Source: an uncultured Opitutaceae bacterium (GTDB taxonomy: Bacteria; Verrucomicrobiota; Verrucomicrobiia; Opitutales; Opitutaceae). Taken from it: a stretch of DNA of 51,448 nt. The stretch covers positions 1-51,448 of the forward strand of contig CAITBM010000079.1 in assembly GCA_903890485.1 (NCBI GenBank), read 5' to 3'. Positions 1 to 51,448 of this stretch are shown here, piece after piece. The position numbers were made by a program, and so were the translations under genes. The notes beneath the pieces were generated by a model that ran no database searches, had not been told where the DNA came from, and was given only the letters and a program-made list of their open reading frames with translations. Within the stretch, counting starts at the first letter, position 1. The number at the start of each line of letters is the position of its first letter.

Positions 1-2121
1 GTCGACAAGCAGAACATCGCCCCGAACCCGAATGCCCGGGGCGCAGTCTGGAAGAATTCCCCCGTCCGCAAGGAGCACACGCTCGCCTACAAGAACCTCG
101 GGAATCTGAAGTTCGAGGACGTGGGCGCAAAGTGGGGCCTGGACCACCAGGGGGTGTCCTTTGGTGCCGCGCTGGCCGACTTGGACGGGAGGGGCGTGCT
201 GGACATCGTCTACAACAACTTTGAGGGCCCTCCGACCGTCATCCGCAACAACACGACCGAGGGGCACCGCGTGATGGTAAAGCTCGCGGGTCGCGCGCCC
301 AACATGGACGCGATTGGGGCCGAGCTGCGGATCGAGTCCGCGTCGGGCGTGCAGGTGCGCCAGATCTACACGGAGCGCGGCGTGGTCGCGAGTGAGCCGG
401 CCATGGCGCACTTCGGGCTCGGGGCAGACACGTCGATCGCCAAGCTCACGATCCATTGGCCGAACGGCCAGGTGCAGGTGCTCGAGGACCTCCCGGTCGA
501 CATGCTGCTCACGGTGAATCAGCCCGATCTCGCCCCAGGCGAGACCGTTCGCCGCTCCCCTGCCCACATCAACCATCCCACCGACCCGGCTGCGCTCTTT
601 TCCGAAGGCGCGCGGGCCAAGGGCCTGAACTTTGTCGATGCGCCCCTTCCGACGGACGAATTCAGCCGCCAGCGCCTTCTTCCCCGGCGCCTAGGCATGA
701 GCGGGCCGGCGCTCGCCGTGGCCGACGTGAACGGCGACGGAATTGCGGACGTCTTTGTCAGCGGCACAGGCGGCCAGTCCGGGGTCCTCTATCTGGGCCA
801 GGCTGACGGCTCCTTCAAGGCGGCGCCCGACCAGCCCTGGGCCCTGGCCAAGGATTCTGACGACACTTCGGCCGTGTTCCTGGACACCCGGGGCGACGGA
901 CATCCGGATCTCCTGATCACGGGCGGAGGGGTCAGGCATGACCGCGGCGATACCGCGTTCTCAAGCCGCCTCTACTTGAACGACGGCCACGGAAAATTCG
1001 CACCGGCGCCCGAGGGCACGGTGCCCGCGACCGGCGAGTCCTCCTGCGTGGTCGCCGCCGCGGACTTTGACCGCAAGGGAAAGCCCGGCTTCTTTGTCGG
1101 GGGCCGGCTCGTGCCGGGACACTGGCCGGAGACGCCCAGAAGCTTCCTCTTCCGCAACGTCGGGGGCAAATTCGTGGATGTCACCGACGAGATCGCCCCG
1201 GGGCTCCGGAACATTGGCATGGTGACCGCTGCCGTCTGGGCCGACGTCGACCACGACGGGCGCCTGGATCTGGTGTTGGCGACCGAGTGGGGTCCGATCG
1301 TGTATTTCCACAACAACGGGCACGGGTTCGACAACTGGACGGAGAAGGCGGGACTATCCAAGAGAACCGGCTGGTGGAGCTCGCTTGCGGTGGCCGATCT
1401 CAACGGGGACGGCCGCCTGGACATCATAGCGGGCAACGCCGGCCTCAACACCAAGTACCACGCGAGCGCCAATGAACCCACCGTCCTCTACGCGGGCGAC
1501 CTGGACGGAAGCGGCAAGGAACAGCTGGTCGAGGCCCAGTTCGAGGGCGGAAAACTCTACCCGGTGCGCGGACGAAGCAAGCTGTCCTATGTCTTCCCGT
1601 GGATCCCGAGGAAGTTTCCGACCTACGAGGCCTACGCCCACGCCACGGTCGCTGACATCTTCCCGGCCGACCGCCTTGCCAAGGCCAAGCGGCTGGAGGC
1701 CACGGAACTGGCGAGCGGGGTCTACTTCCAGAAGCCGAATGGAACCTTCGAGTTCAGGCCGCTGCCGGCCTACGCCCAGATCGCCCCGATCAACGGGATC
1801 ATCGTGCGGGACTTGGACGGCGACGGGATCCCCGACGTCTACTGCGTGGGCAACAACTACGGTCCCGAGCCCTCCACCGGCCGCTTTGACGGCGGCGTGG
1901 GCATCCTGCTTAAGGGCGACGGCCACGGCGGACTGACGCCGGTGCCGGCCTGGCGCAGCGGGCTCGTGGCGGGCGGCGACGCCCGCTCCGTGGTGGCCCT
2001 GGCCCTTGCGGGCTCCAAGGGAGTTCCCCCGCTCGCGGTGTCGCAGTGCAATGGGCCGGTGCTTCTCTTTGCGCCGAACCCCCATCCGATTCCCGCAACC
2101 AAGCCGCTCGTTTTGCGTTGA
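1..2121 (+). CDS. FG-GAP/VCBS repeat protein with ASPIC/UnbV domain, 5'-truncated
   Basis: The reading frame is open from base 1, so the true start lies upstream of the window; a TGA ends it at 2119-2121. The visible part is 706 codons. An ASPIC/UnbV-type segment (about 245-520, ending in the IHWPNGQVQ-like motif) is followed by several calcium-binding FG-GAP/VCBS-type repeats of the form D-N-G-D-G, for example near 720-750, 1240-1265, 1395-1425 and 1810-1830. Proteins of this CRTAC1-like family are usually secreted or surface-attached beta-propellers; a signal peptide would be in the missing part. It is the last gene of its transcription unit, as a hairpin follows directly. Function is not predictable beyond extracellular binding or adhesion; the domain call is firm. 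Confidence 0.85.
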   Translation, partial: VDKQNIAPNPNARGAVWKNSPVRKEHTLAYKNLGNLKFEDVGAKWGLDHQGVSFGAALADLDGRGVLDIVYNNFEGPPTVIRNNTTEGHRVMVKLAGRAPNMDAIGAELRIESASGVQVRQIYTERGVVASEPAMAHFGLGADTSIAKLTIHWPNGQVQVLEDLPVDMLLTVNQPDLAPGETVRRSPAHINHPTDPAALFSEGARAKGLNFVDAPLPTDEFSRQRLLPRRLGMSGPALAVADVNGDGIADVFVSGTGGQSGVLYLGQADGSFKAAPDQPWALAKDSDDTSAVFLDTRGDGHPDLLITGGGVRHDRGDTAFSSRLYLNDGHGKFAPAPEGTVPATGESSCVVAAADFDRKGKPGFFVGGRLVPGHWPETPRSFLFRNVGGKFVDVTDEIAPGLRNIGMVTAAVWADVDHDGRLDLVLATEWGPIVYFHNNGHGFDNWTEKAGLSKRTGWWSSLAVADLNGDGRLDIIAGNAGLNTKYHASANEPTVLYAGDLDGSGKEQLVEAQFEGGKLYPVRGRSKLSYVFPWIPRKFPTYEAYAHATVADIFPADRLAKAKRLEATELASGVYFQKPNGTFEFRPLPAYAQIAPINGIIVRDLDGDGIPDVYCVGNNYGPEPSTGRFDGGVGILLKGDGHGGLTPVPAWRSGLVAGGDARSVVALALAGSKGVPPLAVSQCNGPVLLFAPNPHPIPATKPLVLR

Positions 2122-2129
2122 GGGGAGGG

Positions 2130-2160
2130 GCCCCGGGGCTGTTGGCCCCGGGGTCATTTG
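2130..2160 (+). terminator. Rho-independent-like terminator after the FG-GAP gene
   Basis: A perfect 9-bp GC stem (2131-2139 pairing with 2145-2153) with a 5-nt loop starts nine bases after the stop codon and is followed by TCATTTGT, a weak T-rich tail. Confidence 0.6.
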
Positions 2161-2208
2161 TGAGATAAGAGGCGAAACAAAAACGGATTACCAATGTAGG
2201 GGGTGGAT

Positions 2209-2247
2209 TTGATTGCATTGATATGTATATGATATCATATCCATATC
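2209..2247 (+). promoter_or_regulatory. Promoter with overlapping palindromic operator upstream of the SPFH cassette
   Basis: TTGATT at 2209-2214 and TATCAT at 2233-2238, 18 bp apart, give a plausible sigma-70 promoter. The -10 lies inside a perfect 14-bp palindrome (2227-2240, ATATGATATCATAT). GATATG at 2220-2225 and CATATC at 2236-2241 form a second inverted pair, and CATATC recurs at 2242-2247. The tract is strikingly AT-rich for this GC-rich DNA. The placement suggests a repressor site, but the regulator is unknown. Confidence 0.5.
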
Positions 2248-2265
2248 TGTTCACTCAAATCACTC

Positions 2266-3165
2266 ATGAACTCTGACACCCCTGTTTCGCTTACCACCCA
2301 CCGCGAGAAGCCGACATCGGCCTCCAGTGGCTGGATGTTTCTCCTGCTTGTCGTGGCTTCGATGGTCGGCGGCTTTGCCCTGATCGCCTTCGGAGCCGCC
2401 AACCGGTCGGCCCTGCCGGTCGTCCTCGGCTTTGCGCTGATCATCGCCTCGTTCGTTGCCCTAGGGGGCTTCTTCACGCTCCAGCCCAACGAGGCCGCCG
2501 TGTTCACGCTCTTTGGGGAATACAAGGGCACGGCCCGGCAGAACGGGTTCCTCTGGGCCAATCCCTTCTACCGCAAATTCAAGATCTCGCTGCGGGTGCG
2601 CAACCTGAACGGCGACAAGCTCAAGGTGAACGACAAGCGCGGCAACCCGGTCGAGATCGCGGTCGTGATCATGTGGCGCGTCCAGGACACCGCCCAGGCG
2701 GTGTTCGACGTCGACAGCTACGAGACCTACATCCGCATCCAAAGCGAGTCCTGCGTGCGCCATGTTGCCAGCAGCTACCTCTATGACGACGGCGAGCCGA
2801 ACGAGCTGACCCTTCGGGGCAGCGGGGTCGAGGTGGCGGCAGCCCTTGCCAAGGAACTCCAGGAGAGGCTCGCAAGGGCCGGCATCGGCATCGAGGAGGC
2901 CCGCCTCACCCACCTGGCCTACGCCCCTGAGATCGCGCAGGCCATGCTCCGGCGCCAGCAGGCCGAGGCGGTGATCGCTGCAAGGCAGAAGATTGTCTAC
3001 GGCGCCGTGGGCATGGTCGACATGGCCCTGCGCGAGCTCTCGGAGAAGGGCGTCGTGAAACTCGACGAGGAGCGCAAGGCCGCGATGGTTTCGAACCTCC
3101 TTGTCGTCCTCTGCGGCGAGACCCAGACCCAGCCGGTCGTGAACACGGGTACCCTCTACAACTGA
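2266..3165 (+). CDS. SPFH (stomatin/prohibitin-type) membrane protein
   Basis: A 299-aa protein with two predicted N-terminal membrane segments (about residues 23-44 and 49-69). An SPFH/Band-7 domain follows to about residue 260, beginning at the [18 protein letters not shown] stretch and containing the WRV, YVRxxSE-like and [12 protein letters not shown] elements typical of the family. SPFH proteins oligomerise in membranes and organise lipid microdomains or partner proteases; no protease gene is adjacent. It is the first gene of a three-gene unit with the PH-like membrane protein (25-nt gap) and the ribbon-helix-helix protein. No clear Shine-Dalgarno precedes the ATG, but the start fits the palindromic promoter upstream. 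The specific role is unknown. Confidence 0.85.
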
Positions 3166-3189
3166 TCGCGGACCGAGAAGAGCCCGTCC

Positions 3190-3723
3190 ATGGTGACGAT
3201 TAACCAGACCTTTCACTCCGCGCCCCTTGGCAGGCGTGCCATCTTCCCGCTCATCGCGGTCGCCTTGATCGCTCTGGGTGTCCTGGTCTTCAATCTGCTA
3301 ACCGGGTTTGGAATGATCGCGCCGAGCGCTCCCCTGGCCTCCAGGATGCTCGCATCGATTGTTCCCCTGGTGGGGCTTCTCGCCGTTGTCCCGGTCTTCC
3401 TCTTCGAGAAATCCAGGACGGCGACGTTTCGGATTGAGGACAACACCCTGGTCCTGGGACGCAAACGCTACGCGATGGAGGGGCTTCTCTCGGCCGAGCC
3501 GGATCCGAAGGCCCTGAGGTGCGCCGTTCGCATCTGGGGAAATGGGGGTATGGGGGCGATCAGGGGCCGGTTTTGGAGCAGGCGCCTGGGCACGTTCCAG
3601 GCCTTCCTGACCGACACGGACCATGCCGTCGTGCTGCGCTGGCCCGGAAAGACGGTGGTGGTCTCTCCGTCGGATCCCCAGTTCTTCATCCACACGGCCC
3701 GGGAGGCCGCCGGACTCCGATGA
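3190..3723 (+). CDS. Two-TM membrane protein with PH-like domain
   Basis: A 177-aa protein with two hydrophobic segments (about residues 17-40 and 50-72) and a beta-rich cytoplasmic part (about 75-170). The FWSRRLGTFQAFLTD...AVVLR...TVVVSP pattern resembles bacterial PH-like domains that read membrane or protein surfaces. This match is from recall and moderate. It lies between the SPFH gene and the ribbon-helix-helix gene with short gaps (24 nt each side), so co-transcription is likely. One idea is that it is a membrane partner of the SPFH protein; this is inference from context only. Confidence 0.65.
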   Translation: MVTINQTFHSAPLGRRAIFPLIAVALIALGVLVFNLLTGFGMIAPSAPLASRMLASIVPLVGLLAVVPVFLFEKSRTATFRIEDNTLVLGRKRYAMEGLLSAEPDPKALRCAVRIWGNGGMGAIRGRFWSRRLGTFQAFLTDTDHAVVLRWPGKTVVVSPSDPQFFIHTAREAAGLR

Positions 3724-3746
3724 GCCTGACCGGCCCCAATCCCTAG

Positions 3747-6086
<2,340 letters not shown>

Positions 6087-6106
6087 GGCACCCGGACTTC
6101 TTGGGG

Positions 6107-6643
6107 CTAGTACTGCTGCAGGGCCAGCGAGAGCTCCTGCATGAACGCCTGCGCCTCGGCCTGCGAGGGCCTGTAGCCGGGCTTGCTCACCTCGGTGATC
6201 CCGGGGCGGCCCTGGAGGTCCACGATCCATTTGCCCGTGACGCCACCGGGGAAGGTGACGGTGCCGGTCGCCATGGCCGAGGGATTGAGGTTAACCTTGT
6301 CGACCGTGACGCTGACCCCCGTGCCCGCGGGGGGAGGGGCGTCCTCTGCCGGCAGGCCCTCGTCCCCGGACGGGGCAAGCCCCAGCTTCTCCTTGGCCTT
6401 TTCAAGGAATCCCTTCTTTTCCGGGGCGGGCGCAGCCTCGGGGGTCTTGGTGACATCGCTCGCGTCCACCTTGGGGGCGGTGTCCTTGAGCTGGAGGTTC
6501 AGGTCGTCGACCATGAACCGCACGTCCATGTAGGTCATCGAGACCTTGAACTGGTCGGCCAGCTTCTTCTGAACGGCGTAAAGGGTGTCGCCTGCGGCGA
6601 TCCACTCGGACACGGCCTTGGTTTGCTCGGGAGTGAGGGTCAT
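6107..6643 (-). CDS. Conserved-looking hypothetical protein downstream of dnaA
   Basis: A 178-aa protein that I do not recognise. It has an N-terminal helical region (about residues 1-55, starting TPEQTKAVSEWIAAGDTLYAVQKKL when read in two parts), which resembles a small DNA-binding or oligomerisation helix bundle. An Ala/Pro/Lys/Glu-rich linker (about 57-105), a short beta-rich domain (about 106-152, with FPGGVTGKWIVD and LQGRPGI) and a C-terminal helix ending LQQY follow. There is no signal peptide or membrane segment. The gene lies 63 nt downstream of dnaA on the same strand and may be co-transcribed with it. It is convergent with ligA, separated by only 20 nt. Codon use resembles its neighbours. 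Confidence 0.7.
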   Translation of the reverse strand: MTLTPEQTKAVSEWIAAGDTLYAVQKKLADQFKVSMTYMDVRFMVDDLNLQLKDTAPKVDASDVTKTPEAAPAPEKKGFLEKAKEKLGLAPSGDEGLPAEDAPPPAGTGVSVTVDKVNLNPSAMATGTVTFPGGVTGKWIVDLQGRPGITEVSKPGYRPSQAEAQAFMQELSLALQQY

Positions 6644-6706
6644 GGATGAAGCCGAACTCTAAATCCTTTTCCCGGCCAACTCAAGCCGGGCAAGGGCCCC
6701 TCCGCC

Positions 6707-8098
6707 CTAGCGGGAGAGCTGGGTCTTCAGGAACTCGACGCTTCCGCGCATCGAGGCGTCCTGCTCCATCATGTTCTCCACGGCCTTGCAGGCGTGGATG
6801 ACGGTTCCATGGTCACGGCCCCCGAACGCGTCCCCGATCTCCTGGAGAGAGTGCTTGGTGAGCGTCCGGGAAAGGTACATCGCAGCCTGGCGCGGGATCG
6901 CGATGTTGTTGGGCCTGCGCTTGCTCGTCATGTCGCTGTGGCGGATCTGGAAATGGTCGGCGACTCGCTTCTGGATCGTATCGATCGTCAGGATGCTCTG
7001 GGCCTGCTCGACCAGCATGTCGTGGAGCAGGCGCTCCGTCGTGGCGAGGTCGAGGGGCTTGTTGCTGAGCGCGCTGTAGCTGGCGACCTTGATCATCGCG
7101 CCCTCCAAGCGCCGGATGTTCTTGGTAATGTTCTGGGCGATGAAGGTGATGATCGGGTCGGGCAGGCCGCACTTGAGCGTGGCTGCCTTGGTCCGCAGGA
7201 TCGCGATGCGGGTCTCCAGGTCGGGGGCCTGGATGTCGGCCGGCAGCCCCCACTCGAAGCGGGAGACGAGCCGGGCCTCGAGCTTCTGGATCTCGCTGGC
7301 CCTGCGGTCGCTCGAGAGGACGATCTGCTTACCGGACTCGAAGAGGTCGTTGAAGGTGTGGAAGAACTCCTCCTGGATGCGCTCCTTGCCGGCGAGGAAC
7401 TGCACGTCGTCGAGAAGCATCACGTCCACGTGGCGGTACTTCTGGCGGAACTTGACCATCCCGTTTTCCTGGAGGGCCTGGATGAAGTCGTTGGTGAACT
7501 TCTCGGTGGAGAGGTAGGCGACCCTGGCGTCGGGGTTGTTGCGCAGGATCGCGTGGCCGATCGCGTGCATCAGGTGCGTCTTCCCGAGTCCGGTCTCGCC
7601 GTAGATGAACAGCGGGTTGTAGGCCTGCGCGGGAGCCTGCGCCACGGCAAGTGCCGCGGCGTGCGCCATCTGGTTGTTCGAGCCCACGACAAAGGTCTCA
7701 AACGTGTTGCGAAGGTTTAGCGTGCCCGGCGCGGGGCCGCGGTCGTCGCTTCGTGACGTTTTGCGGGGGGATGTGGCGGCCTTGGCACGCGGTGCCGGAG
7801 CTGCTGCCTCGGTTGGCCGGTGGCCGGGCGTCCCCCGGGCCCCATCGGTCTTCTGCAGGTTCACGTTCACGGTCCTGCCGGCCGTCAGTCGCAGGCGCTG
7901 CGAAATCAGGTCGAGATAGTTGTCGTGGATCCAGATGGCCGCAAAGTCGTTGGGCACGCCCAGCGTGATCGAATCCTCCGACGTCTCAACGCAGACGACG
8001 GGCTCGAACCACATTTGGAACACATCCTCCGGGAACAGCGACTTGAAGTCGCATTTGACGGTTTCCCAGAGGTTGTGGGGCAGGGACAAAGAGGGCAT
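6707..8098 (-). CDS. dnaA: Chromosomal replication initiator protein DnaA
   Basis: DnaA binds DnaA boxes at the origin and melts DNA as an ATP-dependent filament. The 463-aa product has the N-terminal domain I (W11, FPEDVFQMWF at about 22-31), a variable linker (about 85-130) and the AAA+ domain. In the AAA+ domain lie Walker A GETGLGKT (residues 167-174), Walker B MLLDDVQF and the SSDR sensor region. The C-terminal domain IV carries the signature GGRDHGTVIHAC, which contacts the box. The ATG at 8096-8098 follows a consensus DnaA box by 22 bp, consistent with autoregulation. It is followed by a small hypothetical gene rather than dnaN. Confidence 0.97.
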   Translation of the reverse strand: MPSLSLPHNLWETVKCDFKSLFPEDVFQMWFEPVVCVETSEDSITLGVPNDFAAIWIHDNYLDLISQRLRLTAGRTVNVNLQKTDGARGTPGHRPTEAAAPAPRAKAATSPRKTSRSDDRGPAPGTLNLRNTFETFVVGSNNQMAHAAALAVAQAPAQAYNPLFIYGETGLGKTHLMHAIGHAILRNNPDARVAYLSTEKFTNDFIQALQENGMVKFRQKYRHVDVMLLDDVQFLAGKERIQEEFFHTFNDLFESGKQIVLSSDRRASEIQKLEARLVSRFEWGLPADIQAPDLETRIAILRTKAATLKCGLPDPIITFIAQNITKNIRRLEGAMIKVASYSALSNKPLDLATTERLLHDMLVEQAQSILTIDTIQKRVADHFQIRHSDMTSKRRPNNIAIPRQAAMYLSRTLTKHSLQEIGDAFGGRDHGTVIHACKAVENMMEQDASMRGSVEFLKTQLSR

Positions 8099-8615
8099 TG
8101 GCAGACGGAAAAATCAGGGCTTATTCACATTGGCCCCCGGGGGGTACTCTGGCACGTCAAGCGCGCTGCCTCTGGGTCCTGCCGCTGCGACGAAATTTGT
8201 GTCCTGGCCCATTCGGTGGTGTAGGGTGGCTTAAAATGGGGTAAGATATTTATGGCCAGGAAGATGCGGTGTGTATCGCTGCGGGGCCCTAGGTGGGCTG
8301 CATTTGTAACGTGGCAAAGAACATCCGGGAGCCTAAATCGCTTGGACAAGGGCGGAGTAACTGTGAACGCGAAATCCATTACAAGGTCAACTTTCTGACA
8401 AGTTGTTCACAGCCGGCATGGGCATAACTTTTTTCGATTTTATCGTTGCGTCCCGGGCACATATTTAGGCGACGGAAAAGGGGTCCCTTTCGCGCGTAAT
8501 CCCCGCAATATTACATCGCCCTGAATCAGGCTTTCAAAGCCATCGGGAAGGTTATGGGCGTGTTACGCGAACGTGACGGTGCGTGGACTTTTTTGATACG
8601 CCGCAGCGGCCCCGC
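8099..8615. other. Gene-free region upstream of dnaA; candidate oriC
   Basis: No credible gene is seen in these 517 bp between dnaA and ispG. The region holds one consensus DnaA box, TTATTCACA (8121-8129), a one-mismatch copy TTGTTCACA (8403-8411) and a weaker reverse-strand site near 8270-8278. Two AT-rich tracts stand out against the GC-rich surroundings (about 8229-8255 and 8422-8450). This is compatible with a replication origin or with a dnaA autoregulatory region. The number of good boxes is small, so origin function is only a possibility. Confidence 0.4.
8121..8129 (+). promoter_or_regulatory. DnaA box
   Basis: TTATTCACA matches the TTATNCACA consensus exactly and lies in the 5' region of dnaA, where a bound DnaA protein could repress its own gene. 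Confidence 0.55.
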
Positions 8616-10643
8616 CTAGGCCGGCGTCGCCTCGGGCTCGGCCCATTTGTTACATTCTTTAATGAGCGCGATCAGCCGGCCGTCTGCCTGGTCCTGGGGG
8701 ATGTTGTACTGAACGCACTGCTTGCCCACGTAGAGGTTGATCTTGCCGGGGGCTCCGCCGACGTAGCCGAAGTCCGCGTCGGCCATCTCCCCGGGTCCGT
8801 TGACGATGCAGCCCATGATGGCGATCTTCACGCCCTTCAGGTGCCCGGTCTGGGCGCGGATCCGCTGCGTGGTCGTCTGGAGGTCGAAGAGGGTTCGGCC
8901 GCAGCTCGGGCACGCGACGAATTCCGCCTTGGACACGCGGGCCCCCGCGCCCTGGAGGACATTGTAGGAGAGACGGGTGGACCGCGCGGTGTCCGCCTCG
9001 GTCTCGATGCTCACCAGGTCGCCGATGCCGTCGCATAGCAGGCTTCCCGTCAGGAAGCTCGCCTCGATCAGCCGCGAAAGGAAGCTGGGGTCGCCGCGGA
9101 CCGAATTGGCCGCGGTGTTGCGCACCCAGACGGCGAGCGGGCATTTCGCGTCTTTGAGCACCCCCACGATTCTGCGGTACGCTCCGACGGGATGGTCCGG
9201 CCCGCTCTCCGCTGCGCCCGACCAGGTGGCGACCAGGCTCTCGCCGCCGATCTCCGACAGGGTAGTGCCAAGCGCGACAAAGGAGGCGGGGGAGGCATCG
9301 ACCGCCAGGGTGTGGCCGGTCCGTCGCGCAAGCGACGCCCACGAGCGCAGGTCGGGGCCCTCGTCCCCCGTGAACTGCCTGACCAGGAGGACCTTCACGC
9401 CCGTTTCCCGCAGGAAGGCCTCGACGTCCGGGATGCCGATCGAGCGCGAAAGCTCAAGGGCCAGGAATCGGGAGGGCAGGGATGCCGACTCGAGCGCCTG
9501 CTTGAGCGCGGGGATTTCCGCGGCGCCGGAGAGGGCGACCAGGATTCCCTCGGCCGGGGTGTCCTTCAGCAGAGGCGAAGCCAGGTCCCGGCAGGCCTGG
9601 GGAAGGCCGCCTAACCCGGGCACCCGCACAATCACCCGCGGAGGATGCTCCGGCCCGACGGGGGCGCCCCCGAGGGGCAGGGGCATCGCTGCGCGCCTCT
9701 CGAAATGGAAGGGATCGACCGTGTCGAAGCCTGGGGTGGTCCCCGGAGGCAGGGGCCGCCACAGGCTCATCGCCTTGTCGGCGATAGCCCGCGCAACCGG
9801 GATCTCATAGACGCTGTCCTCGGTGAGGGAGACCCGGATGGTGTCGCCCAGGCCGTCAATCAGGAGCGAGCCGATCCCGATCGAGCCCTTGATCCTCCCG
9901 TCCTCCCCGTCACCTGCCTCGGTGACGCCGAGGTGCAGCGGGTAGTGCATGTCCTCCTTGTCCATGCGCTCGACCAGCAGCCGGTAGGCCTCGATCATCA
10001 CCTTGGGATTGGACGACTTCATCGAGAGCACCATCTCCTTGAAGCCGTGGGACTCGGCGATCCGCAGGAATTCCAGGGCGCTCTCCACCATGCCCAGGGG
10101 CGTGTCGCCGTACCGGTTCATGATCCGGTCGCTCAGCGACCCGTGGTTTGTCCCGATTCTCAGGCACCGGCCGAGCTCCTTGCTTCGCTTGACCAGCGGC
10201 GAGAACGCCTGGTGGAGCCGCTCGAGCTCGAGGCTGTAGTCGGCGTCGCTGTAGTCCCGCACGGCGAACCGCTTCTTGTCGGCGTAGTTTCCCGGGTTCA
10301 CCCGGACCTTCTCCACGTGCTCGACGGCCTCCATGGCGGCCTGGGGAAGGAAGTGGATGTCGGCGACCAGGGGGATGTGGCCCCATCCGGCCTGGGTTAG
10401 CCCCGTTCGGATGTCCTTTAGGCATCGGGCGGCCTGGACGTTCGGCGCGGTGACCCGGATGATCTCGCATCCGACCTCCGCGAGCGCGACGGACTGGCGC
10501 ACCGTGGCGGCGACGTCCTGCGTGTCGCTGGTCGTCATCGACTGGACGCGGATCGGGTTGGATCCGCCGACGCCCACGCCGCCGACCCGCACTTCGCGTG
10601 TCGGGCGCCTGAGCGTGTGGAAACGCGACGCGCAGTAGGCCAT
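8616..10643 (-). CDS. ispG: 4-hydroxy-3-methylbut-2-enyl diphosphate synthase (long form)
   Basis: IspG (GcpE) is the [4Fe-4S] enzyme that converts MEcPP to HMBPP, the penultimate step of the MEP isoprenoid pathway. The 675-aa protein is the long form, with an insert between the TIM-barrel and the Fe-S domain, as known in Chlamydiae, Bacteroidetes and plants; E. coli IspG is about 370 aa. The barrel starts with the VRVGGVGVGGSNPIRVQSMT stretch. The cluster ligands are in VACPSCGRTLFDL and IMGCIVNGPGE near the C-terminus. The central part (about residues 300-520) is the variable insert. It is the last gene of the uppS-cdsA-dxr-rseP-ispG set, 11 nt after rseP, which joins two MEP-pathway enzymes to prenyl and phospholipid synthesis. 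Confidence 0.95.
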   Translation of the reverse strand: MAYCASRFHTLRRPTREVRVGGVGVGGSNPIRVQSMTTSDTQDVAATVRQSVALAEVGCEIIRVTAPNVQAARCLKDIRTGLTQAGWGHIPLVADIHFLPQAAMEAVEHVEKVRVNPGNYADKKRFAVRDYSDADYSLELERLHQAFSPLVKRSKELGRCLRIGTNHGSLSDRIMNRYGDTPLGMVESALEFLRIAESHGFKEMVLSMKSSNPKVMIEAYRLLVERMDKEDMHYPLHLGVTEAGDGEDGRIKGSIGIGSLLIDGLGDTIRVSLTEDSVYEIPVARAIADKAMSLWRPLPPGTTPGFDTVDPFHFERRAAMPLPLGGAPVGPEHPPRVIVRVPGLGGLPQACRDLASPLLKDTPAEGILVALSGAAEIPALKQALESASLPSRFLALELSRSIGIPDVEAFLRETGVKVLLVRQFTGDEGPDLRSWASLARRTGHTLAVDASPASFVALGTTLSEIGGESLVATWSGAAESGPDHPVGAYRRIVGVLKDAKCPLAVWVRNTAANSVRGDPSFLSRLIEASFLTGSLLCDGIGDLVSIETEADTARSTRLSYNVLQGAGARVSKAEFVACPSCGRTLFDLQTTTQRIRAQTGHLKGVKIAIMGCIVNGPGEMADADFGYVGGAPGKINLYVGKQCVQYNIPQDQADGRLIALIKECNKWAEPEATPA

Positions 10644-10654
10644 GCCGACGCCGC

Positions 10655-12076
10655 TTAGGGTTTTGCGGGCGCGGCCGCCGCCGGCGCCGCGTGGCCCTCG
10701 CGGGAGTCCCTGCTCCAGCGGCGCACGTCAAAGAAGCTGATGTAGACCACCATCGAGAGGAGCAGCACCATGAAGACGCTCTGTGTGGTCATGACGAAGT
10801 TCGGGGGGAGGGCCCGGCCCCGGAGCCTGCCGATCGTGGCAAAGACGATCTGCCCGCCGTCCAGCACGGGGACCGGCAGGAGGTTCAGTATCGCCAGGTT
10901 GATGTTGATCAGGATCGTGATCCTGAGGACCGCGCGGATTCCCGCCTCGGCCGCCGAATGGAAGATGTGGACGATGCCCACGGGCCCGGAAACCTTGGAG
11001 AGTCCGATGTCCGAGCGCGGGTTCACCAGGCCCCAGACGGTCCGGATGGTCATCACGAAGGGCTGCACCAGCTGCGCAAACGGGGAGGGGTGGGTCACGT
11101 GGTAACCCGCCGAGAACTCGATGTCCCCGATCTGGATTCCCCCGGTGCGCGGAGGGACGACCAGGTCGAGCTTCTGGCCGCCGCGAAGCACGGAAAGGTG
11201 CGCCGGGCGCGCGGGGTCGAGCGAGAGCTCCTCGCCGAGCCCGCTGGCGTTCTGGATAGGGGCCCCGTTGATTTCGACGATACGGTCCCCGGGAAGGACC
11301 CCGGCCTTGGCCGTCGCCGAGTTGGGCTCCACGGAGTGGACGTTCAGGTCGTAGCCCGGCATGATGCCGACCCGGCGCCAGTGCTCCTCGCCCACAAGAA
11401 TCGGGTGGACGGTGATCCGTAGCGGGGCGCCGTCGCGAAGGACGTCGATCACGGCGCTCCGCGCACCGGCCGGGTCCCTCCCTGATCCCATCGAAAGCGT
11501 TTCGTTCACGTCGTCCCAGCTGGCTATCGGCGTCCCGTCGATGGCCTTGATCATGTCGCCCACCTTAAGGCCGCCCTGCAGAGCAGGGCTCGGGACCTTG
11601 GTTCCGTCCGCCAGTTCGATCGTGCGGGTCACGTAGCCGATCTGCGTGCTCTCGCTCTCGTTGTTCTCGGGCTGGCCTATCTTCCAGATGATGCAGGCCA
11701 GGGCGAACGCGAAGAGGACGTTGAACGCGGCCCCCGCCACGAAGACCAAGACCTTTGATCCGTAGCTGACCGGCTCAAGCTTGGTCACGTCGACCGAGCT
11801 CTCCCCCTCGATCGGCCCCAGGTCGGCGATCTGCGGGAGTAGGACATAGCCCCCCAGGGGAAACCAGGCGACCTGGTAGCGGGTGCCGTCCGAGCCTTTC
11901 CAGGAAAAGATGGGCGGGCCAAACCCGATCGAGAACACCTCAACGTGGACTCCCTGGGAGCGGGCCGCCAGGTAGTGGCCGAGTTCGTGGACGAAGATCG
12001 AGCCACCAAAGAACAGGATAATCAGGAAGACGGGCCAGACGGTGGCGGTAAGGTACGTGAGGATGACGTGCAGCAC
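10655..12076 (-). CDS. rseP: RIP metalloprotease RseP (site-2 protease)
   Basis: An inner-membrane zinc protease that cleaves transmembrane segments, classically of anti-sigma factors, and clears signal-peptide remnants. The 473-aa product has the HELGH zinc motif in the first membrane helix (His30, Glu31, His34), two tandem PDZ domains (roughly residues 125-215 and 225-305) and the LLPVPVLDGG motif carrying the third ligand Asp near the C-terminus. A further membrane segment follows, then an Ala/Pro-rich tail. The start is GTG at 12076; no in-frame ATG lies before the active site. In the operon it lies 26 nt after dxr. The order cdsA-dxr-rseP is widely conserved in bacteria. Confidence 0.95.
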   Translation of the reverse strand: MLHVILTYLTATVWPVFLIILFFGGSIFVHELGHYLAARSQGVHVEVFSIGFGPPIFSWKGSDGTRYQVAWFPLGGYVLLPQIADLGPIEGESSVDVTKLEPVSYGSKVLVFVAGAAFNVLFAFALACIIWKIGQPENNESESTQIGYVTRTIELADGTKVPSPALQGGLKVGDMIKAIDGTPIASWDDVNETLSMGSGRDPAGARSAVIDVLRDGAPLRITVHPILVGEEHWRRVGIMPGYDLNVHSVEPNSATAKAGVLPGDRIVEINGAPIQNASGLGEELSLDPARPAHLSVLRGGQKLDLVVPPRTGGIQIGDIEFSAGYHVTHPSPFAQLVQPFVMTIRTVWGLVNPRSDIGLSKVSGPVGIVHIFHSAAEAGIRAVLRITILININLAILNLLPVPVLDGGQIVFATIGRLRGRALPPNFVMTTQSVFMVLLLSMVVYISFFDVRRWSRDSREGHAAPAAAAPAKP

Positions 12077-12102
12077 GAGTTGGGTAAGATGTTGTCCTGA
12101 AA

Positions 12103-13302
12103 TTATTTGAAATTGGGAAGGTCTGCCGCTGCGCCCCGGCGGGCCTCCGAGTCAGCCGCAAGCACGTCGGCGAGGCTGCCCGGTTCGAAATGGGCCGCCC
12201 GGTCGAGAGCATTACCCACGATCCCGGGAATCGCAAGAAAGGGTATGCGCTCGGCAAGGAACGCCTCGACGGCCACCTCGTTGGCGGCGTTGAACACCGC
12301 GGGCGCCACGCCCCCCCTTTTCATCGAGTCGATGGCCAGGCGCATCATCGGGTAGCGCTCCAGGTCAACCGGGGCAAAGTCGAGCCGGACCAGGCTGGTG
12401 AAGTCGATCGGCGGCTCCACTCCCCGGGCACGCTCGGGGTAAAGGAGCGCGTGCTGGATGGGGAACGTCATGGACGACGGGGCAAGCTGGGCGAGCATCG
12501 CCCCGTCGGCGAATTCCACCAGGCAGTGGACCAGGCTCTGCGGGTGGATGACCGCCGTGCATTGTTCGGGCTTCAGGTTGAAGAGCCACTGGGCCTCGAT
12601 CAGCTCGAGCCCCTTGTTGGCGAGGGTTGCCGAGTCGACAGTCACCTTCTTGCCCATGGCCCAGTTGGGGTGCTTCAGGGCGTCGGCGGGCGTCGCCCGA
12701 ACGAGCTTCTCCGAGGGCCAGTCCCTGAATGCGCCGCCGCTGGCGGTGAGGACGATCCTGCGGACCCCCGGCCCCGGGTGGCCCTCCAGGCACTGGAAGA
12801 CCGCGTTGTGCTCGCTGTCGACCGGGAGAATCTTGGTCCCTTTCCTTCGCGCGGCCTCCATCACGAACTTGCCGGCCATGACCAGGATCTCCTTGGAAGC
12901 CAGCGCCAGGTCCTTGTCGGCCGCGATGGCCGCGAGCGCGGGCTCCAGGCCCGCGGTTCCGACCACGGCCACGAGCACGATGTCGGCGCTCTCCAGGGTC
13001 GAGAGCTCGGCGAGCCCCCCGGGGCCCTCCCGGAACCGCGTTCCCTCGGGAAACGCGTTCGAGGCGCGGGCCTGGGCGCACGCGGCCGGGTCGAAGAGGG
13101 CCACATCCCTCACCCCGAACTCGTGGGCGATCTCGGCCAGGCGCCTCCAGTTTCCGTGGGCGGCGATCCCGACCAGCTCCAGCCGGTCCGGGTGCGTCGA
13201 GAGGACCCGCAGCGTGCTGCTCCCGATGGAGCCGGTTGCCCCGAGGAGCACGACCCGTCTCGGGGTGCCTGCAGGGCGGGTTTTGGGGGACGTTTCGGCC
13301 AC
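12103..13302 (-). CDS. dxr: 1-deoxy-D-xylulose 5-phosphate reductoisomerase
   Basis: Dxr catalyses the NADPH-dependent conversion of DXP to MEP, the first committed step of the MEP pathway. The 399-aa product has the nucleotide-binding LLGATGSIGSST (about residues 18-30), the metal and substrate motif LPVDSEHNAVFQ, the flexible loop NWAMGKKVTVDSATLANKG and the C-terminal NAANEVAVEAFL helix. The start is a GTG at 13302 preceded by AGGGA-like purines; residues 1-15 are a short Pro-rich leader. It lies only 10 nt after cdsA. Length and motifs are normal for the family. Confidence 0.96.
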   Translation of the reverse strand: MAETSPKTRPAGTPRRVVLLGATGSIGSSTLRVLSTHPDRLELVGIAAHGNWRRLAEIAHEFGVRDVALFDPAACAQARASNAFPEGTRFREGPGGLAELSTLESADIVLVAVVGTAGLEPALAAIAADKDLALASKEILVMAGKFVMEAARRKGTKILPVDSEHNAVFQCLEGHPGPGVRRIVLTASGGAFRDWPSEKLVRATPADALKHPNWAMGKKVTVDSATLANKGLELIEAQWLFNLKPEQCTAVIHPQSLVHCLVEFADGAMLAQLAPSSMTFPIQHALLYPERARGVEPPIDFTSLVRLDFAPVDLERYPMMRLAIDSMKRGGVAPAVFNAANEVAVEAFLAERIPFLAIPGIVGNALDRAAHFEPGSLADVLAADSEARRGAAADLPNFK

Positions 13303-13312
13303 GGGTGGGTCC

Positions 13313-14146
13313 CTACGCCAGGTGCTGCAGCAGGAAATACCCGACGGGCGCCGCCAGGATCAGGCTGTCGCTCAGGTCAAAGATTCCCCCGATGCCGGGG
13401 ATCCCGGCGCCGGAGTCCTTGAGCGCCGCCCGGCGCTTGATGACCGATTCCACCAGGTCCGAGACGATGCCGACTGCGGCCACGGGTGCGGCGGCCAGGG
13501 CAGCCAGGAGGGGCGTGGCGGAGGAGGGAAGCCACGAGCGGCCAAGCCACGCGACGAGGGCCCCGACGCCCATGGAGACCAGCACCCCGCCTACCGCTCC
13601 CTCCCAGGTCTTCTTGGGACTCGTCAGGGGCGCCATTGGGTGCCGCCCGATCGCCAGTCCGGTGAGGAGGGCGCCGACATCGCAGAACTTGGCAACGGCC
13701 ACCAGCCAGAGGCACAGGACGATGCGCCCCTCCGGAAGCAGGGCGTCGCCCTGGACCGGGCAGACGATGCGCACCAGGTACTGCAGGAGCAGCGCGACGT
13801 AGACCAGTCCGAGGATGGTCGAGGCCAGGGCCTCGACCCGTTTCTCCGGCGGGCGCTCGGCCACCATGCGGATGGAAAAGACGACCGTGGCAAGCGCCAG
13901 GAGAGGGGAGGAGGGGACCCCGAAACGGGCCGCGATCCACGGGGCCGCCGTGATGAGGCCTCCGCAGGCCATGCCGAGCTTCTCAAAGGGGGCGTAGCCG
14001 GCCGCGGCCATCAGCCGGTAGAATTCCCGGAGCGTGAGCACCGAGATCGCCACGATCACCGCCACGGCACCGGTGTTGCGGAAGAACCAGAGGACGGCAA
14101 AGAGGAGAAGCCAGAGGGTGACGGTGCTCGCGATGCGTTTGGCCAC
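13313..14146 (-). CDS. cdsA: Phosphatidate cytidylyltransferase
   Basis: CdsA makes CDP-diacylglycerol from phosphatidate and CTP for phospholipid synthesis in the inner membrane. The 277-aa protein is highly hydrophobic, with about seven or eight predicted membrane segments. It ends with the family signature SDLVESVIKRRAALKDSG followed by IPGIGGIFDLSDSL. The usual form of that second part is PGHGGxxDRxD; here the His is Ile and the Arg is Leu, an unusual change at positions normally conserved. Context between uppS and dxr strongly supports the assignment. The start is GTG. The gap to uppS is 17 nt, so they are surely co-transcribed. Confidence 0.88.
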   Translation of the reverse strand: MAKRIASTVTLWLLLFAVLWFFRNTGAVAVIVAISVLTLREFYRLMAAAGYAPFEKLGMACGGLITAAPWIAARFGVPSSPLLALATVVFSIRMVAERPPEKRVEALASTILGLVYVALLLQYLVRIVCPVQGDALLPEGRIVLCLWLVAVAKFCDVGALLTGLAIGRHPMAPLTSPKKTWEGAVGGVLVSMGVGALVAWLGRSWLPSSATPLLAALAAAPVAAVGIVSDLVESVIKRRAALKDSGAGIPGIGGIFDLSDSLILAAPVGYFLLQHLA

Positions 14147-14163
14147 GGGGTTCCTTTGGGGGG

Positions 14164-14925
14164 TTATTTGGCGGCCGCGGGCTTGAGCTGCTCGCTGGTC
14201 ATGCCGTAGCGGCGCTCGCGGCGCGAAAAGTCTGCGATTGCCGCGGCAAGGTCAGCCTTGGAAAAGTCCGGCCAGAGGACCGGGGTGAAATAGAACTCGG
14301 CGTAGGCCGCCTGCATCAGCAGGAAGTTGCTGACCCGGGTCTCCCCGGACGTGCGGATCACCAGGTCCGGGTCGGGCATCCCCGCCGTGTAGAGGTACTT
14401 GGAAAAGCACTCCCAGGTGGCGTCGCCCGGCTTCTCGGTCCCCGCGGCAAGCGCCGCGGCATACGCCCGGGCGGCGTCGGCGACCTCGGTGCGCGCGCCG
14501 TAGTTGAGGGCGAGGACAAGCGTGTAGTCCGTGAAGTGCCGGGTTTCCGCAGTGGTGGCGGCCAGGAGCCTCTGGACCCCGCTCGGAAGTCCCTCGATCC
14601 GGCCGATGGTCTGAAGGCGCACCTTGTCGCGCACAAAGGTCTCGAGCTCCTTTTTCAGGTAAAGCTCGAGGAGGCCCATCAGGGCGCCCACCTCGTCCTT
14701 TGGCCGGTTCCAGTTCTCGGCCGAAAAGGCGTAGAGGGTGAGCATCTTCACCCCGAGGTCGCGCGCGGCGTAGGTGGCGGTCCTCACGGCCTCGACGCCC
14801 CTGCGGTGGCCCTCGATCCTCGGCAGGCCCCGCTGCTTCGCCCAGCGGCCGTTTCCGTCCATGATGATGGCCACGTGGCGGGGGGTCTGGGAGGGATCCT
14901 GGGGAACTTGGCACTCTTGGGACAT
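14164..14925 (-). CDS. uppS: Isoprenyl transferase (undecaprenyl diphosphate synthase family)
   Basis: A cis-prenyltransferase that builds the C55 lipid carrier precursor for peptidoglycan and O-antigen from FPP and IPP. Counting from the ATG at 14925 the product is 253 aa, typical for UppS. Motifs include HVAIIMDGNGRWAKQRG with the catalytic Asp, GHRRGVEAVR, FSAENWNRP and the C-terminal RTSGETRVSNFL with EFYFTPVLWPDF. The frame extends 14 codons upstream to a TTG at 14967. That start would place the gene over the promoter-like TTGACA of the divergent phosphorylase gene, so the ATG is preferred. It is the first gene of the uppS-cdsA-dxr-rseP-ispG operon. Confidence 0.95.
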   Translation of the reverse strand: MSQECQVPQDPSQTPRHVAIIMDGNGRWAKQRGLPRIEGHRRGVEAVRTATYAARDLGVKMLTLYAFSAENWNRPKDEVGALMGLLELYLKKELETFVRDKVRLQTIGRIEGLPSGVQRLLAATTAETRHFTDYTLVLALNYGARTEVADAARAYAAALAAGTEKPGDATWECFSKYLYTAGMPDPDLVIRTSGETRVSNFLLMQAAYAEFYFTPVLWPDFSKADLAAAIADFSRRERRYGMTSEQLKPAAAK

Positions 14926-14960
14926 GCGTGTCGGGCTAGGGTAGGTCTCCGCCGCCGGAT

Positions 14961-14988
14961 TTGACAAGGGGGAAGGGCGGGCGAGAAT
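14961..14988 (+). promoter_or_regulatory. Putative promoter of the nucleoside phosphorylase gene
   Basis: A perfect TTGACA (14961-14966) is followed, after 16 bp, by GAGAAT (14983-14988). The start codon is at 15000, so the mRNA would have an almost absent leader; that lowers confidence. Confidence 0.3.
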
Positions 14989-14999
14989 CTAGTGCCTTC

Positions 15000-15698
15000 A
15001 TGAGAGTCGCATTCATAAGCGGCACGAGCATCGTCAATTCCACGCTCTTTTCCTCCTGGGATGTGAGCACGATTGAGACGACCTACGGCCCCGTCACCTA
15101 CAAGCATCGGGGCAGCCATGTCCTGATCAACCGCCATGGCTACGGGTTTCCCCTCCCGCCCCATTCGATCAACTACCGGGCCAACATCCGCGCCCTGGCC
15201 GAGCTCGGGTTCAAGGACGTGCTTTCGGTTAACTCCGTGGGCTCGCTGAAGGCCGATATCCCGCCCGGATCGATCGTCTCCTGCTCGGACTACGTGTGCC
15301 TGCAGCAGGGTCCCGCCACGTTTTTCGACAACGAGCTGAAGGGCGGCGCCGCCGGCATCGCCAACAACCTGATCCCGCTCCTCGTGTCCAAGCTCTCGCC
15401 CGAGTTCACGATCCCGACGGGCAAGGTCTACGTGCAGATGAGGGGCCCCCGATTCGAGACGAAGGCGGAGATCCGCATCGTCCGCTCCTGGGGGGACGTC
15501 GTGGGGATGACCGCCGCCCACGAGGCCGACCTGTGCTCCGAGGCCGGCATGAACTACAACAGCCTGGCCGTCATCGACAACTACGCCAACGGCCTGGAGG
15601 GTACCGAGATCGACTTCAGCCGCTTCAAGGACCTGGTGAAGTCCAACCAGGAGAAGGTGAACCGCCTCTTTTCGAGGATCCTGGAGATCCTAGGCTAG
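15000..15698 (+). CDS. Purine nucleoside / methylthio-nucleoside phosphorylase
   Basis: A member of the trimeric PNP/MTAP family (232 aa), which splits purine nucleosides with phosphate to free base and ribose-1-phosphate. Visible motifs are the phosphate-binding SGTS near the N-terminus, NSVGSL, the substrate loop MRGPRFETKAEIR, and GMTAAHEADLCSE, where MTAP has GMTxxPE. The base-recognition stretch reads DNYANG, more like the Asn-containing form of 6-oxopurine or methylthioinosine phosphorylases than the Asp-containing form of adenine-specific MTAP. Substrate preference therefore remains open. The ATG at 15000 is chosen over an upstream in-frame codon at 14961 that lies in the promoter-like sequence. 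It diverges from uppS and lies just upstream of the MoxR operon. Confidence 0.85.
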   Translation: MRVAFISGTSIVNSTLFSSWDVSTIETTYGPVTYKHRGSHVLINRHGYGFPLPPHSINYRANIRALAELGFKDVLSVNSVGSLKADIPPGSIVSCSDYVCLQQGPATFFDNELKGGAAGIANNLIPLLVSKLSPEFTIPTGKVYVQMRGPRFETKAEIRIVRSWGDVVGMTAAHEADLCSEAGMNYNSLAVIDNYANGLEGTEIDFSRFKDLVKSNQEKVNRLFSRILEILG

Positions 15699-15718
15699 GA
15701 TCCCTTGCCCTCCCACCC

Positions 15719-16690
15719 ATGAGCGAATTCCTCCAGGCCGACCGGGTTGCCGGCGCGAAGGCGACCCTCGAGCGCCTCCGTTCCAACATGGCCCAGGCGA
15801 TCCTCGGCAAGGATGACGTGATCGAGCAGCTGCTCGTGTGCCTGGCCGCCGGCGGGCACCTCCTGATCGAGGACCTTCCGGGGGTCGGCAAGACGACGCT
15901 CGCGTACGCCCTGGCCCGCTCGACGGACTGCGCGTTCTCGCGGATCCAGTTCACGAGCGACCTGCTGCCGTCGGACGTGACCGGGGTGGCGATCTACGAC
16001 GAGGCGACCCGCGAGTTCGTGTTCAAGCCGGGCCCGGTGTTTGCCAACATCGTCCTCGCCGACGAGATCAACCGCTCCCCGCCGAAAACGCAGTCCGCGC
16101 TCCTGGAGGTCATGGACCGCGCGAAGGTGACCGTGGACGGGCAGGCTCATGCGGTGGGTTCGCCTTTCATGGTCTTCGCAACCCAGAATCCCGTGGACTA
16201 CGAGGGGACGTTTCCCCTGCCGGAGAGCCAGATGGACCGCTTCCTGATGCGCCTGAGGATGGGCTATCCCCAGCATGACGACGAGATCGAGATCCTGAGG
16301 ACGGCCAGGAGCGGCTACGATGCGATCTCGCTCTCGGCCGTGGCATCCAAGGCCGATGTCGCGGCGATCCAGGCGCTCGTCCCCCAGGTCTTCGTCGAGG
16401 ACTCGGTCCTCGACTATATCCTGCGCATCGTTGCGGCGACCCGCACCGAGGTCGAGTTCAAGGCCGGTGCCAGCGTCCGCGGCGGGCTCGCCCTGCGCAC
16501 GGCGGCGCAGGCGCGCGCGCTCGTGAAGGGCCGCGACTTCGTCCTCCCCGACGACGTGGCGGAGCTCGTCCCCGTCGTGCTCGCGCACCGCCTGGCGCTC
16601 GCGCGGCAGAGCGGCGACGCGCTCGAGGAACGGCGGAGCGTGGGGGCGCACTTGAAGCGCATCCTCTCGGCCCTGCCCCCGCCGGCGTGA
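15719..16690 (+). CDS. MoxR-family AAA+ ATPase
   Basis: A 323-aa AAA+ ATPase of the MoxR type. It has Walker A LPGVGKTT (about residues 53-60), Walker B VLADEINRSPPKTQ, the ATQNP sensor I, PLPESQMDRF and a C-terminal lid with SVRGGLALRTAAQA. MoxR ATPases act as chaperones that mature or assemble protein complexes, commonly with DUF58 and transglutaminase partners. The ATG at 15719 begins the conserved part; the frame is open further upstream but overlaps the phosphorylase gene. Its last codons overlap the DUF58 gene by 4 nt (GTGA), which indicates translational coupling. Confidence 0.93.
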   Translation: MSEFLQADRVAGAKATLERLRSNMAQAILGKDDVIEQLLVCLAAGGHLLIEDLPGVGKTTLAYALARSTDCAFSRIQFTSDLLPSDVTGVAIYDEATREFVFKPGPVFANIVLADEINRSPPKTQSALLEVMDRAKVTVDGQAHAVGSPFMVFATQNPVDYEGTFPLPESQMDRFLMRLRMGYPQHDDEIEILRTARSGYDAISLSAVASKADVAAIQALVPQVFVEDSVLDYILRIVAATRTEVEFKAGASVRGGLALRTAAQARALVKGRDFVLPDDVAELVPVVLAHRLALARQSGDALEERRSVGAHLKRILSALPPPA

Positions 16691-17874
16691 ACCCCGTGCC
16701 GGGCAAACGCCCGCGCCACCTCTGGAGGCGCATGCTCTGGGGCCTCGTATGGCCCCGGCGGTTCGAGCGGACCCAGCCGACCATCTCGGGCGTCGTCCTG
16801 ATCGGGCTGTCGATGGGCATCGGCACGGCCGCCTACAATTCGGCGAGCAACATCCTCTTCATCGCCCTGGCTCTCCTTTTGGCGTGCCTGATCCTTTCCG
16901 GTGTCCTGGCCTGGCTGAACCTGCGGGGCCTGGCCTGGCAGCTGGAGGTCCAGCCCCCGCTCCGGGCGGGCCAGCCGGCCGAAGTGAGCCTCGAGCTCTC
17001 CAACGGCAAGAAGTTCCTGCCCACCTACGCGCTCTGGTTCGAGTTCGCGGCCGCCCCCCGCGACCGGCTGGGACCGGGCCGCCCCGAGTCGACGATCACG
17101 GCCAAGGGCATCGACGTCTGGGCCGCGCTGAAGAAGGCCGAAAGCGAGCAGTTGCGCGGGACCGTTCACTTGAGGACCCGCCTGGACCCCGGGGCGCGCA
17201 CGCGCCTGGACTGGATGTTCACGCCGGCGAAGAGGGGGCGCGTGCGCGTTGAACTCCGCGGAGTCGGGTCGCTCTTTCCCTTCGGCTTCCTGCGGAAGCT
17301 GACCGGCACGGATTTGAGCCGCGAGGTGCCCGTCTGGCCCGCGCCGGTCGAGTACCGCCGCCTTGCGGGGGCCACTCCCCGGAGGCCCCAGGGGGAGCTT
17401 CGAAACGCCTCCGTGGGCCACGAGGGCGAGATGATCGCGCTGCGAAGCTACGAGAGCGGGGACTCGCACCGGCTGATCCACTGGAAGGCGAGTGCGAGGA
17501 AGCGCCGGCTCCTGATCCGGCAGTTCTCCTCCCAGAATTCCGACGCGTGCTCGATCTGGGTGAGGACCGACCAGGGGCTCTGGGGGAGCCCGGAGCAGTT
17601 TGAGACCATGGTGAGCCTGGCCGCCACGCTGGCCCAGGACCTTTTCCGGGCGGGCCGGCTCCAGTCGACGGCGATCGACGCGGGGCAGCCCGTGGCGACC
17701 AAGCGCCTCGCCGACCTCGAGTCCTTCCTCGACCGCCTCTCCGAGATTGAACGGGCCGAGGGCGGCGCGGTTCCGGGCCAGGCAAGGCCAAGGATGAACG
17801 TGATGGTTTTCGAGCCCGAGGGCAGCCGCGGCGTCGCCGCCTACGTCAATGGAAACAAGACCGCCGCAACTTAG
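16687..17874 (+). CDS. DUF58 domain protein
   Basis: A 395-aa protein with two hydrophobic segments near the N-terminus (about residues 34-76), followed by a beta-rich part. The DUF58 signature YESGDSHRLIHWKASARK is encoded around 17450-17505. The C-terminal part resembles a von Willebrand A-like fold. DUF58 proteins accompany MoxR ATPases and transglutaminases in a widespread three-gene operon whose role is poorly defined, probably envelope-related. The start is a GTG that overlaps the MoxR stop codon, and its end overlaps the next gene by 26 nt. No close alternative start was seen. Confidence 0.9.
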   Translation: MNPVPGKRPRHLWRRMLWGLVWPRRFERTQPTISGVVLIGLSMGIGTAAYNSASNILFIALALLLACLILSGVLAWLNLRGLAWQLEVQPPLRAGQPAEVSLELSNGKKFLPTYALWFEFAAAPRDRLGPGRPESTITAKGIDVWAALKKAESEQLRGTVHLRTRLDPGARTRLDWMFTPAKRGRVRVELRGVGSLFPFGFLRKLTGTDLSREVPVWPAPVEYRRLAGATPRRPQGELRNASVGHEGEMIALRSYESGDSHRLIHWKASARKRRLLIRQFSSQNSDACSIWVRTDQGLWGSPEQFETMVSLAATLAQDLFRAGRLQSTAIDAGQPVATKRLADLESFLDRLSEIERAEGGAVPGQARPRMNVMVFEPEGSRGVAAYVNGNKTAAT

Positions 17875-20026
17875 CCTGGACGAGCTACAGCTCGTGCGCT
17901 GGCTCTTGGGCGGCCTCCTGATGGCGCTCTCGGTCGCCACGGTCTTCTACCTGGACATCAACAGCGAGGCGATGGCGGCCGTGGCGCTCCTCGGGGTGCT
18001 GGTGGCCCTGGCCAATCCCCGCCTGCCGGCCCGGGTCCACCACTGGGTGCACCGCCTGGCATTCCCGGCCATCGTCGCCTTCTTTGTCCTGGACCTGCGC
18101 TTCACTGGCCAGCTGCTGCCGGCCATCGTCCGCCTGGACCTGATGCTCCTGCTCTACCGCGGGATCAGCTACCGGGCCCGGCGCGACGACCTCCAGATCG
18201 TGGTCCTGGGCCTCTTCCTGATCGTCGTGGCGGGCGTCCTCACCGTATCCCTCCTCTTCGCCGCGCAGATCCTGGTCTTCACGGCCTGCGCCCTGTGCCT
18301 CCTGATGGTCGTCACGATTGCCGACTCGGGCGAGGGCGGCATGTCCCCCAAGCTCGCGGTCCGCGGCGTCGTCCCGCCCTGGGCGGCGCACGCCGAGTGG
18401 AGGAGGCTCCTGCGCCGGCTCTGGGAGGTCTCCGACTGGCGCCTCCTGGCCTCGGCCGCCGGGCTCTTTGTAGGCGTGGTCGTGGTGTCGGGGCTCCTCT
18501 TCCTGGCCATTCCCCGGTTCCAGCTCGAGAACAGCCTCTTCCTCGAGCGCTTCGTGACTCGCAAGGCGATGACGGGCTTCAACGACTCGATCAAGTTCGG
18601 GGACATCACCGAGATCACCCAAGACGACAGCGTCGCGTTCAACGTCGACCTCTCGGATCCCGCCCAGGCGCCGGCGCAGCCGTATTGGAGGATGGTTGTC
18701 CTCGACGAGTACAAGAACGGGGGGTTCAAGCTCTCGGCGGCCCTCCGCTCGGAGCTCGGGCGGGAGCACACCTCCGCCAACATCCAGAGCGGCGTGAACA
18801 CGGGCCGTGGCGCACCGACTTGGACCTTCTACGTGGAGACCGGGGTCAGCCGGTACTTGCCGATCCTCGGCCGCTTCGAGACCCTGCGTTTTCGGGAGGC
18901 CCAGAACTACCGCTTCTCCCGCGACCTTTCGATTGTGGCGCTCCGGGACGAACCCGCCTCCATGACCGCCTACCGGGTCGAGGGCATGCAGGCCGACAGC
19001 TCCTCGCTCCGGGACCCCTTCTTTGCGGCGCGCTGGCGGAGCCGGGGCCCCGTCGGGCCGCCGCTTCAGCTCGGACTCCAGCTCTCGGACCCCGACAAGG
19101 CCGTCCTGGCGCGGCTCGACTCGGAGATTGGCCCCACGGTCGGGGCAAAGGAATTTGCCGCAAAGGCGATCGACTGGCTCAGGGCCAAGCACCGGTATTC
19201 CCTTTCCCCGCATTTTCCGGACGGGGCCGGGGACCCGCTCGTCCGGTGGATGGCCTCGTCGGAGCCCGGCCACTGCGAGCTCTTCGCCGGGGCGCTCGTC
19301 CTCCTGGCGCGCTCCGAGGGCATCCCCGCCCGCGTGGTCACCGGGTTCAAGGGCGGAACCTGGAACGCCTATTCGGGCAACTACACGATCCGCAACTCCG
19401 ACGCGCACGCCTGGGCGGAGGTCTGGGACGCGCCGAGCGCGTCCTGGCTAAGGGAAGATCCGCTCGCGGTGGCCGCCGCATCGGCGGCGAAGGAGAAGGG
19501 CGATGCGGCAATCGCCGGGCTCATGGACCGAAGCTGGTCCGCCCGACTGAACAGCCTTCGGGTGTTCTGGTACCGCCGGATCGTCAACTTTGACCAGCAG
19601 TCGCAGGCCGAGACCCTGAACGCCGTCAAGGAGGCCACGGGGAGCTCGGGAAAGTGGCTGAGGAGTGCGATTGCCGATGCCTTGGCCCGCGCGAAGGTGT
19701 GGGCCAGGGGGCCCTGGGACGGCCCGAGGATCGCCGAGGTCGGGGCCGTGCTCGTCCTGGTGGGACTCGTGTCCCGCCTGCTGGCCACCGGTCGCTGGCG
19801 GCTCGTCACCTTTGGCGCGCGGGGCAAGGGCGATCCCATCCGCAGGGAGGCCGGCAGGTGGCTCCAACGCATAGACGGACCGCGCGCGCTCCGCGCGGAC
19901 CTGGAGCGGATCCGGTTCGGACCGGCCCCTTCCTGGCCCCGGCCTACCGACGTCTTCGGTCGGGCGCGCCGGGCCGCCGCTAGTTCGCGGCGACCTGCGC
20001 GTGCTTCTTCTCAAAGTACTTCTTGA
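17849..20026 (+). CDS. TgpA-like membrane transglutaminase
   Basis: A 725-aa membrane protein related to TgpA (DUF3488 plus transglutaminase core). About six or seven membrane segments occupy residues 15-225 and a last one lies at about 630-652. Between them is a periplasmic transglutaminase domain with a complete triad: Cys476 in GHCELFAG, His520 in SDAHAWAEVW and Asp537 in REDPLA. Such enzymes cross-link or hydrolyse peptides at the envelope; the substrate is unknown. It is the third member of the MoxR-DUF58-TGase operon. The C-terminal tail (from about residue 705) is Arg/Ser-rich and overlaps the end of the convergent mrdA gene by 47 nt. Confidence 0.9.
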   Translation: METRPPQLSLDELQLVRWLLGGLLMALSVATVFYLDINSEAMAAVALLGVLVALANPRLPARVHHWVHRLAFPAIVAFFVLDLRFTGQLLPAIVRLDLMLLLYRGISYRARRDDLQIVVLGLFLIVVAGVLTVSLLFAAQILVFTACALCLLMVVTIADSGEGGMSPKLAVRGVVPPWAAHAEWRRLLRRLWEVSDWRLLASAAGLFVGVVVVSGLLFLAIPRFQLENSLFLERFVTRKAMTGFNDSIKFGDITEITQDDSVAFNVDLSDPAQAPAQPYWRMVVLDEYKNGGFKLSAALRSELGREHTSANIQSGVNTGRGAPTWTFYVETGVSRYLPILGRFETLRFREAQNYRFSRDLSIVALRDEPASMTAYRVEGMQADSSSLRDPFFAARWRSRGPVGPPLQLGLQLSDPDKAVLARLDSEIGPTVGAKEFAAKAIDWLRAKHRYSLSPHFPDGAGDPLVRWMASSEPGHCELFAGALVLLARSEGIPARVVTGFKGGTWNAYSGNYTIRNSDAHAWAEVWDAPSASWLREDPLAVAAASAAKEKGDAAIAGLMDRSWSARLNSLRVFWYRRIVNFDQQSQAETLNAVKEATGSSGKWLRSAIADALARAKVWARGPWDGPRIAEVGAVLVLVGLVSRLLATGRWRLVTFGARGKGDPIRREAGRWLQRIDGPRALRADLERIRFGPAPSWPRPTDVFGRARRAAASSRRPARASSQSTS

Positions 20027-21920
20027 GGATCGCGGAGGCGACGGGCAGGGCGTAGCGGCCGCCCGCGAAGTTCTCGCCGGGCACCGTGCCGTCGACGGCG
20101 ACTGCAAGGGCGATCTCGGGGTTTTCGATCGGCGCGAAGCAGATGAACCACGCCTCGTCGACCTTGCCCTGCGGGCGGACGATCTGAGCGGTGCCCGTCT
20201 TGCCCGCGATCCTCACTCCGGGAACCCGGAGCGTCTCCAGGGTCGTCAGGAGCTTGCCGGTTCCCTCCGTGACGCAGCCCTCCATGCCCTTCAGGATCGC
20301 CTCCCGCTGCGATTCCGAGAGGCCGATAGGCTCGGTGTGTTGCTCAGGGCGGTTGGCCTCGTGGATCAGAGTCGGCTTTGTCCAGACCTCGCCCCGCGCT
20401 AGCGAGGCCGCGAAGCAGGCCATGGTGAGCGGGGTCTCGCCGACGAATCCCTGGCCGATGGACATGTTGGCCGTGTCCCCCGGCGTCCAGCTCTCGCTGC
20501 GCTTGGCCTGCTTCCAGTCCGGGTCGGGGATCAGCATGCGGTGCGTCTCCCCCGGCAGCTCGATGCCCGTCGGGCGGTCCAGGTGAAAGCGCCGCGCCTC
20601 GGCCGCGATCGCGCCGACCCCGGTCCTTAGGCCCACGGTCCAGAAGTAGATGTCGCAGCTTTCCGAGATGGCCTCGGGCAGCGTGAGGAGCCCGTGGTGG
20701 CCGAGCCCGTTGTCGCAGCCGAAGCGGCGGTTGCCGACCATCATGAAGCCCTCGCAATCGGCAGGCGTGTCCTCGGGCCGGATCGCCCCTCCCATGAGGG
20801 CCGCCATCGAGACCACGAGCTTGAAGGTCGATCCCGGTGAATAGACGCCATTGAGCGCCGAGTTGGTCCACGCCTTCCTCTCCTCGATGTCGGCTGCGGC
20901 CGCCTGGGAGAGCTTCGGCGAGAAGCTGTTCAGGTCGTAGCCCGGCAGGCTCGCCATCACGAGCACCTCGCCGGTGCGGACGTCGAGCGCGACGGCGGCG
21001 CCGGTCTGGTCGGCGATCGCGTCCTCGGCGGCCTGCTGGAGGTCGATGTCGAGGCTCGTCGTGAGGCTTTTCCCCTGTACGGGCAGCCGGTGCTCGATCG
21101 GGGGGTTCACCTTGTAGCCCGAGGGATCGACCCGGAGTATCGTGTAGCCGGCCTCGCCCTGGAGGGTCGAGTCAAACTGCTTCTCGATGCCGTCCCTGCC
21201 GATGGAGCCCTTCATCTTGAGGGTGGTGAGCCCCTCGCCCGGGAACTCCTCGTCGTCGGCCCCCTCGTTCACGCCGACATAGCCCAGCGTGTGCGCCGCT
21301 GCCCCGGCGTAGGGGTAGTACCGCGTGTTCGAGGTGTAGACCTTGAGAGGGGAGTTGACGGGCAGGTGCTCGATCAGCCGGGCAAACTCCTCGGGCTTCA
21401 AGTCGTCGACCAGGGTGTAGGGAAGGAGGAGCTGGCGCTCAAGGTGGCGCTGGAGGCCGGAGGAGTCCACGGTGCCGCTCCGGCCGAGGAACTCGTTCAC
21501 CTGGTCCATGTAGCGCTTCACGACGCTCGTGTGGGCGATCCGCTCCAGTTGGGCGTTCGTCGGCATGTCGCCCTCGCTGGTCTTCCTGTAGTTGTTGCGC
21601 ACGCGGATGAACTCCTCGCGGAATTCGGGGCGGAGCTCATCAAGGTAGAGGACCACGGCGAAGCGGGGCCGGTTGCCGACGAGGACCTTCCCATTGCGGT
21701 CGAAGATGTTCCCCCGGGGGCCGGGCACGATCACGCGGCGCTCGTTCTGCTGGCGCTCCTCCTCGTGGTGGATCGCCCCCTTGATCAGCTGCTGGTAGGC
21801 GAGCCCCGCCGTGAGGACGCCCAGAAGTAGCACCACGATCCCGTGGAAGGCGATGATCCTCGGGTCGAATCCGGTCTTGGATTCGACGAGGCTTCCTGAG
21901 CGTTCGGAGGGCGCGGACAC
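19980..21920 (-). CDS. mrdA: Penicillin-binding protein 2 (peptidoglycan transpeptidase)
   Basis: PBP2 is the elongasome transpeptidase working with RodA and MreBCD. The 646-aa product has an N-terminal membrane anchor (about residues 25-45) and the dimerisation/pedestal domain (RGNIFDRNGKVLVGNRP). The transpeptidase domain carries the acylated serine in STFK (Ser364), the SCD second motif (usually SxN or SxD) and KTG at Lys574. The start is GTG at 21920. It is the last gene of mreB-mreC-mreD-mrdA, 15 nt after mreD; rodA is not in the window. Its 3' end overlaps the convergent transglutaminase gene by 47 nt. Confidence 0.95.
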   Translation of the reverse strand: MSAPSERSGSLVESKTGFDPRIIAFHGIVVLLLGVLTAGLAYQQLIKGAIHHEEERQQNERRVIVPGPRGNIFDRNGKVLVGNRPRFAVVLYLDELRPEFREEFIRVRNNYRKTSEGDMPTNAQLERIAHTSVVKRYMDQVNEFLGRSGTVDSSGLQRHLERQLLLPYTLVDDLKPEEFARLIEHLPVNSPLKVYTSNTRYYPYAGAAAHTLGYVGVNEGADDEEFPGEGLTTLKMKGSIGRDGIEKQFDSTLQGEAGYTILRVDPSGYKVNPPIEHRLPVQGKSLTTSLDIDLQQAAEDAIADQTGAAVALDVRTGEVLVMASLPGYDLNSFSPKLSQAAAADIEERKAWTNSALNGVYSPGSTFKLVVSMAALMGGAIRPEDTPADCEGFMMVGNRRFGCDNGLGHHGLLTLPEAISESCDIYFWTVGLRTGVGAIAAEARRFHLDRPTGIELPGETHRMLIPDPDWKQAKRSESWTPGDTANMSIGQGFVGETPLTMACFAASLARGEVWTKPTLIHEANRPEQHTEPIGLSESQREAILKGMEGCVTEGTGKLLTTLETLRVPGVRIAGKTGTAQIVRPQGKVDEAWFICFAPIENPEIALAVAVDGTVPGENFAGGRYALPVASAILKKYFEKKHAQVAAN

Positions 21921-21935
21921 GGTTTCGCGTTGAAC

Positions 21936-22445
21936 CTATGCCAGGCGGGAGGGTTTCGCACGCGCCAACTCGAGCGAATGGAGCTGGAGCGCGAAAAACC
22001 AGGGCGCCGCGAGGAGAAGCGCGACCTCGGACCAGGCCAGGTCCCAGAACAGCCGGGGCCATACCCCGGCCCCGAGGTGCACGATGCGCATCCTTAAGAT
22101 CGTTATCGCAAGGAAGAGCCCAAGGTTCACCAGGAGGGCCACGACCACGCGGACGGGGGTCTCCTCGCGCTGGATCCGTTCCCTCAGGTTGAAGACCACG
22201 GTGTGGGCGATCCCGAAGAGGATAGCGTGCGCGCCAAATCCCACCGGGCTCACGCAATCGCACAAGAGGCCCCCCAGGATCGAGGCCGCGAAGCCCGAGC
22301 GGAAGGGCATCGCGAGGGCGGCATACGACACGAAGAGCCCCCCGGCGAAGAGCCACACGTGAACGCCGGACAGGGCGTTGTTCACCTCGGCGACCAGGGC
22401 CCGCAGGAGGTAGAGGGTGAGGAAGAGGACAAGGGTGGCGCGCAT
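21936..22445 (-). CDS. mreD: Rod shape-determining protein MreD
   Basis: A 169-aa hydrophobic protein with about five membrane segments, no catalytic motif and the small-integral-membrane character typical of MreD. Sequence conservation in this family is low, so the call rests mainly on position. It lies between mreC (15-nt gap) and mrdA, as in most rod-shaped bacteria. MreD helps link MreB filaments to the peptidoglycan synthases of the elongasome. Confidence 0.85.
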   Translation of the reverse strand: MRATLVLFLTLYLLRALVAEVNNALSGVHVWLFAGGLFVSYAALAMPFRSGFAASILGGLLCDCVSPVGFGAHAILFGIAHTVVFNLRERIQREETPVRVVVALLVNLGLFLAITILRMRIVHLGAGVWPRLFWDLAWSEVALLLAAPWFFALQLHSLELARAKPSRLA

Positions 22446-22460
22446 CGCGGTGGACCCAGG

Positions 22461-23300
22461 CTAGAGTGCGCCCTCCCTCACCAGGACCGTAACCTCAGTG
22501 AGTTCCGTGAGCCTCGGGTCGAGCTCGACCTCTCCCGCCTTGAAGAGCCCGTCCGCGCTCGACTCGACATGGACGATGCGCCCGATCGTGAGCCCCGGCG
22601 GATAGACCCCGCCCAGCCCCGAGGTGGCCAGGCGCTTCGGCACCGAGGCGCTCGCGTAGACGTCGAGGGAAACAAACTCGATCAGGCCCTTCGGGGAGCC
22701 GAAGACCTGGTTGTCGCCGCCCTGGTAGCTGATCGGGCGGGTGTCGCCGTCGACGACCGCGGCGATCCTGAGCCCCGGGTCCGTGGTCAGCTGGACGACG
22801 GAGGTGTACGCATGCACCTCGGAAATGCGGCCCACGACGCCGCCGCTGTACACCACGGGGGCTCCCACCGGGATCGCGTAGTCGGCCCCCTTGCGGATCA
22901 CCATCCTCTGCCACCACGCCGAGAAGTCCCTCTGGGCCACCCGGGCGTGCTCGAAGCGGTAGCCCTCTATGGCCGGCATCTTGAGCAGTTCCTGCAGCCG
23001 CTCAACCTCGGCCTGGAGCTCGCCGGTCTGCTGGACGGAGAGCGAATACTTGGCGTTGATCCGGGCCATGTCGCGCCCGGCCTCGATCAGCTCGTCCTTG
23101 GAATGGAGCCTTAGCGCCCAGAACTTCTGGAGGTCGTTCACGTAGGAGGAGGCCGCCACGACGGGCGCCGTCATCTCGAAGAAGCTCGCCCGGGCGAGGG
23201 TCTTAAGCGCCACCGGCGCAACCAGCCAAACTAGGACGGCCAAACCGAGCACCACGTAGGGTCGGGCTTGGTCGAATCGCTGGGAGCGCCCAATCCTCAC
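22461..23300 (-). CDS. mreC: Rod shape-determining protein MreC
   Basis: A 279-aa bitopic protein with one membrane segment (about residues 13-35), a coiled-coil region (about 60-110, with LQAEVERLQELLKMP) and the beta-rich periplasmic domain. The periplasmic domain contains ISEVHAYTSVVQLTTDPG and GLGGVYPPGLTIGRI, both typical of MreC. It scaffolds PBP2/RodA. The GTG start overlaps the mreB stop as GTGA, so the two are translationally coupled. Confidence 0.93.
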   Translation of the reverse strand: MRIGRSQRFDQARPYVVLGLAVLVWLVAPVALKTLARASFFEMTAPVVAASSYVNDLQKFWALRLHSKDELIEAGRDMARINAKYSLSVQQTGELQAEVERLQELLKMPAIEGYRFEHARVAQRDFSAWWQRMVIRKGADYAIPVGAPVVYSGGVVGRISEVHAYTSVVQLTTDPGLRIAAVVDGDTRPISYQGGDNQVFGSPKGLIEFVSLDVYASASVPKRLATSGLGGVYPPGLTIGRIVHVESSADGLFKAGEVELDPRLTELTEVTVLVREGAL

Positions 23301-24307
23301 GCGTTCTGCATGAGCCAGGACAGGTCGTTCAGAACGGCTCCTGTACCATTGGCCACTGCAGAGAGGGGATCATCGGCCACCGTCACCGGCAGCCCGGTCT
23401 TGTCGCTGAGGAGCCGGTCGATCCCGCGGATCAGGGATCCGCCCCCGGCCATCACGAATCCCCTGTCGACAAGGTCGGCGGAGAGCTCGGGCGGGCACCG
23501 CTCAAGGGTCGTGCGGACGGCGTCGACGATCGAGGCGATCGTGTCGGAGAGCGCCTCGCGGATCTCCTGCGAGGTGATGTGGATCGTCTTCGGCAGCCCG
23601 GCCACCGAGTCCCGGCCCTTCACCTCCATCGAAAGCTCCTCGTCGAGCGCGTAGGCCGAGCCGATGCGCATCTTGATCTCCTCAGCGGTCCGCTCGCCGA
23701 TCAGCAGGTTGTAGGCGCGCTTCATGTACCCGATGATCGCCGCGTCCAGCTCGTCGCCGGCCACGCGGATGGATTTCGAGAACACGATGCCGTTCAGGGA
23801 AATGATGGCGATCTCGGTGGTGCCGCCGCCGATGTCCACGATCATGTTTGCCGCAGGCTCGTCAATCGGCAGGCCGACCCCGATGGCCGCAGCCATGGGC
23901 TCGGGGATCGTGATGACCTTCCTGGCGCCCGCGTGGGTGGCGCTGTCCATCACGGCGCGCTTCTCGACGGCGGTTATTCCCGAGGGGATCGCGATCACGA
24001 CCCGGGGCGGTGCCCTGAAGCTCTGGCTGGCCTTCTGGATGAAGTACCGGAGCATCGCCTCGGTCACGTCAAAGTCTGCGATCACGCCGTCCTTCATCGG
24101 GCGGATCGCGGTGATGTTTCCCGGCGTGCGCCCGAGCATCCGCTTCGCCTCGTCGCCCACGGCGCGGACCTTCCGGGTCACCGTGTCGAGCGCCACGACC
24201 GAGGGCTCCCGCAGGACGATTCCGCGGTCCTTCAGGTAAACGAGCGTGTTGGCCGTGCCGAGATCGATGCCGATGTCGTTTGAGAAGTAACCGAAAAGGT
24301 TGGCCAT
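23297..24307 (-). CDS. mreB: Rod shape-determining protein MreB
   Basis: The bacterial actin that guides lateral wall growth. The 336-aa product shows the phosphate-1 motif IDLGTANTLVYL, the AIPSGIT region, phosphate-2 VDIGGGTTEIAI, the IGERTAEEIK segment and the adenosine motif VMAGGGSLIRG. It is the first gene of mreBCD-mrdA. Its presence, with PBP2 downstream, indicates a cell that elongates by lateral insertion or at least once did so. Length is normal. Confidence 0.97.
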   Translation of the reverse strand: MANLFGYFSNDIGIDLGTANTLVYLKDRGIVLREPSVVALDTVTRKVRAVGDEAKRMLGRTPGNITAIRPMKDGVIADFDVTEAMLRYFIQKASQSFRAPPRVVIAIPSGITAVEKRAVMDSATHAGARKVITIPEPMAAAIGVGLPIDEPAANMIVDIGGGTTEIAIISLNGIVFSKSIRVAGDELDAAIIGYMKRAYNLLIGERTAEEIKMRIGSAYALDEELSMEVKGRDSVAGLPKTIHITSQEIREALSDTIASIVDAVRTTLERCPPELSADLVDRGFVMAGGGSLIRGIDRLLSDKTGLPVTVADDPLSAVANGTGAVLNDLSWLMQNA

Positions 24308-24357
24308 GTTCGCGTGGTGCGGGGGAAGCTGGTAGCGCTGGCGTTGCCGCCGACGGA

Positions 24358-24386
24358 ATCGAATGGGCTGCGCAGGACTCTGTCAA
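24358..24386 (-). promoter_or_regulatory. Putative mreB promoter
   Basis: On the minus strand TTGACA (24386-24381) is followed after 17 bp by TTCGAT (24363-24358), about 50 nt before the mreB ATG. The -35 is perfect and the -10 weak. Confidence 0.35.
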
Positions 24387-24453
24387 CGAGGGAAATACGC
24401 CGCTTTGGGTTGACGGCTCGGGCCCCCCGAAGCGATTTTGCACCCGGGCGGTT

Positions 24454-26769
24454 ATGCACGGTATCCTGTTCATCCAAGATCTGGCGATCATCCTCGTTGT
24501 CGCCGGGGCCGTGAGCTGGCTCTGCCAACGGATCGGGCTGTCGACCGTGGTCGGCTTCCTGGCCGCCGGGATCCTGGTGGGGCCGGGCATGCCCTACCTC
24601 TCGCTGGTCTCCGACATCGTGGGGATCGAGACCCTGGCGCAGGTCGGGCTGGTCTTCCTCATGTTCTCGATCGGGCTGCGCCTGAGCCTGCGCAGGTTGA
24701 GGCGCCTCGGCCTGCCGCTCGTGGCCGCGGTCTTCCTCGGGGCCGCGACCATGTACTACCTCTCCCGGCTCTTCGCGGCTGTCCTGGGGTGGAGCTCCAC
24801 CGAGGGGCTGTTCCTGGCCGGCATGCTGATGATCTCCTCCTCGTCCATCATTGGAAAGATCCTGCACGAGACGGGGTTAAACCATGAGCGGGCGGGCCAA
24901 TTGGCGATCGGCTTCTCGGTGCTGGAGGACGTCGTGGCCGTGGCGATGCTGGCGCTCCTGGAGTCGGTGGTGCAGCTGGGAGGGGTGGGGGCGAGCCACG
25001 CCTCGGCACTCGGGGCCACACTCCTTCACCTGGGCGCGTTTGTCGTCATGGTCGGTGTGGCGGGCCTCATTTTCATCCCGTGGCTCCTGAAGCGGATGAG
25101 CGTCTCCATGGACGAGGAGCTCCAGACGCTCGGGCTTGCCGCGCTCCTCTTCGGCCTCGCCCTCCTCGCCCAGAAGGCGGGCTATTCCCTGGCCCTGGGC
25201 TCGTTCCTGCTCGGCATCATCGTCGCCGAGACCCCGCACCGCCACCAGGTCGAGCGCACCTTCGAGGGGATGCGCGACGTGTTCAGCGCGGTGTTCTTTG
25301 TCGCGATCGGCATGCAGATTGACGTCCACGAGTTCGTGCAGGCCTCCGGCCTGATCGCGGCGGTGGCCGCCTTCACGCTCCTTGCCCGGCCGATGGCCGT
25401 GACCTCGGGCCTCTGGCTGATCGGCACCCCCTCCAAGGACAGCATCCGGGCGGGGCTCCTGGCCTCGCCGATCGGGGAGTTCTCCTTCGTGATCGCCCAG
25501 CTCGGCGTCGGGGCCGCGGTGGTGCCCACGCGGTTCTACCCTCTGGCCGTGGGCGTGTCGCTCCTGACGACCCTTGTCACGCCCGTCGTGGCCCGCAAGA
25601 GCGACGTGATCGCCACGGCCCTTGTCGCCCGCCAGCCGCGCTGGCTCGCAGACTGGCTGCGCTACTACCAGGACTGGCTCGATCGGTTCATGCGCCAGCG
25701 CCGCCGGAGCACCCTCTGGCAGCTTAGCCGCACGCGCTTCGCCCAGATCGGGATCGAGATGCTCTTCGTGAGCGGCGTCCTTGTCTTCTCCCGCGAACTC
25801 TACACGGCCGTCGAGGAATGGCTCGGCCACGACTGGATGTTCCCCAACGGAGCCCAGGTCGGCTTCTGGATGATCCTCGCCTTCGCCGTCGTGGCCCCGC
25901 TGGTGGCCATCTGGAGGAACTGCTCGGCCCTGGCGCTGCTCTTTGCCCAGGTCTCGACCTCGGCCAACCCCAGGGCGCGGGAACTCGCGCCCCTGGTCGA
26001 GACGGGGCTCAAGGTGATCGCCGCCGGGCTTCTCACGGTCTGGCTGATCGCGGTCGTGCCGGTCGAGGACACGGCCCGCTGGCTGTTGATCGCAAGCGGC
26101 CTGGGTGCGGCCTTGGCCATCGTCGTCCTGCGCCGGAGGCTGATCTACTGGCACTGCGTCCTGGAGGTGGAGCTCAAGAACACGATCGAGGTCTCCGAGA
26201 CCAAGATGACCTCCACCACGGCCCCGTGGCTCGGACGGCATCCCGACTGGGACCTGCACATGATCGACTGCACCCTGCCCGACCTTGCGGACTGCCAGGG
26301 CAGGACGATCGCCGAGCTCGACCTGCGGGCGCGCTTCGGGTGCTCGGTGGTGGGCATCGAGCGGCAGGGTTTCATGATCCCCTTGCCGCCGCCCGAGTCG
26401 GTGGTCTACCCGCGCGACAAGGTGCTGCTGATGGGGACGATGGAGCAGGTCAACCGCGGCCGGGCCTTCCTGGGAGGGGTCTCCGGCACGGTCGACACCG
26501 AGTCCCTCATTGAGGAGGTGCGCATGGACACCGTCAGCGTCCCCGAATGGAGCCGGGCCAGCGGCCAGACGCTAGGGGGGATCTCGCCGGCCAGGAACCA
26601 CGGAGTCCAGATCGCGGGGATACGCAGAGGAGAGGTGAGGATCCTCAATCCGGGCGCCCACGAGGTGCTCCATCCCGCGGACGAACTCCTCGTCCTTGGC
26701 ACGCCCGAGCAGATCCGCGGCTTCCGCGGGTGGCTCAAGGAGAACCCGCAGAGCGAGGCGCAGGCCTAG
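24454..26769 (+). CDS. CPA2-family cation:proton antiporter with two RCK_C domains
   Basis: A 771-aa transporter. Residues about 1-380 form the Na+/H+ exchanger (KefB-like) membrane core, with roughly a dozen helices and the GFLAAGILVGPG and ISSSSIIGKIL elements typical of monovalent cation/proton antiporters. A second membrane block of about four helices (about 431-565) follows. Two TrkA-C/RCK_C-like domains are at about 575-680 and 688-771 (DELLVLGTPEQ near the end). No NAD-binding RCK_N (GxGxxG) was seen, so gating would not be by NAD(H). RCK_C domains bind small ligands, among them c-di-AMP in some Gram-positive systems. The ATG at 24454 opens the hydrophobic region and is preferred over an upstream start at 24280 inside mreB. 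Confidence 0.88.
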   Translation: MHGILFIQDLAIILVVAGAVSWLCQRIGLSTVVGFLAAGILVGPGMPYLSLVSDIVGIETLAQVGLVFLMFSIGLRLSLRRLRRLGLPLVAAVFLGAATMYYLSRLFAAVLGWSSTEGLFLAGMLMISSSSIIGKILHETGLNHERAGQLAIGFSVLEDVVAVAMLALLESVVQLGGVGASHASALGATLLHLGAFVVMVGVAGLIFIPWLLKRMSVSMDEELQTLGLAALLFGLALLAQKAGYSLALGSFLLGIIVAETPHRHQVERTFEGMRDVFSAVFFVAIGMQIDVHEFVQASGLIAAVAAFTLLARPMAVTSGLWLIGTPSKDSIRAGLLASPIGEFSFVIAQLGVGAAVVPTRFYPLAVGVSLLTTLVTPVVARKSDVIATALVARQPRWLADWLRYYQDWLDRFMRQRRRSTLWQLSRTRFAQIGIEMLFVSGVLVFSRELYTAVEEWLGHDWMFPNGAQVGFWMILAFAVVAPLVAIWRNCSALALLFAQVSTSANPRARELAPLVETGLKVIAAGLLTVWLIAVVPVEDTARWLLIASGLGAALAIVVLRRRLIYWHCVLEVELKNTIEVSETKMTSTTAPWLGRHPDWDLHMIDCTLPDLADCQGRTIAELDLRARFGCSVVGIERQGFMIPLPPPESVVYPRDKVLLMGTMEQVNRGRAFLGGVSGTVDTESLIEEVRMDTVSVPEWSRASGQTLGGISPARNHGVQIAGIRRGEVRILNPGAHEVLHPADELLVLGTPEQIRGFRGWLKENPQSEAQA

Positions 26770-26775
26770 AGCGGC

Positions 26776-27000
26776 CTAGTTCGCCCCGTGGGTTGGGTCC
26801 GGCTTCTTGGCCTCGTCCTTGGCAGGGGCTTCCTCTTCCTTGGACGCCTTCTTGAATTCCTTGACCGACTGGCCGAGGCCCTTTGCGAGCTGCGGCAGCT
26901 TGGTGCCCCCGAAAAGGAGCAGCACGATCAGCAGAATGAGGACCCACTCACCGCCACCCGTGGGGATCAATCCGGCCAACTGGACATTGAAGGGTGTCAT
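26776..27000 (-). CDS. tatA: Sec-independent translocase protein TatA
   Basis: A 74-aa protein with one N-terminal membrane helix (about residues 19-32, ending in [16 protein letters not shown], the TatA/E hinge and amphipathic helix signature). A charged Lys/Glu-rich tail follows. TatA forms the pore-like component of the twin-arginine pathway that exports folded proteins. tatC is not in the window. The gene ends just after the antiporter gene on the opposite strand and lies 42 nt downstream of rpoD. Confidence 0.92.
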
Positions 27001-27042
27001 AGCGGTAATCTAGTGCCGTCGAGCGCCTAAGCAAGAGCGTTC

Positions 27043-28827
<1,785 letters not shown>

Positions 28828-28863
28828 GAAAATGGAGAGGACGGAATTGAGAAATACTTCACC

Positions 28864-30714
28864 TCAACCGGCCTCGGTCATCGTGACCGGTTGCCGGAGC
28901 AGGCGCTGTAGTTCTGACAATTCCCTTAGGAGAGACGATGAGTCATTGTTAAAGTCCGATGGGGTGCTAGCTAATGCAAGTTCTATTTGGCGAATGCGGG
29001 GCTCGACCGTCCGGTCCCGCAGCCGCCTGATTCCCTCTCGGGCCACCTTGAAGGGGTCGTCCACCGCCGGTACGTCGAAGAGAAGCGACGCTACAAGTGA
29101 TTTTTCATCATCACTTTCCATAAGTGACTCGAGATGGTCGCGGCCCGGCCAGTTGCCGCTTTCCACCTCCCCAAGGAACCGGTTGAGGAGGACACCGGCG
29201 GGCTGGCTCCGGTCGATCCATTCATGGGGTATGGCCGAGCTCATGGGACGGGACAGGGCCTCAAAATGCAGGAAGAGCCGCAGGAGGTCGTGCTCGGCCG
29301 AGACGGTGCCCGAACTCTTGGGGGCGGGGGCGGCCGGGGGAGGATGGGGGGCCGTCGCGCGGGCCCGGCCCAGCATCCGGCTCAGGTCGCCCTGGAGTGC
29401 AGACGCCGGCAGGTGGAGGATCGACGCCGCCTCCGAGATGAACGAGGCGCGCGAGACCTCGCTCTCGGCCGCCGCGATCAGGGCCAGGATCGACTGCGCT
29501 GCCCTCGAGCGCTGCTCCGAGGACGCCGTCCCGGGGGAGGGGAGGTAGGCCTGGCAGGCAAACGCCATGGCCGACAGGGAGGACTTGCGGACGTCGTCGT
29601 AGGCGGAGATCCCCTTTTCCAGGAAAAGGAGGTCGGGGTCGACCTTCGCGTCGCCGGCGAGCGTCAGGAAGCGCACCTCTATGTTCGCCTTGAGCGCCAT
29701 CGGAAGCATCCGCAGGGCCGCCTTCTGGCCCGCCGAGTCGCTGTCGAAAAAGCACTCGAGTTCCGTGTGGTAACGCCTGAGGAGCGCAAGCTGCCCGTCG
29801 GTGAGCGAGGTGCCCTGCGGGGCCACGGCGGTCTTCAGCCCCACCGACCAGCACCGGAGCGCGTCGAGCTGCCCCTCGACCATCACAAAGGGCTTGCCCT
29901 CCCCGACGCTGGTCCGCGCGCGGTCCAGGTTGAAGAGGAGGTGGCCCTTGGTGAAGATCGGCGTCTCCGGGGAGTTGACGTACTTTGCCTCCCGGGCGGG
30001 ATCGTCCTCGGGGGTGAGCGCCGTCTGCCTGGCCGTGAACGCGACCACGCGGCCCTGGTGGTCGCGGATCGGGATCATGAGCCGGCCCCTGAAGCGGCAG
30101 CGAAGTGCCCCGGTGGTGATCATCGCGTCGTCGCGGATGAAGAAGAGGCCACACTGGCGGAGCGCGTCCTCGGAGTAGCCTTTCTTTAGGATCACGGCCC
30201 CGAGCCCCGAGCCGTCGGGCCCGGCTGCGCCGATCTTGAACTCCTCTGCCAGGTCCGGGGTGAATCGCCGGTCGTTCACCCAGTACGCGCGCATGAAGTC
30301 GCCGGCAGGCCCGGCGGCGCGGAAGACCTCGTGGAAATGGGCCGCCGCCTGGTCGTGCAGGTCGAAGAGCTCCTGGCGGAGCGAGCGCTCCTCGCGGCTG
30401 GGGCCAGAGCCCTCCTCGTATTCAATGGCGACCCCGTAGCGCTGGCCGAGCGTCTCTACGGCCTCGGTGAACGACAGCTGCTCGGTCTCACGAACAAACG
30501 TGATCGCGTCGCCCGCCTTGCCGCACCCGAAGCACTTGTAGAACCCCTTGTCGGCGTCCACGTTGAACGACGGCGTCTTCTCGTTGTGGAACGGGCAGAG
30601 CCCCTTGAGCCGGCTTCCGCCGGCCTTGCGAAGGGCGACAACGCGCGAGATGACGTCGGCGAGGTTGACGCGCAGCTTCAGGTCGCGAACACAGCTGGGT
30701 TTGATGACGGGCAT
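28864..30714 (-). CDS. dnaG: DNA primase DnaG
   Basis: Synthesises RNA primers at the replication fork. The 616-aa product has the CHC2 zinc finger (Cys40, His43, Cys61, Cys64) and the RNA-polymerase core. The TOPRIM motif runs through VMVEGQLDALRCW and ECFFDSDSAGQKAA (encoded about 29745-29900). A divergent C-terminal helicase-binding part (about residues 440-616) follows. The ATG at 30714 is followed by the usual INPS-like start region. The gene diverges from the exported DUF362-like gene and precedes rpoD. Confidence 0.96.
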   Translation of the reverse strand: MPVIKPSCVRDLKLRVNLADVISRVVALRKAGGSRLKGLCPFHNEKTPSFNVDADKGFYKCFGCGKAGDAITFVRETEQLSFTEAVETLGQRYGVAIEYEEGSGPSREERSLRQELFDLHDQAAAHFHEVFRAAGPAGDFMRAYWVNDRRFTPDLAEEFKIGAAGPDGSGLGAVILKKGYSEDALRQCGLFFIRDDAMITTGALRCRFRGRLMIPIRDHQGRVVAFTARQTALTPEDDPAREAKYVNSPETPIFTKGHLLFNLDRARTSVGEGKPFVMVEGQLDALRCWSVGLKTAVAPQGTSLTDGQLALLRRYHTELECFFDSDSAGQKAALRMLPMALKANIEVRFLTLAGDAKVDPDLLFLEKGISAYDDVRKSSLSAMAFACQAYLPSPGTASSEQRSRAAQSILALIAAAESEVSRASFISEAASILHLPASALQGDLSRMLGRARATAPHPPPAAPAPKSSGTVSAEHDLLRLFLHFEALSRPMSSAIPHEWIDRSQPAGVLLNRFLGEVESGNWPGRDHLESLMESDDEKSLVASLLFDVPAVDDPFKVAREGIRRLRDRTVEPRIRQIELALASTPSDFNNDSSSLLRELSELQRLLRQPVTMTEAG

Positions 30715-30876
30715 GGGTTACGCGCGGGCTTTTCGGCCGGGCCCAGCCTGGCGTAATGAAGAATCCACTTTCAACCGCCCCGGGGGGCTGTCAAGTTTCC
30801 GGACCCGCCCTGTCGCCCAAAGTAAGCCTTTTTGGAAACTTTGTCCCGCCGCAGGCGACATATACCTTAACAACCC

Positions 30877-31920
30877 ATGCGAATCTCCTCAATTGCCGCC
30901 CTGGCGGTCCTCATCGCCTCGGTTCCGGCATCCGTCCTCAGGGCGGAGTACACCCCGGAAGTGAAGCGGGCGCCAACGGAACCGGTCTGGCGCGCCCACC
31001 TTCCCGGGTACGGGGAGCCGGACTACGACGCCGAGGTGGAGAAACTGATCGCGGCCTATGAGAAGGCGACCGGGCACACGATTGCCCCCGGGGCCAAGAA
31101 GAAGGTGGGGCTGAAGATCTACTCGGACTCGGGACCGGGCATGGCGACCCCGACGGCCCTGGTTAAGGCCGTGATCTCGGCCCTCGAGAAGCGGGGCTAC
31201 GCCAACAACAACATCTTCCTAGTCGGGCTGAACCAGCTGCGGCTGCGCATGACCGGCTACCTCCCCTCGCTTGTCACCGGTGAGACCCAGTTCAAGGGCA
31301 ACCCCGTGTTCGTGCTGGAGTCCAACCGCTACTACGATCCGGTTTGGTTTTACGACAGCCCGCTGCCCGAGCGCTTCGACCCCATCTTCGCGGCGCACCA
31401 GACCGAGGGGGTCCCGAACACCTCGACCAAGGAGGAGGACCGCAAGAGCTTCCTGGCGACGCCGCTGTTCCTCGACACGGACTTCTGGATCAACCTGCCG
31501 GTCTACACCGACCACCAGGTGCTCGGCGTCAACGGGGCCCTGGTCAACGCGACCCTCTGGAACGCCTCGAACACGGCCCGGTTCTTCCGGTCGCCGGCAA
31601 CCGCTCCGGCCGCGGTGGCCGAGATGAGCGCGATCCCCGAGCTCCGGCAAACCTGGCTCTTCAGCATCGCGAGCCTGGAGCACTACCAGTACATCGGCGG
31701 GCCTTTCTTTAACTCCCTCTACACGAAGTCGGAGCCGATCCTCTGGCTCGGCACCGACCCGGTCATGATGGACGCGCTCATGAGGGCGAAGATCAACCTG
31801 GCGAGGAAGCACGAGGGGTTCGAGCCGATCTCAGACGAGATCCGCACGCTCGAGTTCGCCGAGACTCTGGGCGTCGGCTCGACCTTGATTAAGGACGCGC
31901 GGATGGTCGATGTGGACTAG
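30877..31920 (+). CDS. Exported DUF362-like protein
   Basis: A 347-aa protein with a clear signal peptide (hydrophobic residues 5-22, cleavage probable after ALRA-like VLRA at about 23). The mature part resembles DUF362-family proteins: SDSGPGMATPTALVKAVISA, INLPVYTDHQVLGVNGALVN and WLGTDPVMMDALMRAKIN recall the conserved segments of that fold. No cysteine cluster of the ferredoxin-containing subgroup is present. The assignment is from recall of sequence pattern and is moderate. The function in the periplasm is unknown. It stands alone between divergent dnaG and nuoA, which follows after 66 nt. Confidence 0.6.
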   Translation: MRISSIAALAVLIASVPASVLRAEYTPEVKRAPTEPVWRAHLPGYGEPDYDAEVEKLIAAYEKATGHTIAPGAKKKVGLKIYSDSGPGMATPTALVKAVISALEKRGYANNNIFLVGLNQLRLRMTGYLPSLVTGETQFKGNPVFVLESNRYYDPVWFYDSPLPERFDPIFAAHQTEGVPNTSTKEEDRKSFLATPLFLDTDFWINLPVYTDHQVLGVNGALVNATLWNASNTARFFRSPATAPAAVAEMSAIPELRQTWLFSIASLEHYQYIGGPFFNSLYTKSEPILWLGTDPVMMDALMRAKINLARKHEGFEPISDEIRTLEFAETLGVGSTLIKDARMVDVD

Positions 31921-31986
31921 GAGCCCTCGGTTTTCACAAACGGCTTGTCTCGCCGCGCGGGCGCTTGCAGGCTCGCCGCTCCTAGA

Positions 31987-32361
31987 ATGACATCGGCCGC
32001 ATACCTTCCCTTCCTGATCCAAGCGGTGCTCGCCGCCGGGATAACGGGCGTCGTGCTCATTTTTAGCCACCTTCTCGGCCAGAGGGGCAAGCACACGAAG
32101 ATCAAGGACTCGGCCTACGAGTGCGGCGTTGCCGGAGAGGGCGTGGTGCACACGCGCTTCTCGGTGAAGTTCTACGTGACGGCGCTGCTTTTCATGCTCT
32201 TCGACCTGGAGATCGTGATCCTCGTGCCGTGGGTGTTCATCTACCGCGAGTTTCTCCACGAGCATATTTCGATCCTGGGTCCGATCCTCTTCTTCATTTT
32301 CGTACTGGTGCTCGGACTGGTCTACGAGGTCAAGAAGGGCGCACTGGAGTGGGAGCGGTAG
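31987..32361 (+). CDS. nuoA: NADH-quinone oxidoreductase subunit A
   Basis: A small membrane subunit of complex I, 124 aa with three predicted membrane helices. It carries the diagnostic YECGV...HTRFSVKFYV and FMLFDLEIVILVPW segments. The ATG at 31987 is preferred over a start at 31945, which would add an unconserved Arg-rich leader. Unlike in most bacteria it is not followed by nuoB; a c-di-AMP synthase candidate begins 16 nt downstream. The rest of the complex must be encoded elsewhere. Identity is secure. Confidence 0.93.
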   Translation: MTSAAYLPFLIQAVLAAGITGVVLIFSHLLGQRGKHTKIKDSAYECGVAGEGVVHTRFSVKFYVTALLFMLFDLEIVILVPWVFIYREFLHEHISILGPILFFIFVLVLGLVYEVKKGALEWER

Positions 32362-32376
32362 AAGCCGGGTCCCGTC

Positions 32377-33720
32377 ATGCGGCTCGACAAGATCATCGCC
32401 CGGAGTCGGATCATCGACCTGCGGAGCCAGACCCTGGAATCCGCCCTGGAGGAGCTTCTCGACGTCTGCATAGCCCGGTTTCCCGACCTTAAGCGGGAGG
32501 CCATCCTTAAGGGCCTCCTCGCCCGGGAGAGCTCGATGACGACCTACCTGGGACTGGGCGTGGCCCTTCCCCACGTGCGGGTCAAGACCTCCCGGCGCTA
32601 CATCCTGGCCATAGGCAGGAGCCGATCGGGCATGAGGCACCAGGGCGCCATGTCGGGCGAGCGCGTGCACCTGATCGTGATGCTGATTGCCGGCGATTCG
32701 GCGCGCGACACTCTGCAGGTGCTGGCCTCCATCGGCCGGCTTGTCCGCGAGCAGGAGCTTGTGGACAGCTTCGTGAACGCCCCGGACCTGGACACGCTCT
32801 ACGAGCGGCTCCTCGGCGGGTTTGGCGGCATGCGGCCGATCCAGGCTCAGCAGAACCGCGTCAACCGGCTCATGTTCCGGCAGGCCGAGCACGTGGCCCG
32901 GGGCGCCGGCTGCAGCGCCACGATGGTCTTCGGGGACACGTTCATCGGCGGCGTCGAGACGGACATGCTCCGGCCGAAGTTGAAGACGATCCTGGTCACC
33001 CGTAACCCGATCGAGGTCGACGAGGCCGAGGGGCGCTTTGCCGACACGATCCAGGTCCGCTCGTTCTCGAGCCAGAGGCTGGCGCAGCTCAGGAGCGCGC
33101 TCCTGGTCGCCCTGACCCGCGGCATCATCGGCTTCAAGGACCGGATCTGCTGCATCGGCGGGATCACGGGCAGCAACCAGTTCGACACGATCGTGGTGGC
33201 CGACATCGAGCGGGAGTTCCAGACGCTACTGGCGGGCCCGGCCACCGACTTGCTTCCTGAGGACGTGAAGCCCGAGGTCCTGGAGCGGGTGCTTGCCGTG
33301 GCCACCGAGCTCGCGGTGGAGGGCAGGGAGGGGCGCCCGGTCGGGTGCCTCTTCGTTGTCGGCGACACCAAGACGGTCGAGGAATACACCAAGCCCCTGG
33401 TGCTGAATCCCTTCTACGGCTACAAGGAGGAGGATCGGAACATCCTTAACCCCTTCATGGACGAGACGATTAAGGAATTCTCCTCGATTGACGGTGCCTT
33501 CGTGATCCGTGGGGATGGGGTGGTCGAGTCCGCGGGCAGCCTGATCCAGGCCAATGGCAACGGGATCACCCTGCCGAGCGGGCTGGGAAGCCGGCATGCG
33601 GCCGCGGCAGGCATCAGTGTATCAGCCAATTGCATCGCGATCGCCGTGTCCTCGAGCACCGCCGTGGTGACCCTTTTCCGCCGGGGCGTCATGCTGCCGC
33701 TCACGGAAAAGCGGCGTTAG
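32377..33720 (+). CDS. Multidomain diadenylate cyclase: EIIA-like + PK_C-like + DAC
   Basis: A 447-aa protein. Residues about 1-145 look like a PTS EIIA type-2 domain, including GVALPHVRV with the histidine that is normally phosphorylated (His66). Residues about 155-285 resemble the pyruvate-kinase C-terminal-like fold that precedes the cyclase domain in archaeal DacZ (CdaZ) enzymes. Residues about 330-440 form a DAC (DisA_N) domain with both catalytic motifs, DGA (Asp372) and a RHAAA form of RHR (Arg406-His407). DAC enzymes join two ATP to c-di-AMP, a second messenger in potassium and osmotic control. No membrane segment is evident. It is 16 nt downstream of nuoA. The DAC call is strong, the EIIA call good and the middle domain tentative. 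Confidence 0.85.
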   Translation: MRLDKIIARSRIIDLRSQTLESALEELLDVCIARFPDLKREAILKGLLARESSMTTYLGLGVALPHVRVKTSRRYILAIGRSRSGMRHQGAMSGERVHLIVMLIAGDSARDTLQVLASIGRLVREQELVDSFVNAPDLDTLYERLLGGFGGMRPIQAQQNRVNRLMFRQAEHVARGAGCSATMVFGDTFIGGVETDMLRPKLKTILVTRNPIEVDEAEGRFADTIQVRSFSSQRLAQLRSALLVALTRGIIGFKDRICCIGGITGSNQFDTIVVADIEREFQTLLAGPATDLLPEDVKPEVLERVLAVATELAVEGREGRPVGCLFVVGDTKTVEEYTKPLVLNPFYGYKEEDRNILNPFMDETIKEFSSIDGAFVIRGDGVVESAGSLIQANGNGITLPSGLGSRHAAAAGISVSANCIAIAVSSSTAVVTLFRRGVMLPLTEKRR

Positions 33721-33797
33721 GGACCCGCCGGCTCGAACTTTGGGGTTGCTAGGGGCCGCGGCGCGGTTTCTTCTGACCGTTCAACCGATTTAAACCC

Positions 33798-33962
33798 ATG
33801 CAAGAAGTCGTAACACTGGAGTGCACAGAGGCCCGCAAAGAGGGCAAACCCGTTTCCCGCTACCTCACGAGGCGCAACAAGAAGACCGTCACCGAGCGCA
33901 TCGAGAAGAAGAAGTACAATCCCCACCTGAAGCGCCACACGCTTCACAAGGAGATCAAGTAA
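33798..33962 (+). CDS. rpmG: 50S ribosomal protein L33
   Basis: A 54-aa basic protein read directly from the sequence. The frame starts [17 protein letters not shown] and contains [18 protein letters not shown] and a KEIK end, characteristic of L33. It is the variant without the four-cysteine zinc ligands; only one Cys (Cys9) is present. It is a structural protein of the large ribosomal subunit. No other ribosomal gene is adjacent. Confidence 0.92.
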
Positions 33963-33968
33963 GCGGAC

Positions 33969-33989
33969 TTCCGGGAATATCCGGAATTT
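33969..33989 (+). terminator. Possible terminator of rpmG
   Basis: TTCCGG (33969-33974) pairs with CCGGAA (33981-33986) across a 6-nt loop just after the stop and is followed by TTTA. The stem is short, so termination is uncertain. Confidence 0.35.
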
Positions 33990-34269
33990 AGGACTGTTTC
34001 CCGCTCGTGCTCGAAAAGGGCGAGGCGGAGGAACCGGAAGCGACGGGGGTCAAGGTCTGGCGGCGCGCTGCGCGCCAGCCCTCGCGATGTTTGCGTATCC
34101 AGTCCAGGAGGGCGCGCTCAAAGCCGATGTCGTATCCCAAGCGTTCGGACTCTAGCCATTTGTGCTTCAGGATCTCCTCCCGTTCCGCGAGGAATTCCTG
34201 ATAGAGGCTCGACTGCTTTACGAATTCGCGCGACGACGCTGTCGCTGGCTCTTTAGAGGAAGAAGTCAT
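33988..34269 (-). CDS. Small hypothetical protein downstream of mrp
   Basis: A 93-aa, mainly helical, charged protein. The core (about residues 15-70) reads SSLYQEFLAEREEILKHK then WLESERLGYDIGFERALLDW and HREGWRAARR. I recall similar patterns in small uncharacterised proteins of several phyla but cannot name a family. A Ser-rich tail ends it; there is no signal peptide or membrane segment. It lies 74 nt downstream of the mrp-type gene on the same strand and is convergent with rpmG. Function unknown. Confidence 0.65.
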   Translation of the reverse strand: MTSSSKEPATASSREFVKQSSLYQEFLAEREEILKHKWLESERLGYDIGFERALLDWIRKHREGWRAARRQTLTPVASGSSASPFSSTSGKQS

Positions 34270-34343
34270 TCAGGGCGTCCGGTAAATTGAAGGATGTGAG
34301 CAGCGGCGCCTAAGGTGTCAATGCCAGCAATGTCGCCTGATCG

Positions 34344-35435
34344 TTACATTGCTCTTGACGGGGCTTTCTGGGCCGTCGCGAGGAGAGCCTCGGCGATGCC
34401 TCGGAAGACCCCTGCGGCGGCCCCTTCGGGCTCGGTGACGACGATCGGCATGCCCTTGTCCCCGCCTTCGCGGATGGCCGGGATCAGGGGGACTTGGCCC
34501 ATGAGCACCGTGCCCAAGCGCTCGGCGGTGGCGATGCCACCGCCCGATCCGAAGATCAGGTGCTTCTGCCCCGTGGGATCGATGAAGTAGCTCATGTTCT
34601 CGGCAACCCCGACTATCGGCACATTTACCTTCTGGAACATGAGGCCGCCCTTTAGGGCGACCTGAGTGGCGGCGGGCTGGGGAGTTGTGACGATCAGGGC
34701 CCCGTCCAGGGGCAGCGTCTGCACGAGGGAAAGTTGAGCATCGCCGGTGCCCGGGGGCAGGTCGACCAAGAGGACATCCAGCTCGCCCCACTTCACGTTC
34801 TGAACAAACTGCTGGACGGTCTTCATGACCATCGGGCCCCGCCAGACGACCGGGGTGTTGTCGTCCACCAGGAAGCCCATGCTCATGACCTTGACCCCGT
34901 GGCGCTCCATCGGGACCAGGCACGAGTCCTGCCCCTCGCCCTCGACCTCGGGCCGGCCCTTCAGGCCGATCATCAGCGGCACGCTCGGGCCGTAGATGTC
35001 GATGTCCATGAGCCCGACCCGTCCCGGGCGCCCCTGGGCGGAGAGCACCTGCGCCAGGGCGCACGCCAGGTTGACGGCAAAGGTGCTCTTCCCGACCCCG
35101 CCCTTGCCGGAGGCGATCGCTATCGCGTGGCGTATCCCGCTCGAGGCCCCGGGCTTGGCCGAGGGCAGTCCCGTCGGCCCAGCCGGCGCTTTGGCGGCCT
35201 GGACCGCCACCTCGACGGTGGCCTTGGAGACCCCCGCCAGGGAAAGCAAGCTCCGCTCGACCTCGTCCCGCAGCTGCTTGGGGACCTTCGGGTCGCTGGT
35301 CGTAATCGCCAGGGCGACGTGGGCCACGCCGTCGTGGAACGCGGCGGACTTCACGAGCCCGAAGGACACAATGTCCCGGCTAAAGCCTGGATACTTAACG
35401 TTCCTGAGTTGCGCCAATAGGTCTTCGGAGGTCAC
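34344..35435 (-). CDS. Mrp/NBP35-family ATPase (Fe-S cluster carrier type)
   Basis: A 363-aa P-loop protein. Its N-terminal DUF59/MIP18 domain (about residues 1-85, starting SEDLLAQLRNVKYPGFSRDIV) precedes the ATPase domain, with the deviant Walker A GKGGVGKST, DIDIYGPSVP, VDLPPGTGD and ENMSYF motifs. The family normally has a CxxC after ENMSYF that bridges an Fe-S cluster between subunits; here the stretch reads FIDPTGQKHLIFG, without cysteines. Cluster transfer by the standard mechanism is therefore doubtful. The GTG at 35435 gives the usual DUF59 start. An upstream TTG at 35498 would abut the start of the divergent tolB-like gene and is rejected. Confidence 0.88.
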   Translation of the reverse strand: MTSEDLLAQLRNVKYPGFSRDIVSFGLVKSAAFHDGVAHVALAITTSDPKVPKQLRDEVERSLLSLAGVSKATVEVAVQAAKAPAGPTGLPSAKPGASSGIRHAIAIASGKGGVGKSTFAVNLACALAQVLSAQGRPGRVGLMDIDIYGPSVPLMIGLKGRPEVEGEGQDSCLVPMERHGVKVMSMGFLVDDNTPVVWRGPMVMKTVQQFVQNVKWGELDVLLVDLPPGTGDAQLSLVQTLPLDGALIVTTPQPAATQVALKGGLMFQKVNVPIVGVAENMSYFIDPTGQKHLIFGSGGGIATAERLGTVLMGQVPLIPAIREGGDKGMPIVVTEPEGAAAGVFRGIAEALLATAQKAPSRAM

Positions 35436-35500
35436 GGCACAAATAAGAGTTGTTATGCGCGGCCGGCGCGCAAATAGAAAGGGGCGCAAGCGCTCCAATC

Positions 35501-36688
35501 ATGCAGAGAATTCTCACCTTTTTCCTGGCAGCCCTCTCACTCGCCGCGCCGGCATTCGCCCAGCGCGACATCGGAACCGTCGAGGTTCTCGCGGACAACC
35601 GGACGATCCCGGTCCGGGTATCCGGGGCGACGCAGGAGCTTAACCAGCTGGCCCTCCAGGCCTTTGGCGCACACGGGCGCTACCACGTCGTGGCGAACGG
35701 CTTCATCTACGACATCCGCTTCGCCCCGGCCGGCGGGTCCCAGGTGAGGGTCGACGTCCTCCGGGGCCTGGGAGGCGGCTCCGTCGCCTCCGAGGTCGCC
35801 TCGGGCTCCACGCTTCGCGAGGCATTCTTCGCCGCGGCCGACATCGCCGTTTCCAAGACGAACGGCCTGGGCCTTCGGGGCTTCTTCTCCTCCCGCCTCG
35901 TCTTTATTGGCGAGCGCACGGGCAAACAGGAAATCTACACCTCTGACCTGTTTTTTGGCGACGTCCGGCAGATCACGCACGACCGCGCGATCGCGATGAC
36001 GCCGCGCTGGGCGCCGGACGGGCAGAAGGTGATCTACACGAGCTTCTTCAGGTCCGGCTTCCCTGACATCTTCCAGATCGACCTCGGCACGTACCAGAGG
36101 ACGACGTTCGTGAGCTTCAAGGGCACGAACAGCAGCGCCCGCTTCAGCCCCGACGGCCGGCAGGTGGCGATGGTCCTCTCGGGAGAGGGTGAGACCGAGA
36201 TCTACACGAGCAACGCCTACGGGCGGGGCGTCACGCGCAGGACCCACTCGGACACGACCAAGGCTTCGCCGTGCTGGTCGCCCGACGGCTCGCGGATCAT
36301 CTTCACGATGGAGCCGGGGCCCCAGCTCTATGTCATGTCCGCCTCGGGCGGCACGCCGCAGAGGGTGAGCTTCGACACGAGCCGCTACTGCGCCGAGCCC
36401 GACTGGAGCCGCGCTTCGCCGAACAAGGTGGTCTTCACGATGGGGGTCGGCCGCAACTACCAGATCGGAGTCCTCGACCTGTCGACGCGGCACGCCGAGC
36501 AGGTGTCCAAGGCCCCCTTTGACGGGATCGAGCCCTCGTGGCTGCCCGACGGCCGCCACGTGGTCTACACGGCGCGCACCGGGTCAACCAGCCGGATCTG
36601 CATCCTGGACACGGAGACGGGCAAGAGCACGCCGGTCAGCCCCACGGGCTTCGGTCCGGCGCTCCAGGCGAACGTCTGGTCCCGCTAA
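35501..36688 (+). CDS. TolB-like periplasmic beta-propeller protein
   Basis: A 395-aa exported protein with a signal peptide (about residues 1-18, ending PAFA before QRDIG). An N-terminal TolB-N-like domain (about 20-130) precedes five or six PD40/WD40-like blades of the form TPRWAPDGQKVIYTS, SARFSPDGRQVAMV, SPCWSPDGSRIIFT and PSWLPDGRHVVYTA. TolB works with Pal and the TolQRA motor in outer-membrane constriction. Here the other tol genes are absent, so it may be TolB itself or a paralogue. It diverges from the mrp-type gene across a 65-nt region. The ATG at 35501 is chosen because it opens the signal peptide. Confidence 0.85.
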   Translation: MQRILTFFLAALSLAAPAFAQRDIGTVEVLADNRTIPVRVSGATQELNQLALQAFGAHGRYHVVANGFIYDIRFAPAGGSQVRVDVLRGLGGGSVASEVASGSTLREAFFAAADIAVSKTNGLGLRGFFSSRLVFIGERTGKQEIYTSDLFFGDVRQITHDRAIAMTPRWAPDGQKVIYTSFFRSGFPDIFQIDLGTYQRTTFVSFKGTNSSARFSPDGRQVAMVLSGEGETEIYTSNAYGRGVTRRTHSDTTKASPCWSPDGSRIIFTMEPGPQLYVMSASGGTPQRVSFDTSRYCAEPDWSRASPNKVVFTMGVGRNYQIGVLDLSTRHAEQVSKAPFDGIEPSWLPDGRHVVYTARTGSTSRICILDTETGKSTPVSPTGFGPALQANVWSR

Positions 36689-36700
36689 GAGCCGGGGGCC

Positions 36701-37330
36701 TTAGGAGGCTGCGGCGAAATTCGCCCCGGCCTTGTCCCAATCCACCACGTTCCAGAAGGCCGTGACATAGTCCGGCCTGCGGTTCTGGTAGTTAAGGTAG
36801 TAGGCGTGTTCCCAGACATCGAGGCCCAGGACCGGCTTGCCGTCGATGCCGGCAACGGACTTGCCCATCAGCGGGCTGTCCTGGTTGGCGGTTGAACCGA
36901 TCGCGAGCTTCTTGTCAGCCGTCACGTAGAGCCAAGCCCAGCCTGAGCCGAAGCGCCCGGCGGCCGCCTTGGCGAACTCCTCCTTGAACTTGTCGAAGGA
37001 GCCGAAGGTCGAGTCGATCGCCGCGGCGAGCGCGCCCTTGGGTGCCCCGCCCTTGCCGGGCCCGAGGATTGTCCAGAAGAAGGAATGGTTGCTGTGGCCG
37101 CCGGCGTTGTTGCGGACCCCGCCGCGGATCGCCTCGGGAACCTTGGAGAGGTCGGCGATCAGCGCATTGACCTCAAGGGCGGCTAGGTCCGGGTGGTCGG
37201 CCAGCAGCTTGTTCGCGTTCGTGATGTAGGCCTGGTGGTGCTTCGAATAGTGGATCTCCATCGTCTTTGCGTCGATGTGGGGAACCAGGGCGTCGTAAGC
37301 GTAGGGAAGTTTGGGAAGTTCGTAAGCCAT
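36701..37330 (-). CDS. sodA: Superoxide dismutase, probably manganese type
   Basis: Converts superoxide to oxygen and hydrogen peroxide. The 209-aa product has the metal ligands His27 ([12 protein letters not shown]), a second His in [10 protein letters not shown], and Asp and His in [28 protein letters not shown] and the later NQDSPLM fit the manganese type, in which the key Gln comes from the C-terminal half; iron types differ there. There is no signal peptide, so it is cytoplasmic. The gene is convergent with the TolB-like gene, 12 nt apart, and has its own promoter-like sequence. Confidence 0.93.
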
Positions 37331-37340
37331 GATGGGTCAG

Positions 37341-37366
37341 ATTATATTAGAGTTTCGGTGCGTCAA
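37341..37366 (-). promoter_or_regulatory. Putative sod promoter
   Basis: On the minus strand TTGACG (37366-37361) is followed by an exact TATAAT (37346-37341); the spacing is 14 bp, and 16 bp to an overlapping TAATCT. A start about 10 nt before the ATG would result. The short spacing lowers confidence. Confidence 0.35.
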
Positions 37367-37414
37367 CTCGCTTGGCGCTTATGACGGCCTTCGGGCGCAG
37401 TGCCCACCGGCCTC

Positions 37415-37942
37415 TCAGCTCGCGTCGGGTTCCTGCCGCTTCGCCCGGAAGAACGCCTGGAGGAGCTCCCGGCACTCGTCCTCTAGCACGCCGCCACGGG
37501 TGACTTCAAAGCGGTGGTTCGACCGCTCGAGGAGGTTCAGGTCGGCCGCGCCGCCCAGGCACCCCATCTTGGGGTCGGGAACCGAGTAGCAGACCCGCTT
37601 CACCCGGGACATGACCATGGCTCCCGAGCACATGGGGCAGGGCTCCTTGGTGACATAGACCGTGGCCCCCTCCAGGCGCCAGTCCCCGATCTTTGAGGCG
37701 GCCTGGGTGATGGCCAGCATCTCCGCGTGTGAGGTCGGGTCGCGGGAGGTCTCCACCCGGTTGTGGGCCGAACCGATCACCTCGCCGCCGAAGACGATCA
37801 CGGCGCCGATCGGCACCTCATCCTCGCGCCAGGCGTCGATCGCCTGGTTGTAGGCCAGGCTCATGTAGAACGCGTCGTCCCGGACCAGCTGCGACGGGAA
37901 TCGCTTCTGGAAGGGGCAGGCTAGGGGGGCGGGCTCGGGCAC
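37415..37942 (-). CDS. tadA: tRNA-specific adenosine deaminase (TadA-type)
   Basis: Deaminates A34 of tRNA-Arg(ACG) to inosine. Counted from the GTG at 37942 the product is 175 aa. The zinc motif is HAEMLAI (in SHAEM) and PCPMCSGAM, as in TadA/CDA deaminases, with the family-specific DEVPIGAVIV and NRVETSRDPT. The C-terminal helix is EDECRELLQAFFRAKRQ. The frame runs open to 38206, but that part lies in the divergent promoter region and coding start of the alpha-xylosidase, so a start near 37942 is preferred. The exact start is uncertain; CPFQKRFPSQLVRDD could begin later. Other cytidine/guanine deaminase activities are less likely. Confidence 0.88.
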   Translation of the reverse strand: MPEPAPLACPFQKRFPSQLVRDDAFYMSLAYNQAIDAWREDEVPIGAVIVFGGEVIGSAHNRVETSRDPTSHAEMLAITQAASKIGDWRLEGATVYVTKEPCPMCSGAMVMSRVKRVCYSVPDPKMGCLGGAADLNLLERSNHRFEVTRGGVLEDECRELLQAFFRAKRQEPDAS

Positions 37943-38101
37943 GGGATTCCGATCAATCCTAATTCGGGGCGTTGGGCAAACCCTAGGTGGGGCCCCGGCG
38001 TCGCCTCCGCGGCGAAATTGGGAATTGAAATGCCGGCAATGGGGTGCATTCACAGACCTACGGCGCATGCCCGACCTGTCGGCGTCCCTGCCTCCTATCC
38101 C

Positions 38102-40432
38102 ATGAAATTCACAGACGGCAATTGGCTCCTCCAGCCGGGCGTGGTTGCCCACCATCCCGCCGAGGCCCACGATGCGGCCGTCAGCGGCCGCGGCCTGGTC
38201 TTCCACGCGCCGTCACGGCCCATCCGCCACAGGGGAGACACGCTCCAGGGGCCTCTGCTGACGATCCGCGTCGACTCGCCGATGACCGATGTCATCCGGG
38301 TGAGGATCGAGCACTTCACCGGTGCCGGGGAAAAGGGCCCGCACATCCCGATCTTCCCCGAGAGCAAGCCCAAGGTCTCGATCAAGGTCACTGAGAAGGT
38401 GGCCGTCCTGAAGACCGGGGGGCTCTCCGCCAGCGTCTCCAGGGTGGGGCCCTGGGGGCTCTCGTTTGAGTCCGGCGGTCGCGCGCTCACGTCGAGTGGT
38501 TTCCGCGGGATGGGCTACATCGAGTGGCCCGGCAAGGGCACGTTTGTCCACGAGCAGCTCTCCCTGGGCGTCGGCGAATGCGTCTACGGGCTCGGCGAGC
38601 GGTTCACCGCGCTCGTCAAGAATGGCCAGGTGGTCGAGAACTGGAACCGGGACGGGGGGACGAGCAGCGACCAGGCGTACAAGTCGGTCCCGTTCTACCT
38701 GACGAACCGGGGTTACGGGGTCCTGGTGAATGAGACGGGCCCGGTGTCCTTCGAGGTGGCCTCCGAGAAGCTGGCCCGCGTGCAGTTCAGCATCGAGGGC
38801 CAGAGCCTGGAGTATTTTGTGATCAACGGTCCCACCCCGAAGGACGTCCTCTCCCGGCTGACGGCCCTCACCGGAAGGCCTGCGCTTCCCCCGGCCTGGT
38901 CGTTTGGGCTCTGGCTGACGACCTCGTTCACGACCTCCTATGACGAGAAGACGGCGACCGGCTTTATCGAGGGAATGAAGTCGCGGGACCTTCCGCTGAG
39001 CGTCTTCCACTTTGACTGCTTTTGGATGCGCGAGTTCGACTGGTGCGACTTCCAGTGGGACTCCCGCGTGTTCCCGGACCCGGCCGGCATGCTTAAGCGC
39101 CTCCATGCCCGTGGGCTCAGGATCTGCCTCTGGATCAATTCCTACATCAGCCAGCGCTCGTCGCTCTTCGCCGAGGCGGCGAAGAAGGGCTACCTTCTCA
39201 AGCGTCAGGACGGCTCCGTGTGGCAGACCGACCTGTGGCAGCCCGGCATGGGCATCGTCGACTTCACCAACCCCGCCGCCAAGGCCTGGTTCCAGGGTCA
39301 GCTGCGCCGGCTGGCGTCCATGGGCGTCGACGCCTTCAAGTCCGACTTCGGCGAGCGGATCCCGACCGACGTGGTCTACTTCGACGGATCGGATCCGGTG
39401 AAGATGCACAACCACTACTCGATCCTCTACAACGAGGCGGTCTTCGAGGTGCTCGAGCAGGAGCGGGGCAAGGGAGACGCCCTCGTCTTTGCGCGGAGTT
39501 CGCACGCCTCGGGCCAGCGCCTGCCGGTCCACTGGGGCGGCGACTGCGCCTCGACGTTCGAGTCGATGGCGGAGAGCCTCCGGGGGGGGCTCTCGCTCGG
39601 CATGTGCGGCTTCGGCTTCTGGAGCCACGACATCGGCGGCTTCGAGGGCACGCCCCCGGTTGCGGTCTACAAGCGCTGGCTCGCATTCGGGCTCATGTCC
39701 TCCCACAGCCGCCTGCACGGGAGCTCCTCCTACCGCGTGCCGTGGAACTACGACGAGGAGGCCTGCGACGTCCTCAGGCTCTTCACGAAGCTCAAATGCC
39801 GCCTGATGCCCTACCTGTTCTCGATGGCCGTCGAGGCCCACGAGGAGGGCATCCCGGTCATGCGGGCGATGGTGGTCGAGTTCCCGGGGGACCCGGCGAG
39901 CGACACCCTGGAGCGCCAGTACATGCTCGGCGACTCGCTCCTGGTGGCGCCGGTCTTTTCCGAGGACGGTGTGGTCGACTTCTACCTCCCCGAGGGGGCG
40001 TGGACCCACCTCCTGACGGGCGAGGTCCGCCAGGGCGGCCGCTGGCAGCGGGGGACCTACGGGTTCCTCGAGATGCCGCTCTTCGTGCGCCCGGGCAAAA
40101 TCCTTGCCCTCGGATCGGTCGACAGCCGGCCGGACTACCCGTATCCGGAAGGGGTTACCTTCCGTGCCTACGGGCTCCAGGACGGCAGCCGGTCCGAGGC
40201 GGTGGTGACGGACCTTTCAGGCAAGGTCGCCGCGACGCTCAGCGTGTCCCGCAAGGGCCTGGTCGTGGAGGCCTCCCTGGAGGGGGCCGCCAAGGGCTGG
40301 AGGCTGCAGCTCGCCGGCATCGGCTCCGTCGCATCGGTCGAGGGCGGCAAGCCCGAGGGCGACCCGCTCGGCGTCGTGATCGTTCCAGGCCCGGGCGCCC
40401 GCACCGTTCGCGTGCGCCTGACGCCCCCCTAG
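38102..40432 (+). CDS. yicI: Alpha-xylosidase, glycoside hydrolase family 31
   Basis: A 776-aa GH31 enzyme close to E. coli YicI (772 aa), which releases alpha-linked xylose, for example from xyloglucan-derived isoprimeverose. An N-terminal beta-sandwich (about residues 1-240) precedes the (beta/alpha)8 barrel. The nucleophile is Asp415 in FKSDFGERIP and the acid/base is Asp481 in HWGGDCASTFESM, at almost the same positions as in YicI. The barrel also has FHFDCFWMREFDWCDFQWD and the C-terminal beta domains. No signal peptide, so it is cytoplasmic. It stands alone, without transporter or xyl genes. The ATG at 38102 matches the usual MKFTDGNW start; the frame is open further upstream to 38018. 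Confidence 0.93.
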   Translation: MKFTDGNWLLQPGVVAHHPAEAHDAAVSGRGLVFHAPSRPIRHRGDTLQGPLLTIRVDSPMTDVIRVRIEHFTGAGEKGPHIPIFPESKPKVSIKVTEKVAVLKTGGLSASVSRVGPWGLSFESGGRALTSSGFRGMGYIEWPGKGTFVHEQLSLGVGECVYGLGERFTALVKNGQVVENWNRDGGTSSDQAYKSVPFYLTNRGYGVLVNETGPVSFEVASEKLARVQFSIEGQSLEYFVINGPTPKDVLSRLTALTGRPALPPAWSFGLWLTTSFTTSYDEKTATGFIEGMKSRDLPLSVFHFDCFWMREFDWCDFQWDSRVFPDPAGMLKRLHARGLRICLWINSYISQRSSLFAEAAKKGYLLKRQDGSVWQTDLWQPGMGIVDFTNPAAKAWFQGQLRRLASMGVDAFKSDFGERIPTDVVYFDGSDPVKMHNHYSILYNEAVFEVLEQERGKGDALVFARSSHASGQRLPVHWGGDCASTFESMAESLRGGLSLGMCGFGFWSHDIGGFEGTPPVAVYKRWLAFGLMSSHSRLHGSSSYRVPWNYDEEACDVLRLFTKLKCRLMPYLFSMAVEAHEEGIPVMRAMVVEFPGDPASDTLERQYMLGDSLLVAPVFSEDGVVDFYLPEGAWTHLLTGEVRQGGRWQRGTYGFLEMPLFVRPGKILALGSVDSRPDYPYPEGVTFRAYGLQDGSRSEAVVTDLSGKVAATLSVSRKGLVVEASLEGAAKGWRLQLAGIGSVASVEGGKPEGDPLGVVIVPGPGARTVRVRLTPP

Positions 40433-40434
40433 GC

Positions 40435-40452
40435 GCCGGGCCTTCGCCCGGC
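40435..40452 (+). terminator. GC hairpin after the alpha-xylosidase gene
   Basis: GCCGGGC (40435-40441) pairs with GCCCGGC (40446-40452) across a CTTC loop immediately after the stop codon. No T-tract follows, so it may stabilise the transcript end or assist termination. Confidence 0.35.
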
Positions 40453-40527
40453 CTGGTCCCGTTGCGGCTTGCCGTGGGGACCGGGGTAGGGGAACTTTTG
40501 GCCATGCTGCGTGATCCCAATACCCCT

Positions 40528-41070
40528 ATGCGCTCCGTCCGCCTCTGCCTGCCTGCCGTGTTCCTGGTGCTTCTGGGCGGCTGCAGCGTGGCCCCCGATG
40601 TCTCGGTGAGGGTCACCATTGCAGACGGCCAGGTGATTGAGGTGCCCCTCACCACCATGCCGCCGCCGCCCACCGACGGGATCGTGACGATCGAAAACTT
40701 TCAGTTCGCCCCCTTCGACATGGGCAAGGACAAGCCGAAGGCGATCACCTTCACCTACGTGGTCCGCCTCGCGGACGGGTCGAAGCCCGCGAACCTCCTG
40801 GTCGAGGATTTCACCGAGCAGCCGGTCCTGCCGATCCTGCAGGACCCCAAGCCCCTGCTGGTCAGGGAGCATTTCGTCGGCGGCGCCAGCCGGCCCTTCG
40901 CACCCCAGGACGAGCACGTCAAATGGATCCTCAACCTGGACAACGCTGTGCGGATCTATCGCTTCACCGTGAAACTTGCCGATGGGTCGACGCACGTGCT
41001 GCTTAAACCCGTCTTCGTCCCGGCCCAGATGAAAAGTTTTCTTTGGACCCAGCTGGGCGTAAAGCCCTAG
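40528..41070 (+). CDS. Putative lipoprotein, unrecognised
   Basis: A 180-aa protein with a lipoprotein signal: basic start, hydrophobic stretch and lipobox LLGGC with Cys19 as the lipidation site. The mature part is mainly beta, with two similar segments (AITFTYVVRLADGSKPANLLVED and IYRFTVKLADGSTHVLLKPV, about 75 residues apart), which suggests an internal duplication of a small beta domain. No known family comes to mind. An ATG at 40504 would add eight residues before the basic start; the 40528 ATG gives a normal signal peptide. It is downstream of yicI but probably separately transcribed. The location would be the outer or inner membrane, facing the periplasm. Confidence 0.7.
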   Translation: MRSVRLCLPAVFLVLLGGCSVAPDVSVRVTIADGQVIEVPLTTMPPPPTDGIVTIENFQFAPFDMGKDKPKAITFTYVVRLADGSKPANLLVEDFTEQPVLPILQDPKPLLVREHFVGGASRPFAPQDEHVKWILNLDNAVRIYRFTVKLADGSTHVLLKPVFVPAQMKSFLWTQLGVKP

Positions 41071-41197
41071 CGGCTGGAACCCGCCCCAGAGGTAAATCCT
41101 TGACTCCCCGGGGGGGATGACGCCTTTAGAATGTCCACTTACAGCCGAGAACACCCAGCGATGACCCCTGCCTCACCGGCCCAATCCCGACCCAACC

Positions 41198-41464
41198 ATG
41201 CCTGATAACGATGCGATAGAAGTTGAGGGCAAGGTGGTGGCCGTACTGCCGGGCACGATGTTCAAGGTGGAGCTGCTGAAGAGCCCGGGCCACGTGGTGC
41301 TGGCGCACATCTCCGGCAAGCTCAGGAAGAATTTCATCAAGATCGCCGCCGGCGACACCGTGAAGATGGAGATGAGCCCGTATGACCTGGAAAAGGCGCG
41401 GATCACCTTCCGCATGAAGGAACAGGGGGGCTCACCGGCTCCCCCGATGCGCCGGCGCTACTAG
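41198..41464 (+). CDS. infA: Translation initiation factor IF-1
   Basis: An 88-aa S1/OB-fold protein with [57 protein letters not shown], all typical of IF-1, which binds the ribosomal A site during initiation. It is longer than E. coli IF-1 (72 aa) by a C-terminal [14 protein letters not shown] extension. It lies 18 nt upstream of the xerC/D-type recombinase gene and is likely co-transcribed with it. No ribosomal protein genes surround it. Confidence 0.94.
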
Positions 41465-41482
41465 GGCCGGCCGCCTGGCTCC

Positions 41483-42388
41483 ATGCAGGCAAGCGCATTT
41501 GCGTCCGACATCGACGCATACCTTGCGTACATCGACCTGGAGCGCGGGCTCTCGCGCAACACCCGCGAGAACTACCAGAGGGACCTGGAGCAGTGCGCGG
41601 CATTCCTGGGCCGCCTCGGGGCCACCGACTGGCGGACGGCGACCGCCGATCAAGCCGGGCAGTGGGTGCGCTCGCTCAGCCGGCGCGCGGCCACGAGCCA
41701 AGCGCGCAAGCTGACGGCGCTCAGGATGTTCGCCAGGTTCCTGGTCCGGGAGGGCCTGAGGAAGGATGACTTCACCGCGCTGCTTTCAGGACCCAAGCCG
41801 AGGCGGCGGCTGCCTGAGTCCTTGACCCGGGACGAGGTCACCCGGCTTCTGGCCTCACCCGGCGGTGGCGATCCCCCGTCGCTCAGGGACCGCGCGCTCC
41901 TTGAGCTCTTCTATTCGAGCGGCCTTCGGGTCTCGGAACTGGCGGCGCTCACGCTGCAGCAGGTGGACCTTGAGAACGGGTTCACGCGGGTCTTTGGCAA
42001 GGGCTCCAAGGAGCGGGTGGTGCCGGTGGGCGACCGGGCCCGCGATGCCCTGGCCTCGTGGATCACCTCGGGCAGGCCGCACTTCGTGAAGGCGAAGACC
42101 CGTAGCGAGCTCTTCCTGAGCAGCCGGGGCACGTCGCTCTCCCGGGTGGGCCTTTGGGGCATCGTCAAGAAACACGCAAAGCGGGCGGGGATCACCAAGA
42201 CCGTGAAGCCCCACCTGCTGAGGCATTCCTTTGCCACACACTTGCTTTCGGGGGGGGCGGACCTCCGGTCGATCCAGGAAATGCTCGGTCACGCCAGCAT
42301 TTCCACCACGCAGATCTACACGTCCGTCGAGGGCCGGCGCCTGCTCGACCAGCACAATCGATTCCATCCGCGCAACCGTGAGAAATGA
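41483..42388 (+). CDS. xerC: Tyrosine recombinase XerC/XerD type
   Basis: A 301-aa integrase-family recombinase that resolves chromosome dimers at dif. The N-terminal SAM-like domain is present (YLAYIDLERGLSRNTRENYQ in part). The catalytic set is complete: Arg in GLRVSEL, Lys in FGKGSKERVVPV, His-x-x-Arg in HLLRHSFATHLL, His in LGHASISTTQIY and Tyr279. Length and the standalone chromosomal position fit XerC/XerD rather than a mobile-element integrase; whether it is XerC or XerD cannot be settled here. It is between infA and the purine operon. Confidence 0.92.
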   Translation: MQASAFASDIDAYLAYIDLERGLSRNTRENYQRDLEQCAAFLGRLGATDWRTATADQAGQWVRSLSRRAATSQARKLTALRMFARFLVREGLRKDDFTALLSGPKPRRRLPESLTRDEVTRLLASPGGGDPPSLRDRALLELFYSSGLRVSELAALTLQQVDLENGFTRVFGKGSKERVVPVGDRARDALASWITSGRPHFVKAKTRSELFLSSRGTSLSRVGLWGIVKKHAKRAGITKTVKPHLLRHSFATHLLSGGADLRSIQEMLGHASISTTQIYTSVEGRRLLDQHNRFHPRNREK

Positions 42389-42396
42389 CACGGAAA

Positions 42397-42423
42397 CCCG
42401 GGCAAAAACCTTGACCGCCCGGG
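42397..42423 (+). other. Inverted repeat upstream of the purine operon
   Basis: CCCGGGC (42397-42403) pairs with GCCCGGG (42417-42423) across a 13-nt loop that contains TTGACC (42411-42416), a possible -35. It could terminate xerC transcription or form a regulatory hairpin. No clear -10 was found and no purine riboswitch fold is evident. Confidence 0.35.
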
Positions 42424-42457
42424 GATTCACGGCGTGATCGTTTGCCTTTAACGGTCC

Positions 42458-42703
42458 GTGAAGATCAAAGTATTCGTAACCCCCAAGAAGAACGTCCTGG
42501 ACCCCCAGGGAGTGGCCGTTGGCCATGCCCTTGAGAGCCTGGGACTCGGCGGCCTGAAGGGCACCCGCGTGGGGAAGGTGGTTGAATTGGAGATCGAGGG
42601 GGCCGACTCCCCGCAGTTCCGCGCACAGCTCGACAAGCTCTGCCGGGACCTCCTGAGCAACCCGGTGATCGAGGACTACCACTACGAGATCGCCGGCGGG
42701 TGA
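42458..42703 (+). CDS. purS: FGAM synthase subunit PurS
   Basis: An 81-aa protein with the PurS pattern: KIKVFVTPKKNVLDPQG, ALESLGLGGLKGTRVGKVVE, VIEDYHYEI. PurS is the small structural subunit that bridges PurQ and PurL for ammonia transfer. The start is a GTG. It is the first gene of purS-purQ-purL-purF-purM. Confidence 0.94.
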   Translation: MKIKVFVTPKKNVLDPQGVAVGHALESLGLGGLKGTRVGKVVELEIEGADSPQFRAQLDKLCRDLLSNPVIEDYHYEIAGG

Positions 42704-42714
42704 TCCGCGGACCC

Positions 42715-43398
42715 ATGAACATCGCTGTGCTGCAATTTCCTGGGTCGAATTGCGACCAGGATGCCTTCCACCTTTTCTCAAGCGGCCTGGGCCTGCCGAC
42801 CAGCTATGTCTGGCACAAGGACACGAGCGTCGGGGGCGCGGACCTGGTTGTCGTGCCCGGTGGTTTCTCCTACGGGGACTACCTGCGCTGCGGGGCCATC
42901 GCTCGGTTCTCCCCTGTGATGGGTGCCGTTCGCGAGCACGCCGAGCGCGGGGGCCTGGTCCTCGGCATCTGCAACGGGTTTCAGATCCTTTGCGAGGCGG
43001 GCCTTTTGCCGGGCGCGCTCATCCGCAACAGCTCGCTCGAGTACCGGTGCATGACCTGCGAATTGGTGGTCGAGGAGGCCGGCCCGGCCTTCAACACCCG
43101 CCTGATCGGCAAGCGCGTGAGCCTGCCGATAGGGCACGGCGAGGGCAACTTCCGGATCGACGCGGCCGGCCTTGAGCGGCTGGAAAGCAACCACCAGGTG
43201 CTCCTGCGCTACGCCGAGAACCCCAACGGCTCGCTTTCGTCGATAGCCGGCATTCGCAACGAGGAGGGCAATGTCTTCGGAATGATGCCCCACCCGGACC
43301 GGGCGTTTGAGAGGTTTCACCCGAGCCAGGACGGCCTGGTGGTCGCACGCGCGGTCCTCTCGCTGCGGTTTCCGGAGATCCTGAGGGAGAGCGCATGA
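42715..43398 (+). CDS. purQ: FGAM synthase glutaminase subunit PurQ
   Basis: A 227-aa class-I glutamine amidotransferase that feeds ammonia to PurL. The nucleophile Cys86 is in GICNGFQIL, and the His of the triad is in [10 protein letters not shown] near the C-terminus. The start ATG at 42715 opens the conserved [13 protein letters not shown]; the frame continues to a GTG at 42700 within the purS stop region. It overlaps purL by 4 nt (ATGA). Confidence 0.95.
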
Positions 43399-45713
43399 AG
43401 AGAGCGGACCTGCCGCCGAATCCGGACCCGGTACTCAACCAGCCGATCACCCCGGAGCTGGTCAAGAAGCACGGGCTCCTGCCCGAGGAATACGACAAGC
43501 TCTGCGGCCACCTCGGGGGCACGCCTACCCTGACCGAGCTCGGCATCTTCTCGGTCATGTGGTCTGAGCATTGCGCCTACAAGAACACGAGGCCGCTCCT
43601 GAAGGGGTTCCCGACCGAGAAGCGCGGCGCGACCGCCAACTTCGGGCGGGTCCTCGTGAAGGCGGGGGAGGAGAACGCCGGCATCATCGACGTGGGGGAC
43701 GGCTGGGCCATCGCGTTCAAGATCGAGTCCCACAACCACCCGAGCGCCATCGAGCCCTTCGAGGGTGCCGCCACCGGAGTGGGGGGAATCATCCGCGACA
43801 TCTTCACGATGGGGGCTCGGCCGGTGCTCCTCACCAACTCCCTGAGGTTTGGCGAACTCGATTCCCCCGTGACCAAGCGCCTCCTTCGGGGAGTCGTGGC
43901 GGGGATCGCGCACTACGGCAACTGCGTGGGCGTGCCCACCGTTGCCGGCGACGTCTACTTTGACCGGTCGTACGAGGGGAACCCGCTCGTGAACGCGCTC
44001 TGCCTGGGCACGCTCCGCCACGACCAGATCCGACGCGGCAAGGCGACGGGGCTCGGCAATCCGGTTTACTATGTCGGTGCCGCCACCGGGCGCGACGGAC
44101 TGGGGGGAGCCTCTTTTGCCTCAAAGGAATTGAGCGCCGAGAGCTCCGCGGACCGGCCCGCAGTCCAGAAGGGCGACCCGTTCATGGAGAAGCTCCTGAT
44201 CGAGGCGTGCCTGGAGATGATGGCCATCCCTGGCCTGGTCGTGGGCATCCAGGACATGGGGGCGGCGGGCCTTACCTGCTCGACGTGCGAGACCGCCAGC
44301 CGCGGGGGCGCGGGCATCGAGATCGAGCTCGACCAGGTGCCTCAGCGCGAGGCCGGGATGAATTCCTACGAGGTCATGCTGTCGGAGTCGCAGGAGCGGA
44401 TGCTCGTGATCGTGCAGAAGGGCCGCGAGCGCGAGATCGAGGAGGTTTTCGCCAAGTGGGACCTGCACGCGGCCCATGTGGGCACCGTGACCGACACGGG
44501 CCGAATGGTGGTGAGGCACCACGGGGTCGTCGTGGCCGACATCCCTGCGGCCTCCCTGACCGATGAGGCCCCGGTCTATCACCGCCAGTCCAAGCGGCCG
44601 GCGTACCTGGATGAGACCTCCCGCTGGACACCCGAGGGATCGGGCCTGAGGGACGTGGACCTGGAGGGGGCGAAGGCCGCCCTCCCGAGGCTTCTCGCCC
44701 TGCCCACGATCGCGTCCAAGCGCTGGATCTACCGGCAGTACGACCACATGGTCCAGCACGGCACCGTGGTGCTGCCGGGAAGCGACGCCGGCGTGGTCCG
44801 GCTGCGCCTCGGCGAGACCGAGAAGTTCATAGCGATCAAGAACGACTGCAACGGCCGCTACTGCTATCTCAACCCGAGGCGGGGCGCGCTGATCGCGATG
44901 GTGGAGTGCCTGAGGAACCTCGTCTGCTCGGGCGCGACCCCGCTGGCGATGACCGACAACCTCAACTTCGGGAACCCCTACAAGCCGGACAATTTCTACC
45001 AGCTGAAGGAATGCGTGGAGGGGCTGGCCGAGGCCTGCCGCTATTTCGACGTCCCGGTCGTGGGCGGCAACGTGTCGCTCTACAACGAGTCCCCGGAGGG
45101 TGCCATCGACCCCACGCCCACCGTGTCCGTTGTGGGCTTCATCGAGAAGGAGGCGCACATCACGCGCCAGTTCGCGCGCACAGCCGGGTCCCGGATCGTT
45201 CTCCTGGGCGGTGCACCCGACGAACTCGGGGGGAGCCAGTTCCTCGGGGCGATCCACGGCCTGAAAACCGGGGACGCGCCTGCCGTCGACCTGGACGCAG
45301 AGAAGCGGCTCCAGGATTTCCTGCTGGCGCAGATCAGGGCGGGGCGGATCAGTGCCGCCCACGACCTGAGCGAGGGGGGGCTCCTGGTGGCCCTCTCCGA
45401 GATGCTCTTTGGCCCGGCTAGGCTTGGGGCGGAAGTCGACCTTTCCGGCCAGGGATCGCTGCGCGTTGACGCGCTTCTCTACGGGGAAAGCCAGGGACGG
45501 ATCCTGGTCGAGGTGGGTCCCGGCGACTTGGCTGAGGTCCTGGCGGACGCCGCAGCCTCGGCTGTCCCTGCGGAGGCGATCGGGTCATTCAGGGCCTCGG
45601 CAATGCTCTCGGTCGCGACCGGCATCGGGACCCTCAACTGGCCGGTGGCCGATTTGCGTTCGAAGTGGGAGTCGAGTATTGAGACGGCCATGAAGCGTCC
45701 CGGGCTGGGCTGA
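43395..45713 (+). CDS. purL: FGAM synthase catalytic subunit PurL (small type)
   Basis: A 772-aa small-type PurL that converts FGAR, ATP and glutamine-derived ammonia to FGAM, in complex with PurS and PurQ. The fold has two PurM-like repeats. Motifs seen are [33 protein letters not shown] in parts, [11 protein letters not shown] and the C-terminal [11 protein letters not shown]. Only the single-chain PurL of Gamma-proteobacteria contains the glutaminase; here it is separate, consistent with purS and purQ upstream. Length is normal for the small type. Confidence 0.96.
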
Positions 45714-45718
45714 CCCTC

Positions 45719-47629
45719 ATGAGCGACTTTGTATCCCACGAATGCGGAGTCGCCCTGGTGCGCCTGCTGAAGCCGCTCTCCTACTACCAGGAGAAGTATG
45801 GGACGCCCCTTTGGGGCTTCACCAAGTTGTTTCTGCTGATGGAAAAGCAGCACAACCGGGGCCAGGACGGCGCGGGCGTGGCCTGCGTGAAGCTCAACGT
45901 GACGCCTGGCGAGCCCTTCCTGTTCCGAGAGAGGAACGTGAAATCGAACCCCCTGGACAAGATCTTCAAGGAGCTCCTCGGCCAGTACAACGACAAGGTG
46001 GCCTCGGGGGTTATCCACCCGGAATTCTCGGAGACGGTGAAGAAGAATTTCGACTTCGGTGGGGAGCTCTTCCTCGGCCACCTGCGGTACGGCACGAGCG
46101 GCGGCTACAACCTGAGCGCCTGCCATCCCTATTTCAGGCGGAGCCCGTGGGCGACCCGCAACCTCGCGCTCTGCGGCAACTTCAATCTCACGAACACGGC
46201 CGAGCTGAACCAGTCTCTCATCGGGATGGGGCAGCATCCGGTGTTCGCAACCGACACGCAGGCGATCCTCGAGAAGATCGGGTTCTTCCTCGATGAGGAG
46301 CACGAGGACATCTACCGCTACCTGAGGACAAGGAACCTGGCGGGCGAGGAGCTCTCGCGCCGAATCAGCGAGGACCTGGACCTCACCCGCGTCCTTTCCC
46401 GGGCGTCGCAGAACTGGGACGGGGGATACGTTCTCTGCGGATTGGTCGGCAACGGCGACGCCTTCGTGGCGCGCGACCCGTCCGGGATACGCCCGTGCCA
46501 CTGGTTCCAGAACGACGAGGTGGTCGCGTTTGCCTCGGAGCGTGCGCCGCTGATGACCGTGTTCGACCTTGCGGTGGGCGACGTGAAGGAGGTCCAGCCC
46601 GGGCAGGTGGTCGTGATCAAGCGCCGCGGCACGATCTCCGAGCAGCCCTTTACCCCCGCCCTGCCGAAGACGTCCTGCTCCTTCGAGCGGATCTACTTCT
46701 CCCGCGGAAACGACGTGGACATCTATCGCGAGCGCCAGGCTCTCGGCGGCCGGCTGGCCGAGCAGGTCGTGCGCGCCATCGACCACAACTGGTCCGACAC
46801 CGTGTTCAGCTTCGTGCCGAACACGGCCGAGGTGGCCTATTACGGGCTCATGTCGGCGCTCAGGACGCTGCGCCGGGGAGAGGTGAAGGCCGCTATCCTC
46901 AAGGCGAGCGCCGAGGGATCCCTCACCGAATCCCTGCTCGACGACCTGATTCTTCGGAACTGGCCCCGCGGGGAGAAGGTGGTCAGCAAGGACATCAAGC
47001 TGCGGACCTTCATCGGCCAGGAATCGATGCGCAACCAGCTGGCGAGCCATGTGTACGACATCACCTACGGCTCGGTCAGGCCGGGCCAGGACAACCTGGT
47101 GTGCGTCGACGACTCCATCGTGCGGGGAACGACGCTCCGGCGCTCGATCCTGCGCATCCTGGCGCGGCTCAATCCGAAGAAGATCGTGATCGTCTCGACG
47201 GCTCCCCAGATCCGGTACCCCGACTGCTACGGAATCGACATGTCGGAGATCGGCAAGTTCGTCGCATTCGAGGCCGTGATCGACCTCTTGAAGGAGACGG
47301 GGCGCACGGAACTGCTGGGCGAGGTTTACCGCGCGTGCCGCGAGGAGGTCGAGAAGCGCGGCCTGGTGAACCACGTGCGCCGCCTTTACGAGCCGTTCAC
47401 GGCGGAGGAGATCTCGGCGCGCATCACGAAGCTTGTGCGCCCTGCGAACATCGACTGGCACGGGGAGATCGAAATCATCTTCCAGACGATCGAGAACCTC
47501 CGGGCCGCGGTCCCCAACCACACGGGCGACTGGTACTTCTCCGGGCATTACCCGACCGAGGGGGGCTACCGGGTCGTGAACCAGGCTTACGTGAACTACT
47601 ACGACAAGAACGAGGGCAGGTCCTACTAG
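45719..47629 (+). CDS. purF: Amidophosphoribosyltransferase PurF, long variant
   Basis: Catalyses the first committed step of purine synthesis, PRPP plus glutamine to phosphoribosylamine. The 636-aa product is longer than E. coli PurF (505 aa). Its N-terminus, MSDFVSHECGVALVRL, shows the Ntn-hydrolase nucleophile as Cys9 behind an eight-residue leader that would need removal; the usual start is a bare Cys1 or a short propeptide. MEKQHNRGQDGAG and GHLRYGTSGG follow. The PRPP-binding motif is VCVDDSIVRGTT (near 47100-47140). This form is similar to the HECG-type enzymes I recall from Bacteroidetes and relatives. It is 5 nt after purL. Confidence 0.92.
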   Translation: MSDFVSHECGVALVRLLKPLSYYQEKYGTPLWGFTKLFLLMEKQHNRGQDGAGVACVKLNVTPGEPFLFRERNVKSNPLDKIFKELLGQYNDKVASGVIHPEFSETVKKNFDFGGELFLGHLRYGTSGGYNLSACHPYFRRSPWATRNLALCGNFNLTNTAELNQSLIGMGQHPVFATDTQAILEKIGFFLDEEHEDIYRYLRTRNLAGEELSRRISEDLDLTRVLSRASQNWDGGYVLCGLVGNGDAFVARDPSGIRPCHWFQNDEVVAFASERAPLMTVFDLAVGDVKEVQPGQVVVIKRRGTISEQPFTPALPKTSCSFERIYFSRGNDVDIYRERQALGGRLAEQVVRAIDHNWSDTVFSFVPNTAEVAYYGLMSALRTLRRGEVKAAILKASAEGSLTESLLDDLILRNWPRGEKVVSKDIKLRTFIGQESMRNQLASHVYDITYGSVRPGQDNLVCVDDSIVRGTTLRRSILRILARLNPKKIVIVSTAPQIRYPDCYGIDMSEIGKFVAFEAVIDLLKETGRTELLGEVYRACREEVEKRGLVNHVRRLYEPFTAEEISARITKLVRPANIDWHGEIEIIFQTIENLRAAVPNHTGDWYFSGHYPTEGGYRVVNQAYVNYYDKNEGRSY

Positions 47630-47637
47630 GGTACGCG

Positions 47638-48738
47638 ATGTCGCTCTCCTACGAATCCTCCGGCGTCAGCTATGGTCCCCTGGACGCGTTCAAGCGCGCC
47701 TGCCAGAAGTCCGCCCTCACGACGACCGACCTGCTCGCAGTCCACGGCTTCAAGGAGCCCTCGACCGTCCGGGGCGAGAGCGCCTACCTGATCGAGGCCG
47801 AGGACCATTTCCTGGCCCACGTCGAGGAGGGCCTCGGCACGAAGAACCTGGTGGCTGACGCGGTCCAGGCCCAGACGGGCGGCTGCTTTTACCGGGCGAT
47901 CGGGATCGACACGGTCGCCACCATCACGAACGACCTGGTGACCTGCGGGGCGCTCCCGATCGCCGTTGCGATGCACGCGGCCGTGGGCAGCTCGGAATGG
48001 TTCTCGGACGAGCACCGGGCCGAGGAGTTGGTGCGGGGTTTCGCCGAAGGATGCAGGAGCGCGGGCGCCGTCTGGGGCGGGGGAGAGACCCCGGCGCTCA
48101 AGGGCCTGATAAACCCTTCAACGATCGTCCTGGCGGGCTCCGCCGTGGGGACCATCTCGCCAAAGTCCCTGCGCATTCTGGGCGACGTCCAGGCAGGCGA
48201 TGCCATCATCTTTCTTGCGTCCTCGGGAGTGCAGACAAACGGGCTCACCCTCTGCCGGAAAATCGCCGAGAGCCTGCCCGGCGGGTACGGGACGCCGATC
48301 GGCGACGGAAAGAACCTCGGCGAGGCGCTTCTGGCGCCCTCCACGATCTACGTGTCGTTCGTGCGGGAATGCCAGCGCCGGGGCGTGCGCCTCAATTACG
48401 CGGCCCACGTGACCGGCCATGGCTGGCGCAAGCTGATGCGCCTGGAGGAACCCTTCGTCTACGAGATCACCGAGCCGCGCCGCCCGCCGGCGCTGTTTGA
48501 ATTTCTCATGAAGGCGGGACCCGTCGCCCCGCGTGAGGCCTTTGCGACCTTCAACATGGGAATCGGATTCGCCGTCTATGTCTCGCCGGAACTTGCCGCA
48601 CCGGCGCTTGAGGCTGCGCGGGCCTCCGGGTACGATGCGTGGCTGGCCGGAACGGTGAAAAAGGACGGCAACCGCAAGGCGGTTTCAATACCCTCGATGG
48701 GGCTCGAATTTGAGGGAAATACGCTGCAGGTGAGGTGA
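47638..48738 (+). CDS. purM: AIR synthase (PurM-like), divergent class
   Basis: A 366-aa PurM-fold protein, probably phosphoribosylformylglycinamidine cyclo-ligase (FGAM to AIR). Visible are SAYLIEAEDHFLAHVEEGLG, the NDLVTCGALPIAV stretch, GGGETPAL, LASSGVQTNGLTLCR and HVTGHGWRKLM, where standard PurM has HITGGGL. The N-terminal LSYESSGVSY resembles the usual SYxxAGVD start. The class differs from E. coli PurM in sequence but follows purF in the operon (8 nt gap), and no second purM is in view. The context strongly supports the AIR synthase role. A phosphoribosyl-amine related function cannot be excluded from sequence alone. Confidence 0.85.
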   Translation: MSLSYESSGVSYGPLDAFKRACQKSALTTTDLLAVHGFKEPSTVRGESAYLIEAEDHFLAHVEEGLGTKNLVADAVQAQTGGCFYRAIGIDTVATITNDLVTCGALPIAVAMHAAVGSSEWFSDEHRAEELVRGFAEGCRSAGAVWGGGETPALKGLINPSTIVLAGSAVGTISPKSLRILGDVQAGDAIIFLASSGVQTNGLTLCRKIAESLPGGYGTPIGDGKNLGEALLAPSTIYVSFVRECQRRGVRLNYAAHVTGHGWRKLMRLEEPFVYEITEPRRPPALFEFLMKAGPVAPREAFATFNMGIGFAVYVSPELAAPALEAARASGYDAWLAGTVKKDGNRKAVSIPSMGLEFEGNTLQVR

Positions 48739-48743
48739 CCTCA
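48731..48743. repeat. Short perfect inverted repeat over the purM stop
   Basis: TGAGGT-G-ACCTCA is a perfect 6-bp-arm palindrome overlapping the last codons of purM. It could be an operator or chance; no T-tract follows. Confidence 0.25.
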
Positions 48744-48885
48744 TTGGGTTAGGTTGTGACGGGCGAATGGCAAATCGGTGGCGGACCTGGAAATTAGGGC
48801 TGCGCCGGTGGTTTGGCGTTGCAAATGCTATGGCTTCGATGAGTCCGTTGGGCTGTTTGTACGCAGGGGAACTAATCGTCTCATC

Positions 48886-49290
48886 ATGAAAAAGACCGCA
48901 AAGACAACCAAGACGCCCGCCCCGGCGACCAAGCTCACTGCGCCCGCCCCGGCGCGTAAATCCACCGTTGCACCGAAGGTGAAGAAGCCGGCCGTTCAGC
49001 CTGTTCCCTCTGCAATCGTGGCCAAACCCACGGGCTCCCGAGTCACGATCATCGCGAAAGCGGATGTCGGCTTTGGAAACTCCCTCTTTATCCGAGGCGA
49101 CGGCGCAGGCCTGAGCTGGGGTAAGGGCCTCCTGCTCGACAATGTGTCGGGCGACACCTGGAAGACGGTCCTTTCCGGGGCCGAGAAACCCATCGCCTTC
49201 AAGCTCCTCATCAACGATGAGGTCTGGAGCACGGGGATCGACTTTGCCGCGTCGCCTGGCGACACGGTGACGGTCACGCCCGCCTTCTGA
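48886..49290 (+). CDS. Small protein with histone-like tail and carbohydrate-binding-like domain
   Basis: A 134-aa protein. The N-terminal 50 residues are Lys/Ala/Pro/Thr-rich (KKTAKTTKTPAPATK and more repeats of this kind), like the tails of bacterial histone-H1-like proteins. The C-terminal part (about 52-134) is a compact beta domain with FIRGDGAGLSWGKG and IAFKLLINDEVWSTG, which recalls starch-binding CBM20/48-type modules. There are no predicted signal peptide or membrane segments. The ATG at 48886 starts the Lys-rich tail; a start at 48778 would add an unrelated leader. I recall this domain pattern in Opitutaceae-like proteins. Function not known. Confidence 0.7.
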   Translation: MKKTAKTTKTPAPATKLTAPAPARKSTVAPKVKKPAVQPVPSAIVAKPTGSRVTIIAKADVGFGNSLFIRGDGAGLSWGKGLLLDNVSGDTWKTVLSGAEKPIAFKLLINDEVWSTGIDFAASPGDTVTVTPAF

Positions 49291-50026
49291 CCGGGGCCGG
49301 CGTCCGGTCCGGATTCAACTCGACGAGCCGCGCGCCGATCCGGTGCGCGGCCCCGTCGCGGTCCTCGAGCTGTTCGCCAGGGACAAGCTCGAAGCGGAGC
49401 CTTACCCGCGAGAATGGCCGCGGCAGGTGGAAGCCGTCCCAGCTGGACACCCGCCAGGCCGACTCAAAATCCATTCCGACCAGGGCGACCCGCTTCTGGG
49501 CCCTTCGGGCGACGATCAGGGCTCCCGGCTTCATGACATAGACGGGCCCCCTGGGGCCGTCGGGTGTGACCCCCACGTCGTAGCCCTGCCTGAGGACCTC
49601 CACCAGTCCCGAGGCCGCTTCGCGTCCGCCGCGGCTCGAGGAGCCGCGGACCGCCCGCATCCCCACCGCGTCAAAGTAGGCGGCAAGCCACGCGCCGTCG
49701 CTGCTCGCGCTGATCAGCCCGTACACCGGCTGCCCGTTCCTGTAGCGGTGGAAGATCTCCGAGGTCATGAACAGCCGGTTGTGCCAAAGGAGGTAGAGGG
49801 TGGGCTCGCCCCGCGCGGTAATGATGGCCTTGTCCGGCTCATCCATCTCTATGCGGATCGTGGAGAGCCACAGGCGAACGAGCCCCGCCACGGGCCAAAT
49901 GGCGACCTGGCGCCAAAGCGCGATCGTGGGTTCTCGTCTTTCGGGGGTCGTGTTCAGGACGGCACTTGTCTCGCATTTGGGGCGTCCCTGTCGAGCCGCA
50001 TTGACGAGCCCCCCATTTGCGGTCAC
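49274..50026 (-). CDS. DUF374 lysophospholipid acyltransferase-like protein
   Basis: A DUF374-family protein related to glycerol-phosphate acyltransferases and lipid A acyltransferases. It has the WHNRLFM motif with the catalytic His, the SSDGAWLAAYFDAVGMRAVRGSSSRGG segment in parts, and VTPDGPRGPVYVMKPG, which binds acyl donors. A hydrophobic segment (ALWRQVAIWPVAGLVRLWL) would tether it to the inner membrane. The GTG at 50026 gives 250 aa. The frame continues to a TTG at 50098, which would intrude into the divergent gene at 50037. The C-terminus overlaps the end of the convergent small protein by 17 nt. The substrate is unknown. Confidence 0.8.
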   Translation of the reverse strand: MTANGGLVNAARQGRPKCETSAVLNTTPERREPTIALWRQVAIWPVAGLVRLWLSTIRIEMDEPDKAIITARGEPTLYLLWHNRLFMTSEIFHRYRNGQPVYGLISASSDGAWLAAYFDAVGMRAVRGSSSRGGREAASGLVEVLRQGYDVGVTPDGPRGPVYVMKPGALIVARRAQKRVALVGMDFESAWRVSSWDGFHLPRPFSRVRLRFELVPGEQLEDRDGAAHRIGARLVELNPDRTPAPVRRRA

Positions 50027-50036
50027 CGAACCTTTA

Positions 50037-50615
50037 ATGCTGGCACCTTGCCCCCATCTGCCGGACCCCAGGCCGGGCCTCGACTGGCGGATGCTCAACG
50101 CGTTCGGTCCAGACGACCGAGGCGAGCGTTTTTACGACGCCTGCCTGGAATACGGCCACTCGCTCTGGAGGCGGAAATACGCCGCCCGGGCGATCCTCTG
50201 CCTGGACCGGGCAATGGGGGCGGACCTGAAGGGGGACGAGCCGATCTTGGCCCGGTGGCCGATGCCCTACGAGGCAATGGCTTGGTTCATGAGACACGCT
50301 CCTTCCGAAGTCTTCATCGGCAATCCCCGCGTGCATTTCCAGCACTATGCCGACCGGATGAACGAACCGCGCAAGGACCAGCGCCGGTGGCGCGCCTGGG
50401 CCTGCTGGGCGCTTGCCCGGAAAGTGATGCCGATCCTCCACGGGGATGTCCGCCACCTCGTGAAGGAGCCCACGATCGCCGAAATCGACGCCCATTTGAG
50501 GCGGCATGGCCTCCCCGGCGAAGCCGACCTTTGGCACGCGGCTCTCGCCCACGCGGGAACCTGGGGGGCTATTTGGCGCGGTGGGCGAGACTCGAACTCG
50601 CGACCGACGATTTAG
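50037..50615 (+). CDS. Unrecognised protein, 3' end antisense to tRNA-Arg
   Basis: A 192-aa soluble protein from the ATG at 50037. The core (about residues 20-175) is Trp- and Arg-rich with ERFYDACLEYGHSLWR, KYAARAILCLDRAMG, PRVHFQHYADRMNEPRK and WRAWACWALARKVMP. No family known to me fits. The mostly helical character suggests a regulatory or repeat-like fold. The last ~14 codons run into the antisense strand of the tRNA-Arg gene and stop at TAG 50613-50615. The protein may normally end earlier in relatives. An alternative ATG is at 50091. It diverges from the DUF374 gene. Confidence 0.6.
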   Translation: MLAPCPHLPDPRPGLDWRMLNAFGPDDRGERFYDACLEYGHSLWRRKYAARAILCLDRAMGADLKGDEPILARWPMPYEAMAWFMRHAPSEVFIGNPRVHFQHYADRMNEPRKDQRRWRAWACWALARKVMPILHGDVRHLVKEPTIAEIDAHLRRHGLPGEADLWHAALAHAGTWGAIWRGGRDSNSRPTI

Positions 50616-50650
50616 AAAACCGTTGCTCTATCCAGCTGAGCTACCACCGC
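50574..50650 (-). tRNA. tRNA-Arg (UCU)
   Basis: Read on the minus strand from 50650, a 77-nt cloverleaf forms: acceptor GCGGTGG pairing with CCACCGC, D arm AGCTCAGCTGGATAGAGC, anticodon stem ACGGT/ATCGT with loop TTTCTAA (anticodon TCT), T arm with TTCGAGT loop, discriminator G and encoded CCA. It decodes AGA. The 3' end of the plus-strand gene at 50037 overlaps it in antisense. Confidence 0.93.
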
Positions 50651-50886
50651 GTTAATACCCCCAAACACCGTCTCCGGTTAGATTTGCGCGTCGATTTGGA
50701 CAAGTTAAAACCGGAATCCTGCGGGGGTCCAAACGGATAATGGGCTCATGGATCCTGGGCTGAATCCGCTTACCCATGCTTGGGGACAAAGTGCCCCGAA
50801 ACCGCGCAAAGGGGTCCAAAATGCCGTCGAATTCCCTCTTGACCGATCCCTGTGGACTTCGGAAAGTGATCCTTCGTCCCTACCAC

Positions 50887-50963
50887 GGGGTGGTAGCTCA
50901 GCTGGTTAGAGCGTCTGCCTGTCACGCAGAAGGTCGCGGGTTCGAGTCCCGTCCATCCCGCCA
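50887..50963 (+). tRNA. tRNA-Asp (GUC)
   Basis: A 77-nt cloverleaf: acceptor GGGGTGG with CCATCCC (one G-T), D arm TAGCTCAGCTGGTTAGAGC, anticodon stem TCTGC/GCAGA with loop CTGTCAC (anticodon GTC), T arm GCGGG/CCCGT around TTCGAGT, discriminator G and encoded CCA. A terminator hairpin and then a tyrosine-integrase gene follow, so the 3' part may be an attachment site. Confidence 0.95.
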
Positions 50964-50970
50964 TTTAAGA

Positions 50971-51005
50971 AAAGGCCGTAACTGTTACAAGTACGGCCTT
51001 TATCA
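50971..51005 (+). terminator. Terminator after tRNA-Asp
   Basis: AAAGGCCGTA (50971-50980) pairs perfectly with TACGGCCTTT (50992-51001) over an 11-nt loop, eight bases after the tRNA 3' end. It has the A-rich/T-rich flanks of a bidirectional intrinsic terminator. Confidence 0.7.
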
Positions 51006-51037
51006 TTGGTATAGGCCATCTTACGTTGGGGGGACGA

Positions 51038-51055
51038 TTAGGCTGCGTTAGGCTG
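51038..51055 (+). repeat. Direct repeat pair TTAGGCTG
   Basis: TTAGGCTG occurs at 51038-51045 and 51048-51055, exactly 10 bp apart, one helical turn. It lies between the tRNA-Asp terminator and the integrase gene and could be a protein-binding array such as arm sites of the recombinase. Confidence 0.45.
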
Positions 51056-51068
51056 GCTTAAGCCCCGT

Positions 51069-51109
51069 AGTGACAGATTTGAGGAAAAATTTGTCACTGG
51101 CTTGTCACT
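51069..51109. repeat. TGTCACT repeat cluster upstream of integrase
   Basis: TTGTCACT occurs directly at 51091-51098 and 51102-51109 (11 bp apart) and inverted as AGTGACA at 51069-51075. The inverted copy and the first direct copy make a near-perfect hairpin (GTGACAGATTT/AAATTTGTCAC, one mismatch). The cluster ends 32 bp before the integrase start codon and may be an operator or integrase arm-type site. Confidence 0.45.
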
Positions 51110-51141
51110 AAAAACCGCGTATTCTTACAGGTATATCCGCT

Positions 51142-51448
51142 ATGAAGATCGGAGGCCCCTACTACGACAAATTGCGCCGCGGGCAGCCCAAGCCCTGGTA
51201 CCTGAGCTATTCCCTGCCCAGGACGAACCCGGACGGCTCGGTCGTGATGGACAAGGGTGGCAACCCTACGCGCAAGCGCCACAGGCACTACTACGAGTCA
51301 AAGGCCCTGGCGAACGCAGACATCCCCCGCATCCGCGACCAGCATGAGGCTGCAGGGTCAGGGAACTTCCTGTTCAACCGGACCGCGGCGGACGAGTACG
51401 ATGCCGCGAAGAAGATCGCCGGAGGAAGCTCGCTCGTGGACGTGGCCA
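51142..51448 (+). CDS. Tyrosine integrase, N-terminal part (cut by window end)
   Basis: The frame opens with ATG at 51142 and remains open to the window end, 102 codons, so it has no stop here. The translation contains PWYLSYSLPRTNPDG, HRHYYESKALANADIPRI and DEYDAAKKIAGGSSLVDVA, which resembles the arm-binding and start of the core-binding region of phage-type tyrosine integrases that I recall from Verrucomicrobia. The catalytic domain lies outside the window, so the call is by pattern and position: integrase genes typically sit next to the tRNA they target. Its upstream region carries repeated short motifs. It is probably the left end of an integrated element. Confidence 0.65.
   Translation, partial: MKIGGPYYDKLRRGQPKPWYLSYSLPRTNPDGSVVMDKGGNPTRKRHRHYYESKALANADIPRIRDQHEAAGSGNFLFNRTAADEYDAAKKIAGGSSLVDVA

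Follow-up and report, generated by a model that had tools for sequence, protein, structure and literature searches.

A predicted c-di-AMP synthase with EIIA and pyruvate-kinase-C-like domains is the usual diadenylate cyclase of Opitutales

The signals that set the activity of c-di-AMP synthases are largely open. Among the catalogued classes of diadenylate cyclase (DAC), DacD is said to have been given a PTS_EIIA_2 domain by Corrigan and Grundling in 2013. Braun et al. (2019, PMC6741144), who cite the 2013 work of Corrigan and Grundling, list DacD members of Lacunisphaera, Puniceicoccaceae, Coraliomargarita, Verrucomicrobia, and Opitutae, and describe archaeal DacZ as a PK_C-like domain followed by DAC. 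CdaA, CdaS, CdaM, and DisA combine the DAC fold and its DGA and RH motifs with extra domains of their own. As for potassium, K+ transporters are described as controlled by c-di-AMP in PMC6488665, which also mentions c-di-AMP riboswitches predicted before K+ transporter genes for phyla including Verrucomicrobia, and as controlled by PtsN in PMC13104625.

The window analysed here (the whole stretch of 51,448 nucleotides from an Opitutaceae contig) encodes a protein with EIIA and PK_C-like domains in the place of the extra domains of CdaA, CdaS, CdaM, and DisA. Its features are as follows.

32377-33720, forward strand: coding sequence of the EIIA - DacZ_P (PK_C-like) - DAC fusion, 447 aa, ATG start
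32413-32811, forward strand: PTS_EIIA_2 domain, residues 13-145 (Pfam E-value 5e-17, 62.7 bits, cut-off 27)
32572-32574, forward strand: codon of His66, the predicted phospho-acceptor, within GVALPHVR
32854-33225, forward strand: DacZ_P domain (PF21755), pyruvate-kinase-C-like, residues 160-283 (Pfam E-value 3.1e-25, 88.7 bits, cut-off 27.4)
33313-33690, forward strand: DAC (diadenylate cyclase) domain (PF02457), residues 313-438 (Pfam E-value 1.8e-19, 69.9 bits, cut-off 27)
33490-33498, forward strand: DGA motif, residues 372-374 (D372-G373-A374)
33592-33597, forward strand: RH of the GxRHxxA motif, residues 406-407 (R406-H407)
33646-33660, forward strand: VSSST at the site of CdaA's VSEET, residues 424-428

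The original prediction read this 447-aa frame as three joined regions, and the fusion is confirmed: PTS_EIIA_2, DacZ_P, and DAC each score above their curated Pfam cut-offs, and the EIIA-Ntr, pyruvate-kinase-C-like, and DisA/CdaA folds of an AlphaFold model agree. The interpretation that accompanied it is supported in part. The model, built from 33 sequences, has a mean pLDDT of 82.3 and a pTM of 0.54, the latter leaving the packing of the domains unsure. According to structure alignment, residues 1-148 match EIIA-Ntr (1a6j_A) with Z 21.2, residues 158-283 match the pyruvate kinase C domain 5wrp_A (one row; Z 13.7, rmsd 2.8, 121 residues), and residues from roughly 284 to 446 match DisA/CdaA-type chains (Z 13.8-15.6). 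The second of these alignments, together with the PF21755 match, bears out the earlier description of the middle part as PK_C-like, and this domain is possibly a ligand sensor. By sequence, the solved structures nearest to the front part are PtsN proteins, and those nearest to the back part are CdaA-type cyclases; among the matches listed, no solved chain corresponds to the middle domain alone by sequence, apart from a weak match over residues 251-289 (E 0.59). An assembly artefact or chance fusion is ruled out, because each of the 60 loci in the initial set (58 genomes) encodes a relative, with a length of 436-463 aa at 58 of them. The two length outliers are L016, for which a longer start was chosen, and L010, with a frame break in the assembly.

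The DAC domain looks intact, with DGA at 372 and RH at 406 where they had been placed from the sequence. Across 97 aligned proteins covering both sites (the window's own included; one further protein runs off its contig), D372-G373 and R406-H407 are invariant, and the third residue of DGA is Ala in 92 of the 97. Compared with the active-site residues of CdaA, taken from PMC7288161, VSEET is replaced by VSSST in the window protein, and 58 of 59 proteins retain S427. Two Haladaptatus DacZ proteins from plasmid records carry RHHAA and SES, so that Ser for the last Glu of SEE is common to the window protein and these two archaeal DacZ. The CdaA_N membrane domain is absent among Pfam matches up to E 1, and the protein is predicted to be a soluble diadenylate cyclase that synthesizes c-di-AMP.

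According to NCBIfam, the best model is DacZ (residues 237-439, 112.9 bits), and the models of CdaA, DisA, CdaM, and CdaS reach 21.7-25.1 bits. Since the cut-off of the haloarchaeal DacZ equivalog is 430, these scores place the protein in the DacZ/CdaZ branch, related to yet distinct from haloarchaeal-type DacZ. It shares with archaeal DacZ/CdaZ (DacY) the PK_C-like domain before DAC, whereas the two archaeal DacZ proteins read are 268 aa long without EIIA. In the same way, the front domain resembles EIIA-Ntr (PtsN) in fold, in the phospho-His within the same motif, and in Arg50, but it is fused to a cyclase, has Tyr or Thr in place of the second His, and scores 32 bits with the PtsN equivalog model, far under the cut-off of 138.7. 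The PTS_EIIA_2 domain N-terminal to DAC fits the definition given for DacD. By taxa, the members listed by Braun et al. fit the group in which the fusion is the usual DAC; they are likewise bacterial, and no difference is known. The protein is thus almost certainly a member of DacD, a catalogued and uncharacterised class. The suggestion of a possible new class does not hold, given the place in the DacZ/CdaZ branch, the existing DacD entry, and DacZ_P matches in 88 of the 95 genomes of the order. The protein is ordinary for its order and catalogued, and the listed results of literature searches include no experimental work on DacD proteins or on the EIIA-DacZ_P-DAC architecture.

In the relatives set of 95 genomes of the order (own genome included), 86 of these 88 matches are above the cut-off; in G066 the protein is present although DacZ_P gives no match at this limit, which brings the total to 89 of 95 genomes. 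Within the window's own family, DacZ_P is found in 60 of 61 genomes. The phylum sample of 288 genomes yields 46 matches, namely 41 of the 43 order members among the genomes listed, which are taken to show all order members (222 non-matching genomes are not itemised), and 5 from outside the order. A scan of the named genome collection gives 469 stretches that encode relatives, and the nearest 80 of them have Opitutae- or Verrucomicrobia-type names. No other DAC was found in the fusion's own genome, which is 97% complete. DAC is found in 88 of the 95 genomes, with a single DAC above the cut-off in 86 of the 88; a second DAC above the cut-off occurs in G059 (a CdaA with CdaA_N, L186) and in G091, and one below it in G035. 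These counts point to the fusion as the usual c-di-AMP synthase of Opitutales, and no one-off.

A tree of 40 rows, covering the sequences from residue 158 onward, places the order's proteins in one group (100/99), except for a second, EIIA-less copy in G246 that groups with G195; the position of several long branches is uncertain. Recent horizontal acquisition is not supported, the order's proteins grouping together but for that copy. Plasmid-borne spread finds no support in a protein search: among 72,556 plasmid records, 28 have partial matches (separate EIIA or DacZ) and none covers 80% of the query. EIIA-bearing proteins of family f46 lie outside the order's group with EIIA-less ones in between, so EIIA was either gained twice or lost several times. 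The second G246 protein (L183 4920-5822), which that genome carries alongside the fusion, has DacZ_P and DAC in 300 aa and sits on a very long branch. The G195 protein (L180 4482-7004) has 840 aa; its first 540 or so residues have no Pfam match, and DacZ_P and DAC form its C-terminal end.

His66, which the original prediction took to be retained, is His in 83 of the 87 readable genomes, and it and its P-H context are strongly kept. Glu51, His66, Arg68, and Arg50 are within the 25 most conserved EIIA columns. At the position of the second His of PtsN, the alignment shows Tyr in 78, Thr in 8 (including Thr112 of the window protein), and His in 1 of 87. EI is found in 85, HPr in 89, and PF02378 EIIC permeases in 8 of the 95 genomes; of the 89 genomes that carry the protein, EI and HPr occur together in 79, and 71 of these 79 are without PF02378. 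The own genome has EI and HPr (contigs C132 and C92), and no PF02378 EIIC was found in it. Such sets, EI and HPr mostly without PF02378 (the sole EIIC family covered), look like a regulatory PTS.

As for losses, four genomes are without both EI and HPr: G084 has lost the whole EIIA (L172 2935-3864), G093 has lost the His (L174 2968-4314), and G066 and G088 keep His66. Both G084 and G093 are small genomes of about 0.9-1.0 Mb. G063 and G089 have Tyr at position 66, whereas G225 and G249, both outside the 95 genomes, have Ser there; all four have EI and HPr, and the EIIA match of G225 is down to 23.9 bits, under the cut-off. In G073, G085, and G094, EI is absent and His66 is kept. Loss of EIIA or its His is seen in 2 of 4 genomes lacking both EI and HPr vs 2 of 82 others (Fisher p 0.0095, kinship ignored), and in 2 of 7 vs 2 of 79 by absence of EI alone (p 0.032, kinship ignored). 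These tests leave out G043 (frame break, with the His in the other frame) and G044 and G071 (contig ends inside the gene), as well as G225 and G249, which would weaken the association if counted as losses with EI and HPr. As proof of coupling between His66 and EI/HPr, the association is suggestive only.

Several other EIIA proteins appear in the surveyed genomes. The cluster of G235, a distant relative outside the window's class (L178 2485-9927), has EIIA in three genes: a zinc-ribbon protein with EIIA upstream, the fusion, and an amino-acid permease that carries EIIA at its C-terminus. Beside the fusion, on the other strand and before the permease is reached, lies a full EI gene (662 aa, with three EI Pfam domains), so placed between the two. 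In G320 (L179), two EIIA-like neighbours of similar size are detected with the family HMM only. The only other PTS_EIIA_2 protein of the own genome (C107, L022 1141-1947) has 268 aa and the motif GVAVPH, and its gene adjoins that of a P-type cation ATPase, named from sequence only.

The best support for c-di-AMP output, which is indirect, comes from riboswitches in relatives. The c-di-AMP riboswitch RF00379 is found in 13 of the 95 genomes (E 1.3e-9 to 5.7e-15), and three of the 13 are confirmed on a rescan with the whole Rfam library; in the 14 control genomes it matches 2, B. subtilis and C. glutamicum only. None is found in the window or in its own genome. The genome search used stricter filters with at most 30 candidates scored per genome, so some riboswitches may be missed. 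Taking the first long frame behind the riboswitch, with homology as a guide, the first gene is KimA-like in 8, Kup in 1, and Band_7/SPFH in 4 of the 13. Pfam applied to 7 of the 13 first genes gives three AA_permease_2 (KimA-like), one K_trans, and three Band_7; the identity of KimA comes from one member matching PDB 6s3k (E 5.4e-62) and from mutual similarity for the rest. In 12 of the 13 genomes no DAC was found besides the fusion, and in the 13th (G076, 50% complete) none at all. Riboswitches lie directly before Band_7/SPFH genes in L217, L222, L225, and L228 (Pfam-checked in three); two of these four genes are then followed by a KimA-like frame, one of them cut by the contig end. Band_7/SPFH is possibly a little-noted kind of riboswitch-controlled gene.

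Two further genes in the window are of interest.

31945-32361, forward strand: nuoA, NADH-quinone oxidoreductase chain 3 (PF00507, 1.1e-27), 15 nt upstream of the cyclase start codon
24280-26769, forward strand: CPA2-type antiporter with two TrkA_C (RCK_C) domains, start codon uncertain (PF00999 7.6e-60, PF02080 1.3e-24)

In 110 of 124 loci nuoA precedes the cyclase gene on the same strand, with a median gap of 49 nt (some of these loci are one genome under two names), and nuoA and the cyclase are likely on one transcript. A promoter scan of 31700-34400 found nothing. The antiporter, for which CPA2/Kef models stay below their cut-offs, is about 5.6 kb upstream of the cyclase and is a candidate c-di-AMP target.

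Control of the cyclase by phosphorylation through EIIA is likely on comparative evidence. The model as a whole, which we consider fairly probable, is that of a DacD cyclase whose output is set by phosphate on His66 delivered via EI and HPr, and whose product limits K+ uptake. Phosphate from PEP would pass through EI and HPr to His66 of the EIIA-Ntr-like domain, and control would presumably run from the phosphorylation state of EIIA to cyclase output, possibly set jointly by a metabolite on the PK_C-like middle domain. Paired C-terminal DAC domains would then join two ATP into c-di-AMP, which would limit K+ uptake, in relatives via riboswitches before kimA and kup. More tentatively, we suggest an order-wide merger in one protein, in which PEP-derived phosphate on EIIA and a metabolite on the PK_C-like domain would together control the c-di-AMP synthase that is usual, and mostly alone, in these genomes, and its product would shut down K+ importers such as KimA and Kup. 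The proposed tie to nitrogen, to which the closeness in fold to EIIA-Ntr may point, is the least supported step.

EIIA might instead be a phosphorylation-independent docking or dimerisation module, with the cyclase controlled by the PK_C-like domain and partner proteins. The loss of His66 in two families that have EI and HPr and keep EIIA-like sequence (G063/G089 and G225/G249), the replacement of the second His by Tyr or Thr, and the retention of His66 in G066 and G088 despite their lack of EI and HPr would all suit such a module. However, the conservation of Glu51, His66, Arg68, and Arg50, the disappearance of EIIA or its His from two of the four genomes without EI and HPr, and the EI gene beside the fusion in G235 speak against it, and we regard docking as unlikely. 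Signalling could also flow in reverse, the nucleotide state of DAC altering the binding of EIIA to K+ or amino-acid transporters, so that EIIA is the output. Domains fused ahead of a cyclase are usually inputs, and riboswitches provide a separate c-di-AMP output in 13 of 95 genomes; these points make reverse flow quite improbable, even though PtsN acts by binding TrkA, YcgO, and KdpD (according to PMC13104625) and the G235 cluster contains an amino-acid permease with a fused EIIA.

That DAC is inactive and the protein merely a PTS or nucleotide sensor appears the least credible reading. The window motifs do deviate from those of CdaA given in PMC7288161 (SEE to SSS, RHR to RHA), but the two archaeal DacZ deviate too, and Haloferax DacZ is reported to be active with Mn2+ (PMC6741144). 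Moreover, the invariance of D372 and R406-H407 in 97 proteins and the lack of another DAC in 12 of 13 riboswitch genomes argue for an active enzyme.

Under the preferred reading, a DacD cyclase set through His66, the fusion places a well-understood phosphorylation switch on the synthase itself, and the question of control therefore becomes a simple in vitro test. Its value is that phosphorelay control of a c-di-AMP synthase is made directly testable. If the reading is true, PtsN and c-di-AMP, two K+ controllers known elsewhere as separate, would be joined in one chain, which would also hint at a role of EI and HPr in bacteria mostly without PF02378 permeases. The fusion may link energy or nutrient state with potassium balance.
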